Shown piece by piece: positions 1 to 64,000 of a stretch of 64,000 bases of DNA. This stretch comes from Artemia franciscana (taxonomy: Eukaryota; Arthropoda; Branchiopoda; Anostraca; Artemiidae). The stretch covers positions 21,999,558 to 22,063,557 of the forward strand of contig NC_088873.1 in assembly GCF_032884065.1 (NCBI RefSeq), given 5' to 3'. Made by a program: the position numbers and the translations under genes. The number at the start of each line of letters is the position of its first letter. Position 1 is the first letter of the stretch. The notes beneath the pieces are model-generated. The model did no database searches. It saw only the letters and a list, made by a program, of their open reading frames with translations, and was not told the origin of the DNA.

Positions 1-293
1 TTATGGGACAAAAACAAGGATCTTACCATTGATGAACTGTACAATAGGTTTGACATTGTATGATTGCAGGAACATCTTTTGACAGGAACGAGTGTTAATT
101 TCCTACGCCGCACTACTAATCACTTTACTGTCACAATAAATGCTACTCCTACTTTTGGAAGGCCTTTTGGGGGTTAGGCTGCATTATCAAAAAAAGCTCA
201 GCTTATTTTCTCCGTCATGTTATTTTTCTGACGAGCTTTTTCTAGCTATAAGACTCGGCAAAACTGTTTTAATTAATACATATAGAGACGAAT

Positions 294-863
294 ATGACTT
301 CTTTGAATAAATTCTCCAAAGCATGTGCAAGTTTAAAAACTCTCCTCCATAAGCAAGGATGCTTGAAATTTATTATTATTGGTGATATAAAAACTGACAT
401 AAAGCTTGATTCTGTGCGTTGTATGAACCTTCTTGATAGTCTTTCTAATTACAGAATAATAACGAAGGATCTATCTTTTTCGTCCGTCCATAATTCTGGC
501 AGCCTATCGGATATTGATCGTATGATTTGTTCCCCGTTTATTACATCTTCAACAGTGCGTGTCCACGAAGATGAGCAGGATATTGATCACCTTCCATTAT
601 CACTCTACTTTTCGATTAGAACAAATAGTACAGCCCAGACAGATTCCCCTGCCTCTAAATGGTTCGTTCGGAGTAACTGGAAAAATCCAAATATGTCACT
701 ATGTATTTCAACCCTGGCCATACTCCTTGGTTCATTACGTGTACCCTTTCATTTATTCCAGCTAAATGTTTACTCCAGCAATTATGAACTGAATCAGTAC
801 TACAACCAAATTGTGTGGTGTTTAAACAGGCTGAGGAGCTTACTGTCCCTCAGGAGCAAGTGA
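294..863 (+). pseudogene. LINE endonuclease C-terminus and linker fragment
   Basis: This is the longest surviving reading frame of the LINE at the left edge (189 codons). It contains IIIGDIKTDIK, the degenerate counterpart of the GDFN motif of APE-type endonucleases, then SDID and IDHLPL, which match the SDH catalytic region. The Asn of GDFN is replaced, so catalysis is unlikely. The protein sense continues in another frame from 815 to 1183, which shows a frameshift near 830. It is not a host gene. Confidence 0.75.
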
Positions 864-1494
864 GAAGAAGTACAAGGAAACCAATGTGGTCGTGTGACCC
901 TGAACTCAGAACCGTGAAAAGCAAAGCCAAATTGTGGCTGCGGATATGGTTTGATAATGGTCGACCACAATCTAGAAATGTATTTGAAATAAAACAAAAA
1001 ACTAAGCATGTGTTTAAAAAACGTCTGCGATTAAGCCGATATAAAGGGTTAGATTGCCCAACCAACAAGAATGAATGGGACAAAGTGATTAATTCATCTA
1101 AATTAGATAACTCAGCAAATATTAATTCCCCATCTCGCCAGCTGCGTGGTCTAACCATTATTCAGTTATATTTTCCAAAGTGAATTGTGTAGTGCACGCA
1201 TTTTACTCAAAGCTGCTTGATTCGGTTCTCCCGCCTTCCTTGACTCAGGCACTAGTTCTACCTGTTTCTGTTGTTGCTGTAGTGGCATCTTTAAAGAAAT
1301 TGAAATCAAACTCGGTTGATGTTGACGGAATTAGTGTTAATCATCTTAAAGTAAATTGCCCATCTTTTTTTCCATTTACTGTTGCTTTTCCAAATGTTTA
1401 TTTGTTGTTCTCATGTTCCTGATAGCTTTTTGTGTGGAACTGTCACTTCCGTTCTTAAGGGAGGTTACTTGAAATTAAATCGGATTGTTCTCCT

Positions 1495-2608
1495 TACAGA
1501 CCAATCACGGTTACTTGTAATTTTAGTAAAATCCTTGAATATATCCTATTTCCTTTCATAAATTTGAATGCTAATTTTGGGGAGCACCAGTCCTGTTTTC
1601 AGTCTGGCATCGGTTGCCATCCCGCTCACCGTGCTCTGGCTTGCCTTTTTAAAGATGCTTCTGCTAAAGGGTACGATCTTCACATCTGTGCCCTTGATCT
1701 TTTTAAGGCTTTCAACAGTATTGTACACAGTCAGGCTCTTTATTCTCTTTATAGTCACAGCATTAACCTTTCGCTGATTTTTCTTCTTAAGTTCTGATAT
1801 GGTAAATCCTATCTTCAAACTAAAACTAATGGTAGCCTTTCTTCTTTTATTGCCCCTGTATGTCAGGGAGTACGGCAGGGCGGAGTATTATCTCAAGGTA
1901 TTTTTAAATTTTGTATTTTTAGTATTCTTGAGAATGTATCTTCTATGTGTTTTGTTGGGTTAACTGATATTTCATACCTTCATTATGTTGATGATATTCT
2001 TCTAATTAGCCGGTCTAAACTCAGACTATCGTAGACGGTTAATAAAGTTTCTTAATCTTTTATCAAAATAGATCTTTCGCTTAACGTTGGTAAATGTGAG
2101 TATCTTTCTTACAATTCTCCGTCCCCTCCTAAACCTCTAAGCTCTATGCTTTTTTTTCATCCCTCATGTGGATTCGATGCAGCGGTTGGGTATTACACTT
2201 ACCAAAAATTAAAAAACTTTTCGTAAACGTGCCGTCCGGGATGCTAAAACAAAGATCCAGGTTGGTTACTCTAAAATCGTAGCTAATCGGGGCAAATATA
2301 ATCGCATTGCCCTTGGAAAACTGTATTCTACTTTTTCAGATCATTCTGTTCTTTACCTTTCTGGGCTTTATCCTATACTTAGGAATAAGGATTTTAGTGA
2401 TGTTCAGGTGGCCTATTTCCGTTTTTGTAAATATCTTCTTTATCTTCCAATCTGGTATAGGAATAAAAAACTAATAAATAAGTCTCACCTCCCGAATATT
2501 ACTGAAAAGCTGACTGGTTTACACAAAAAGATTTCGGAAACAGCGTATCGGCGATTGTCGCCTCATCATGGCTTAATTCGGTCTTTTTCATCTAAATTAT
2601 TTATTTAA
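1495..2608 (+). pseudogene. LINE reverse transcriptase fragment
   Basis: The peptide PITVTCNFSKILEY near 1500 is RT block 1-2. It is followed by FQSGIGC, DLFKAFNSIVHSQALYSLY (block A; D-x-x-K-A-F is usually DLSKAFD), QGVRQGG (block B) and YVDD (block C). The C-terminal tail VAYFRFCKYLLYLP... ends at the stop at 2608. At least one stop (near 1795) and several frameshifts between 2030 and 2400 disrupt it. It belongs to the same element as the endonuclease fragment upstream. Confidence 0.8.
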
Positions 2609-2640
2609 TGTTATGGTCGTTTAATTATTTTTGGTGATTA

Positions 2641-3510
2641 ATGTTGTTTGTTTTTGTGTAATGTTATTGTTGATTTTTGCTTGTGTTTACTCCACTATTT
2701 ATATTTTTATGTAAGTGGGTTATAAATCAATATATATTTCTCAAATTTAGGGGAAAAGCCTTAGTATGGTTGAAAATCTTGCTGAAATAACAGAAAATGT
2801 GTTTACAAGATTGGGCAATAACTGGGCACTAAAAAAAGAGACTAGAAATTAAAAATTTAGCTAGCTTAAGCATTTTTTTCGAAATTCAGATATACATAGG
2901 AAAGGATAGATATAGTAGCTTAATAAGACCTTTCCGGAGGGTAATTTTGGCCCTGGATTCATTCCTGAAAGTTAAATTTGCCTTACTCGGCTACTTTCTA
3001 AGATAGCAAGAAGACTCTTAACTAGAATCATCTAAATTTTTTCCAATGTGAAACATTAATAATTAATATTTTACTAGGCTAATTCGAAATTCATTTTAAC
3101 AATTCAATTTTGATCAAATAAAAACTCAAATTTTGTCAAGCGGAAGCGTTATACCAAACAGGTTTAAATTTTCATGTTGATAAAATGTTCAAACCTGGGA
3201 TTAAGGTCTTCTTTACTTGTAGATTTAGGCAGAGAGCTGTTGCTACAAGTACTGAACTGTGAATAGAGCGCTAATACTAGCAGAACAATGACGTAGCAGA
3301 TTAGGAAAAGTATAGTTTGTAGGAAGATTTTTTATAATTCTATTTTATCTTGAAATTTTTAGTAAAGTGCAAAAAAGACTGTTGCGTAAAACAGATATTT
3401 AGATTAAATGAGTAATTTTTTTGGCTTGCAAGTTTCAATTTTATCTATTTGCAAGCTTGAATTCAATCGAAGTTGATGTTGTCTAAAGATCTAGATTTAG
3501 CTGACTTTAC
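2641..3510. other. Non-coding spacer with a dispersed-repeat fragment
   Basis: No open frame of note. Around 2925-3035 the sequence resembles the arms of the large inverted repeat at 26.4-28.5 kb: it shares a run around 'cctgaaagtt' and then 'tagcaagaag...ctagaat'. The segment therefore carries a diverged third copy of that repeat. The rest is AT-rich and featureless to me. Confidence 0.45.
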
Positions 3511-4077
3511 GTGATAATGAAAAATAATCAACTTTTAAGTAAAATGAATAGCGGCTCAACTAATACTGAGAATGATGACTTCTCAGTCATCATTAGACAT
3601 AGCCCATTAGATAGTCAACCCAATGATGACAATGATGTAAGCGATCTAGAAATATCACCATTTTGTTCAGACAGACAGTCAACAAATTCTATCTCTGTGT
3701 GGCACTTTTATCGTCGGAGTGTTCAAGAAAAACAGTCGACGGTCGCAGTAGCTGAAACATACCGTGAGCAAGATCATCGGTCAGAAACTATGGCAGGGAA
3801 AACTTTTACAATTCCATATTCTCTGGATGATACATCGTCAAAACTAGAATCTCTGAAAAGTCCTAATCCACTTCAAATTTATCATTCCTATTCTGTACAA
3901 GAAGCAGAAGAACTTGCTAAGTTGCCCATGTTCCAGCCCACTGTAAGATTGACTCGCTGCACAGGCAATCTAAGAGATAATGCTTTACGTTTAAAAACCA
4001 CTAAGGGGACAACAGAAAGGAAAGTAAACAAGAAACCAAGGCGACAACAAAAAGGAAAAAAAAAACAAGGAAAATAA
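3511..4077 (+). CDS. Uncharacterised 188-residue protein, parent of the adjacent tandem array
   Basis: This is an uninterrupted ORF with two possible starts (ATG at 3511 and 3544); I do not recognise the family. The N-terminal half is rich in Ser, Asn and Asp. A middle part reads KTFTIPYSLDDTSSKLESL. The C-terminal third contains YSVQEAEELAKLPMFQP and NLRDNALRLK, then a very basic tail (KVNKKPRRQQKGKKKQGK). The 3' part from about 3860 is the first unit of the tandem array that continues to 7450. Later units keep recognisable pieces of the same peptide but are broken by stops and frameshifts. It could be an exon of a host gene, a captured gene fragment, or a relic ORF of an unrecognised repeat. 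Confidence 0.45.
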   Translation: MIMKNNQLLSKMNSGSTNTENDDFSVIIRHSPLDSQPNDDNDVSDLEISPFCSDRQSTNSISVWHFYRRSVQEKQSTVAVAETYREQDHRSETMAGKTFTIPYSLDDTSSKLESLKSPNPLQIYHSYSVQEAEELAKLPMFQPTVRLTRCTGNLRDNALRLKTTKGTTERKVNKKPRRQQKGKKKQGK

Positions 4078-5612
4078 AATAAAGCACATTGCGTCAAAAC
4101 TGACATAACGTTAAAAGTCCGATAGAGCTTCAAATTTATGATTTCTCTTCTGTGCAAGAAGCAAAAGAGCTTGCTAACGTTCTTATGTTCCAGCCCATTG
4201 CAAGATTAACTCGCTACATAGGCAATCTAAGAGATAATAATTTAAGTTTAAAATAAACTAACTCGACAATAGAAAGGAAAGTAAACAGGAAAAATAACAT
4301 AAAGGACATTGCGTCATAACTGTTGCAATGCAGAAAGTCTGAGTCCGCTTCAAATTTATGATCAAATCTTACGAATTATGACCAAATTAAGAGCTTGCTA
4401 AGTTGCCCATGTTTCAACGCGTTGTAGGAGTAACTCGCTACATAGGCATTCTAAGAGATAATGCTTTACGTTTAAAACCCACTAACTCGATAACGAAAGA
4501 GAAAGTAAACAAGAAAAATAACATAAAGCATATTGCGTCATAACTGACGCAATATGCTTCACGTTTAAAACCCACTAACTCTACAACAAAAAGGAAAGTA
4601 AACAAGAAAAATAACATAAAGCCCATTGCGTCATAACCGAAGCAAAGTGAAAAGTCCGAGACCGCTTCAAATTTATGATCAAATCTTATGAATTATGTTC
4701 AAATTAAGAGCTTGCTAAGTTGTCCATGTTCCAACCCATGGTAAGATTAATTCGCTGTATAGGCAATCTAAGAGATAATGCTTTATATTGAAAACCCACT
4801 AAGTCGACAAAAAAAGGAAAGTAAACAAGAAAAATAACGCAGACGTATTGCGTAAAAAGTGACTCGCTACACGTGCAACCTAAGAGATAATGCTTTACGC
4901 TTAAAACCCACTAACGCGATAACAAAAAACAGTAAACAAGAAGAATAACATTAAGTACAATGCATCCAAACTAGAATCTTCGAAAAGTCCGAGTCCGCTT
5001 CAAATTTATGATTTCTATTCTGTGCAAGAAGCAAAAGAGCTTGTTAAGCCTATATTTCAGCCCATTGTAAGATTAAATGCTACACAGGCAATCTAAGAGA
5101 TAATTCTTTACGTTTAAAACCCACTAAATCGACAACAAAAGGAAAGTAAACAAGAAAAATAACACAAAGCACATTACGTCAAAACTGACGCAATGTGAGA
5201 AAAGTTCCAAGACTGCTTCAAATTCATGATTTCTATTCTGTGCACGAAGCAAAAGATCATGCGAACTTGCTCATGTCCCAGCCGATTGTAAGATTAACTC
5301 ATATCAAGGTACAACTTAAATGCTTCTAACTTAGCATTATTTTGTCTTTTTTTTTGTACTCTTTCCAAAGGTTCCTGCTTCCTTTTTATTGACTTTAGAA
5401 CTCCAGATGTTAATCAGGGAGCTACAGGTTTTGATCTTTTTAATCGAGGAATTTCTAAAGGAGCTTTCAGACAATAAGACGTGAATTTTTCCTTAGCAGT
5501 GTCATAAAACCTGCCAAATGTGTCGTTATAATTGCTTAAACTAATATTTTCTGGTAAACAAAAGTCCCATGAATACGTACCAAGATCTTCTTTCAATCTA
5601 TCGAGCTCCACT

Positions 5613-5762
5613 TGTTTTTTTTTTTTGTATTGTATCGGATTAACGACGCTTCTTGACTACTAAGGTCCCTGCGTCGGCCCTGCAGTGCATTCCTGCAGTA
5701 TGATTCGATCTCTAGGTCCCATATTACCATGCTAAGGTCAAACCCACTGCGAAACCACAGGA
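5613..5762 (-). mobile_element. tRNA-derived SINE, copy 1, with 15-bp target-site duplication
   Basis: A 150-bp insert is flanked by a perfect 15-bp direct repeat CTATCGAGCTCCACT at 5598-5612 and 5763-5777. Read on the minus strand it begins with an A-box-like 'tttcgcagtggg', then a B-box-like 'agagatcgaatc'. It ends in 'gatacaatac' plus a run of A, the typical 3' end of a retroposed SINE. It matches a second copy at 29093-29233 over nearly its whole length. It lies inside the LINE endonuclease relic, so it is younger than that LINE. Confidence 0.9.
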
Positions 5763-6244
5763 CTATCGAGCTCCACTGATGAGCAACAGAATCTCGGTTT
5801 ATCCGGGGGGACTAATCTTTGTGGATTTTGGAGGATCGGAAACAGGGCTTTAACTGGCAAATGGTCGGAAGTATCAGAAAACAGTACTCCATTCTTAATG
5901 GAGTGCAGCGATGAAAAATTATTGTCAATTAATGTTCCTGGCTGATTTTAAATCCTTGTTGGTATGTTTATACAAGGAGCCAATCCGTACGAAATTAGTA
6001 AAGACAAGAGATTGGAAGCCTGCCTAGATGACGCTTTCGTAAGGTCAAGGTTAAAGTCGCCCATCGTTACAACTTCATATTTTTCAGCACAAACTTCCTA
6101 AGAGCGTCTTCTAATGTGTCAAGAAATTCAGTCGTAGATCCGGTTGGAGAACGATATACTTCGCCAATTATTATCCTTTCCTTAGCGTCATTTGAGATTT
6201 CAATAAATAGTGACTCAAATACCTTTTCATTATTTATACATAAA

Positions 6245-6745
6245 TCATGTCTTAGTACGGCCTGAAATTATTATGGATGTAAAATCCGAGTCCACCTTTT
6301 TGCCCATCTTGCGGTTAATAAAAATCGACATATAACCGGGAATATCCAAAAGTACCTGATTCTTCTCATTCAAAAATGTTTCACAGAGAACGATAATTGC
6401 AGGGCAGAAATCCCTGCATAATAAGTGAATATCGTCGAACGAAGAATTTAGGCCCTGAACGTTAAGATGCACAACCGGAAATACATCGGCCCACCGAGCT
6501 CCGAAACCCCAAAATCTCAGCTCCTCCACAAACACGCTATCAATAATATTCTCAAAATTTTCGTCAAAATTCATATTGGGGGCTTTACAAACCCGGTTAT
6601 TCATAATTTCATTAAAATTAACTATCCTAAATTCATTATCATTTAATCTCCCTAATGTTATGTTAGCGTTAATCCCCAACGGAGAATCAATCTCAACCAT
6701 AATTACTTGCCGAAACAGGTGACCAAGAGTCATTTTGCATTCGCG
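6245..6745 (-). pseudogene. LINE endonuclease N-terminal fragment
   Basis: This is the open part of the endonuclease relic. The continuous frame extends right to 6796, but its first residues read through a flanking array unit in reverse, so the LINE part begins near 6745. The motif LNVQGL followed 30-40 residues later by LCETFL marks the first catalytic blocks of APE-type LINE endonucleases. The frame shifts near 6250, after KMGKKVDSDF. It is not a host gene. Confidence 0.7.
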
Positions 6746-7455
6746 TTTGTCCGAGTCCACTTCAAATTTATGATTTCTTTTCTGTGCAAGAAGCAAAAGA
6801 GCTTGCTAAGTAGCCCATGTTCCAGCCCGTTGTAAGATTAACTCACTACATAACCAATCTAAGAGATAATGCATTACGTTTAAATCCTACTAACTCGACA
6901 ACAAAAGGAAAAGTAAACAACAACAAAAACATAAAGCAAATTGCGTCGAAACTAACGCAATGTGAAAAGTCTGAGACAGCTTCAAATTATTGATCAAATC
7001 TTATGAATTACGTTTTGACGCAATGTGAAGAGTCTGAGACGGCTTCAAATTTATGGCTCCTATTCTATGCAAGAAGCAAAAGAGCTTGCTAACTTGCCCA
7101 TGTTCTAGCCCATTGTAACATTAACTCGCTATACAGGCAATCTAAGAGATAACGCTTTACGATCAAAACCCACTAACTCGACAACAAAAAGGAAAGTAAA
7201 CAAGAAAAATAACAAAGCACGTTGCGTCCAAACAAGAATCTTTGAAAAGTCCGAGTCGGCTTCAAAATTATTATTCCTATTCTGTGTAGGAAGCAGAAGA
7301 GCTTGCTAAGTTGCCAATGTTCCAGTCTATTGTAAGGTTAACCCGCTACGTGAGTAATCTAAAGGACGCTGCTTTGTGTTTGAAACTCACAAACAGGCGA
7401 CAAAAAGAAATGTTAACAAGAAAAACAACATAAAGCACATTGCAGTGAATTGCCA

Positions 7456-7877
7456 AATAAAAGCCACCCAGAGTTCCTTAATGAACCCTTTAATTGATGC
7501 AGATAAGGGTCCATGCCAAAAGCTTGCACAAAAATGGCACTAGAAATTAAAAGTTCCATTCAAACCAGCCATCTTATAATATTCTATTACCACTAGCTCT
7601 ATTCAAATACATCTGCTATACAAACAGAAAGACAAGGAGACGCATCAACGTAAACCCATGTAAAAAGTAATTTTTGTTTGTCTTTCAAGGTGGGCGACTT
7701 CAAATATCCTGTACAGTGTCTATACTGATTCCATTGCGCACCTTCATTTTGAGCTTACGTCATTTTCGAGGAGTTTCAGGCTCTTGTTCTAAATTCCCAT
7801 AAATTCGTTTTCGCAATAAACTTTTACTACAAGAAGAACAACAAGAAGTTCGCCACAAGAAAATAGAAGTGAACGAT
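7456..7877. other. Spacer between the tandem array and the minus-strand membrane-protein model
   Basis: No convincing ORF. On the minus strand, the 3' side of the predicted gene keeps one further open stretch, with RKRIYGNLEQEPETPRK near 7760-7810, in a frame different from the predicted stop. It could be an alternative C-terminus reached by different splicing or simply 3' UTR. Confidence 0.3.
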
Positions 7878-9259
7878 CTACTTCATCACCACAACATAAC
7901 TGTTGTTTTCCAGGGGCCTGCAGCACAAGAAAATTATTATAAAGACTGCCATCAATGGCATGACCACTAAAAGTACAGTCCATTTATTTATCCTAGCTGT
8001 TAATCTGTAGCATGAGATAATTCAATCACTGATAATAACTCCACCAATGAAGCGATTGACGTCAGCTAAGATTCTAAGGCACTTGATTTTTAATAGTCTT
8101 AAAATTCTTGTGCAGGCGTATTGCACTTGTATCTTCTTCTATCCCTTTACAATTAAATGCAAGCAATACAGGTTTACTGCCATATCTCTGTGAGGATGAT
8201 CTCTTGTGCACTCTCAAGAGTGTGAGATGTAGGCTAATATTATAGACCTAAGATTATTTTACAGTTTAATGATAATAACACACCAAGGAAGCCTTATGGC
8301 CAAGTATTTTAAAGTGTTTATTTGATTTTGGCGGAAAATCTTACCATATTCAGTCTTCATTATCACACCATAGGTGTTAAGCTCTTTTTCAATCAGCATA
8401 CCGATCGACAATAAAAATTTCATGTAGTAAATGTTTAACTTTGATAACAGTGTCTCATAAAGACAGAGTGTACTGGCAGCGTCACGTCCATATGCTCTTA
8501 GTTCGGCACTAAATTTTGAGTGAACGTGTAGAGTGGCGTAGTCTGAAATACAACAATCAATGCACAAGATTTATTCAAGCGGGTCCCATAGATCATCTAC
8601 TAACATCACAGAAAAGCACCTTCATCTACTTTGACTAAAAGAAAAACAGCATATACTACCATAACCAACTAATTTCATATTGTACTTATCATGACCTTAA
8701 TTTACACTAGGTAACAATTAGCTTTGACCCAGTAATATGTCTCATCTTAACAGCTTAGAACATTCATTAGATGAAATTATATTATTGGATATTTTTACTA
8801 TTTTTACTCTTTCACCATCATGTAAGTGTAGACCAGTATAGTATAGTAAAGGCGACTGTAGAACTGAGATCTACCAGCGAAAAAAGGGATAGAGTATAAT
8901 AAACCTTAGGGGAACTAGAAATTTCACATTTCCTCAAAGCAGTCTAAAAATCTAAAATTGTTGGCCAAAGTAGTACTTAGACTTTTTCTTCTCTCGAAAA
9001 TTTTAGGGACTAACACGGAATACCATATGTTCCTGTTGAACCAATATTATTTTGGAAACTATCACAATTAATAAAGAACATAACAGTATAATGCCTCATG
9101 TTCGTGCGATTTTTTTAGTCTATACCTTTCGTAATCAGGACTGAAACACCGTCAAAATAACGTTGCGAACTCAAAAGTGGAAAAACTAACCTTTATTTTT
9201 ACATTGCACAATATCTTTGGGTCATTCCTACATTCTTGACATTCGGCAAACCAACCCAT
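7878..9259 (-). CDS. Predicted four-exon small protein with one C-terminal membrane segment
   Basis: Model: exons 9259-9191, 8870-8816, 8542-8345 and 7996-7878; 441 nt, 146 residues. Every junction has GT/AG ends and compatible phase. Exon 1 begins with an ATG preceded by an in-frame TAA and encodes MGWFAECQECRNDPKILC, a Cys-x2-Cys pair. Exon 3 is helix-rich (LYETLLSKLNIYYMKFLLS). The last exon encodes a hydrophobic stretch of about 21 residues (WTVLLVVMPLMAVFIIIFLC) 17 residues before the end. That suggests a type I or tail-anchored membrane protein. It starts 119 bp downstream of the HCCS stop on the same strand. I do not recognise the family. The donor of exon 2 (GTGAAA) and its short length are the weakest parts of the model. 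Confidence 0.45.
8345..8542 (-). CDS. Third (largest) exon of the unrecognised membrane-protein model
   Basis: The acceptor TTGTATTTCAG lies at 8543 onward and the donor GTAAGA follows TATG at 8345. Sixty-five codons stay open, starting YATLHVHSKFSAELRAYGRD and ending GVIMKTEY. Both junctions are phase 1 and match the neighbouring exons. The frame also stays open beyond the donor to 8259, so an unspliced reading cannot be excluded. Confidence 0.5.
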
Positions 9260-9377
9260 TTTTTAAATAAGATGCTTGGTCTAATAGCCCATTCATACAA
9301 TGAATTAAATAATTTAATTAAATTTACTTTACTGGTAACGACATTAAAATCCAAATAAACAGTAAAACTGAGATTAA

Positions 9378-9458
9378 CTACTGGGTCTGCGGTAAGCTGT
9401 CGCCCTTCGGTCCGGAAAATTTATCGTCAATTGCATATTTCCATCGCCACCACGCAAC
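9378..9458 (-). CDS. HCCS: HCCS terminal coding exon 6
   Basis: Encodes [20 protein letters not shown] and a short tail ending PQTQ, stop TAG at 9380-9378. VAWWRW is the conserved C-terminal signature; the following 20 residues are an extension relative to mammals. The acceptor is ATTTTACAG. An ATTAAA-type poly(A) signal may lie on the minus strand near 9310, and an AATAAA at 9197-9192 would overlap the downstream gene model. Confidence 0.93.
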   Translation of the reverse strand, partial: VAWWRWKYAIDDKFSGPKGDSLPQTQ

Positions 9459-12400
9459 CTGTAAAATATAAAACAAATTACAATACAGAATATGAAGTTC
9501 ACTTTGGAATTAAATTTGACGATTCAGATGTTAAAAATAATTTATCTAGTACTCCATAACACTAACATGAAGTTATTTCTAACTATGGACACTTTTAAAT
9601 GTCTAAGCATCTGCATTAGAAAGTGATTCCCGTTAATTGGCCCTATTCACGTGCAGACATGAAAAGCGCAAGAAAACCCACTATAAGAAAAGTTTTATAT
9701 GTAATTTTGTCTTAGTTAATTCTGTTAGGAATTTGAAATAAAGCTGAAAAGTTTTCCAAACATTTGCTTAAACATGGAGCTCAAAGCAACATCACTTAAA
9801 CCACTCAATGACAGTTTTCAAATCATCAACACTAAAATCCTAAGCAATTAACTTCTTCCAACACGAAAAGTTGGAATTATCATTAATTAGAAGATTCCCA
9901 CACAATGTTTCGTTCTAATGGCAAGTTAAATAACAACAGGGTTTATACCTTCCATATCTAGATACGCAAAGATAAATCTATAACTTTGAAAACTGTGGGA
10001 AACCACATTTTTCGGGGTATTCCAAAAACTTTTACCATCAGAACCAGCTGGTTAAGGCTAAAAGCAATCGACTATATCTCGTTTCAGACGTTGCATACAG
10101 TAAGTAAGTTTCATTATAATATGACGAATTTCATGCGTAGTTTGGTAGGTATGCCCTGTTTCGTCACACGGCTTAGGGATTGAAATCGAACTTTTAGGGA
10201 TTTTTTATGAAGGGCGGGGGGGGGGGGGGTAACAGGACATAAAATTTGTGTCTGGGAAAAGGGGAGAAAATTATTGTTGTTTTAATTCCCCGTTGCACTT
10301 TAGCGAATTTGTATGGAAACAGAAGGGAGATTCGAAACATGTTGAAAGAAAGGAATTGGGTATTGTAGCTACTTTTCATTGACCAAATGAACGGGCAAAG
10401 AACATAAGATAGAAAAAAAAAAATCCTATTATAGTCTATTTTCTCATTATATAGTTTTATAGCGAAAAAAATCTGTTTAAGAGGGAAGGGGGGGGAGGAA
10501 GAAAAATTAAGACACAGCGCAACAGAAAGACGAGCCATGGAAGGCCAAAAGGAATTCAGTATAAAAACATGCTTGGAGTTAGATGGACCCATAGCCACTA
10601 TTGGAATATGTATCTTTGTTCTTAAAAACAAAATACAAAGAAAGTAATGATAGGGACGAATCGACTACAGTATATCTGTGCATATGAAGTAGCATACAAG
10701 ATCACATATATATATCTATTTTCAAACATGAACAACATCATATTTAACTAGGTCTGTGGACACAGAAGGAATGATCAAAGAGCCATCCTTTCTCTGAATT
10801 ATTTCATGGAAATTCTAGGATGCTAGGTCTCTGTATCACTTACACCTTTGTCCCCCGACTTTGGAAGATTTGAATAGCCTATATTTGCCTCAAAGCTTCA
10901 CAGCATCGATTTGGACCTTATCTGCGTATTCCTGACTTGGGTAAAACGAAGCATCATCTCATCTCCCCTACTGCAATTCTAGACCCCTGTTCTTTGATTT
11001 TTGTAGGGCATGTACTTCAAGCTTTTCTTGAGGGAAGGAGGGAATCTTTTTTCACTGTGTGAGCCTTGGGACAGTTTGAAATCCTAATAATAGCAAACTT
11101 CATTGGATTGGACTATGGTAAGGATTTTATATTGCGTTTTTGGATAATACCATGAACCAAAATTATGTTTACCTTAAAATTATCGTTTTTTTTAAGGACA
11201 CCTTTAGCCTAGAGAAAAAGCTAATAAGTAAAGAAGGTCTCACAATCTAAAGTTCACACAATGGGTTTTAAATTTAAATTTTGCATCAATAGCGTAATTC
11301 ACGTTAATCAAAATGAATTTTTCTATAATACGATCTGCTACTACTTCATTTCTTAGGGTCATGTTAAGATTCGCTTGATAATAGCATTCGTAAGAAAAAA
11401 GAATTGATACCTTCATTCTATCCCAAACATTGGAAAAGGAGTCCATGGCAGGTCGGACGTCAAGTAAAGCAAATCTCATTTGTTCATCAACATCTCGACC
11501 ATCATAGTAGTCAATAACGTAACGCACATCTTTTCCGCATCTATCCACAATCCAATCATGACGATCAAATGGCAGTTCATAGCTGTAATGAACAAGTAAT
11601 AGAAACGCTAAAGTCCGCTTTCATAGAGAATATCTTTTTAGAAGTTCGCTGGGGAGTATTTTCGAAAACAAATGGCGCGACTTGACTTGTAGTTGTGGCC
11701 TAAGCAATACATGTTGGGTAGCCTCTCTAGTGTATTATTTGTATTACTAGTTTCAGTAGTAGCTTTTCAGCGGGGTAAAAGATTATTTTCTTGATCAGAA
11801 ATACCTCCCCCCCCCCAAAAAAAGCACAAAGCTACCCTCTCTTGTGACTTTTTATTGTAAGTGGGACTATGGATAATAAAACAGTCAAAATGTAAATGAA
11901 ACAGGATATACAAGTTAAGAAGTTCGTAATTTTTACAATTGAACTTTATAAACGGTGTCATGACTGTTACTATTGATTGATAATTTCAGTCTTGCGGACG
12001 AGAGGTTGCGAATATAATACTTCTGTTTTGGTAATGAACCTTACCAAAACTAAGTTTAGGTAAACAATATTTTAGCTGATCAATATGCCCCCAACCCCCT
12101 TATAAAACATTAGCATACTCCTTTTTAATCCCTTAAACATCGCAACGTATCGTAACGACCGGGTTATTGCGATCCAGACCATTGCACAATTGGTTGTTCA
12201 AACTCGGATTGCGCCATCTCCTCTTCCACTTCAGAACTAACAGATGTCACAACAGTAAATTTGGGGCCCGACCGCACTGTAGAACTATGGTTACCACCAT
12301 TTAGGAAAAACTGTTTAAATACAACTAAAAACTATAAAAAGGATAAATTCCCTCAAAATGCTGCATTATGACAACATTTCATAGACGCTGAGAAGTACGT

Positions 12401-15400
12401 ATGAATTTAAATACTTCCATCCAAAGAGGAAGAGTAATCAAACTTGACTTTTAATGTCCTGCATTGGGATAGAAGGTATGAGGGCTTAAAACGGAGAAAA
12501 ATGATTTTACACAATAGCATGCACCCTAAAAGATAACAAAAGATAAATAAGGTTAAACATCACCATCCAACCTATATGCGTCATCAATTTTCCAACGTCT
12601 TATTTGTTCTATTTTCAACTGCGCATTTTTCATTACAAGTGACCTTGCAAATTAAAAAAGCAACAATTCGCAAACAATGCAAAGACTGCACCCTATAAGA
12701 ATTTCTAAATAATGTACCCACATGTTGCCCGATAGTATGAATCGTCACTCATTTGTATCAGATATGGAGCTAAATGTGTTCATCCCGTTCAAAATTCTCC
12801 TAATGGTAAGTATAAACTCATTGGTAAAATAGAAACTGAAAATTTGCCTGTAAGAACCATTTTCTTTTAGTTCAAATCGAAAAGAATGGAAAAGTTTTAA
12901 TGAAAATGGTGCCGATCATGGAAGTAAAATTTCTTTAAAGCAAAATACGTTAAATCAGGGGGTAGAAATAATTCTTGGCATCCTTGGGTGGATTATAACG
13001 AGTCATCTTGTCTTTTTTTTCATTAAAAAAAAAATGGTTTGGGCAAACGTAAAAACAGGACGGGAAAACGGTCAGTAGTCATTTTTTTCAAGGTCGACAG
13101 AAAAGTTTTTCCAGGCTAAGTAGCCGATTTCACAGGTAACCGATTTTTACAGGCGAAGTTACCTCCTTTTCCAGTTTGTGCATATATTATCCTTTATGAA
13201 AATGTTTTCCCTCTTGTTAGAGGCTAGCAAGCAAAATAGAAATATCTCAGGCTATCTGTTCCCATGGATTTGGAGCCACAGCCAATACGTTTGGACGTCA
13301 TTCACACATACCTTTGTTTTCTTTGTTCTCTCAAACGTTTTCACAAGTATTACACAACAGTAAGTTTTCACAAACATTCCTTTCGTTTTCTAAAACTGAA
13401 TAATTATACTTGTTATCTAATGCTATCTTCAAGAAAAATTCAGCATTTTATTTTACAAGAGTGTTCAGCTTATACAATTTCTGGATACTCACTTGCAGTT
13501 TAAGCAAAATACGATTACTGCAAAGGTTTCAATTAAGCATTAAACAGTTTCTATGTAAGCACTTCTTTAACAGTTCTTAAAATTTTCCATATCAGTAACT
13601 AAGACTGAAGAGGTTCAACTTACCCCAAAAAGTTCCTGAACCTAGCCCTGGGTGAAAAATCTTTCGCTTTTCCTCCAAAGCTCTTCAATTTTGGGTTGCA
13701 ACATTCCTTGGCGTGTAAAGCCTCCCATTTCATCACCTCTTGCCACGCTTGTTCATTATTGGCATTGTGTATTCTAATAATGCTCGTCATATCATCTTTA
13801 GCAATATCAGCACCCTGCCATCTCCAGCCCTTTCTCAGCATAGCATTCCAAAACATCTAAACACAAATATAACTAAATAAAATTTTGCGGCCCACATTGT
13901 CAAATGCTTCCTTGAAACCTGTTTAAGCATAAAGTATCATTTTATTTTTTCCCACAAAACATACAAGTCAATTCTGAATCATTTTCTCGATAACCTTACC
14001 AAGTACTGAAGATAAAATGACGATTCTGCAAGATGCAAGGTACCATTTGGTTTTATTTTATTTATTTACTGAATTTAATGTGATGAAATGACAAATATTT
14101 CTATACGCTCGGGAAAAAACTTTAGTCCCTTGCATGGTTAATACTAGGTAGCAGTTTCTTATTAAAATGTAGTGGAAGATTATTTGTCGACATATGATGT
14201 ATTTTATCGTATTAAGGATTTAGATATAACAGGATTAACTACATTATTTAACTCTATTATTGTAAAAGGTAAGCGTAAACTCTGAACCTGGACATGGTTC
14301 CATGGGTTCCTTTTAGATTATCGTGAGTTTTGAGTTTATTCACACAATTTTAATGCTCTATCTCCCTTCTTTTTTTAATGAACAGTTTAGCTAGAATTCT
14401 TCATATAATTATGCTTTGAGGTGCGAGAGGTGCCTGTTACTGTTGTCATTGAAAGAGGAAGGGTAAGAGTTGCTGTGTTTATTAAAAACAAAAAAGAAAC
14501 TACTAGTTTCAAGGCATATGCATCAGGAGGATTGTTTAGATGAAAAGATGTGGGATTTTTAACATTAAAGGCATCTTGGTAAGTTGTCGAATTTGCTTTG
14601 TAACTTACATATCGGGGAACAAGTGAAAATGTGTGTCAGGATAAGTAACTGATGCAAAACGGTCAGTAACAAGGCAATTTTCTTATTTGTATACAGGTTT
14701 TGTTGAACATATTTGCTGACACCATTTACAGGCCAATTGTTGACTTAGGGTCAAAACACAGACTTGGATGAGGGGGGGGGGGAGACAACTGTCATTTCGC
14801 AATAAAATTTTTCAACAAACTTTCCATATTTATTAAATGTTTTGCTACCCCAGAAAGTACACAGACTTAACCTGTTTAAGCAAGTACTGAGGAAAATTTA
14901 TTATTGTAAGATCATTGACTATTGTAAACTTGTTGGGTGGAATGGTTGTTGAATTATATATATGGCAAAGGAGGGAATGCTTGTTGGTAAATTTAAGATG
15001 CCTATCTGGCAGGCTATAGGGAGTTATGTCAGAGAGTTATGCACCTTCCTTGGGTATGGGGTCTAGTGAGGGGAGCTTACTCATAAAGGGATTGTAGGAG
15101 TTAAAGTCATACGTAGAGGAGTTTACGGGTTAGAGTCTTAAGTGGGGATAGTAGGAATTACGAGACCCTAGTACATTAAATTTGTTAAGTTTTGTCAATT
15201 CACTTGTTGACTGGAGTGGACTGGTGTATGTTTCTTTTCCTTTCAGGGCACCAAATAAGTATGGGAAGGTATGTAGTATCGCTATTTCAAGAGCTTGGGC
15301 ATTTTTTCCCTTGAAAATTCAATTTTACTATTTGGGACGTATGGCCCCTTCCAGTTAATATATATTGTTTGTCCATGCATATAGTTTGTTCAGTGTGCTG

Positions 15401-18400
15401 AATGTTTTTACATTTGCTGCACATTTAAAGGTTCGAGTTAATAACGTTTGATTTACATTCAAGTTTCAGCTACTTCTCATTGGATTAGGCTTACATTTTC
15501 GTAAGATATCCCCTCAAGAAGCTCGCCTTTTGTGAATACTCCGTGAGATTTTACACAACTATTTGTATCGGGTTGGAGGGTAGTGTCCAATATGTGCATT
15601 TAACTGGAGCTTTCATAAGGTTTCATTTCACATTAGGCATTAAATGAGCGTTTTATGCTAATGTTCTACTTGCGATTTTTGTGTCGTGACCGCTTTTTAA
15701 ATTGGACCATCATAGTTAACGTTTAAAAATAAATTAATCATAGTTAATTAAAAAAAAATTTGATGATTTAAAAAAATTGAAACTCTCATGAGGGCCATCT
15801 ATTTTATCTGAAATGGGAGGTCAATTACTATTTCCAGGTAAGGGTGGAGGTTAGAAGATTGGTACGTGGTACCTGAATGGTCACCTTTCTCTTATGATGT
15901 TTTTTCCTTTTCTTTGGCTCCTAGAGAGGGTCTCTTGGGATACCTCTTCCTCTTCCTTGGGATATAGTTAGTCATTTTTGCATCTTTTTTGTCACAGTTT
16001 CATCTAACTCAAATAATGCGAAATGTGATTGGACCGGTACATAAGGGTTAATGGGTTCTGGGGGAGTTCTTAGTATTGGCTGTTGGTATAACTACAAATA
16101 AAGGAAACTGATGACAATCAACTTATTTAGATCCCACATACAGAATGGGGCTTCGCCCCCCCCCCAATCATATATTTTCTAGTAATCTGGACACTTCTTA
16201 TTCAAATTATCAAATTGAATTTCTTTAGTCATTTCTCTCCCCTCCCCCCTAAAAAAAGCATACGTACGTGCCTAATAGAACGCACGAGGCCGCAAACCGG
16301 AACAAACCCACTAAAGAATGGACGGTCCAGCAATTGCACCAAGTGTATACTGGAGACTGAGCACTGGGTTTAGCACAGAATACGAGAGATAATTAACGAA
16401 AAAACCTACAATTAGCCAAATATTTTATTGTCAAGTTTCTCTTGAATTAATGTTCTAATCTGTGTTGAATTAATGTTCTAACCTAATGTTCAAAGTCATT
16501 ACCCGACACTCCAATTACCTGCATAATCTTCGTCTAGGAAAGTTTTAATTTCTCACATGATACAACATTGTCCTTAAAACCCGCCCGTGTGCCTTAGGAC
16601 AAAGTCCATTAAACTAACTCATATAAAACGGAAATGATGAAACACAATCCTGGCAACCTCTTAATTCCTCACCGAACCAAATATTAACCTTACTACATAC
16701 TTTAACCGCAGATATATAGCCACATACGTAATACTCATCACTTTATTGCATTAATCTGATATACCATACAAGGGAAAGATCGTCATTAAAACTTTCCCAT
16801 CAGCTGCAATAAATTCCTATTCACAATAGTGAGGAAAAGAGGGGTCCAGTGAGTAAGAGATTTCTCAATTATTAATTTGACAGTAAGATTTGGTTGACGC
16901 ATCCTCCTCTTCCTAAAACCACAGCACTTTATACAGCATATCTCTATATACAGCAGTATAATAAACACCATCACCGTAATAATTAGCTTCCTATAGAAGT
17001 CAAGCTAAAGCCTATGGAATTATTAGACTCACTCTTCTCACTTTTCCTATAAAATAGTTTTCCTAAGATCACTAATACCCTTTTTCGACAATCATGTTCA
17101 TAATAGCATCCCATCTCTGACTTTGCAACTTTTTTATTCTTAAATATGTTACTCTGCTTTTAGCACATTAGGCCTTATTATATCTAAATCCTTTTTTCAG
17201 TTGTCTCTAATCTAAAATGCTTAACCGTCTTTGTCTCTTAATCTTACTATTATACTGACTGCATCTTCAAGACTCTCAGCATTTTCATCCAAGAATTCCA
17301 TTTCAGATTCTCTTAATTTACGCTTCATTCATTCTCTAATTTCCTTTTACTCTCGTAAAATTTGTCACTTAGAAACCTCTTTGACGAACCACCTCTCTTT
17401 TATGCCAAGATTAAGTCGTTTTTTCTAATATTCCTTGCTGCTTTTCTGAATTTACTACCTACGGCATCTTCTGCTACTTCGCAAACTATTTCCGCCAAAT
17501 TTATCTATCCTACATTATCAAATTTCGACATTCTGCAGCTTAAGATCCAGCTGTCCATGGAAAGTTCCCCTTGTGTTCTAATTCTGGAGACTATTAACGT
17601 CATAAATTCCGGAATGTTGCTACCCTTCCTATATTTCAGTTTCAAATTGACTTTAGACACTAGCAGATGCTAGTCTTTACTATCAGCGCGAATAACAGCA
17701 CTCCTATATACCCAACATTATGTATTGATCCCATCAGTCTTCACTTTTTGTGTGACATCTTCAATAAGGCTAGCTGTCTTACAATCAAGCGACAACCATG
17801 CTAGCTTAAGGGCTAATTTATGACAGCATACCACATCAGTTGCAATTAGATCATTGTGCTAACAAAACTGCACCAGTCAAATACCATTGCTATTTTCCAA
17901 CCCTTTACCAAATTAACAGTGTACCATATGTTTGCATTTATATGCAATTCACTATTCCTTAAGTGCAAGGAGCTCTAAATACCCAACGACAAGATTTTCC
18001 CATAGACAATCCTGAGACCATTTCAGACTGCCATAAAGACAAGAAACGAAATGGATCAGGAAATTACACTGCTTCGCCAAAATAACACAATAATCCGTTA
18101 TAAAGACACCAAAAATTGGTGACTGAAGTAGTGACATCCCATAATACCTCTGATTCGAATAAAGAGATTAAAAGTTATCATTCAGGTGAATTTGCAACAG
18201 TCTTCCAGGCAGAAATTTTTGAAGTAGAAGAGGCAGCCAAGAGACCGGAGCAACTAAATAGTACATGTGGGACATAAGTATCTGATATAAAAACCCAGCA
18301 TTCCTTACGGGTCTCCGGAATATATTGACAAAAGAAAAGCAATCAAACTCTTTAATTGTAGTTTTCTAGAAATTAGTTTACAACAATTTTGCTCTGAAAA

Positions 18401-21400
18401 CACAAAGTAGAAAAAAAACTACATAAAAAAAACAGTATGTGCTTTATCTGCTGTTCTAATGCTTAGATCCCCAGTTGGTTTTTTCTATCGTGTAGAGAAA
18501 ACTTCAGAAGAGCCCACCATGCTAATTCTTAATAATTTGTAAAGTATTAGCTTTCCTTGCGACAGGTGGGATTGAACCTGTCAACCTTCGAATAGCATGT
18601 ACAGATTTATCCACTACGTTATCGTAAGGCAATTCTTTATAACTTGTTTCAATCTCGCATCTTTTCTAATTTAACATACCGTTCACCTGTTCTGACATTT
18701 GCAAGCTTATATTTACTTTCATATTTCTGCCCATTGGAGTGTTCTTGGAACGAGGCTTTCATACTGACGTCATTATTAATATTGCACTTACATTTCTCAA
18801 GTTTATGCCTGGCATCATCAACGCCATTTATATAGCTTGCAAATATAAACCAAGGTGCCTCAGACTGCTAGATGTCTTTGTAAGACTCATGTTCACTGTA
18901 TATTTAGCCATTGGTTTACCATTATTACTCTTCTGGAGCTAATATCTGGAGTTCTACAGCATTATTGCCACCATTATTGTTAGATGCTTGATCACTCTTT
19001 CTTTGCTCGTGTATTGCACTATTTTTTCTATTATGATTACGGTTGCAACGATAGCTGCAACCTTGGAAAGAACAAACCAAACGCCATAGTAACCAGAAAT
19101 TTAAGAACAAAAAAAAACTGTGAAGTGAGAAAAAAATACTATTAGAAGTTGATCAAGGATTACAATTCAGAAATGTGACTGGAAAACATTGAGAAGTACT
19201 GGACATTGAGTTGCCTCAATGTAGTCTGTGAAAAGGTGCCCAATTGCTTAGTAATCAGACGGTTAAGTAGGAGATTCAACCCAGTAGGGTAATTCAAGAA
19301 AGAATAGGATAAAAAGAAATGTACTACAGTCTGTAATTGTGGACTGATAAATCTATTTTAAGACCGAATGTTACAGACAGGAAAAAACTTTCTTCTTTTT
19401 CTTAGCAAGAACTAGTAAAAAACAAACTACGCTGGCATCACTATTACCCACGACAGCTTTTAGAGTATATTCCCATGCAGAACTTACTAGGTTGCAGCAA
19501 CTTTCCTTGTTTTTCAAGCCAATAGAATCCCCTTGTTGTTCAAGTCAAGAGATTGTAAGTTTCCTGAATAGAGGTTTACGCCAAGACAATCTTAAAGGCG
19601 TACTTTGTGTTTCAATTCGATATCGTTTTTAGGGATTTCAAGCTATTTTTTGGTTATTATGGGCCGTGTTCGTGTTTTACTAGGTTGCAGCTACTAAGAG
19701 TTTCCTTGCTCTTCAAGCCAAGGGACTGTTGATTTCTTCAAAAGGGCTTTCGGCTAAGACGATTCCAATGATGTACTTTTTGTTTTGACCTGACTCTGTT
19801 TTTAGGGGTTTCAAGCTTCTTTTTTTTACTATGGGCCATATTTGTCCTTTACTATTCTGCAGCTACTGCTGCAATCACGATTAAAAGCAGGCGAAAAAGC
19901 TGACTGGAGTGCTAGGAAGCCTTGACCAGACTAGCATCAAATGGTAGCCGCATCACACACATGTCGGCTTTAAGACATTCTGGGTTCACAAGTAACAAAT
20001 TGGCTACCAAAGCAGCTGAATCTGTTGCATCAATGACTTGTTATCAACTAGAGTCTTTCATTCCCACCCTCAGAGTTGCTAGAACGCCACTATAAGAAGA
20101 TGGTCCCTCGAGAGGGCAAAACAAAACTGGCTCAAAAAGATGGGAAGTAAAGAAAAAAAAGTAATTTCAAAATTTAACCTCGCCCTAACAAAACATCTAC
20201 TTCGCCTTAAAAAGTGTGAAATATAAATGATAATTTAAGTCTCAAGAGGAATTGGGAATTTTCCGATCATATCACTTGGATTGAAGGAGCTGACTCTCAA
20301 TATGTCAAAAATGTCATATGACAGTAGCGAGGAGGAAGAATCTAACAGAAGAAAGTTCAGCCAGGAAAAGATACCAGCTGGAGGACTTTCATAAATTTGA
20401 TGCTAAGCTGGGGGACATAGTTGTGAAGAGCAATGTCCAACAGCTGGCAAAGTATTTCTTAGGGACGGCGAAATTATCCTCTAGTTACCAAACCGGGTAA
20501 AGATCACGGAAGATCCCTCAAGCACCAAAGTAAAAATACTTGTATAAAACTAGACAAGGGTTTCTTCGTATTGTAAGTCCCTAGGTCGTGACTCTTTTGG
20601 TCTCAACATACGAGAAAGGACAAGGTGCAAAGGAAAAGTTTCATAAATGCGCGTAGGTCCGTTTTTCTCCAGTGATTGAGCTGTAATCCTCAATTCCTAC
20701 TATAAGTGAGCCCTTAATATTTACTCACCATAACGCTGCCTTACATTGTTAATAAATATGAAAAAGCACAAGTATTATACAGTCCTGTTTTGTCCAAAGA
20801 TCTATCACGAGTTTCGATTATCTTGGCTGCTGCTACCCAACAAATGTTATATTACATAACATGTAAAAAACTTTACAGAGTAGCCTAGCTGAGAATCTGT
20901 GGTTTTTTTGTCTTTTTTTTTGGGGGGGGGGCTGTTATTAAGGTGCATAGAGCCAATGCAACAGCTTTTTAAGGTATTCATGCTACAGCCAAAGTAATAA
21001 CATGACATATTATTTTCAAGTCCGATGTTATACTTTTGTTGCAAACCTATTTTTTGTGAGTGAGAAAAAAAAAGATAAACCTATTTGGAAAATAACGAAG
21101 ATGCTAAATATCTTGATAACCCGCCAGTATAAGTGAAAAACGACTGACCCAAACGTTATAACTTACTTACTTTGAAGGACATACTCTAAATATGCTTAAG
21201 TTTTAGAAAAGCATTATATAATGCCCTTTTGAACTATCACATCCAACCTCATTGTTGGGGTTATTCCTTCAACACCACCCTTGAATACTTTGAAAGGACT
21301 AACAGCTATAATTCCTATCACGTTTTTTAAAGCCTAAAAAATAAGGAAATAAATTTATATTTGCTGGAAACTCAAACCTACTAAGCCCTTAAATGAAACT

Positions 21401-24400
21401 TATTAAACTGACTATACAGACCCTTTACAACTACTCATGAAACATAGGCTATATTAATTATAGCTAATTAATGATTAAGAATTTTATGTATTTATTTATT
21501 ATCATTATTATCTCCGTTTATTTTGTAAGGTGGCTGTGCTTTTGGGGAAGAAGAGAGGTTGTGTTGAAGAGTGAAGCGAGAGCCGTAACACGTGATGAAA
21601 AGGAATTGTTAAGTTTCAGGGACTCAACCTGCGTTTTTTGTACACTGAAGTATAATTAATGTTTATTTATGTCTATTTACATTTATAAAACCCGATTATC
21701 TTTTCTTAAATCTCGTATACTATATTTAACATCCATAATTTAGCATTTGGGAGAATAACACAAATATTTTAGGCAGGTGGAGGAGGGTAAACATTGAGTT
21801 TTTTGCGGGGGGGGGGGGGGTCCTGACCCCCGGACAGTGTCAAGTTACAATTTCCGTGAAAAGTCATTCAGGCCAATTTTGGGAGAGATAAAAAATCCAA
21901 CTCTTATTCCTCCTTTAAATGCGCATCAGTAAATAGAAAAAACATTGTATAGAAAACAAATATAAATGCATAGGAAGTTCTGTTTTATTACCTGTTCAGA
22001 AGGATACTGCCAGTTTTCATTTTTATCTGCCTTTGGAATTGTGGAAGTCTGTCGTTCAGTTGATAGTGGGAAGGGTTGATCAGGAGCAGGCCTCTGGTTT
22101 GGTGGAGGCATCTACAAAAAAAAGTTCAAAACTGGGTGAAAACTACTTTCATAGAATGGTTGTTTATTCATGGTTCAGACATCCACAATAAGCAGGACTA
22201 AACCCTCGTGTGAAACACTCAGTCTTTATTCCAGTTTAGAATTCGGATAATCCCTGTCTCATTCAGTTGCACCGAAATCATCCAAAATCAGGCCATGAAT
22301 TCACAATCTTCTCACTATTAGGCATAGAAACCCCAACGCCTCTTACATAATGATGTTGTATCTATATATATAAAAATAATAATATAATAACAATTTATTT
22401 ACAAAAAGCGAAAAAATAATGTGGAGAGTCCAAAATTAAAGAGAAAAGAAAGTATAAAACAAGGAAGAGGAGCACTGTCAAGATCTAAGGCAGCCATATG
22501 GTATCCATTATTTTAAAAAAATATAAAAAATGAAATAAGGTTAATTGACAGGCCAACGGAACCAAAACACGACTTCAGTATGTAAATTTTTTCAACTAGG
22601 TTCCTAAGGCTACTGCTTAATAGATGAATGACGTTGGCATATGTGATATATGATAAACTGACTTCACCATAAAAAATACAGACTTGCAAGGACTGTAGGC
22701 ACTGAGCTAATACGCTTTTGAATATACTGGAGGACAAAACAGTTCCTTAACGAACCCTATTCCAAACGGGAATGAGGTCTGAAAACTCCCCATTCCATTT
22801 TACCCAAACATTAGCACCTTAATTTCAATACTACAAAACTGCAAGGACCAATTTATTTACACCAGATAAAGCAAGGCAATGTAGGGCATTAGAATGAACA
22901 ACGTTATATAATGCTCCAGAAATATCCACTGCTAGGCAGTAATTAAATTTTTGGATTTAATGACATGTTTCATAGGATGAGTGACAATATGGTGAACCTG
23001 AGAGCAGCTAAACCCCCTACGAAAACCAACCTACATAGACGTAAAATCGTACTAAGAATTTCTGGTGGTAAAAAAGTTCAAATACTAAAAAAAAAACCTT
23101 TAAGACAAGTGACGTGTGTCCCAAAACTCTGCAGAAAGAGTCCCTATTTTGGAATTCTGTCAGTTAGCATTATTTAATAACAAGTTAATCATAAGGAACT
23201 GAAGCAAATACCATGATTGTCTAGTTCATTTCAGGTACCCCTCAAACAGTTAAAAGCCAATACAAACAGAAAATGATTATTTTAAAAGCTGAAGAGCAAT
23301 TCAATGATAAGCATCTAATTCAGAGTCCTATCAAAAGAAAACATAGTCTCAATAGAATTTCATGTTCTCAATTGATAAAATCAACAAATAGGTATAGAAA
23401 AGACAGACAGAAAGAAAATGAGAAACCTAAGGAAATTCAGATTAAATGAAGCTAAGAATAAATGACAAAACGTGCATTAAACCAATTTATATTACTAATT
23501 TTTTTTCATCTTAGCAACAAGCAATTTTGAATATTTCAATATCTGAAATGAAAATTTGAAAAAAAAAGTAAATACATTTTTATTTAGTTCAGTCAAGAAG
23601 AAAGTTTAGATCCATGATTCCCATCTTGGGGCAGAGGCTGACTATACTTTAAGGCCTTAATTTTGAAAAAAATGATTTTTCATGTGAAAGAAGTCACATT
23701 AAAATACATTTAAAAAGCACAAAAGGTACATGATAGTATCACAATGATGTTACACATTAGATAAAAGGTGCAGTGCTAGAAAATATTTTTTATTAGTAAT
23801 AAATATGCTTAGAGGAAAACATAAAAAGATACTAAATTAAAGACCTTTTCAGCTTCTTTACAGTGAATATATGTAAAATTTTGAATAACACAATTTAAAT
23901 ATTGCAAGGGTGCATCAGCTTTTTAGAATGCCTATATGGGATATGGCCCAAAATTGGCTAGGAACCACTGGTTTAGACCCTTCCACTTAAAATTAATTTC
24001 ACAAAAAAAAAGAGAAAGAAAACATGCCCCCCTCCCCTGCAAATAGATTGGGATGATTTAAAGCTTCAAAACTGCAGTTTGAGGCAACAACACCCAATCT
24101 TTTATCAGTTTGAGAGAAAGTTTTATCCATACACAATAACTAGGGCACAATTTGGAATCAGTTATCTCCTACAAAGTCAGCTATAAATAGTTACTTATGG
24201 CTTATTATAATCATTACATAATTATAATTATCAAAATATAACTTGCTACCCTACAGAGACAATTGACATACTACCCATAAGGACAGGTTATACTACTTAT
24301 AAAGCAACGAAAAAGTAGACCTCAACTATTTGACTAAACTATATTAATAATAAGACTAAACAATATTAACAATAAACACAATGCTTCCAAAAAGAAATTC

Positions 24401-27400
24401 TCAGTCCCAAATACCCAGTTTTGAGCAATATTAGAGGCAGAATTTTGCCTATCTACCACCCTTTGTGTACAGTTTTACAAGCTAAGATATCAGAAATCTC
24501 TAACAGAGCCACCCACAGACAATCCCTTAATTTAAATAGATATGCTGTCCCTGTAGCCTATATGATATTTTTTTTTTCATGAGCTTAAATTCCTTGCCAT
24601 GACATTTATATATCTAATTTACCACTAGTCTTTTACATCATTTCATCACAAGGTCTTAGATGACAGTTGAACCTTCTTTTTAAGAAACCAACACAGAAAC
24701 TTTTAGGGATAATATTCCCAGGAAAACTGTTATCCTCAGGAAATATAATGGGGATACTATCCCCAGGAAAATTTGATTATCCAGTCTCACAGATCTCAAG
24801 TACTATACTTCATTGAATAATGAAATATGTAGCTTTTTTTTCTTTTAGATAAACTGAAATATATGGTATAATATGTATTAATGAATCAGGAAAATTTAGT
24901 CATTACCAAACCTAATTCTATGAAAAACTTCCATTCTCCTGATTTTGATTCATTGTCCTGTCACTAGTAATTACTTTTAAAACAATGGTTTGCTATTAAT
25001 AATATACAAAAATTAAAACAACAGCTCAAACTGTAAATTGAAGTTGAAAGAACAAGCAGTGGTTGTATTAACAAAAAAAGCTAGTTAATAATTTGGATGG
25101 CCTATACTGCAAAGCCAACCCACCTGACTATCTATTTAGTTCAATTTTAACTAATATTATTGAAGACGGAAATGATAAAATTACCATGTTCAAAGGATTA
25201 ACATCAGTGTTCTCTGATGCTGGTGTTTCAGTTAAAACTGCTTGAGATGAACCAGAACTACTCATACCACATTCTGAATCATACAGAGCAGGTTGGGGTA
25301 CTGGGTGAAGACCTTTCTTCTGAAAAAGAACATTTATATTAACAAAAACAATTATTTTATTGGTTTAAAATATTGGAAGACCCCCTCTACTAAAAAAACA
25401 AAACAATAATGATAACGATAAAAAAAACAGCTACAACTTTTTGACAAGCTTCATTTCTTAGTTTTGAACAAGGATTAAATAAATAAATAAAAAAGTTTTC
25501 CAACTGTAAGTAAGGAGCAACAATAAAACAAAACAAACATAAATCATTGCATATATGAGGGACCTGAGGGACCCTACCCCCTGCTCAATATTCCACTCTT
25601 CATGCTAAAGTTTTTTTAGTACTTTTAAAAAAGCTTTTGATTCTAATTAAATGGCCCTTGTGTTGGAGTAGTTCTAAATTAGAAGTAAAATGACAAAAAG
25701 TCAAACTTTAGAGTAAAAAGCAAGGTATTGAGGAGGGGATAGCCCTTCCTCAAGGGCAACTAGGATGTATTCACAAGGATAGTAATCAGTATATTAATAA
25801 AGAGTACAGTAAATAGTAAAGTCAAGATTCCTTGACTTTGTAGGGATGTTCCCCTTCCCATTTTTTTTAAATTTAGGCAAATGTTCTTAAGATTGTTGTT
25901 TTTGATGGGTACACATTAAACTCAGTGAATCTGTATATTTGAAATCAGGATAAAATCCAATTCTTTTTATGTGTCTAATGTTATGAAAATCCTGTTTTTT
26001 TTAGAGTTTTGGTTACTATTGGGCTGAGTTGCTCTTTACTTACAGTTTGTTACCAAAAACTGTTTTGACAGCTTTGTGTAGCCTAAAATGTTCCACAGAT
26101 TCTCTATGGATGCTAAGTTTTTGAGGTTCCTGAAATAAGACTGGAAGACCAAGGTCTGAGATAATGAGTGACCATTCAAAATCAGTCATAAAAGTGGCCC
26201 TGATGCCTCCAAAGGTCCCTCTGAGTGAATCTTAGAACAGGTTTGTTCTGTAATGGCTTATGTATGTATCTTATACAATAAGGGGTCCTGAAATGTACAA
26301 TGGCACTTTTCTATCTGTTGACAGCTGTATTATTTGGCCACCACCAATGTTTTATTTTATCAAGAAGACCTTGAGCTACAGATGTGGCAGATGGCAGGTC
26401 TACTGCAGCAATGAAAAAGTTACTGTTGTCAGAAAAAAGAATAGAATCAATTTATGGATTAGCCAGTATTAAAAAGACTTATACTAAGACATGTATATCA
26501 GCCATACCTAAAATAAGAGAAACAATTGTAAAATTCTAGTTGAGTGACTTCTTGCTAGCCTATCTCAGAAAGGGGTAAGGTTAGGAAAATGAAACTTTCA
26601 GGGATAGGTCTACAGGCTAAAGTATATCCTGGGAAGGTATTTTAAAGTACCCACCTCCACTCATTCTCCCTCTAGAGAGCCCTGAAATTTGGCTACATGA
26701 ATGGTCTATACCTATTGAAATGTTGACAAAGCAACATTTTACCTTAAGTTTCAGTTACCAGTTGCTTTTTCTCTGCTTTAGTTCTGAAAATGCAATTCCT
26801 GTTAATTGAGTAGAATTTTGAGCCATATCAATGTTTTTTTTTCAGAATTTAGGAAATGTATTTGCATATCTTTATAAAATGGAATTGAGCAAAGTTATAA
26901 AGTTAAAAACAATTTTGTTGTACTTCAATTAAGCAAAAGATCTATTTTGCAAAGTTTCACTTTTATAACACAAATATTTTTAAAGGTCAGGGCCCTCTAG
27001 AGGGAGAAGGAGTGGAGGTAGTTGCTTCAAAATGCCTTCCTGGGACATGATTTGGTAAAATTATAGCAAATAGTATTACTGGCTTTCATATAAAGTGAAT
27101 ATACCACTCAATGCCTTTTTTTATGCTCTTTACAAATATAATAATTGCTTCTACTGGAAATTCAGATTTAAGCACTTTTGACCAAAGCTTAAAACATTGG
27201 TCTTAAACTTTATAACATTGGACTCAAACTTAATGTTTCATTATAAATCCATTTTTTTTAATGTTATATTATCCACAAGCACTGGTTTTTTACAATTAAA
27301 TTTTATAAATAAATTTTTTCAATGTTATGGCATTTTCTTCTTCCCTGTCACCAAAATTTCAACTAAAGCATGCGTTTTTGGTCATTTTTTACAAAATAAT

Positions 27401-28734
27401 ATGATATTTGAAATTGCAAATCTGTAATAGTTTAGAAACAAATTTGGGCTATATATTTGCATATCAGGGGGGTGGGGGTAAAGCATAGCATATATTAAAT
27501 ACATAAACTAACCATTGCTGTGTTTAATATAGTTAAATTTATAGCAAACAGTATAACTGGCATTCATAATAGCTGGCTTTCATATTTTCAACCAAAAACG
27601 CATGCTTTTATTTAAAATTTGATGTCAAGGAAGAAGAAAATGTCATAACATTGGAAAAATTAATTTATCCAAATTAATATTGGAAAATCAGTGCTTGTGG
27701 ATTATATAACATTAAAAAAAAATTGATTTATAATGAAACAGTAAGTTTGAGATCAATGTTATAAGGTTTCTAAGGTTTGAGACCAATTTTTTTAGCCTTT
27801 TCTACACCCCATATTTAGGTCATTTTTAAAGGTCAAAAAGTTCTTAAATCTAAATTTCTGGTAGAAGTGATTATTATATTTGTAAAGAGCATAAAAAAAG
27901 GCATCCAGTGGTATATTCACTTTATATGAAGAATTTTACCAAATGAAGTATAACAAAATTGTTTTCAGCTTCATAACTTTGCTTAATCTCATTTTATAAG
28001 GTTTTAAAGATATGCAAATACATTTCCTAAATTTGAAAAAAAAAACATTGATATGGCTCAGAATTCTACTCAAATAAGAGAAAATGCATTTTCAGAACTA
28101 AAGGTAGAGAAAAAGCAAATGGTAACTGAAAATTAATGTAAAATGTTTTTTTTGTCAAAATTTCAATAGGTATAGGTGTAGACCAGTCATGTAGCCAAAT
28201 TTCAGGGCTCTCTAGAGGGAGAATGAGTGGAGGTGGGTACTTTAAAATACCTTCCTGAGATATACTTTAGCCTGTAGATCTATCCCTGAAAGTTTCATTT
28301 TCCTAACCTAACCCCTTTCTGAGATAGGCTAGCAAGAAGTCACTCAACTAGAATTTTATCATTGTTTCTCCTATTTAAGATATGGCTGATATACATGTCT
28401 TAGTATAAGTCTTTTTAATACAGGCTAATCCATAAACTGAGTCAGAAAAATATGGATCCAATTTTGGCAATAAAGAGTCAAAGAAGCACTAAAAATGTTC
28501 CTAAAAATTGTTTCCTTGGAAAGGAAACAATATCATACATACAATTTACTAAGATATAACTTCTCAGCAAATTGATTGGCTTAAAAAACAGTCCTACTGT
28601 TTAGTTCAGAAGAGGCAACAATTTGAGGTTACATAACATTAGATTGAACTATTGCATAGCCTAGGTAATTATGTTAATCTTTTCACCTTCTGATGCATCG
28701 GACATTCTGGAGGAATATCTGCTTGAGGAGACAT
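9378..28734 (-). CDS. HCCS: Holocytochrome c synthase (cytochrome c-type heme lyase), six exons
   Basis: This enzyme covalently attaches heme to the CxxCH motif of apocytochrome c in the mitochondrial intermembrane space. CDS exons: 28734-28687, 25319-25185, 22111-21992, 13856-13624, 11582-11411, 9458-9378. Together they give 789 nt and 262 residues; the human protein has 268. All introns are GT-AG and in phase. Family hallmarks in order: a CPMH heme-binding motif at residues 11-14; [18 protein letters not shown] at 62-79; the block from [11 protein letters not shown] at 102; [13 protein letters not shown], whose His131 aligns with the heme-ligand histidine of human HCCS (His154); [42 protein letters not shown]; and the C-terminal VAWWRW. 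Only one Cys-Pro motif is present, whereas human HCCS has more. An in-frame TAG lies 15 bases before the ATG. The C-terminus extends about 20 residues past WWRW. Confidence 0.96.
9459..11410 (-). other. HCCS: HCCS intron 5
   Basis: GT-AG intron. It contains a long G run on the plus strand near 10206-10229 and pyrimidine-rich DNA. Two sizeable open frames (9986-10183 plus, 10194-10631 minus) lack any coding resemblance. I see no gene in it. Confidence 0.85.
11411..11582 (-). CDS. HCCS: HCCS coding exon 5
   Basis: Starts with the last base of the split Gly codon, then [42 protein letters not shown] and WDRMK (residues 179-236). The acceptor is TTCATTACAG and the donor AAG|GTATCA. Confidence 0.97.
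11583..13623 (-). other. HCCS: HCCS intron 4
   Basis: GT-AG intron, AT-rich, with a short C run near 11806-11816. I see no mobile element with recognisable coding sequence and no nested gene. Confidence 0.85.
13624..13856 (-). CDS. HCCS: HCCS coding exon 4
   Basis: Covers residues 102-179 and carries the catalytic core block: [13 protein letters not shown], then [16 protein letters not shown] with heme-ligand His131, [10 protein letters not shown], and [19 protein letters not shown]. The acceptor is GTGTTTAG and the donor is GGG|GTAAGT. It ends two bases into a Gly codon. Confidence 0.97.
17165..17760 (-). mobile_element. LINE relic: end of endonuclease domain and linker
   Basis: On the minus strand, near 17690-17600, the sequence translates to [17 protein letters not shown] followed by [10 protein letters not shown]. 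This matches the SDH-xLL-x-V-x-LKLK end of APE endonucleases in RTE-like LINEs, with one stop in the SDH motif. The linker continues toward 17170 with [27 protein letters not shown] and similar pieces across frames. No reverse transcriptase follows. It lies in HCCS intron 3. Confidence 0.65.
18555..18632 (-). repeat. tRNA-like sequence (SINE head or tRNA pseudogene)
   Basis: On the minus strand an A-box-like stretch (TAACGTAGTGGATA) is followed about 30 bases later by a B-box-like GGTTCAATCCC at 18578-18568. Around it GACAGG and CCTGTC pair. The arms do not fold into a standard cloverleaf with regular T-arm geometry, so a working tRNA gene is unlikely. A SINE head or tRNA relic is the best reading. 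Confidence 0.45.
19485..19870 (+). repeat. Tandem duplication, two units of about 190 bp
   Basis: The string 'actaggttgcag' occurs at about 19487 and again at about 19679. Each is followed by 'tttccttg', 'caagccaa', a shared 'aagacaat/aagacgat' block, 'gtactttttgttt' variants, 'tttttaggg.tttcaagct' and 'tatgggcc'. The second unit ends near 19870. The copies are diverged by many substitutions, so the duplication is old. Confidence 0.7.
21992..22111 (-). CDS. HCCS: HCCS coding exon 3
   Basis: Forty codons (residues 62-101), starting [17 protein letters not shown] and ending NWQYPSEQ, both strongly conserved in the family. The acceptor is TTTTTTTGTAG and the donor CAG|GTAATA. The initial Met is internal to the protein, not a start. 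Confidence 0.95.
22112..25184 (-). other. HCCS: HCCS intron 2
   Basis: GT-AG intron, strongly AT-rich, with several short ORFs on both strands that look random. I find no coding mobile element or nested gene. Confidence 0.8.
25185..25319 (-). CDS. HCCS: HCCS coding exon 2
   Basis: Forty-five codons (residues 17-61), from [18 protein letters not shown] to [10 protein letters not shown], form the poorly conserved N-terminal linker. The acceptor is TTCTTTTTCAG and the donor is ATG|GTAATT. It is Ser/Thr-rich; its one cysteine is not followed by proline, so no second Cys-Pro motif is visible. Confidence 0.92.
25440..26075 (+). repeat. Dispersed repeat family, copy 1 (internally shortened)
   Basis: Shares its left part ('agttttccaactgtaagtaa', 'ggagcaac', 'aaagtttttttagtac', 'actttagagtaaaaagc') with 53990-54250. 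It shares its right part ('agagttttggttactattg', 'cttacagtttgttacc', 'aaaactgttt') with 55100-55175. The middle kilobase present in the 54-kb copy is missing here. Confidence 0.65.
26428..28462. repeat. Large imperfect inverted repeat, arms about 0.9-1.0 kb
   Basis: The left arm (26428-about 27395) reappears in reverse complement in the right arm (about 27595-28462), leaving a spacer of about 200 bp. Paired landmarks: 'tttatggattag' at 26450 with 'ctaatccataaa' at 28424; 'ctccctctagagagccctga' at 26668 with its complement at 28200; 'tatgcaaatacatttcct' at 28011 with its complement at 26853; 'aaagcatgcgtttttgg' at 27365 with 'ccaaaaacgcatgctttt' at 27592. A second short copy of the 'ctctagaggga' block lies inside the left arm near 26993. 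Arm divergence looks like several percent to over ten percent with indels. The whole structure lies in HCCS intron 1. Confidence 0.85.
28687..28734 (-). CDS. HCCS: HCCS coding exon 1
   Basis: Encodes [16 protein letters not shown] (residues 1-16), including the Cys-Pro heme-binding motif. The ATG is preceded in frame by TAG. The donor reads AAG|GTGAAAAG. The junction is phase 0, matching the next exon. Confidence 0.9.
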
Positions 28735-28802
28735 TATATCAATAGTCTATCAAGCTTGAAACTTTAATTTATTTATTTTCCAAAACAAATAAATTTAAGA
28801 AT

Positions 28803-28923
28803 CCTCTAGCTCATAAATCGTTTCTTCAACATGAACCGTCGGAGTTGCCAGAATTCTTGTCACCAAACTATAAAAATGAGCGAGCAAAAAAGAGACACTT
28901 TTTAGCGGCCCTCAGAAAATTGG
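28803..28923 (+). other. Possible plus-strand exon divergent from HCCS
   Basis: An open frame upstream of and opposite to HCCS reads NPLAHKSFLQHEPSEL then FLSPNYKNERAKKRHFLAAL. It meets a strong donor, TTG|GTGAGT, at 28924. No in-frame ATG is present; the ATG at 28830 is in another frame. It could be an exon of a divergent gene sharing a promoter with HCCS, or chance. The frame also runs past the donor to 29072. Confidence 0.2.
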
Positions 28924-29092
28924 TGAGTCGAAAGATTTTGTCGCTCGTGCTGTTTCACGGCATTTTCAGCTTCATACTCCACGGTACGATTATACATGAT
29001 GTTCAAAACCGTTCTATTTCTCTCTTGAAAGTGATCGAACGCTTCTTTCTATGGATTCAAAAGTGTTTTTAGTCTAAAAAGGGTATAAGCTG

Positions 29093-29233
29093 GTTTTGCG
29101 GTGGCGCAGTGGATTTGACCTTAGCTTGGTAATACGGGATCCAGAGATCGAATCATGCTGCAGCAATGCACTGCAGGGCCGACGCAGGGACCTTAGTATT
29201 CAAGAAGGGTCGTTAATCTGATACAATACAAGT
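29093..29233 (+). mobile_element. tRNA-derived SINE, copy 2, with 10-bp target-site duplication
   Basis: Flanked by a perfect direct repeat GTATAAGCTG at 29083-29092 and 29234-29243. The 141-bp body starts with a good A box (TGGCGCAGTGG), then a B-box-like AGAGATCGAATC, then 'gcactgcagggccgacgcag' and a 3' end 'gatacaatac'. It closely matches the minus-strand copy at 5613-5762 but lacks that copy's long A tail. It lies about 360 bp upstream of the HCCS start codon. Confidence 0.9.
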
Positions 29234-29243
29234 GTATAAGCTG

Positions 29244-30032
29244 CACAGTGATTTTGATAGACATTTTTTTAGAGCCTTACCTATATTTGCTAAAGACGAA
29301 TCTATAAAAAAAATAACGGGTAATAGTTCAGAAAAAACGGCATTTCCTGAGCCGCTATACGTTTTCTCATTTCTAAATACATCTGCAAAATTGTATTGTT
29401 TTGTTGAATCTGTTTTGTCCGTGAATCTGTATTCATGAAACTAATTCTGTCATAAATTACCTTTGATATAGTAAGAGAATTATTAAAGTTTCCAAATAAG
29501 AAAAGAAGGAAACATCACAAAATCTGTACATAAAAGACAACCAATATTCTTGATAAAAGATAAAAGACAAAAGTGTCTATTTTTTTAAACCTGGTCTTTT
29601 TAGACCTCAAAGTGTCTTGTTGACACTCAGGGTCCAAATATACCAACAAACTCCCAAAGTTTTTGTCTTTTTATAGTCTTTTTAGCGGTAGCATTAATCT
29701 ACAAATCGATTTTTTATAATTCTCGGAAAAGGAATGTAGAAAATTCATCTATTCTTTAAAAAATCTAGAGCTTCTACAAAAAGCCGTATTTTATTAAAAA
29801 CAAGTCCAATGCTGCGATCACAATTTTTCAAAAAAAAATTACTTAATATATGTTTATTTAAAATTAATTTAACTAAGCAAACGAGATGAAAACTTAAATT
29901 AAGCTAAAAATACAATAAATGAAGAAATGAAAGATCAAATGAGTGGAAATCACAGTGAATAAGAGATTTAAAGACAAAAAAAGAAACTAAACTGGAATGT
30001 GTCTGGCCTTTTACTTGTCTAAACTTTTATAA
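29244..30032. other. Spacer upstream of HCCS
   Basis: The plus frame 29232-29438 reads HFFRALPIFAKDESIKKITG and then FPEPLYVFSFLNTSAKLYCF. It could be coding but has no clear splice partner. From 29450 to 30030 I see only AT-rich DNA. Confidence 0.3.
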
Positions 30033-31476
30033 TTAACAAATTCTTTTGAAAAGTCCAGCCTCTGCAAAAAATTCTGGGCATGGCCAGGTGGCTTTTTGTC
30101 GTAGGAGGCTTATAAATTCTTTTGAACAAAGACCCGGGTTGAATGCGAGCTTGATTTCCCCATGCAAACATCTATCGTACATTTTTGTAAATATGGCCCT
30201 TACGGGCTTCGTATCTTTAAGACATACAATTAAGACCTTGACAGGGTTATGAGGAATGGGGGGGAAGGTGCAAGGGCCATTTATCTGAGAAGAATTTTTA
30301 TTGATCCAAGATATTGCCGGAGAAGAAACTTTGATTGGAGAGCTGTCCATTTGACTATTATCTCCATGAATCTTACCATCGCCATCACTGGAGCAGTGGG
30401 TTGGAAAGCTTGAGGGTACAATGGTACAAAAACAAGAAGCTGACGCAAGGTATTCAAGTAATGGGCGTGAAGAATTGAAGACAAGTGATCTACACATTGA
30501 AATTTGACAGAAACAAATAATATTCGAGATTACATGTCATAATACCAAAATTTATTTGGTTTTAATAATCTAATGATTTTTTTCATGTTCTATAAAAGTA
30601 ACTCCGATTTTTTTTTTACGTTTTAAGGTCAATTTACCAAATATTTGTTTGGTTATGTGTGGAACCCTAAGTTGTGACACAAACTCAATTCTATTAATAC
30701 ACTGGAGCAAATTGGCATATATGCTATTTTTGCGCCAATTTTCAGCTCTAATTCTTTTTAATATTTTTTTTTCAAGCCAGAAGTTATGCAAAACTTATCA
30801 AAAAACCCTTATCTTCTGTACTGAACTTTTATAAATCTGTTTCATTCCTGAAGGTATCTCAAATTATTTTGTTTCGATTTTACTGGTTTAAGAAAAAGTA
30901 AGACTGGGATGAGGATAGTTTTCAAGTTTCTAACAATGGTGCGGGATTCTTGTAAATCTGTCACTATGAGAGTACACTATCATCATATTTTAAACACGAA
31001 AGACCCTAAACAGCTAGATCTTTTAGCTTAAAATTATACTCATAAGCAAAAATTATGCCAAGTAAACCTAGTAAAATTACACAAGATAAAAAAAGAAAGA
31101 AAATAATAAGCTTTGTAGGGAAACTACTATACATTAAGCTTGTGTGCTTTCAATAACAAAATTCCATGATACACAGTGCTAAAAAAGAAAGCTTTAAAGG
31201 AGAATGCTGCTTTTTCCATGTGCTTTGGAGTTGATGATTTTTCAAATTACAGGCGTCTGCGATTTTTATAATCAGGCGTTTATATTAGAAATTTCATTGG
31301 AAATAGTATTGGAAATTTTATCATTAAATAAGATATTTTACCATAGAAAAGAAGCATGCTCAACTTACTTCCTAAGCTAGTTGAGAATTGCAACTGTTGA
31401 ACTATCAATGAAATTTTTTTTCTTTTTAGTGCTTCGTGTCGCGTTTTTTTAAGTCTGTGATATTCTTGAAGCATCA
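30033..31476 (-). CDS. C-terminal part of an unrecognised host gene, three exons
   Basis: Model: exons 31476-31369, 30489-30377 and 30284-30033 (stop TAA). All junctions are GT-AG and phase-compatible; the first donor is a consensus GTAAGT and the second GTAAGA. Exon 1 is charged and probably helical (MLQEYHRLKKTRHEALKRKK). Exon 2 is hydrophobic (LRQLLVFVPLYPQAF). The terminal exon contains INGPCTFPPIPHNPVKVLIV, then FNPGLCSKEFISLLR, and ends FFAEAGLFKRIC. At least one upstream exon, ending one base into a codon, must exist. An alternative is a single 154-codon ORF at 30497-30033 in one frame; the last 84 codons are the same in both readings. I do not recognise the protein. Confidence 0.45.
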
Positions 31477-32269
31477 CTGAAAATTTTTGAGATTTGAGTT
31501 TTTCAGGGTAAAGAATACAAAGAAAGATAAATGACATTATCAAGACATCTAGAGGTAAAATTTGTCATGTTCATAATTAGATGGCAGCATAATTTTGTCC
31601 TATTTAAAATAAGAAAAATAATAAGGATTACAACATGGTCACAACTCCATTTGTTTATGTCGTTAATGTTCGAGTTTCTAGTATCCAAGTTTCGAGCATT
31701 CTTCATTTTTTATACTATCAGACCTTATCCTGACTTTGAAACAAGATCTTGAGACGTTAGTTCCAGGGACTTGTATACACTAATGAGAATACATTTTGGA
31801 GTCCAGATGCTCTTAAGCAACTTCTAATACTACGGATCAAGCACATCATGGAATTTAGAGGAACAAAAACGTTGATACGAAAATTTTTCCTTTCTTTCAC
31901 GACAATTCCTGGCCATACAGACCAGCTACCAAAGTTGGCTCCTTAACCATCATTTCCTATGTATTTTTGGCAAAATATGAAAATGGCTCTCCCTTCTACA
32001 ATAGTTCCAGGTATTTTTTTTCAATTAATTTTTTTTCTGAAAGAAATGGTGTAGTCCATTTGAAATTATATGGTTAAATTCTTGTGCTGTAGCCTTCAGA
32101 AATACACACAAAAAGAGGTTAGCTACCGTAAAATTTTCAAATTTTCGCTTCTTTTCAAGTGTTATTTTTTAAATTGTTTGAATTTATTTTCATACCCCTA
32201 TTCCCTCAAAAAAAGTTCCGAGCTATTTTGATCTCATTACCATTTTAGCTCATGTGTTTTCTCTTTAGT

Positions 32270-32449
32270 AAAATTCGGGTTTATGTATTCATCTTATCAC
32301 CATATGGTTTGGGAGATATACCTTTTGCACTGAGAGGTCAGTATAAAACTGAAGGGTTATTAGAACAAATGAAAACTAATTCCGAAGTAAAAAAAAATGT
32401 ACAAAAATACATTTTAGAATTTTATTGCAACACCGCGGCATCAAAATAA
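32270..32449 (+). CDS. Possible terminal exon of an unrecognised plus-strand gene
   Basis: The acceptor tgttttctctttag precedes an open frame of about 58 codons ending at TAA 32447-32449. It reads KIRVYVFILSPYGLGDIPFA, then EGLLEQMKTNSEVKKNVQKY, and ends NTAASK. The composition looks protein-like, but I found no partner exon upstream with confidence. It could also be a relic of a mobile element. Confidence 0.3.
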   Translation, partial: KIRVYVFILSPYGLGDIPFALRGQYKTEGLLEQMKTNSEVKKNVQKYILEFYCNTAASK

Positions 32450-32680
32450 GATAACCTGTAACAGCAACATTGACAAAGATTAAGATACAAACAGCAAAAT
32501 AATACTTATTTGAAATACAATGAACACTGGACATTTCTATTGAACGAGCATATGACATTGTTCATGCAATCAAGAGCACAAGTCCAAAATCCCCACTTTC
32601 AGATTATTTGATGGAAAAGAAGGATACAAATTTTAACACTAAAGGACTACAGCCGATTCAGAGCTTAAGTAACCTACCTC

Positions 32681-32856
32681 CAGGGGCGTAGCTCCAGAGT
32701 TTTTATTGGGAGGGGGAGGGGCACGAGGAGTCTCCATCCGGAGAGTCAAGGGACATGAGCTATGTAATAGTTTTTTCTTCAAATTATTTTTTTTTGGGGG
32801 GGTGGCAACTACCTCTCTTGCTCCCCCCCCCCAAAAAAAAAAAAACGACACCACTG
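32681..32856. mobile_element. Short hAT-like MITE
   Basis: Left end CAGGGGCGTAGCTCC and right end CGACACCACTG (complement CAGTGGTGTCG) give short imperfect inverted termini around a 176-bp body with G- and C-runs. The adjacent 8-mers, CCTACCTC and TCTAAATC, agree at five of eight positions, so the duplication is weak. The family is inferred from the terminus and size. Confidence 0.45.
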
Positions 32857-33881
32857 TCTAAATCATTATATCAATGCCTTTTTCTTATACCCATGTTGTT
32901 TCTACTTTAAAGATTCCTCCCGTGGGGATTTGTCTCTTAGCCAAGAGGACTGACGAATCGACAATATCTGATTATATATAACCTAGGTAAAACATGTGCT
33001 ATCTCACTTATTCTTGAAGAAGTTGGATAAGTTGGAATCAGTTTCAATAAGCGATCTCTAAAGACTTGAAATTCGCCCTGAATTTAATGCCATATTGTAC
33101 ATGCGGAGTTTATGTAACAAAAACGCAAGCAAATCATCAGAGAAACACTTTATTTCAGTTTAAAAGCATGGTACACTATATAGTACATACCAAATAATTT
33201 ATTGTTATTATGTTAAACCGTTATTGAGCTACAATGCCTTGCCTGTCTAGCCTGTCCAGATCTATGAAAGCTATTATAAGAAAGTCAAACATTTTCAAGG
33301 TCGAAAATTTATTACTTTTTATAACTGATTAACGAACTCATGATTTAAAGGAGAAAGAGTGTCATAACATACTATCTTTAAAGAAATACTGGTACAGGAT
33401 TCTGCCATTTTCAGAATCTTGTCCGAGTCAAATCCAATTTGACAACTTAGACAAAAAGCTTATCTTTGTCTTCAACTGGGGAAAATTTCGAATGTTACAA
33501 GAATCAAGAAAAGAGCTCTGTTCGATACTGCATATCTGTTATGAACAGTCTCAATGAGAGCAGGCTATCCCATCAAAACGACCTGTTGATTCATTACATC
33601 AAAGGCTGGAAAGATAAATAAAACTTACAGATTAAACTAAGCAAAGGATTGTTGGCATATTACACGTTTTTGGCAAACCCGGTGCTACCAATAATGATGA
33701 AGAAATTACATTCGAAAACTGCGCTCAGATACTTTTGTTGGATTGATTTTCATGAAATGAGTTTGATAAGAGCCTTTTCAAATACACTTTTTTAGTGAAC
33801 AGTTTAAGTGACTAGTAAGCCTAATTTCCATTACTTTTTCCTTTGAAGTAACAAGGAAAAGTGAACATGAAATTTGATGGA

Positions 33882-34196
33882 CAGAGGCGCCATTTGATGG
33901 GGGGGGGGGGGGGCAGGGGTGGGCAAATGCCCACCCAGATTTTCCAGGGGTGTCCAAGCTTCCACCACAAAGGGCCCTTTGCCGGCCATAAGAGCGTAAT
34001 TACTTGACGACCCTTGGGGTAATTACGCTATTTGCTATTAATTATTGTAAACTTTGAAAGTAGGTAAGATACATAATAAAATTCTCGAGTTATGTCAAAT
34101 GCCCATTTCCTAGATGATTACGCGACACAAAGTGAGTCGGGGGGCCCAAGATGGAGTTTATGCCCACCCCAAGATTTGGTCCAAATGGCACCTCTG
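33882..34196. mobile_element. Non-autonomous hAT element (MITE) with perfect 8-bp target-site duplication
   Basis: A 315-bp element is bounded by CAGAGGCGCCATTTG on the left and CCAAATGGCACCTCTG on the right. It is flanked by TTGATGGA at 33874-33881 and 34197-34204, a perfect 8-bp duplication. Its two ends match the two ends of the 1.68-kb hAT relic at 39865-41543, including 'gggtgggcaaatgccca', 'agattttccaggg' and 'tttgccggccataa' on one side and 'gggggcccaagatggagttt' on the other. It is therefore an internal-deletion derivative of that family. Confidence 0.92.
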
Positions 34197-34363
34197 TTGA
34201 TGGATTGAAATTTCCATTAGTTTGCGGACCAAAAGCATTATAGAATCATCTAACTACTTTCATTGAATTATCTTCATGACTCAATGTGGCAACACACTGT
34301 GACAAAACTGTGATACTATCAGAAACTTCCCGATTTTGAAATAAACTAAAGAAAAGTCTTAGA

Positions 34364-34523
34364 TGGGGGCGTAATTTGCTATGGGGAAAGGGGGCAACTG
34401 CCCCCTCTTGACTCCAGTTTGCACCTTGACTATTCAAGTGTGGACCCCTCTTGCACCCAATAAAAATGCTGGAGATTCATCCCTGCCCCCCCACCCGAGT
34501 ATTTTGATAAAATTACGCCACTG
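34364..34523. mobile_element. Short hAT-like MITE, second family
   Basis: Inverted termini: TGGGGGCGTAATTTGCTA on the left, complement of AAAATTACGCCACTG on the right. The body is 160 bp with C- and G-runs. Flanking 8-mers GTCTTAGA and GTATTAGT agree at six of eight positions, a decayed duplication. Confidence 0.6.
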
Positions 34524-34531
34524 GTATTAGT

Positions 34532-37500
34532 AAATCGTAGCTTTGAGGTTTAAGAAAATCTAAAATGGATCTACAGGGAGGGAGGGGCAAAAAAATGTTT
34601 TTTTTTTAATATTTAGATATCCTTGGTAGTTCAGTTCAAAGATAAAATACCACCGATACAGTAAAAGCCAAGTTTGGATCGATTAAACCTAACTATTTAG
34701 CAAGTCAATTAAAATAGTCTCATATTATCTCGTAATATATTATAAACATTGTTATCGTTTGGATTAATTAATCTTCTTTTAATCTTTCAAGTAATAAATC
34801 TTCTTGAGAAATTTAGCTTAAATTGTTTAATATTGGATTTAGTCTTAATGGGAGTTTGTTTCCACCCTTTCGTAACCTTTTTAAATAAATCAATCAACCT
34901 ATTATCTAAACTGTCATGTTTCACCTTTCCTAAGACTTTGAATCATATATAAATTTTAAGATTTTTGCTTAAGTCATAATAATAGTAGTCCTAAGGCAGT
35001 TTATAATATTTTATAAAATTACATTACTGCAGAACAACAACAACAGCAAAATAAAGCACAAGAAGAGAGAGCTTAAAGTAACCAAAGGTATACGAAAAAA
35101 CGAGTTACACATTATTATTATAAAACATTGACTAATTTAAAATATAAACCGATATGAAAGTTTTAAATTACCACTAAGAGCACTCATGACAAATTCTTTG
35201 TTTTATCATAGCTACACAAGAGACAAAACCACTTTAACCACTTAATTCCATAAAAGCATAACAAACATTTAATTGAATCTAGTGTAACGAAATAATTATG
35301 AAAAAATTATGGAAAATACATGAGCTGTAAACTCTTATTGTTCTCCTGAGCAGTACTTCCACTAATCCCAAATTTTACCCAAACGAAAATTGTATTCTCT
35401 GAAGTCTCAAAATATTAACGAAAATCATCTTTTTATAATTAGTGTTAACGTTCATGCACTTGAGAGTGTTAACTTCTGCGGAGATTTCGAAAAAAAAAAC
35501 AACGTTCATTCAACGAAACCCCAGGTAATTTGGAGATAGTAGAGGTACTGCCCCTGACGAAGAGAGCCGTGTATAATAAGTACCAAAGTTGACTAGTTTC
35601 AAGTTTTTCTTTTTGTTTTTTTTTCTAGTACAGCCTGAACATTCTACAAATCCTTCGAAACTTCATAACCCTTAATAGATGAAAAATAAACTAACTTTGG
35701 GAGATATATAGCTGGTTTCAATATTACAATATTTGGTAAACAATAAATTTACTACTTAGACTATACTGAGGCGTCACGACATTAAATCAAAAAGCAAGGT
35801 AGGTTCAAATAAAAACAAGGTTTGGTCGATATTCCCTGCAAGTCATATTGATAGGGCAAACGTAAGGTTGACTTAACAGTCCTGGAAAATTGTGTATAAA
35901 AATTATTTACGAGGTTTTAAAAAAATACTGAAGTCAGAGTCTATTCATCTTAATTGATGCCACCTCCAAAGCTCCAGTTTATAACAATTCCAGCCTTAAA
36001 GACTAGATTTCTAACAATTAGATTTCGACTCCTTGAATATTAACTTATAACGGACTCCGACTCCATAGATCTCAAAAAGAGATCTTGTGTTGTTGTTTTT
36101 TGAAATCTAATTCTAGATTTCACCACAAAAATAAAGAGATTACCACAGCTTTCGCTCATTTATGCTCACAAATTCTGGCAATTATTGGTTAATAAAAGGT
36201 AGAAATGAGCAGTTAGTAGATAAATCCACTGACCCCCGCCCCCTAAATATATTGGGCACTGATATCTCTGGTCGCAGCAATTTACTTAAATTATTTGGAT
36301 TATCAAAGGCTAAAAATCCTAGAAATAATATCTCCAAATATGGAATCGCGTAAATGCAGCACAATTCCTTTTTGAGAGTAACACATCAACAGCTATCATT
36401 AAACGTATACATATATTTTAATTGTATTATTTCTACTCAATGTTATTGGTATTGTTTACTATTTTAATTTATTCTTGAAAGAACATAGCAAGCCGAAAAC
36501 AAAGCGTAAATACAAGCTATTTATATTAAAAAACTTTAAATTAAGCTTCAGCGTAAAAATTTTTGATTATGGGAGGCCTATAAAGGCTTTTAGTGTTAAT
36601 AAATATCAAATTATATTATATCCTCTGTTTCATATTTAGGTTATTTGAAAGTCGGATATATCAGGCAGATTTATTAAAATGATGCTAACATTATTGCACA
36701 CTATTGAGCAATCACAGTAATACACACACAGGGGCAGGACTTCGTCTCAACGCACAGAAAAAAAGAAGACTGGAAACTACTTTTTTGGCAATGATAAATT
36801 TAAAAAGCCGACTCAAGCGCCTCTTACGGCTGCTGGGATTGTTATGTTGGGAAAAGAAAAGTTATCAGCTGTATAGTGGAAGCTAAAGATTATAGAAAGC
36901 AATTGTTGTGATGACGAAGGCGTATCCAGGATTTTTGTTCGAGGGAGGGGCAAAGGTAACTTTACAAAACGCATAGAAATTTGTTTGTATGCGTTTTGGT
37001 TACTTTTTTAAGAGTCACAATCTATCCGAGCGTTTTGATTACTATCCAAGCAGCTCACAAAGTAGCTTCACTAGTGACGTGATTTTTTCATAGCCGAACA
37101 AAATTGATCAATCAGGTAAAATAAGTAGTCAAATTTTGCAACTAACTTCAAAGACAAATTAAAAAAAAACAGCTGATCGGACAAACTCTGTGGGCCATTC
37201 TAGTTTGATGACATTAATCTTTTCAGTCTTTGTTTCGTACTTTTATGTTTTGTTAAATTTTTTTTATTACCCAAGAGTGCTGCCTGGTGTAAATTTTTTA
37301 TTAGAAGATTTTTTAGGGTTTTTATTTATGTAGCATTTTTCTATCCTTTGAGTGACACATTTCAACGACTATTAACGATGAAAATACTGACAGGTAAAAT
37401 ATCGTCGGTTTTCCTTTTCTGAGGGTTATTTTCCTTCGTACATTTTCAAATGTATTTAACGTTAGGTTTTATCACATATTTTCTTCTTCCGTTTTCATTA

Positions 37501-38520
37501 ATATTATTCTTACGAAAATGACTTTCATAAGGAACTAAATTAAAAAGACATATCATAAACTTCTTCACAACGAAGTACCGCCCCGCAGCATATATCCCGG
37601 AAACCGCATCAGAAAAATGTCGGAAAAATTCTCAGACATCCCATTTACACTTGAAGTATTTTCAATCCAGTAGACCTGGAAAAGAAAATTGTATTGGAGG
37701 TACAACTGAAACAAGCTATTATATAGATTAAAGAACACACACACTTGACATCTTTCATTCCTAATAAGGATGACAAAACAATTATGCATGGTGGGCACTG
37801 GAGAGCCCTAACACCATAAATAAAGAAACCAGTATGTTTAAATAAAAAAGGAGATGAATATTTAAACCCAAGGCTATATGTTAATTGAAATTAAATGACT
37901 GTTTCTAGAGTTCATTCTATTTAAAAGCTGTTAATACAATATTGACTAAAAAACCTTTTACACAAAAAAAAAAGATTCTCAAAGAAAAGTAAAGAGCTAC
38001 ACAAAACCTAAGACGAGCAGAAACAAAGCCAAATAATAATTAAAATGTAAGACGAACATAAATATCACTAAATAAACTAAATTTATTTATAAATTAATCT
38101 AAATAAATTAAATTAAATTAATCACTAAATAAGTGAAATTCAAAACGAACAGAAATGAATATAAATAATTAAGTTGAGTTTTGAAGGAACAGAAACTACC
38201 AGAAATAGGAGTAAGGCTAAAACCCCTGTGTCTTTTAAAGACTCAAACGTCACTTGCGATTTACTGAAAAAAATTTTAATTTCAAGCTTCGAGTTTTACT
38301 TTATTATAACACAATCAAAAAAAAAAAAAAATAGAAGATTATCATATTAGCCAAGATTACTGAAAAGATCTAATGAACTGCATATTGACAGTTTAATTTA
38401 TATTGGTGGTCATTCCTGAAAATCTCAGCAATTTTGTACTTATTGAAGTTATATAAGAAAAAACGTTTCAAATACATTTTGTGTCCAGGAAAGAGCAACT
38501 GATGTTCTGGTCTTTACAAG
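34532..38520. other. AT-rich spacer without recognised genes
   Basis: No convincing coding exon. A minus-strand open stretch at 37565-37677 follows a good pyrimidine-rich acceptor and reads VYWIENTSSVNGMSENFSDI, but no partner exon is evident. Near 36911 a 'ggcgtatccaggatttttgt' block resembles the left end of hAT-like MITEs and is also met near 45880. Confidence 0.4.
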
Positions 38521-38524
38521 ACAT

Positions 38525-38690
38525 AGGGGGCGTTGCAAGATTGTAGCAAGTTGCAACAAGACTACAGGGTCCAGGGATCGATTCCCACTGGCGGAAGTTT
38601 GGGCGACAGGCTTGCTACCTGTCCCCGTAAAAAAGACCTAGTGACTGAAACGTCGATTTGAGGCCTTATGCGTTATCAATAACACCGAAG
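38525..38690 (+). mobile_element. tRNA-like SINE fragment of a different family
   Basis: A B-box-like segment (CCAGGGATCGATTCCC, 38571-38586) is followed by 'gcgacaggcttgctacctgt' and 'cgaaggatctcaac'. It does not match the 5613/29093 family. No clear duplication or A tail is visible. Confidence 0.5.
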
Positions 38691-39471
38691 GATCTCAACC
38701 CCTTAATCCTTAGTTTAGCAAGACTGTGCACGTTACGACAATCTGTTTTTTATTCCAAGTGTGCAAAATCTCTGATGCAATCAATTATTGGAATTTTATT
38801 ACAAATTATCTTAAATAGACTTGTGAGTAAACAAATTTAATAGGTTATGACGCATAAGATCGCTAGATGCACTCCTTAGTTTTTTGTTTACAGAAAAAAA
38901 AAATAATTCGAAGATATGACTAATAAGCTACTAACGCATTAAGAGGGAATGACCACTTGCTGTGCCATTCAAATTTTTCTTCACAAAAAAACTGGGAGAG
39001 GGGCATTTATTCCCATATATTTTTTTTCCAACCTAGAGTTTTAGACCCCCAACCCAGATTTTGAAATATACCTTTTTTACGGTATCTTCACTGAGCAATT
39101 CTTTTTCTTGGTGCTTTCTTTGAAAACATTGGAAAAGCAACAAAATTACCGTCCCCTAAATCTCAAAAATATGTTTCCCACCCCTCCTAAGTTTTATGTG
39201 AATTGATGCACTGAGTCAAATTACCTATTCTTAAAGGTTGGTAGATCATTTTTATAGTGTGTCTGAACTTATCCTTATTACGTTTCACTTCAAGAAATAA
39301 AGAGCATGTGACAGGTAAAGCTAAGGACGCTGATCCAATTCGTACTTGGGACCTTTTTTACCATAGCCTACCATACTATACTGTGCCTTATCATTTCCAA
39401 GGCAAAATTCATGAACAGGCAGAAGTAAAAATAGACACAAGGACACGAATATATTTTTTTTTGGCAACCGG

Positions 39472-39610
39472 TAGTGGCGTCAAGTCATGAAAACTTAGGA
39501 GAGGGACAAACGTATTTTCGTTTGTCAAAAACTTATTTTTTGTGAGGGACAAAAAATAAAAAAGGATATTTCTGTAACAAATATACCCCTCCCCCCAAAT
39601 GACGCCACTG
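39472..39610. mobile_element. Short MITE-like element with inverted termini
   Basis: Left terminus TAGTGGCGTCAAG and right terminus ATGACGCCACTG are inverted repeats around a body of about 139 bp that ends in a C run. No convincing target-site duplication could be found. Confidence 0.45.
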
Positions 39611-39864
39611 TGGAAGGAGGGCAAGACTCATAAGCCGACGTTTACAAGAAAGAAGAATTTAATTGAAGTGTCTGACTTTAAAAGGGTTTAATATGGATTT
39701 TTTCCACATTTAACGTTAAAACCTCGTTTTGAAGCGCCTTAGCACCTCTTGAGAATTGATCTCTCCTCATTGCATGATCTGGTGATTTGAAATCTAGCCT
39801 TCAAACTAGAGTGTAACCGATCTCTTTCTACAACTATTTGTTTGTTAAGTGTATCAGTATTCCG

Positions 39865-41543
39865 CAGAGGCGCCATTTGGGCCAAATCATGGGGTGGGCA
39901 TGAACTCCATCTGGGCCCCCCCTGATTCACTTTGCGTCGCGTAAGAAAAATCCGGGTTTTGGCAGCACATTGATCGAATATTCTAAATAAAAATGCATTT
40001 TTCAGCACCCGTGTGTTGCTTGGAAATGTACTGTAACCAAATGTGGAACTCAGTCACACTGACCTCTAAGATTAATTATAACAACGAAGAATACAATCAA
40101 CGAGGTTAAGTGATTAAACTGAAAGTGGAAAATTCAACCAGACTACAGGCTGGCATTTCTCAGCGAGAAACTTTCTTATTTAAGTAAACAATACGTCGGT
40201 GAGAGTAACCTTCATTGTTATGCTGAGGGTTGTAACAAAAATCTCAGTGTCCCTTCAGCAGAAATCTTCCAGATCAAATACATTTACAAAAAGGAAAAAC
40301 ATAACAAGAAAAAAAAAAGATAACAACATTCAAGGTAACAAGGGGAACCGCCGAGGTTTCATCTTTGCAAAATCATCAACAAGCTGGTTGTAGTCCAAAT
40401 TTTTTAATAAATCCTTCTCTGCAAATATCAAAAGGAGGTGACTGAGACGATCATCTCCTGTTGAAGACCGCAGGTAGTTTTTCACAATTTCTAGGCTAGA
40501 AAACAAACGCTCATTACTCGCTGTTGTCTCAGGAAGTGTGGCAGCAATACGAAGTCCTTTAATTACTTCTGAGTAAGCCACTGGTAATGCCTGAAGATGG
40601 TCGACAATGTCTAGGAAGTTTTCCGGCTTTTTCTCCTCATTGAGCAAGAAACACTTGGCAATACCAGCTTGAGATTCGAGAAGAATGCTGTCGATATCCA
40701 GCTCGCCCTAAAGAGAAGAGAAAAGCTTGAGCAGCTCTGTGTCCATAAACTTGGTTGAGCTTGGATCCAAGGCTTCGAGCGTACTCAGCACTGGCAAGTT
40801 ATCTGTGAACCTTCTGTCAAATTCTGCTAGTAGACGGTCAAAAGTTTTGAAGTATTCTTGCTTCATTTCATCCGCCAAAGTAGTAGTCCAATTTCCAGAT
40901 TCGATGAAACTCTTTCCTAGCGTCAAAGTTGTCACAAATTGTTTCCGATGCTTGGTGATCTTTTGAATTCTTCAAGGTCGTCCTTTCTGACTAACAGAGG
41001 AGGGTCTAGTCACGGGTCCATTCACAGCAGGTACTTCAATTTCGAGTTCTGTTGCAAACTCTTTAGCCTTCTTGAAAAGCGATACAAATGAAGCATCTGA
41101 ACGCAGGTCGGTGAGTTTGCTTCTTGTGACCTGAATCAGGGTGCGCGATCGAGAAATAATCAAGTCGACGGCGACGGCATGGAGTTGCTGGGACAGCGAT
41201 TTCGTCGCTCGCGTAATTGCTTCTATGTAGTGTGATTGGAAGATAACAAGGAACGATTCCATCAAGAAATGACAGGCCAGGAACTGACCTATTTTAGGCT
41301 ATCAACTTAGAGGAAAAACTGCAAATATTCAGAATTTGTAATATTAATATTATCATCTATGAAACGGGCATTTGACAGAACTTTAGAATTAGATTACGTA
41401 TCTAACCTGCTTTCAAAGTTTACAATGGTTACTGGCAAATAGTGTTATTATTATGGCCGGCAAACGACCCTTTTTGGTGGAATCTTGGGCCCCCTGGAAA
41501 ATCTGGGCTGGGCATTTGCCCCCCCCCCCAAATGGCGCCTCTG
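39865..41543 (-). mobile_element. Decayed hAT DNA transposon, 1.68 kb, with terminal inverted repeats
   Basis: Terminal inverted repeats CAGAGGCGCCATTTGG at 39865-39880 and its complement at 41528-41543 match exactly. The flanks are AGTATTCCG (39856-39864) and AGTATTCG (41544-41551), an 8-bp target duplication apart from one extra base. The minus strand encodes the C-terminal part of a hAT transposase (40330-41265), with frameshifts. The N-terminal zinc finger and much of the catalytic domain are missing, so the element is inactive. It is the longer relative of the MITE at 33882-34196. Confidence 0.92.
40330..41265 (-). pseudogene. hAT transposase, C-terminal remnant
   Basis: Three open pieces, 41265-40972, 40935-40708 and 40647-40330, form one protein interrupted by a frameshift near 40960 and a short break near 40700. 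The last piece carries the hAT C-terminal dimerisation signature: IAATLPETTASNERLFSSL then NYLRSSTGDDRLSHLLL. The type resembles ZMYM1/52-kDa-repressor-like transposases. The upstream pieces are helical and less conserved. Confidence 0.88.
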
Positions 41544-43079
41544 AGTATTCGCACATCTAAGATTTAAACCTCATTTCGAGGCAATTTTGTAGTTCTTGAG
41601 GACACAATTTTAGACAAAAGGTTTCGCCTGATTATTTTCTTTTTTTTTCTTTTGCTTACAAAATTGAATACTAGTCTGAAAATTATACAAATAGATCAAA
41701 CGAGATTTTATCTGGTTTGAGACAGAATAAAATTAATGTGGTTCGATTTTGTTAATCACGGGGTTTATAACTGTCACTTTTCTTGATATGGCTCAAGTTA
41801 TGATAATTACTTAATCAGCGATTTTCACATTTGATTTTACACCATTTTATGCATAAATTGATCTTTTTTTTAGAATCTTAAAGTTCCATTATGCTTTTGA
41901 TATGTGCACATTTATTGAATTATGAATATTTTTACCGAAGCCTAACAGCGTTTCTCATAATGTAAGACCTACGCAATGCCTTTTTTTTTATTATACATGG
42001 ACTTGGTCGTTTTTTTTTGTGTACTAGAAAGCGACCGTCATTGGTCAGACATGGTTTTTTGGGGGTGGGGGGAGGTATTTGTCAAACTACATGCAAAGAG
42101 AGAATTGAAAAAAATCTATAGGAAAAAATAGGGAAAAGTTATATGTTATTTGAGAACCTAGGTCCCCAGGCCTCCTTTTAACAGGCCTGAACAAAATGTC
42201 TCCTCCATGCACAATCTAGTGATTTCAAATTCAGTCTTCCCACCAGGGTTGTCACTGAAAATTTAGTAACACCCAACGATTCACTTGCTAACATTCCCAA
42301 GGTTTTGAAAAAAATGCGAAGGTGTTAAATAAAAATGATATATATCTTCAAGTTACTTTTTGAAGAGAATGTTTATTACATCAACTTTTTGTAAGATCCC
42401 AGGCATTTGACTGCAACACCAAAATTTTGGGATTTTCAATTCTGAAAGTGAAAATTTTGAAGTATAATTATGATACACAACATCAACAATTGTGGCCTCA
42501 AACGGCCTAGCGCTGTGATAAATTGTCAGTAGTAGTAGTCGTAGTCATTTCTTAGGAAAAAATAAGATAAGGAAGTTTTAAATTAAAAACTTCGGAGGCA
42601 TTGGTTGGAAATTACTTCCAAAGGTATCAAGAATATGTCTTAAAGCATACATAATTGTCCTTATTCTGATCGAATCCATGTACTCCCACTGACATCTCAC
42701 GATTTTTACAAATTCGTTCCCTTTTTTGTGTCTTTTTTTTAAACCCCCTAGCCAGACGTAACTTTTTAAGATTCTTCCTATAGTTTCTCATATTGCAATA
42801 TAATCTTGTTATTTTAAGTTTTTTTCATTTTTCTTTTCGAACTCGTATCAGAGAAGCTCCTTTCCTTAAAATATGTCTTAAGAACTGGACCTGAATAATT
42901 AGGAACTCTGTGGGTTTCGTACCCCCCCCCCTCGGAATATGTCATCTGTTATTGCTATCTGACGTCATCTGACTAATATTTTGTATAGATCTAGATCATT
43001 CGTAGCTCGATCATATATTCGTATTTGATACAACTGCAGTAACGAGCTGAGCCGTTTAGTTTCTTTGGGATTCCCTCCC
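41544..43079. other. Spacer between the hAT relic and a LINE tail
   Basis: No open frame of interest. It has a G-rich patch near 42060-42075, a short TAG-type repeat around 42528-42547 (gtagtagtagtcgtagtc), and a C run near 42921. I see no gene. Confidence 0.4.
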
Positions 43080-43450
43080 AGTTTTAACCTACCCTGAATG
43101 AGTTATAACGTAATAGGCTAGAATAGATCTCATTAATGGAGTACAATGAGAAGATTCTAGGGATATACTGAAAAAAAGGGTGAGATGGCTAGGTCACATT
43201 CTAGAGAGGCCGACGGATTGCTAAGGATTGTACTTTTTGGCTACGTATCTTGGGCCAAATGAAAAGTAGTTTGTGTCCAAATTGGGTGCAAAAGGGTAAT
43301 GAGAAAGGATTTAAAGAAAATTGGAACAACATTGGAGGGGGTTTACCTTTAAATTAATTGTAGCAAAAGAGGAGGGTGTGCAGCTGTATTAGTCTCTGAT
43401 AGCTTGGTCATGCAGTGAGCCGTAATTAGTAGTAGCAGTTGTTATAAGCA
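43080..43450 (+). mobile_element. LINE 3' tail, copy A
   Basis: Resembles the 3' ends at 50100-50425 and 52960-53210: 'aaaaaagggtgagatggct', 'ggtcacattctagag', 'gagggtgtgcagctg', then 'cagtgagccgtaattagtag' and 'tagcagttg'. The translated sense (GEMARSHSREADG, VMRKDLKKIG) is a decayed LINE C-terminus. It is 5' truncated. Confidence 0.6.
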
Positions 43451-45221
43451 GATCTGTGTATGAAAAATCCTACTTTGAATTGTAGCATCCCATCAATATA
43501 ACGTGAAAGCTACGCCAATTCTTTGTAGCCACTTTTATAGGTCAATTTTGATTTTAACTGTGCTTCAGAGCTTACACAGTCCAGCCTAGAGACAAGACTC
43601 GAAGGTGAAAACGGAACATAGCTTGAATATATTTAAACAACTAAAAAGGCCCCGAGAAGAATTTCCGACAAATAGGCGATGTTAATACTAATGCACCATA
43701 TTAAAGTACACTACTTATCGAGGGAAAATAGGGTTAAGAAATGTTTAGTTTACGGATAGATCGAGACAATTTTAAGCAAAAGGATTCAGCCTAAACAAGC
43801 CAAACGAAAAAGAATATACTGTTACCAGGAGGGTGGTGTACCAAATTCTCAGCAGGCATTTCAATTTTCCCGAGTTTCTATCAAGCTCAATTAAAGCAAG
43901 CTAAATGGCTTAAATTTGTTTGTTTAATTTTAGTTTACTACCGACATAACTCTATCATAAGTTAGTAATTACATGTATGAACTTTATGAGGAAAATATGA
44001 CCTAAGTCAAAGAGAATCCGACATAGGCATCAAGGATTGATATAGGTACACAGCATAGCAAAGTTAAATAAAGCCAGGTAAACATGAAAATGAATGTCTG
44101 CGATGGATAGTTTGTCATCAAGAGCAGGTATGAAATTTAAGTATGGATGCATTATGATGAAAATTTGGTAGCAAGTCGAATAAATACCAAAAAATTCAAC
44201 GATGAAAGCCATAACCAGTTGAAATTTAACAGCAAACCAATTCGTCTTAAATCTACTGTAAAATTGAAAAAAAATGGATTAACCAAAAGGATGATACCAA
44301 GAAATTTTGCGAGAGGGGGGGGGGGGGTAATTTTCCAATAAATACGTCTGATAGCAATAAATTAAAGTCCTTTAAACGTGTTAATAGATACTGATATCTT
44401 CATTAAAATGAAAATGACTTGAGTTTCAGATAGAACCAAGGACAAGGAGGAGGGCTAGGTCTCAAAGCGAAGTACTTTACGATCCCTGGTTATGCCCAAG
44501 GTTAGTCAGTGTGAGTGACTCGCCAAAGTCGAAAAAGTGTGAAAAGGCGGAAGCTATTCAACCCTGTGGTATTTCAATTTATGTAGAAATATCTGATTGA
44601 AAGTCAGATTTATTAACAATTACTATTTTCATGAAAAAACATCTATTATCCCTTAATGTTACGAAATTACTAAATGTTCATTTTTTCGTAAAAAACTTTT
44701 ACAATTTTACAATAGAGCTATTTGATTCGTTTTTAATATTATCTTTTTTCATATTAAGCTTTATCTAATCATTTAATCCCAGTTCATTTCACAAAGTAAA
44801 AAAATAATTCTCAGGAACCTGAATATTAATCTCTATATTTGGAAGAGATTTCCTAGCGTAAAACCAAATTTAATCGAATATTTAGCCCAATCTTCACAGT
44901 TAATCTTCTGTTTCACTTAAACCTTTCTAACGACTTTTTGCCACAATTATCATAAGTAGTCTTCCCTTTTTTCATTTATATCTTTCTATCTGTATTTCAC
45001 CATCCGAATAATAATTTTCACGAAAAACCCTCTAAAAGCTGCTTGGAAATGTTTTTTGAAGCTCCTAAATTAAGCTTGATGTGGGAAAGATATTTACTTC
45101 TAACTCATTTCTGTCCATTTTTCCGAAGTAAATATCTCCTAAATAATTATTTCCAGTATGCCCATGATTCAATTGTTTAAGGTACTTACTACTCTACAGG
45201 TTTCATGGTTAGAAAACACAT
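43451..45221. other. Spacer 3' of synapsin
   Basis: It should hold the synapsin 3' UTR on the minus strand immediately below 45222. Beyond that I see only AT-rich DNA and a G run at 44316-44327. Confidence 0.4.
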
Positions 45222-45373
45222 CTAAATGTCACCAAAAATACCAGCGAATGTTTTCCGAAGATTTTTCATCGTGTCTTCACCATCATCTTGCTCTAATTGG
45301 TTTAAACTAGCCTGGCTACCTTGACGACCAAAGACCTTTCCAGTTCCATCCTCCGCTCGACGAGTTGGACCAG
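45222..45373 (-). CDS. Syn: Synapsin terminal exon, E domain
   Basis: The exon supplies two bases of a split Ala codon, 49 residues and the stop. The last 17 residues are the E domain, needed for synapsin oligomerisation and vesicle clustering. RQGS just upstream resembles a basophilic kinase site. No readthrough extension is likely: the frame after TAG closes within 11 codons. Confidence 0.92.
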
Positions 45374-48300
45374 CTGCAAAATTTTTAGTCAGCAACAAGG
45401 TCATAACAAATTGTTTTCATCTCAATATAACTACTCAAATTCGATGTATATAAATCTACAAGTGTGCCTAAACATAAGATATGTGGCACTTTTATAATTA
45501 CAGATATGTAAAGCTAGAGTCGGGACACATTTTGTTAATTTCGGGATCTAAAATCACCCAAAAAGCATCTAACAACAGGTTAACAATGAGATAATCAATA
45601 GATTCACGCTAGAAAAACATAAGTCAATAATAAATATAGAAGAGAGTAGACAAACATTCGTTGATACATTACCTTCAACCCCCCCCCCTAAATAAAAAGA
45701 ATTGAGTCTTAGGGTTAAAATCTTCTTTTACTAGAAACTGTCAACAGCTTCTCTCCTTTATATAATGGGAGATAATATAATGCCATCTACTTTATCTCTT
45801 TGTTTTAAAAGGGCGGTGGGACTAGCAAGCAGCTATCCCAATCTTAAATCTAAAGCAGCTATCCGAATTGGGCATAAGAGCGTATAAAGGATTTGTGTTC
45901 GGGGGGGGGGGGTCGCCTTATTCCCCCCCCCCTCCCAGAGCCAAAATCCTGGGATACAATATTGTATCCAATGGCATATAAAATTGGGATAGCTGCTATC
46001 CCATGTTCAGATCCGAAGCAGTACCAACCGCATATCGAAGGCCCAATTTTAGAGAGAACCCTCATAGGGGTAAGCCTCAAAAATTAAAATTAGATAGGAC
46101 TAAGTTTGGTTGTTTTCAGAAAAAAAGGCAGCACAATGAAAGAAGGTAAAAAAAAGATTTGATATTTATTTGGCCAATATTTGGCCACCAATAGAAGTTT
46201 TTTATTTCTGGGAAAAATTCTTAACACTCTTTGCTTTTTGACTGAATCCTTGCAACCGAGAGCCGACCTGAACAATTTTATTGGACAAAATCCTGACCCC
46301 TACAAGTCTCCATATATTTCATTCTCACCACTGGTCCTCATATTCTTTGTTTAGAAAAATGGTCTTTGAGTAAGATCAGCAATAGTTGCATGGTGCCCAG
46401 AATAAACATAAGAGATTCCAAGCTGACCTCAAGTTGGACATACAAATAGCAAAACCTTTCTAGGATGTCAGAATAAAATCAATGATTCTACACGTATCTG
46501 TAAGTATGCAAACAGCGTACAGGATTAGAAGAAAACATTTCGGCTACGTAAAAAATACTGTACTTTTTTTACCCTCCTTTTCCCCTTTACAGTTACAGTA
46601 AATATAATCACCTACACTTCTCGCACATGACAGAATAATCTCTACGGCAGGTGGGGATGGACCCTTGAAATATAGCCTGAGGATCAGAATTACGTAACTG
46701 ACAACTAAATGTAACTTTTGAGCACATGAATGATATTTAGATGGTGTTTTAAAGTTTATTTGAACCAAATGAAATGCTTGCTACCATCCGGGTTGCAGCG
46801 GTAGCTAGCAACATAGTAGGAGACCATTACATCCCATAATAAAAAAAAATAGCTTATAACTCCTGAAACAAGAGTAAGATAAAAAAAAAAAAGAAGTACA
46901 CTATGAGCACCACCTTGTTCAATATCCCTATATAGGAAACTAAATGTCCCTTGGCTTGAGTAACAAGGGAAATATATTGGTTTGAAAATCAAGAAAAGTG
47001 GTTGCAACCAATATATTCTGCACCGACTGCATATTTTTTCTCTGTTTTTTTTTTTTTTCGCCTTAGCTAGCTCGGCACTGGAAAATCATAGAGAGCTGTT
47101 TAATGGCTCATTTGAAAGGAATTTGATGTATTTAAAAACCTTTCATAGTTAACAAAAGTAATTTCAAAAACAAATATTTATTTTAAACTGCCTTTTTCTA
47201 TAGCTCTGAAGTAGCAAATGTTATTAACATCTGCTTGCCTCCTGGAACCAAACTTTTTTTGGCTCGACTCCTAAAGTGCTTATCTCTATAGCGTTGTGCT
47301 TTATTTCCGTAGAAAAAAAGTCATTTTTTAAATTTTAGTTCTCAGTTCAGGACCGCTAAAGTGATTATGTAAACTACAAAAATATTCATGGTATCTGAGC
47401 AATGATTTTAATTTTTCAATTAAAATTAATTCTATATTAGAAGCCACTAACCCTGCCTGTTATACTATGCTGCAACTTGATGATTGAATTGATTGATTGA
47501 TTGAATCGTATGCTGCAACTTGAATTATTGATTTAGTTTAGGCTTCTTGAACCTCAGAGTTTTCCTTCGTAAAAAGACAATCTATCTATTTTCTTGCAAT
47601 ATGATTACAGATTTTCTTCAAACTATTTACAGCAGGGCCACTATGTTACCAGATCCCTATCATAAAATACTGCAGGATATTAAGCGAAAATTCGTCAAAG
47701 GCACGATTTCTCGAGCAAAAATGCGCTGAAGGTACAAAAAAAAATAGAAAAAATTTAAATTTTCCCAAAAAAAATTAGAATGTACGCTGAATTTGGAAAT
47801 CCGCTACATCAACAGTCCAATCCTGCAAATCTACTGAGCTAACCAGGTATAACTATTTAATTTAACCGAGGCTACAATAAGATATGTTTAGTTGTTTAAT
47901 ATACTAATTGTTAAAAATATGCTGAGGAAAAATTATGAAAATTGAAACTTAGTTAATTATTCTGTTGCGAAATAATCCTCTTGTAAGCTAACATTGAAGC
48001 AACTCTTTTTGGTCTAGTGGGTAATCTTGCCCCCTGGTGATGGTGTAAAATTTTAATTCCCCCATAGACTATTGGTTCATTTTTCAAAAGAATATCATAA
48101 ATTGGGTCAATATTTAAATTCCCTGTGTCTCTATTTATTGAGACACTGGTGATGAAAAAGTTGATACAATGGGCCGGAGGGGGACTCCCGTCTTATGAAT
48201 TTTGGGTAGACCTTAGATCTTTGGTGCGGAACAACCTCTTGGATAAAGTTTATTATAAAATTGTGGGGTAATGTGTAAATTATTTTCCAGGGACTCCAAT

Positions 48301-51300
48301 TCCTTTCTTATCTAATTTAGTTAAATTAACTAATTTAGTTTAACTATTTTAACTAACTAATTTATTAGTTAATTAATTACTAACTATTAACTAACTAATT
48401 TAGTTAGTGGGGTGTATAAAATTCCTTGTTCCCATGGAAAGTTTTATATTGGTAGAACTCACCAACAATTTACTGAAAGATTTATAGAGCATCGCAACTC
48501 AATAGAAAAAACCCTACAACTAAGAAAGCCTCCCGAAACTTTTGTTTCGGCTCTAGCTGAACATACATTCTTTTATCCCGAACATTTTATACAATTTGAT
48601 GAGACTACAATTATTTCTAATGATAGAGGTTTTTCTCAATGGGCGAGGGAGGCTATAGGAATTAAAAAACATATATTTGCTAATATTTCAATAAATAGAG
48701 ACACAGGGAATTTAAATATTGACCTAATTTATGATATTCCTTTGAAAAATGAACCAATAGTCGATGAGGGAATTAAAATTTTACACAATCACCAGGGGAC
48801 AAGATTACCCACTAGACCAAAAAGAGTTGTTTCAATGTTAGCTTACAAGAGGATTATTTCGCAACAGAATAATTAACTAAGTTTCAATTTTCATAATTTT
48901 TCCTCAGTTGCTCTTTGATTCTCATTGAAGTAACTCGCATAGCTGCTTTTCCCTACGTGGATAAGTAGCGACAGTTGTATTTATTATTACTGGTGGTAGT
49001 TTTTATTTGTTTTTAGATTAGTTTTCTTTTAATTTTCCATCTTTTGCTGAAGACGCCTTGTTTGGATACAGGCGAAATATCCGCGTTGTTTTAGTTTTTC
49101 AATTCTACTGGCCGTCGTCTCGTTTGAAGTTTTCTTTTTGTAGAGTTTTATCTCTCTTGGTTGTTTATTGTCTTATTTACTTTAACATATCTCGCATTCA
49201 CAATAGCATTCGAAACTGGTTGCCATGGGCTGTAAGGCTTCACTTCTGCAAAATTCTTTTCTCTATTGAGCTAAGTTCAGATCATGATTCTACGAAGTTG
49301 TGTTGATAAAGAGAATAATATAAACTATGACCCTAATTCTATTGAGTAAATATTTGCTTTAACTAATATAAACATTAAAAAGATAGTTTTATCTTTAAAA
49401 TTCGATCATTAATGTACTTCTACGCAACTTGTCAAACTCTATTAAAAAGGAACTGTATGGTATATAAACAAACACAACAGGCTTATATCATATTTGTTTT
49501 CATTATCTAGGCCATTGTACATCCTTCTCTGTTTCAATGATTGGAAATATGTATTAACTCAAAGCTTAAGGTTTGAGTTATGCAACTCTCTAAATATGCT
49601 TATGCGCACTTATAAGCCTACGAGAGAAAAGTTTCTAGCCAAGAAGTACAATTTTTCACTGCATAGTCATGAAAAAAAAACATCGAAGAATCAGGGGTTG
49701 TTTACTGCCAATCAAAGATGTACAGAGCTTTGTGCTTTCAATCAGGAACGCGCCCAGGGTGGAGTTTGCCACCGGCCTGTCCTTAAACGACTCTAGATGT
49801 TTTTCTTTTCCAATAAATTTAATTATTGTTCATTCAACTCACCTATTGTTTCATTTGTTGTTTTGATAAATGTAGAATAGACAAGGCACAGGGTGTTTTT
49901 CCGCAATGTTAGATAAAGCTTGGGAAAAAAGAAAGATAAGTATGCCAACCAATATTAGAATATTAAAAGCCACGGTGATGACAGTGGTCAAGTATTGCTC
50001 TGAAACTTTGGTTCTTCGAAAGGCTGAAAAAGATTTGGTTAATATTCTCCAGAGGAATTGTTCTATAGACAGTTTTAGGCTCTCCTTTTTCTGACCGTAT
50101 ATCAAACAATAAGCGACAAAAAATGGTTCGGCCCCACTTTCTAGGGCTATAATGAAAGAAAAGTTAAAATGTCTGCATCATAATGTAGGACGACATATTG
50201 CCTAAGATTGTGATTTTTGTCCATCTATCTGTGGCAAACAAAAAGCAAAGTGTCCCTTAATGGGTGAAATGTCATAAGAAAGGAAAGGAAATTGGAATTT
50301 CATGGCAGGGATTGAAGAGTGAAGCTTAGAATATACTGAGGTGGGGGAGAAACATGTGCAGCTGCGTTGGCCTCAAGTAGCTTGATGCTGCAACGGGTTG
50401 TTAGTAGCAGTAGTATTGTTTTTTATGAATCACAGCAAACCACTCTAAAAAAATTCCTGTCTCTCTGTGATTGAATGAACATACCACTTAGCCCCTATAC
50501 AAGAGTGTAAGAAATTTCCAAGTATTCTTACTGCTTTATTTTGTTGTATCTGTAGCGGTTTATATGAACATAAAAAGTATTTAGGTATATAATAGTTTAG
50601 TAATTTAAATTAGATGCAACCGAAAAGTGATAAATAATTTTTAAAGCTGAAAACGTAAAATATGTTTTGCAAGATGTATAGACCCCATGTTTTGTGGGAG
50701 TTTTACACGTTAACGGGGCAATATAGACTCAAATGATAGAAAATAGCAAAAAACACGTTGTGCACCCCATAATTTCACCCAGCAAATCCTAGCAAACCCA
50801 TCAAGACAAAACCATTGGCTAACTAAAATTGTTCTTAAAAATAAATTTTGAATCAACTCAGACGATTCCCTTGCTTTTACAGACATAGCAAATGTCATAT
50901 GCAAATAGAATCGCAAAACTGTTTTTCTCGTGCCAGCATCGCAGAAAACCATCTATATGCATCAAAAATAAAAGCGGACCTAATACAGACCCATGTGGGA
51001 CAACAACATCTTCATGGTCATTCATCATGCTCGACAAATAACCACTAACATCCTCTGTGATGGACAACCACGAACATATAATGTTATTATCTTTTCTATT
51101 CCCTTCCTCTGTATGTCTGTATTTTTCATTTCATCCAAAAGAACATCATAGTTTAGAGTAGAGTGTCAAAATGTATTTTCCGTTTCAAAGAGTAGGGTCG
51201 ATGCATGGCAATTATATTTTACGCAATCATTTAATTCTGGTAAGAGAGCTGCAACCACTGGTTCTACTGAATGGCTCGCTAGAAATCATAACTGACATTT

Positions 51301-53815
51301 GGTAAAGCAATTTGTTCTCTGTAGATATGAAGAAAATATTTTTTTAACAGTTTCTCCATGACTTTTGAAAATGGTGACAAAATCTTCAGAGGGCAATCGA
51401 TAATTATATAAACTAGATTTATCTTCTTGTTTGTGTAATGGTATTTCACATGCAGTTTTCCATGTACTCAGATTGAGCACCTGAGTTATGAAAGTTATGG
51501 AAGAAGTGGGTCAAGAATCACACCTGTCACATTTTGTAGCAAAGTAGCAATAAAATATGAATTGAGGAGATGTGAAGTGGAGGCAATGGATAAAATTGCT
51601 GAAGATCTGGGAGATATAGCCAGATGGCGTAATAGTAAAATACTGTGCTGGCATGTTAATAAATTAAAAGAGAATAGTTAATATGGACTTGTCCCAGTTA
51701 AAGATAGGAACGGGGCTACAATTAGCGATAAGGAAAGAGTTAAAGAGTGATGGGCAGAATATTTTGAGAATGGGCTAAACCGTGACATGGTCACAGGAAC
51801 AGATAAAGAGAAGAATGAAAAATTTTGTGACACCTTGGATGTGAAGGAAGACTCATTTTGTGAAGAGGATCTAGCGACAGTACTAAAAGGATAAAAAAGT
51901 AGCAAGGGCCCAGGTGATGATTGTGTCGTAAATCAGTTTTTTAAATATGGTGGTAGTGAAGTTCGAGATAAATTGCTGAATATTATTTAATAAAACTCAA
52001 ATTAAACCCCTCAAATAAGAGAGGTAATAAGAGCGAGCGTGGTATTTATAGAGACATTAGCTTTGTTTATGTGGAAACAGATTACTTAATATGATGACAC
52101 TATTCTGACTTAGAAATGATGTAGATAATGTTTTAAGAGAAGAATAGTATGGTTTTAGGTAGGGGAGTGGATGCATCAACCAAATTTTGCTCTTAGATTA
52201 ATAGTTAGGAGGTGCCTAAGTCCTCAAACCTCTTTAGTCCTCAGTTCTATAGATTACAAGAAAGCGTTTGATTCAGCTGATAGAAGAGCTTTAGCGAAGG
52301 TGAATTGAATTGTAAACCAGATAAATACGTTAAAGCGACTAGTGATATGTATCAGAATAACATTACTGAGCTGCCGTTAAGGTAGGAAATGAGGTTAGTA
52401 GCTGCTTTCGTACTGAATCAGGATTTAAGCAGGATTGCATACTATCCTCAATTATATGGATCATTTGATGGACTTTATCTTAAGGAGCACAGTAAAGGCA
52501 ATGAGGATTCAGGGTGCAACACAAGGTTGAAAAATTAATGTTAAGAAGACTAAGTCTCTAAGACTAGGAATAAGTGAAGGTGAAAAGGTGATGTTGGATA
52601 GATTGATGAAGTAGACAGCTTCGATTACCTAGGTAGTATTATTAGTAAATACGGTAGGTGCAGTGAAGTTGTTGAAAGTAGAATAGCCAAGGCCCAGATT
52701 GTTTTTTCACTGATTAAAATATTTGAATAAGAAGACAAGTCTGCAAAACAAAGATTAGAATATTGGAAGCAACAGTGATGAGAGTGGGCAAGTATGATTC
52801 TGAAGCTTGGGCACTCCGAAAGACTGAGGACGATGTACTAAATGTTTGGTAGAGTAACTATCGACGGATTATTTTCGATATCCGACTGAATCTCATCGGT
52901 CCAAGTGACCGATTCTCTAACAGTAAACTGTAAAAAATTTGGTTCACTCCCAGTTTCTAAGGCTAAAATGAGAGAAGGGTTGAGATCGCTTGGACACATT
53001 ACAGTGGATGAAGGATGACAGATTGTCCAAAGAGTCCCTAAATTGGGTGGGAAAACGTCGTAAGGAAAGATTAAAGGAAATGAAAACTTCTTGAAGGGGG
53101 TGTGAAGAGGGAGGTTTTAAATAGATTGGGGTGGAGGAGGAATGTCTTGTTGTTGGCCTCGTGCAGCTTAGTGCTGCAGTGAGTTGTTAGCAGTAGTAGA
53201 AGTATTAATAGCCTTAAAAAGTTCCTATATTGCATACAAGACCAAAGAAGAGGATTGGGAAAGTTTGTTGCGACAAAGATGATTCAACATTTTTTAAAAT
53301 AATTATGGTACATGGCTTCTCACTCTTTAACTTCTATAACATTCATATTAATTATTACTTCAGGATGAGGCATGCTTCTATTTGCGCCATTAATTTCGCT
53401 CCAAGTTCTCGTAGGAGAATCTAAATTCCGAAATTTTCATAATTTATAAGATATGTTATATTTATCATAGTAGGCCGCTTGGTCCTAATTATGTAACAAC
53501 GATTTTTCTCATTAATAGATTTCAATAATGACACAAATCAAACTTGAGACAAAAGGCTACAATACGTGAACAAAAATAGAAAGCTCTTTAATTTTTAAAT
53601 CATAAATCTTACCTAAAGCATCTCGAGGTGGCACTGGTGGTGGTTGTGTAACCTGCTGTGGTGGTAGTGGTGAATTTTCTCTTGAATCAGTTGCCTGTAA
53701 ACCATTGGGAACGACAGTAGACGAGGCCACAGGTTGCTGGTTTGGTTGCGCAGGAGTTTGCTGCTGATTTTGTGATGCTTGTGTGGGCACATTTTCTGTT
53801 GCTGAACTAGCGAAA
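45222..53815 (-). CDS. Syn: Synapsin, last two coding exons (gene continues upstream)
   Basis: Synapsins coat synaptic vesicles and control their release from the reserve pool. Exon 53815-53613 (203 nt) encodes a Gln/Pro-rich linker: SQNQQQTPAQPNQQPV, then PLPPQQVTQPPPVPPRDAL. It ends one base into a codon at donor G|GTAAGA. Exon 45373-45222 begins with the other two bases (acceptor TTTTGCAG) and encodes GPTRRAEDGTGKVFGRQGSQ, then the conserved C-terminal E domain DTMKNLRKTFAGIFGDI, stop TAG. The E domain matches the vertebrate pattern ET-I-R-S-LRKSFASLFSD position by position. The 8.2-kb intron is full of mobile elements. The catalytic-like C domain and N-terminus are not visible in 53.8-64 kb, so the 5' part lies beyond the window or in exons I missed. 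The exon-1 acceptor is GTTGCAG, and the upstream exon must end two bases into a codon. Confidence 0.88.
45829..45996. mobile_element. Small foldback element
   Basis: GCAGCTATCCCAAT at 45829-45842 is repeated inverted as ATTGGGATAGCTGC at 45983-45996. A second imperfect copy of the left arm lies at 45855-45872. The interior has a G run followed by a C run (45901-45931), able to form a long hairpin. The family is unknown. Confidence 0.55.
45997..47922. other. Synapsin intron segment without recognised coding sequence
   Basis: AT-rich, with several minus-strand open frames (46090-47007) that look like chance. A short ATTG microsatellite lies at about 47483-47503. Confidence 0.4.
48304..48411. 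repeat. TTAACTAA-type simple repeat at the Penelope junction
   Basis: Repeats of 'ttaactaatttag' in both orientations form a degenerate low-complexity stretch of about 105 bp between the two Penelope-like copies. It may be filler generated at insertion, or target DNA expanded afterwards. Confidence 0.7.
48412..48876 (+). CDS. GIY-YIG endonuclease domain of the Penelope-like element
   Basis: An open frame of 154 codons; the displayed start is GTG and the real protein would enter from an upstream RT that is missing here. It contains GVYKIPCSHGKFYIG (the GIY and YIG motifs, as GVY and YIG), then RTHQQFTERFIEHR with the conserved Arg, and a downstream Glu in LAEHTFF. No stop or frameshift is seen, unlike almost all other element ORFs in the window, so the copy is young or selected. 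It lies within the synapsin intron on the opposite strand. Confidence 0.85.
   Translation: MYKIPCSHGKFYIGRTHQQFTERFIEHRNSIEKTLQLRKPPETFVSALAEHTFFYPEHFIQFDETTIISNDRGFSQWAREAIGIKKHIFANISINRDTGNLNIDLIYDIPLKNEPIVDEGIKILHNHQGTRLPTRPKRVVSMLAYKRIISQQNN
49870..50430 (+). mobile_element. LINE 3' tail, copy B
   Basis: The translated pieces TNIRILKATVMTVVKYCSET and LRKAEKDLVNILQRN match ILEATVMRVGKYDSEAW and LRKTEDDVLNVW of the copy at 51.5-53.2 kb. The end 'gatgctgcaacgggttgtta' and 'gtagcagtagtattg' matches the end of that copy near 53170-53205. It is 5' truncated and broken by stops. Confidence 0.75.
50770..51500 (-). mobile_element. Jockey/CR1-like LINE relic, reverse transcriptase part
   Basis: On the minus strand, 51480-51286 reads NLSTWKTACEIPLHKQEDKS and then LYNYRLPSEDF (RT block 1, normally ...NYRPIS). 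Further down, 51067-50858 reads VPHGSVLGPLLFLMHIDGFL, the RT block with G-S-VLGPLLF, followed by AYDICYVCKSKG in place of YADD. It is decayed, with frameshifts between the pieces, and lies in the synapsin intron in the same orientation as synapsin. Confidence 0.8.
51500..53210 (+). mobile_element. RTE/I-like LINE relic with reverse transcriptase
   Basis: The plus-strand sense runs from 51530 (YELRRCEVEAMDKIAEDLGD, WAEYFENGLNRDMVTG) through 51900 (KSSKGPGDDCVVNQFFKYGG). It continues through IDYKKAFDSADRRALAKV near 52250, with the RT block D-x-x-KAFDS, to AWALRKTEDDVLNVW near 52800. It ends near 53205 with 'ctgcagtgagttgttagcag'. Many stops and internal deletions are present; the YADD box is lost in a deletion near 52450-52530. 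The same family provides the 3' tails at 43.1 and 49.9 kb. Confidence 0.85.
53613..53815 (-). CDS. Syn: Synapsin penultimate exon, Pro/Gln-rich linker
   Basis: Sixty-seven complete codons, from FASSATENVPTQASQNQQQ to PPPVPPRDAL, are framed by acceptor ATTCGTTGCAG and donor TTAG|GTAAGATT. Low complexity (Q, P, S) is expected of the D-like linker of synapsins. PPPVPPR is a candidate SH3-binding motif. Confidence 0.85.
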
Positions 53816-53989
53816 CTGCAACGAATATCATTAATAAATTCCAGAAATTAAAATGAAATTCTTCTTGAAGCGCCAAGCCAAAAGAAGCGCTTCAATATGT
53901 CAATCGATTACATGGCAAGATACGTAGACATTTTTAAAGCAAAATAACTAGGCATTATAATCACAACATCCTGGAAGTGAAGAATTATA

Positions 53990-54769
53990 AAATGAAAAAA
54001 ACAAACAAGTTTTTTCAACTGAAACTAAGGAGCAACTTTAAAACTTAAAACAAACAGAAATCATCACATATATAAGGGGGTGTGCCTCCTAGTCAATACT
54101 TCGCTCTTGTCGCTTGTTCCAATTCCTAAAGAATTACCCCTGAATCACAAAGGCCGTTTAATTAGAATAGATAGCTCTTTTGAAAGCACTAAAAAAAACT
54201 TTAGAGTAAAGAGCGAGGTATTGACGAGGGGGCGCACCCCCTGTTATACGTAATAATTTCTATTCGTTTTAAGTTAAAATGCTGCTCCTTATTTTCAGCT
54301 GAAAAAATATTTTTTCTATTTAATATCTGATCGTTTTTTAAATAATGCTGGGAAATCGTGGAAATTCTCTTCCCCCACGAAAAGTTCCTCCATGGAAATA
54401 TCCTTCCACGTAACCCTCTCTCCCCGACCCAAACCAGAAAAATCCTCCGTAACACGTCTGTATGCTTTCCAATAACCAATAGTATATTCAAACAATGGGC
54501 AAAGTTCATAACTTGAAGCCCTTCCCCGGGGACTGTGGGGGATTCAGTCGTCCTCAAAGACATAATTGCTAAATTTTTCAACTATGCTGAACAAAATGGC
54601 TTTCTCAAAATTTTTATTCGGTGATTTTGGAAAAAAATAGCGTTGGAGGGGATCTAGTCGCCCTCCATTTTTTTGGTCGCTTAAAAAGAGCAATATAACT
54701 TTTAATTCCCGTTCAAATGAGTCCTCTCGCAACATTCTAGGACCACTTGGTTAATATGATCACCCCTGG

Positions 54770-54825
<56 letters not shown>

Positions 54826-55180
54826 AACACGCATCCGCGATCTTTGTTCTGGCAAAAAATTCAAAATTCAACATTTTTGCAGACATGAACAGAAAAACCT
54901 CTACAGTAGGGTTTTCTGATAAGCTGAACCTGATGATGTGATTTTTCGGTCAGATTTTATGACTTTTTAGAGGGCGTTTCCCATTTTATCGAAAATAAGC
55001 CAAGTTTTGTCAGGCTCGTAACTTTTGATGAGTAGGACTGAACTTGATGAAACTATTTAAAATCAGCATACAAATCCGATTCTTTTGATACATCTATTGG
55101 TACCAAGATTCCGTTTTCTAGAGTTTCGGTCACTATTGAGCCCCTTACTTACAGTTCGTCACCACGAACTGTTTGAAAGA
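53990..55180 (+). repeat. Dispersed repeat family, copy 2 (longest)
   Basis: Begins with a foldback of about 330 bp: 'ttttttcaactgaaactaag' pairs with 'ttattttcagctgaaaaaat' near 54290, and 'tcaatacttcgctctt' pairs with 'aagagcgaggtattga'. It then continues to 'agtttcggtcactattgagc' and 'acagttcgtcaccacgaact' at about 55110-55170. It contains a run of 52 A. A partly deleted copy lies at 25.4-26.1 kb and a reverse copy at 62.9-63.9 kb. No transposase or RT is encoded. It could be a large non-autonomous foldback element or a LINE-mobilised composite. Confidence 0.7.
54772..54823 (+). repeat. Homopolymer of 52 adenines
   Basis: An uninterrupted A run inside the dispersed repeat; the reverse copy has an A/T-rich 'aaataaataaa'-like segment (as 'tttatttattt') at the equivalent place near 63040. 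The length may be an assembly or sequencing estimate. Confidence 0.9.
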
Positions 55181-55265
55181 GAGCCAAGTATATTTTTTAA
55201 ATGTACTACTGCCCTAACGCAACTAAACTCTTGGTATCTTTATTGCCAATGGGGTCTTCTAAAGG

Positions 55266-55534
55266 CAGTGTTGCCAGAAAACGAGACAAAACATGAGCCT
55301 TTGAAAAACAAGCCGAAAATAAGCTAGAGTCTTTGAAAGACAAGCCACAAATAAGCCAGAGCCTTCGAAAACACAAGCCAAATAAGCCATACAACGTTTT
55401 TAACATGTAAACACAAGCCCAGGCCACAACAAACATGCAGGGTAACACAAGCCATTTACCCGCCAGTCACCATCAAAATAAGCCAGTCTGGCGGGAAATC
55501 TCAACCTAAGTATGAAGCCCATATGGCAGCACTG
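55266..55534. mobile_element. hAT-like MITE containing a minisatellite
   Basis: The termini CAGTGTTGCCAG and (complement) CAGTGCTGCCAT are imperfect inverted repeats around 269 bp. The flanking 8-mers TCTAAAGG (55258-55265) and TCTAAGAG (55535-55542) agree at six of eight positions. Inside, a unit of about 32 bp ('gagtctttgaaagacaagcc' plus 'acaaataagcca') is repeated three times between 55293 and 55395. Confidence 0.75.
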
Positions 55535-56270
55535 TCTAAGAGAAACACTATAATAACAAAAGAGTGGTACCATTCGATTCACAAATTAACACTCTTTCCA
55601 GATATAATCGTTGTTACCATGAAAACACGCCCCGTTCCTCCTATTGAGATCAGATATGGTCATACGCTATATATAAAACTATTTAGAAAACACAATAATT
55701 ATCAAAATTGTACTTTATAATATGCAAAGAGTTATTTAATTAGATTGTCAAGTTTACTTCCATTCTCATCGACGTTATTCATCTTTTTAAAATAATATAT
55801 TTTGTCCAAGTGTTCTCTTGGTTTCGAAATGGCGTGATACAATTTTTTGGCTAAAAAACTACAGAAGTCTGTTAACGAACGGATGCAAAATAATTATAGC
55901 AATTGAAAACAAGGATAAATATATAATTTAGGGCTATATCTGGCCCCACTAGGGTAGATAAGGCACATTGAGACGGTAACAGTATTACGTGATTATAGCA
56001 TTATTACGAAACTTTTGGATGAGGATTGAAAAATTTCCCTACAGCTGAGGAACAGGATACGTACATGCAATTTGCCCCCAGTTTGCTAACCTTAAACATT
56101 AACGGAATTCGGAATTCCTAAATTTTCCAAAAAGAGAACGAGCAGAAAATTCAAACTTTTAAAGTTCCTTCCATGTGAGAAAAACCTTCTTGGAAACCTG
56201 GTATGTTCTCAGAAGCAGCAGGTAAATATATCAAAACATCCTTAGGAAACATTTCAAGTACACCTATGTC

Positions 56271-56552
56271 CCACTGATAAAACTTATTTTACATCGCCTA
56301 TCCCAACCCAACGACCACCACCCAAGGTTTAAGCTTCCCGCTCAGTATAATCATGAATTAGATATTTATCAGATCTTTAAAAAAAGTGACACGAGTTCTA
56401 TAAATTTCGTAGACCTTCCTAAAGAGGTCAAATTAATTACAGATGGTCTAATAGAGAGAAAAGTATTTAGGCTTTCCACAGCAAAAATAAAATACCACAA
56501 AAGTTCGATGTTACTTATGCAGAACTTAGGGACATTAAATTCAAACAAATAA
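56271..56552 (+). pseudogene. Unrecognised ORF fragment, probably mobile-element derived
   Basis: A frame without a start codon reads SQPNDHHPRFKLPAQYNHEL, then SINFVDLPKEVKLITDGLIE, then KVFRLSTAKIKYHKSS, and stops at 56550. The composition is protein-like. It is surrounded by AT-rich DNA and repeats, so an eroded element ORF is more likely than a host exon. Confidence 0.35.
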
Positions 56553-56848
56553 ATAGGAATTCGACCCAGTTGATTTCAGGATAGTGGAAAATTTGTCATA
56601 TTTTCGGCAGCATAAAAAAGTGTACTATGTGCTTATCAACACAAATGTTGTTGCTGCATACCATCTACATTTTTCCTTTTCAGTTCTTTTCCTAGGACTC
56701 TAGCTCTAACAAACATTAACCCGATCTATCACCAAAACTTCTGTACATGTTGTCATGTAGTAGAAAAAATTTCTTGTGTCTCGGGATCAACCAAGATCCT
56801 GATGGATTCAATCCGAATGTTGGTTGCCCGATTCTAGTTTGACCAGAT

Positions 56849-56930
56849 ATTGCCATTTTGTATTTTGTTGATATAGATATTACCATTTTGTATTTTGTAG
56901 ATGTAGATATTACTATTTTGTATCGCTAAA
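56849..56930 (+). repeat. Minisatellite, about 30-bp unit, 2.5 copies
   Basis: The unit 'taccattttgtattttgtag' plus 'atgtagatat' is repeated with few differences from 56849 to 56930. No coding role is seen. Confidence 0.8.
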
Positions 56931-58168
56931 ATAGTATCCATCAAATAAATATATTAAGTAAAGGCTCTAAAATAAATTGGTTCGACATAAAATAAAACAA
57001 AAATCTGCGAAATATTTCTCTCTCTAATACGGACACAAATTAGTAACGATAAAAGTCACTTCAAATTGCACTTTAATTTTATTAAAAAATATACCTGTTA
57101 CAACACATTTGCACCAAGAATTTTATCTCTAGGGCTGGCCTTAGCAATGTGAAATCCTAAATTACTAATTTTAGATCCTTAGGTACAGTATTGGCGAAAA
57201 GAAATAAAGCAGCTCATAACGCATTTGTTTTAACAAGGCAATTATAGAGTTGTAGTTTTATCATAAGTCGGATTTGTTATGTCACCGAGGCTTCACTTAA
57301 AATTGCAAATTCATTCCTTGCTCTAACGAAGCCATTAATGCGCACATGTTCTTTCCTTCGATTGAAGGTTGCATCACATGATAAGACAAGAATGTGAAAC
57401 GAACTTTCAACGCATCAAAGATACGTTGGAGCAAAGAATCCGATTCATTTTTTATAAGTACACGCGACTGTAATCAGGGAGATGAGTAGGGGGGGGTCTA
57501 TTTGTCCCATAGTTAAATCGGTCGGATACTTTCCGTTATTTAATTTCACCTACGCGAAAAATTTTTTTAATGACTAAAATGCTTGGATGTGGTTACTTTT
57601 GGTCACGTCACCATCAGACAAATAAAAGGGATTTTCTTAGAGGTAGGGGAGAATTTATTAAAAGAAATAATAAAATAGACGGATAATACGAAAATTCTAG
57701 TAGCCTACCATATTGAAAATAGAGAATACAAAACTCCTCTGCGTTTATGCTTGGTTGACGTGGAGAGAAAAATTTTACTTTCAAATTTTCATATTTCTTA
57801 TTTCGGGCATTTACTTTCCTGATGAAAAAGAAAAAAAATTTTCACCCTTGGAGGTACCTTCTCTACTACCTTCTCTGAAGTAGCGTGAGATAAGAAGCGA
57901 CCGCTATGCTACGTTAAGAAGCGAGAGGTACAATAACTTGGAGAAAAAAGCGATATAACGAACGTAACTGTACACATGAATCTCCACTAAGGATCTGGAT
58001 TTATATACACTGAAAGAAAAATTAAACTTTAATTTTTTACTCAACGTTCTTATCCTGCTGATTAAATTTTCAAATTTGAATTTTTACCCAACGGTTTTTT
58101 TATTCCGCTGACCAAGGTTCTACCCCTCTCCACCTTTTAAGGTTGACACTGGCTAATTGAGAGACCAA
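56931..58168. other. Spacer without recognised features
   Basis: AT-rich, with a G run near 57491. I see no exon with a convincing frame, in particular no upstream synapsin exon. Confidence 0.35.
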
Positions 58169-58256
58169 GATCCGTAAACTGTCCCTCTTGGATGAGAACT
58201 CCGTAAACTGTCCCTCTTGGATCCGTAAACTGTCCCTCTTGGATCCGTAAACTGTC
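58169..58256 (+). repeat. 22-bp tandem repeat, about 3.7 copies
   Basis: GATCCGTAAACTGTCCCTCTTG occupies 58169-58190 and 58220-58241, with a 7-bp-longer variant at 58191-58219 and a partial copy from 58242. The near identity suggests recent expansion. It sits just upstream of the LINE ORF1-like sequence and could be part of a 5' UTR promoter repeat of that element; that role is inference. Confidence 0.9.
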
Positions 58257-58330
58257 GCCACCACATAGTCATTTCACCCCATTAAAATCCTTTACACATC
58301 TAGTCGGCCATCTGTCCCGAACATAGAAAT

Positions 58331-58600
58331 ATGGTGGGGAGAGTGGTAAAAATATCTGGGACTTCTAACTTCTGTTCTGTGAGCAAGAACAAAGTGACCA
58401 TGAACTCTATGCAATGCTGCGAGCATAAGAAATACGTTCATGCAGCACGTAGTGACATGACAATAAAGGATAGACTGATTGATGAAAAAAGGACTCGAGT
58501 AGTTTTGTTAGCCGTGCCGTGTCAAGCCCAAAAGCTTGACTCCAAGGGACGAAGGCGAGTGAATCAAAACCTCTCGCTTCTTAACCAAGGTAAACTGTAA
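58331..58600 (+). pseudogene. Cysteine/histidine-rich ORF, eroded PHD-like finger
   Basis: Eighty-nine codons from ATG. NFCSVSKNKVTMNSMQCCEH then KKYVHAARSDM resembles a PHD-type zinc finger in which some ligands are lost (C-x2-C changed to C-x2-S). The end, LDSKGRRRV...LLNQGKL, meets GGTAAACT, so splicing there is possible. Some LINE ORF1 proteins begin with such a finger, hence the element assignment. Confidence 0.4.
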
Positions 58601-58926
58601 ACATACCTCAAATCCTAATCTTGACGAAAAAAATTTCCCACCTAATGGCACATATTCAGAGAAAGACAACTCCGTAGGTGGCACCTGCTTAAATTTGTTT
58701 TCGTCGGAGCGCCATCTAGCAGCACTATTGATGCGCTAGACTTGCCAATCAACTCTTAGAGATGCCGTTCGACAATCAACATTAGAATTAATACGACTCT
58801 CCCTGCTATTTTCGCGAGCCGGTTTTTTTCGAGATATCAGCAGTCAGTGCCGATTCGTCTACGGATTCTTCTTGGCTGAAAAAAAGTAATAAAGCCTCCC
58901 ACTAGTCTAAGAAGTCACTCTTTATC

Positions 58927-59690
58927 ATGGCACCAGTAGGAACAACACTCTTTGAACTCTACAAGAAACAGGGTCAGGTCCCAGCGGCATCTACACCCGT
59001 GAACGGGATTATAATACAGAATCACTTGCCTTAGACCTGACCGATGTTCTTATAGAAAGAGTGCAAGATCAAAATCGCATCATAAATGAGCAAATGTCGC
59101 TGATTGCTCAACTTGGAGAAACCATTGCAGCATATCATGCCATCCTAAAGGACACCACAAAAATGCTACACAGCCGCAACGACACACGACAATACAGTCT
59201 TAGCTACAAACTAGGAGAAGCCACGAAATCCCCCACATCCTCAAGTGTGGGCAAAATGAATGAACCTCTTAAACTTGTAATAGCTAGGAAAGTTTCGCGG
59301 ACTGTTCAATCAGTAGCTCAGACCGAGTCGCGCGAAGTAGAAGCCAAAAAAGATAATTGCCAAGCGATTCAAAACTCCCCCTTTGAGGATAAACCCAAAG
59401 TCAAATGTGCCAATGCCAAAAAAATCATGCTTTTATTTAAAAAAGTTCACTATTAATGGATATCAACATGCCGACTCCGTCATAAAGAAGTACTGCCACC
59501 GATCTCCTAAGAACACCAAACAAGTAGAGGCTGCCTCATTGCCCAGGGATATTGCGGAGAGATCCATTCTGAAAAGTGCAAAAATCTGCGGCAGGTGTTT
59601 GCAGCAGGGGATTATGCTGCAATTACTACCATGCAGACATCAAACCTACCCCAAATACAAAAACTGACCAGTATAAAACAAAACAAAAAT
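58927..59690 (+). pseudogene. LINE ORF1 (gag-like) remnant
   Basis: Starts MAPVGTTLFELYKKQGQVPA at 58927 and needs a frame change near 59020. It then runs RVQDQNRIINEQMSLIAQLG (helical, coiled-coil-like) from 59061 to about 59400. It shifts frame again to FTINGYQHADSVIKKYCHRS and ends with eroded zinc-knuckle sequence (CGRCLQQG) near 59660. The layout of coiled coil, then nucleic-acid-binding part, then CCHC-like residues fits ORF1 of Jockey/CR1-type LINEs. Confidence 0.6.
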
Positions 59691-59799
59691 TAAACAAGAG
59701 CTAAGAGCTCATATGGCACTTGTGACGAGGTCGGAAGAGCCTCGAAATTCTAAGAATCAACAGATTGATTTAAAAGGAAAATCAGAGGCTTAATGCCGG

Positions 59800-61270
59800 T
59801 CAGGATACAAAATAAGAGCTGGGAGACGCAATGTCCTTCTAAATATCAAAATTCATTAAGATCCTATGACCCACTCATAAGTCAAAAATACTTCATTTTT
59901 TTTTATTTTTCCTCTCTTTCAACCCCCCCCCCCATATGGTCGAATCGGGGAAAAAAACTTTCTCAAGTCAATTTGTACAGGTCCCTGACACGCCTACCAA
60001 TTTTCATCGTTCTAGCATATCCAGAAGCACCAAAATCACCAAAGCACTGGACCCCCCAAAAACTCCCCCACAGAGAACGGATCCAGTCCGGTTACGTCAA
60101 TCACGTACCTACGACATATGCTTATCGCACCCACTCGTTCTCCAAGATTTCTAGTTTCCCCATCCAACTCCCCCCAATGTCACCAAATCTGGTCAGGATT
60201 TAAAATAACAGGTCTGAGACAAGAGTTCCTCCTAAATATCAAATTTCATTAAGATCTGGTCACCCGTTCTTAAGTTAAAAATACCTCAATTTTTCTAATT
60301 TTTCCGAATTAACACCCCCCAAGTCACCCAAAGAGAGCGGAACCGTCCCAATTATGTCAATCACGTATCTAGAACTTGTGCTTATTCTTCCCATCAGGTT
60401 TCATCCCGATCTCTCAACTCTAAGTGTTTTCCAAGATTTCCGATTTCCAAGATTTCTGTTTCCTCCCTCCAACCTCCTATGTCCCCGGATCCGATTCGAA
60501 ATGAAAATGGAGCATCTGAGACGTAAGACCTTTCTACGTATCAAGTTTCATTAAGATCTGATCTCCCATTCGTAAGATAAAGAAACCTCAATTTTCTCTC
60601 GTTTTCCAAGATTTCCAGTTTCCTCCTCCAACTCCCTCCAATGTCACCGGATCTGGCCATGATTTAAAATTAGAGCTCTGAAGCACAGTATCCTTTTATT
60701 TATCAAATTTCATTAAGAACTGATCACCCGTTCGTAAGTTACAAATGCCTCATATTTTCTAATTTTTCTCAATTACCCCTCACCCCCAACTCCCCCAAAG
60801 AGAGTGGATCCGTTCCCGTTATGTCAATCACGTATTTGGGATTTGTGTTTTTTTTCAAACGAAGTTTCTTCCTGATCTCTCCACTCTAAGCCATTTACAA
60901 GATTTCCGGTCCTCCCCCCAACTTCCCCCAATTACACTGGATCCGGTCAGGATTTAAAATAAGAGATCTGAGTTACGAGGTCCTTCTAAATATGAAATTT
61001 CATTAAGATCACTCCTCCGTAAGTTAAAAATGCCTCACTTTTTTTTTAATTTTTCAGATTTAACCCTCCTCCCGACTCTCCCAAAGAGAGCGGATCCGTT
61101 CCGGCTATGTAAATCACGTATCCGTATTTTTCCGATTAACCGCCCTCCCACTTCCCCTCAGATGGTCGAATCAGGGAAGCGACTATTTCTAATATAATCT
61201 GGTCTGTTCCCTGATACGCCTGCCAAATTTCATCGTCCCAGCTTATCTGGAAGTGCCCGAACTAGCAAAG
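59800..61270 (+). repeat. Diverged tandem blocks in the LINE 3' region
   Basis: The phrase 'aaatatcaaatttcattaag' (or a variant) recurs near 59840, 60233, 60537, 60703 and 60990. Each is followed by 'cacccgttcgtaagttaaaa'-like sequence and pyrimidine runs. Between them 'agagagcggatccgttcc' and 'gtcaatcacgta' recur near 60060, 60330, 60800 and 61085. Period lengths vary (about 165 to 390 bp). The C/T-rich blocks produce long spurious ORFs that are not genes. Confidence 0.8.
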
Positions 61271-61350
61271 CCGGGACCGACAGACAGACAGACCGACAGA
61301 AATTGCGATCACCATATGTCACTTGGTAAATACAAAGTGCCATAAAAAAC

Positions 61351-61786
61351 GGAGCAAGACCTGGGAACCCCAGTGGACAAGAAATGATCCAGGGATGGGT
61401 TTCGTCACCAGCGACAAACGGGAGCGTCCTCTCAATACCATATAAGCAAAACTTGACTTCTTTTGGTCACTCAATTCCACGAGAGTGTTAGGTGTTCTGA
61501 AAATCTTATGTTATTTAAAGTAAGAATAAAATTTTTTTCTTTTTTTTATGATGAGAGATGGCTGTTTAGAGATTGTATAGTGTTTCGTCTGTTGTTTTTT
61601 TTTTGCGTATTTCTTTGATTTTGAATGAATAGTTATCATTTATTTGTTGTAGTTTTGCTGCTGAACAGGAAAATTTTAGGTCCCTAAATTGAGCAGCATA
61701 TTATTGATTGTAAGTGCAATTTTAGTAATTTTTATTTGATGAAATAAACGCATACCTACCTACCTACCTAGCTACCTACCGTGTCA
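61351..61786 (+). mobile_element. LINE 3' tail with CCTA microsatellite end
   Basis: The first 70 bases translate to KTWEPQWTRNDPGMGFVTS, similar to a LINE C-terminus. A 3' UTR follows, ending 'gatgaaataaacgcatacct' and (CCTA)n at about 61755-61783. Microsatellite-like tails are common in RTE- and CR1-like LINEs. It lies directly after another element's end, so it is a separate insertion or a target. Confidence 0.6.
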
Positions 61787-62064
61787 GAATTTAACGCTAC
61801 AACTTGTTTTATGAGCTTGGGTTAGCATGAGGTTGCATTAACTCTAAGGACTGACATTTGACAAAATTAATCATTTAAATTATATAACTGATATTGGATT
61901 TTAATTAAATGAACTGACGAACATAACAATATAATATATGTTTTCCTTCTCTTAGTCAGCTAGGACGAAATCTTTTGCATATTTTACAAACAATTACTGC
62001 AAATAATATGTCCTCCCTGATAGTAACCTTCCATACAAGTCTCACATAAGACCTATCGCCAAAT

Positions 62065-62301
62065 ATGTCTGACCATTTTATGCTTAAACGTCAAAAATTG
62101 TATGAACAATACTCCAAAGGATCTAGTACAGAGCTAGTGGGGCGAGCTTTAGGACTACCAAAGAGCTATCAGGGTATAGGCTTTCAGGGACCGAACGGCA
62201 TGCTACCACTTTATCAAGGCCAGAGCCTCAGGCCTGCGAAGCCTCCTTTCATAGGAGGAAAACTCAGCAAGCCCTTTAGCTTACATATATTTCTCTGGTA
62301 G
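62065..62301 (+). CDS. Unrecognised 78-codon ORF
   Basis: ATG in good context (aaatATGTCT). It reads MSDHFMLKRQKLYEQYSKGS, then GLPKSYQGIGFQGPNGMLPL, then SLRPAKPPFIGGKLSKPF, ending in FLW at TAG. The composition, rich in Gly, Pro and Lys, looks protein-like. No domain is recognised. It may be the first exon of a gene or an element fragment. Confidence 0.3.
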   Translation: MSDHFMLKRQKLYEQYSKGSSTELVGRALGLPKSYQGIGFQGPNGMLPLYQGQSLRPAKPPFIGGKLSKPFSLHIFLW

Positions 62302-62879
62302 GTTAATGATGGTTTTCTTATATTGGTAATATAAAGAACTAGCATGATCAAATACAAAAGAACACATTGTCTAGACATACACGCAAACATCTTTTAAAGC
62401 TGAAATAAACAGCAATCATATTTATTAGAGAGGGGTGCCCCCCTCAGCATTACCTTACCCCCTTCAAAGAAGTTGAATGGTACATGATTCATATTTGCCA
62501 TGAAAATCCATTAAAAAAAAGAACAACCACATGGTAGATCCGAGTCACAAACAATTTTTAAGCAAATGGTAAAGTAAATCCTTTGTCCCTTAATTAAGTG
62601 GGGATAAATTCCGTGTCATACTTCTTCACTTTCAATCATTTTACTTTTTAATCAGTCTTCTATTATATAATAATCAAACAGTTCGTGGCAACGATCTGCA
62701 ACTAAGGGGTGACTCGGCCCAACAGTAATTGATATTCTAAATTACGGAATTCTGATAACAATAAATACATCAAAATAATTGGCTTTTTATGCGTATTCCA
62801 AATATGTAAAATTCATTAAGTTTAATGCTACCCACCAAAGCTACCAGCCTGAGCAAATTTGCCTGATTTTCGAAAATAG

Positions 62880-63870
62880 GGAGAACTATCCTCAAAAAGT
62901 CTTTTGATCTTGATGAAAATCACTCCATCGGATTGAGCATATCAGAGAACCATACTCTATAGGTTTCAAGCTCCTATCTACAAAAATATGGAATTTTGTA
63001 GCTTTTGCCAGAAGGAAGATCATTGATGCGTGTTTATTTATTTCATTGGTTTTCACAGGGCGTGATGGTATCAACCCAATCGTCCTAGAAGATCGGAAAA
63101 GGGTTCATTCAAAAGAAAATCAAAAGTTCTAGTTGCCTTTTTATGTGACCGAGAGAATTGGGGGAAGCCCATCTCCCATGTCCCTTATTTTACTCAAAGA
63201 CATCCGATCAAAACTTTTAGATAACCATCAGCATAGCTAAAAGGGCCCATAAATATGCCTTTAGGGATTCCAAGACCCCCCCCCCCTATAGTCACTGGAG
63301 AGCGTGGGGAACTGAGAAATTTTATTTGGCAATACACAGATTCTTTTGCGGGGGGAGGGGGAGTTTCCTGAGGGGGAGGGGATTTTCCACGGGAAAATAT
63401 TCCGAGGAAAGGAAAGCTTATGGAAGTAACTTTCCAGCGGAAATTTTTACACGGTGTGAGGGGAAGGGAACTGGATTTCCTAACACGATTTGAAAAAAAA
63501 AAACAGAAATTAAATAAAAAAACAGTTTTTTTTTCAACTGAAAGTAAGGAAGAACATTGAAACTTAAAAAAGGCAGAAATTTTCCATATATAAGGGGGGC
63601 TGTCCCTTTCTCAAACCTCACTCTTTATGCTAAACTTTGACTTTATTGTCCCGATTCTTTAAGAAAGACGGCTCAAACGCAAGGGTCGCTGAATTTTAAA
63701 GATAAGTATTTTTAAAGAACTAAGATTTTAGCGTAAAGAGTGAGGATTGATTAGGGGGCAGCCTCACTCATATAAAGAACAATTTCTGTTCATTTTAAAT
63801 TTTAATGTTACTCCTTACTTTCGTTGAAAAAACTTGTTTTTTCATTTAATCTATAAAACAATTGCTATGA
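62880..63870 (-). repeat. Dispersed repeat family, copy 3, reverse orientation
   Basis: On the minus strand it reproduces the copy at 53990-55180. The foldback lies at 63510-63860 ('tttttcaactgaaagtaagg' pairing with 'ccttactttcgttgaaaaa'). Then come 'ttctaggacgattgggttga' (complement, near 63075), 'aacacgcatcaatgatcttc' and 'tcagattt'-like segments down to about 62880. Its far end (the 'acagttcg' block) is missing. Confidence 0.65.
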
Positions 63871-64000
63871 CATCAATGGCTGCCCCGTACTCAATTAAAT
63901 TATCTCACTTTTTTCTGAGTAGCTTTTTCACCCTGTGCCACCAGTGTTGTACAATACTTCAAGTAATTGAAACTGGATTAATTGAATATTCAATTAATTG

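Follow-up and report, generated by a model that had tools for sequence, protein, structure and literature searches.

A decayed tandem array next to an open reading frame in Artemia franciscana as the probable remains of a truncated paralogue of a coding-repeat gene

Pseudogenes of genes that carry internal coding tandem repeats are a general class, and the locus described here resembles them in that the units of its array share homology with repeats that a relative still carries in an open frame, and in that they show frameshifts, stops and no synonymous excess. Unlike such pseudogenes, however, the array units here have spread past the loss of the frame, and a hairpin is present in part of the units. 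Short-range inverted template switching has been described as a source of hairpins (PMC8794818, PMC7954356), and the hairpin here would resemble such products in that a reverse-complement copy of the neighboring sequence would have taken the place of a stretch, giving an inverted repeat in one step. Compared with the cases in these papers, the present hairpin has been multiplied in a tandem array, and its ancestral state is read from sister units rather than from a dated outgroup. A limited literature search turned up no close precedent for satellites derived from coding sequence.

The window, i.e. the whole stretch of 64,000 nucleotides analysed here and used for all coordinates below, holds a real tandem array of 11 units, counted by hand from the alignment, that spans positions 3829 to 7443 with whole units of ~219 bp. 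The 17-mer AATCTAAGAGATAATGC occurs 8 times at three or fewer mismatches, against 0.40 expected, and 0 of 100 shuffles reach 8. The original prediction of tandem units stands, but not their continuity, as the array is split by unrelated DNA at about 5301 to 6747, with units 1 to 8 before this insert and units 9 to 11 after it. The spacings from unit start to unit start are 257, 224, 317 (93 + 224), 112 and 213 before the insert and 283 and 217 past it. All units lie on the forward strand. Unit 1 (3829 to 4085) has no hairpin and holds an imperfect internal duplication (about 4011 to 4072, offset ~37 bp) that shifts the frame; unit 2 (4086 to 4307) is of a decayed hairpin type, unit 3 (4308 to 4530) is of the hairpin type with a +4-bp B variant, and unit 5 (4624 to 4843) combines the B variant with a decayed hairpin type. 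Four of the 11 units are clearly partial. Unit 4 (4531 to 4623) retains 93 bp after a 139-bp deletion found only in the window copy, unit 6 (4844 to 4956) is 113 bp long and has lost its right hairpin arm by a 10-bp deletion, the arm being kept in sister copy c2, and the insert cuts both the hairpin-type unit 8 (5171 to 5300) and unit 9 (6748 to 6939), the latter missing its 5' end. Unit 7 (4957 to 5170) and the last unit, 11 (7221 to 7443), are without the hairpin, and the hairpin-type unit 10 (6940 to 7220) is internally rearranged, a 78-bp piece and a 203-bp piece being joined at a hairpin arm.

The insert itself (5301 to 6747, reverse strand, ends approximate) has an endonuclease-like GDFNLDL stretch and is possibly a decayed fragment of a non-LTR retrotransposon. 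When five pieces of it were searched against Pfam, one matched, weakly, to Exo_endo_phos_2 (E 0.2, with a score of 12 bits where the cut-off is 27.4). No known RNA was found in a search of Rfam at the gathering score, and a tRNA scan found none.

The origin of the array is best seen from a distant relative on contig C8, where positions 31314488-31316884 form a single intact ORF, 798 codons long, in which four to five ~80-aa tandem repeats homologous to the array units precede a bZIP-like C-terminus. The repeat majority is ELVNLSMLQPVVRITRSTCNLRENALRLKPGNTITKRKVNK in the C8 ORF and ELAKLPMFQPIVRLTRYIGNLRDNALRLKPTNSTTKRKVNK in the window units, and by eye the two sets of repeats share the same phase (...KVNKK..ASKL.. 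junctions). In the manner of bZIP factors, the C8 protein exceeds the curated cut-off of Pfam bZIP_2 (PF07716) by a marginal 0.3 bits (22.6 against 22.3 bits, in two stretches), and it contains, in NLIAVRKYR, the N-x7-R spacing of the bZIP motif. It differs from such factors in its large tandem-repeat domain and in having a second bZIP-like stretch, and the window ORF that leads into the array differs in giving no Pfam match to bZIP. A sequence search of PDB with the C8 protein returned no bZIP chain and only myosin IB (E 0.48 and 0.9), a likeness that we take to be due to chance. Three perfect CREs are present in the region upstream of this relative. Among the C8 repeats, 11 changes are synonymous, 24 nonsynonymous and 0 stop (of 35); because this is no synonymous excess, a working gene on C8 would be argued for by the length of the open frame and by the marginal match to bZIP.

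The best interpretation, to which we give a probability of roughly 0.75, is that the locus represents a truncated and largely pseudogenised paralogue of the gene surviving on C8. The 798-codon C8 ORF is the intact homologous frame that a pseudogene would be expected to have elsewhere in the genome, and the frame of the window locus is disrupted by the ~37-bp duplication, the stops present in seven of the eight window array matches of a protein search (the ORF excluded) and the frame-breaking variants described below. A tblastn search of 105.5 kb around the C11 copies with the C8 protein (E up to 1) matched the first 26 residues and residues 230-565, which hold the repeats, with no match for residues 27-229 or for the C-terminus, residues 566-798. 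It can be hypothesized that a partial copy lost the C-terminus, that a frameshift followed from the imperfect duplication in unit 1, and that unequal exchange would then have kept duplicating or converting units, giving rise to shared frame-breaking variants. Inverted template switching in one unit would have created the hairpin, which would have spread with the copies, and a later deletion, in the window copy, would have joined a hairpin arm to downstream sequence and so produced the perfect hairpin with its 15-bp arms. Against the paralogue, there may be an intermediate or a different parent; the match to C8 at the N-terminus is short, and the ORF is open in all three copies. On balance the locus looks like an instructive yet fairly ordinary broken gene copy.

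The ORF at 3511 to 4077 (forward strand) would comprise the 5' end of the truncated paralogue together with the first repeat unit, up to a stop reached through a frameshift. It starts with GTG, the first ATG being at 3517 and giving 186 aa, and its last third, from about 3829, is indeed the first unit of the array. The stretch 3486 to 3560 on the same strand, which covers the start codon, is 79% homologous to C8:31314457-31314531, and the first 26 aa of the ORF are 54% identical to the C8 protein, a weak match by local search (E 0.057; 0.05-0.07 per C11 copy). The frame at this place is 200, 191 and 190 codons long in the three C11 copies, in which the run of A ahead of the stop counts 9, 8 and 10 (c1, c2 and c3, respectively) and the C-terminus varies. 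The ORF had been called intact; it is open, but most likely ends by frameshift, after the ~37-bp duplication, rather than at the original end of a gene. Because the C8 relative holds the repeats in an intact frame, it is more likely that a repeat gene broke and left the ORF as its front end than that the ORF was the parent of a satellite, so that the derivation of the array from the 3' end of the ORF, as first proposed, is probably the reverse of what happened. The absence of a known family for the parent protein is borne out for the window ORF, whose best Pfam match, Bys1 (E 0.092, below cut-off), we take to be chance, but not for its relative with the marginal bZIP_2 match.

An alternative that we regard as unlikely keeps the ORF as a short real gene whose last third was serially duplicated outward, and has the C8 repeats amplified independently from the same ancestral unit. 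The open frame in all three C11 copies fits this, as do the 100/100 split between C11 and C8 units and the sharing among C11 units of the frame-breaking hairpin and B variants, since these indicate copying or conversion without coding. However, concerted evolution would yield equally separate clades, the end of the ORF looks frameshifted and its C-terminus differs in the three copies, and the unit is found, in the same phase, as a multi-copy repeat within the intact C8 frame. It is also conceivable, if doubtful, that the ORF encodes a young, functional, truncated protein of the N-terminus and one repeat that has lost the bZIP-like part, with the array inert or serving as 3'-UTR. Here the open frame in the three segmental copies would again be expected, and between c2 and c3 the flank and ORF together diverge less than the array (5/1135 vs 10/479, Fisher p 0.003), but the 5' flank taken by itself is as similar as the ORF (2/611 vs 3/524), 4 of the 6 changes in the ORF of the C11 copies are nonsynonymous, and the C-termini vary. 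Such a protein would be compatible with the paralogue origin of the array.

Three adjacent copies of the block of ORF and array were found on contig C11, copy c1 having a ~460-bp deletion. The contig has a 100-N gap at C11:21984883-21984982, and the copies may be either segmental duplicates proper or separated haplotypes. A 275-bp query gave at least 23 matches in the 1.27-Gb genome, 22 of them in the three neighboring C11 copies and 1 on C8, and a protein query likewise gave at least 23, with 20 on C11 and 3 on C8, all these counts being lower bounds. An array of tandem units bearing a palindrome and broken by a transposon-like insert is what one would see if the ORF overlapped, by chance, a satellite or transposable element present genome-wide, but with the matches found confined to the three adjacent copies and C8, a dispersed high-copy satellite is largely refuted and this origin is extremely improbable; the widespread occurrence that had been named as counting against a parent gene was not found.

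Decay as coding sequence, also predicted, is supported together with the coding origin. The majority of five units is open across 73 codons, or 219 bp, whereas a 221-bp unit majority, with unit cuts made by hand, leaves the frame when placed head to tail; the exact 219-bp period is one that we infer. In the alignment, frame-breaking changes are common to several units (+1 bp in the hairpin type, +4 bp in the B type), and because they are shared, copying or conversion must have continued without coding, in line with the serial duplication first suggested. Changes from the unit majority in 9 cores comprise 32 synonymous, 70 nonsynonymous and 3 stop (of 105), against expected fractions of 0.293, 0.678 and 0.030 (chi-square p 0.79), and by codon position they count 28, 33 and 44, a non-significant excess (p 0.15). 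The array units thus vary as neutral DNA, and since the C8 repeats have a similar ratio (11 to 24), this does not set the array apart from them. Window and C8 units differ at 0.262, 0.213 and 0.362 of first, second and third positions, respectively, in pairs that are not independent, as if the divergence had begun while the sequence was coding. In the tree, a 100/100 branch parts the window units from the C8 units, and therefore independent growth on C11 and C8 out of one ancestral unit is possible.

An inverted repeat had been thought to end each unit, but by hand reading of the alignments the hairpin-type sequence is present in 7 of the 11 units, two of them badly decayed and one (unit 6) counted on account of a right arm seen only in c2; units 1, 7 and 11 do not have it, and in unit 9 its place is lost. 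When 13 places in the window were folded, 4 had an energy of -5 kcal/mol or lower. The perfect hairpin that had been noted at 4528-4557 over 13 bp is perfect but larger, spanning 4526 to 4559 with 15-bp arms and a 4-nt loop (-16.6 kcal/mol, DNA parameters). It is the longest perfect inverted repeat in the window (loop up to 10) and lies at the junction of the 139-bp deletion, which the three-copy alignment places in the window copy only. Because units 1, 7 and 11 lack the hairpin, as do the four corresponding places in the C8 repeats, it is probably derived, a late arrival that came about most simply via a template switch, although the template-switch event itself is something we infer. The three non-hairpin units cluster (87/89) inside the C11 side of the tree, which, taken alone, would also fit an ancestral hairpin lost once. 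As a driver of the duplications, the hairpin is not accepted: 3 of the 11 units have none, and breakpoints show a non-significant excess at hairpins, four of seven events having an end inside or beside one (p = 0.08), in a binomial test with an assumed chance of 0.26 per event on a hand list of seven structural events (the 37-bp duplication in unit 1, the 139-bp deletion in unit 4, the deletion shortening unit 6, the 10-bp deletion in unit 6, the join in unit 10, the ~460-bp deletion in c1 and the insert).

These findings suggest a stepwise route by which a coding repeat domain can turn into an array resembling a satellite, and they suggest that a hairpin can join an array past the coding stage instead of causing it. 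Moreover, the near-identical trio of C11 copies orders at least two events, one of them the 139-bp deletion and another the loss of a hairpin arm. Seven of the eight exact window copies of TTGCGTCA lie within the array, and this motif resembles a C/EBP-CRE composite bZIP site. On the strength of such motifs one could envision that the repeat domain of a bZIP-family gene, once broken, took on a regulatory role, the hairpin event having multiplied TTGCGTCA, although we consider this very improbable. The relic could then bind or titrate bZIP proteins, or respond to them, its intact relative being perhaps one of these, and TTGCGTCA and TGACGTCA could be putative sites for the C8 protein. If true, this would be a striking case of the wreck of a gene turned regulator of its own family. 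Elsewhere in the window, 2 of the 10 ORFs searched against Pfam matched at E up to 0.01, neither in the array: one to hAT dimerisation, above the cut-off, and one to efThoc1, below it.

The locus is probably a decayed repeat domain within a truncated, segmentally triplicated paralogue, whose intact relative lies on another chromosome (C8). The tandem array that the original prediction placed at 3511..7455 is real and far beyond chance; cut by hand and aligned, it consists of 11 units (w1 to w11) of about 219 bp, the first being the last third of the open frame at 3511-4077 (+), in a 64-kb window, C11:21999558-22063557, holding 16 ORFs of at least 100 aa. This scarcity of long frames, the large genome and the transposon-like fragments indicate eukaryotic DNA. 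The majority of w1, w2, w7, w9 and w11 keeps an open frame for 73 codons, IASKLESLKSPSPLQIYDFYSVQEAKELAKLPMFQPIVRLTRYIGNLRDNALRLKPTNSTTERKVNKKNNIKQ; as hand-cut it is 221 bp, and copies of that length joined end to end fall out of frame. Taken over all rows, the majority is 218 bp and contains stops. We infer that the original period was a multiple of three. At ~5301-6747 the array is interrupted by foreign DNA, whose minus strand holds an endonuclease-like stretch. The best Pfam match of this insert is Exo_endo_phos_2, under the cut-off at E 0.2, and we take it to be a putative non-LTR retrotransposon. A 153-bp stretch at 5612-5764, with 87.6% identity to C8:31319082-31319230, is perhaps a dispersed short repeat.

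When the whole genome (1.27 Gb, 6468 contigs) was searched for the unit, the DNA search gave at least 23 matches, 22 at three adjacent places on C11, the contig of the window, and 1 on C8, and the protein search at least 23, 20 on C11 and 3 on C8. A unit widespread in the genome is not what emerged: among the matches listed, every one falls either at the C11 places or on C8. The three C11 places are side-by-side copies of the ORF-plus-array block, c1 at C11 21962.6 kb, c2 at C11 21988.3 kb and c3 in the window itself, and they align in long pieces at ~95.8-99.3% identity. Because a 100-N gap lies at C11:21984883-21984982, the C11 copies could conceivably be two haplotypes assembled side by side. 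A second imperfect tandem array, unrelated to the first and with periods of ~29-30, 110 and 138, occupies C11:21991422-21994000 in c2 and runs on to at least 21994995; a matching block starts at 21965226 in c1, it comes after the insert in both copies, and self-BLAST (bits >500) placed none of it in the window. The window ORF at 294-863, inside the segmentally duplicated block, is endonuclease-like by eye (IIIGDIKTDI ... SLSDIDRM) and had no Pfam match at E 0.01, and the ORF at 40330-40647 (minus) matches hAT transposase C-terminal dimerisation (Pfam, 30.4 bits vs cut-off 21.4).

The C8 relative, C8:31314488-31316884, is one ORF of 798 codons. Its start, MEMNQLSSKMNKGSTYFEDSNFNDLI, matches that of the window ORF, MKNNQLLSKMNSGSTNTENDDFSVII, at 54% over 26 aa (E ~0.06), and a 75-bp stretch of DNA spanning the start codon has 79% identity. 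By eye, it carries four clear repeats and a worn one that share core and phase with the array units; the coding origin proposed for the array was right. Searched at E <=1, the 105.5 kb surrounding the C11 copies gave no match to its residues 27-229 or C-terminal 566-798. From this comparison of start, repeats and unmatched C-terminus, the most likely reading is that the window ORF is the front part of a paralogue that has been shortened, and that the array was once this paralogue's repeat domain; the derivation of the array from the 3' end of the adjacent ORF would, judged by the C8 relative, probably have the direction reversed. We found no close precedent in the literature on coding-derived satellites, which does not prove that there is none. 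The C-terminal end of the C8 ORF matches Pfam bZIP_2 in two stretches (22.6 bits vs cut-off 22.3), and a PDB sequence search with the protein returned no bZIP chain. The ORF thus joins tandem repeats of ~80-aa units to two bZIP-like stretches, to our knowledge an unusual architecture. Upstream of its ATG, in C8:31313801-31314488, three perfect TGACGTCA (CRE) sites stand within ~115 bp, at distances of ~190, 160 and 84 bp; given the background on C11 of 4 per 105.5 kb, at least three in 688 bp has p ~3e-6, in a test picked after the sites were seen. These sites suggest cAMP/bZIP control and, possibly, self-regulation of the ORF through them. TTGCGTCA has 8 copies in the window, 7 of them in the array, where they trace back to a single unit and do not count as independent.

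Unit w1 exceeds its neighbours by ~37 bp owing to an imperfect duplication of a stretch that includes GACAACAGAAAGGAAAGTAAACAAGAAA; three does not divide this length, and past the duplication the frame runs into a stop. The A-run that follows has 9, 8 and 10 A in c1, c2 and c3, and the open frame around the match is 200, 191 and 190 codons long, respectively; an ORF end differing in this way does not resemble a conserved C-terminus. Nine window units compared with their majority over a 123-bp core (w4, w8 and the first piece of w10 being left out, with the core absent or cut, and w6 giving a partial core) showed 105 changes, 32 synonymous, 70 nonsynonymous and 3 stops, against a random-change expectation of 0.293, 0.678 and 0.030 (chi-square p 0.79). 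The four C8 repeats, treated likewise, gave 35 changes (11 synonymous, 24 nonsynonymous, 0 stops) and no excess of synonymous change either; what marks C8 as the coding copy is only that its 798 codons hold no stop and no frameshift. Between window and C8 units, in pairs that are not independent, divergence by codon position was 0.262, 0.213 and 0.362, the third being highest. The ORF has 6 variable sites across c1-c3, 4 nonsynonymous and 2 synonymous, too few to decide.

Frame-breaking variants are shared among units: a +1-bp replacement that creates the hairpin, and a +4-bp mid-unit variant in w3, w5 and w10 and, by eye, in full unit 4 of c1 and c2. Since such variants are shared, unit duplication or conversion continued after coding had been lost. 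When 13 units (8 window, 1 c2, 4 C8) are placed in a tree, a 100/100 branch separates the C11 from the C8 units, as would be expected if each array had been homogenised separately; the two arrays might also have grown independently from one unit.

The hairpin is probably secondary to the array. It had been predicted for every unit, and w1, w7 and w11 are non-hairpin, reading ...AGAATC..., near coding sequence SKLESL; the hairpin units have ...TGACGCAATGTG... instead, which reverse-complements the CATTGCGTCA ahead of it. No comparable hairpin appeared at four places folded in the C8 gene (-0.1 to -2.8 kcal/mol), and since units lacking the hairpin agree with both the open frame and C8, the hairpin is probably the derived state. 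One presumed inverted template switch, a process described in PMC8794818 and PMC7954356, would explain its sequence. Against a derived hairpin stands the 13-unit tree, in which w1, w7 and w11 group together (87/89) and the five scored hairpin units require two changes; a single gain is only a candidate history, and the hairpin may have been gained once early and lost later. The inverted repeat reported at 4528-4557 with 13 bp is indeed perfect and in fact larger, spanning 4526-4559 with 15-bp arms and a 4-nt loop. At this place c1 folds to a 9-bp stem, and c2 is identical to c1. In the three-copy alignment, the hairpin in c1 and c2 is followed by 139 bp absent from the window, where the deletion junction GACGCAAT/ATGCTTC lengthens the right arm and one differing left-arm base completes the pairing. 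The perfect palindrome thus postdates the split of the window copy from the other two and, being so young, cannot have built the array; the older, shorter hairpin might have helped. For the proposal that hairpins drove duplication, the overlap with breakpoints is only suggestive: 4 of the 7 structural breakpoints on a hand list touch a hairpin (p 0.08 when each is assumed to do so with a chance of 0.26).
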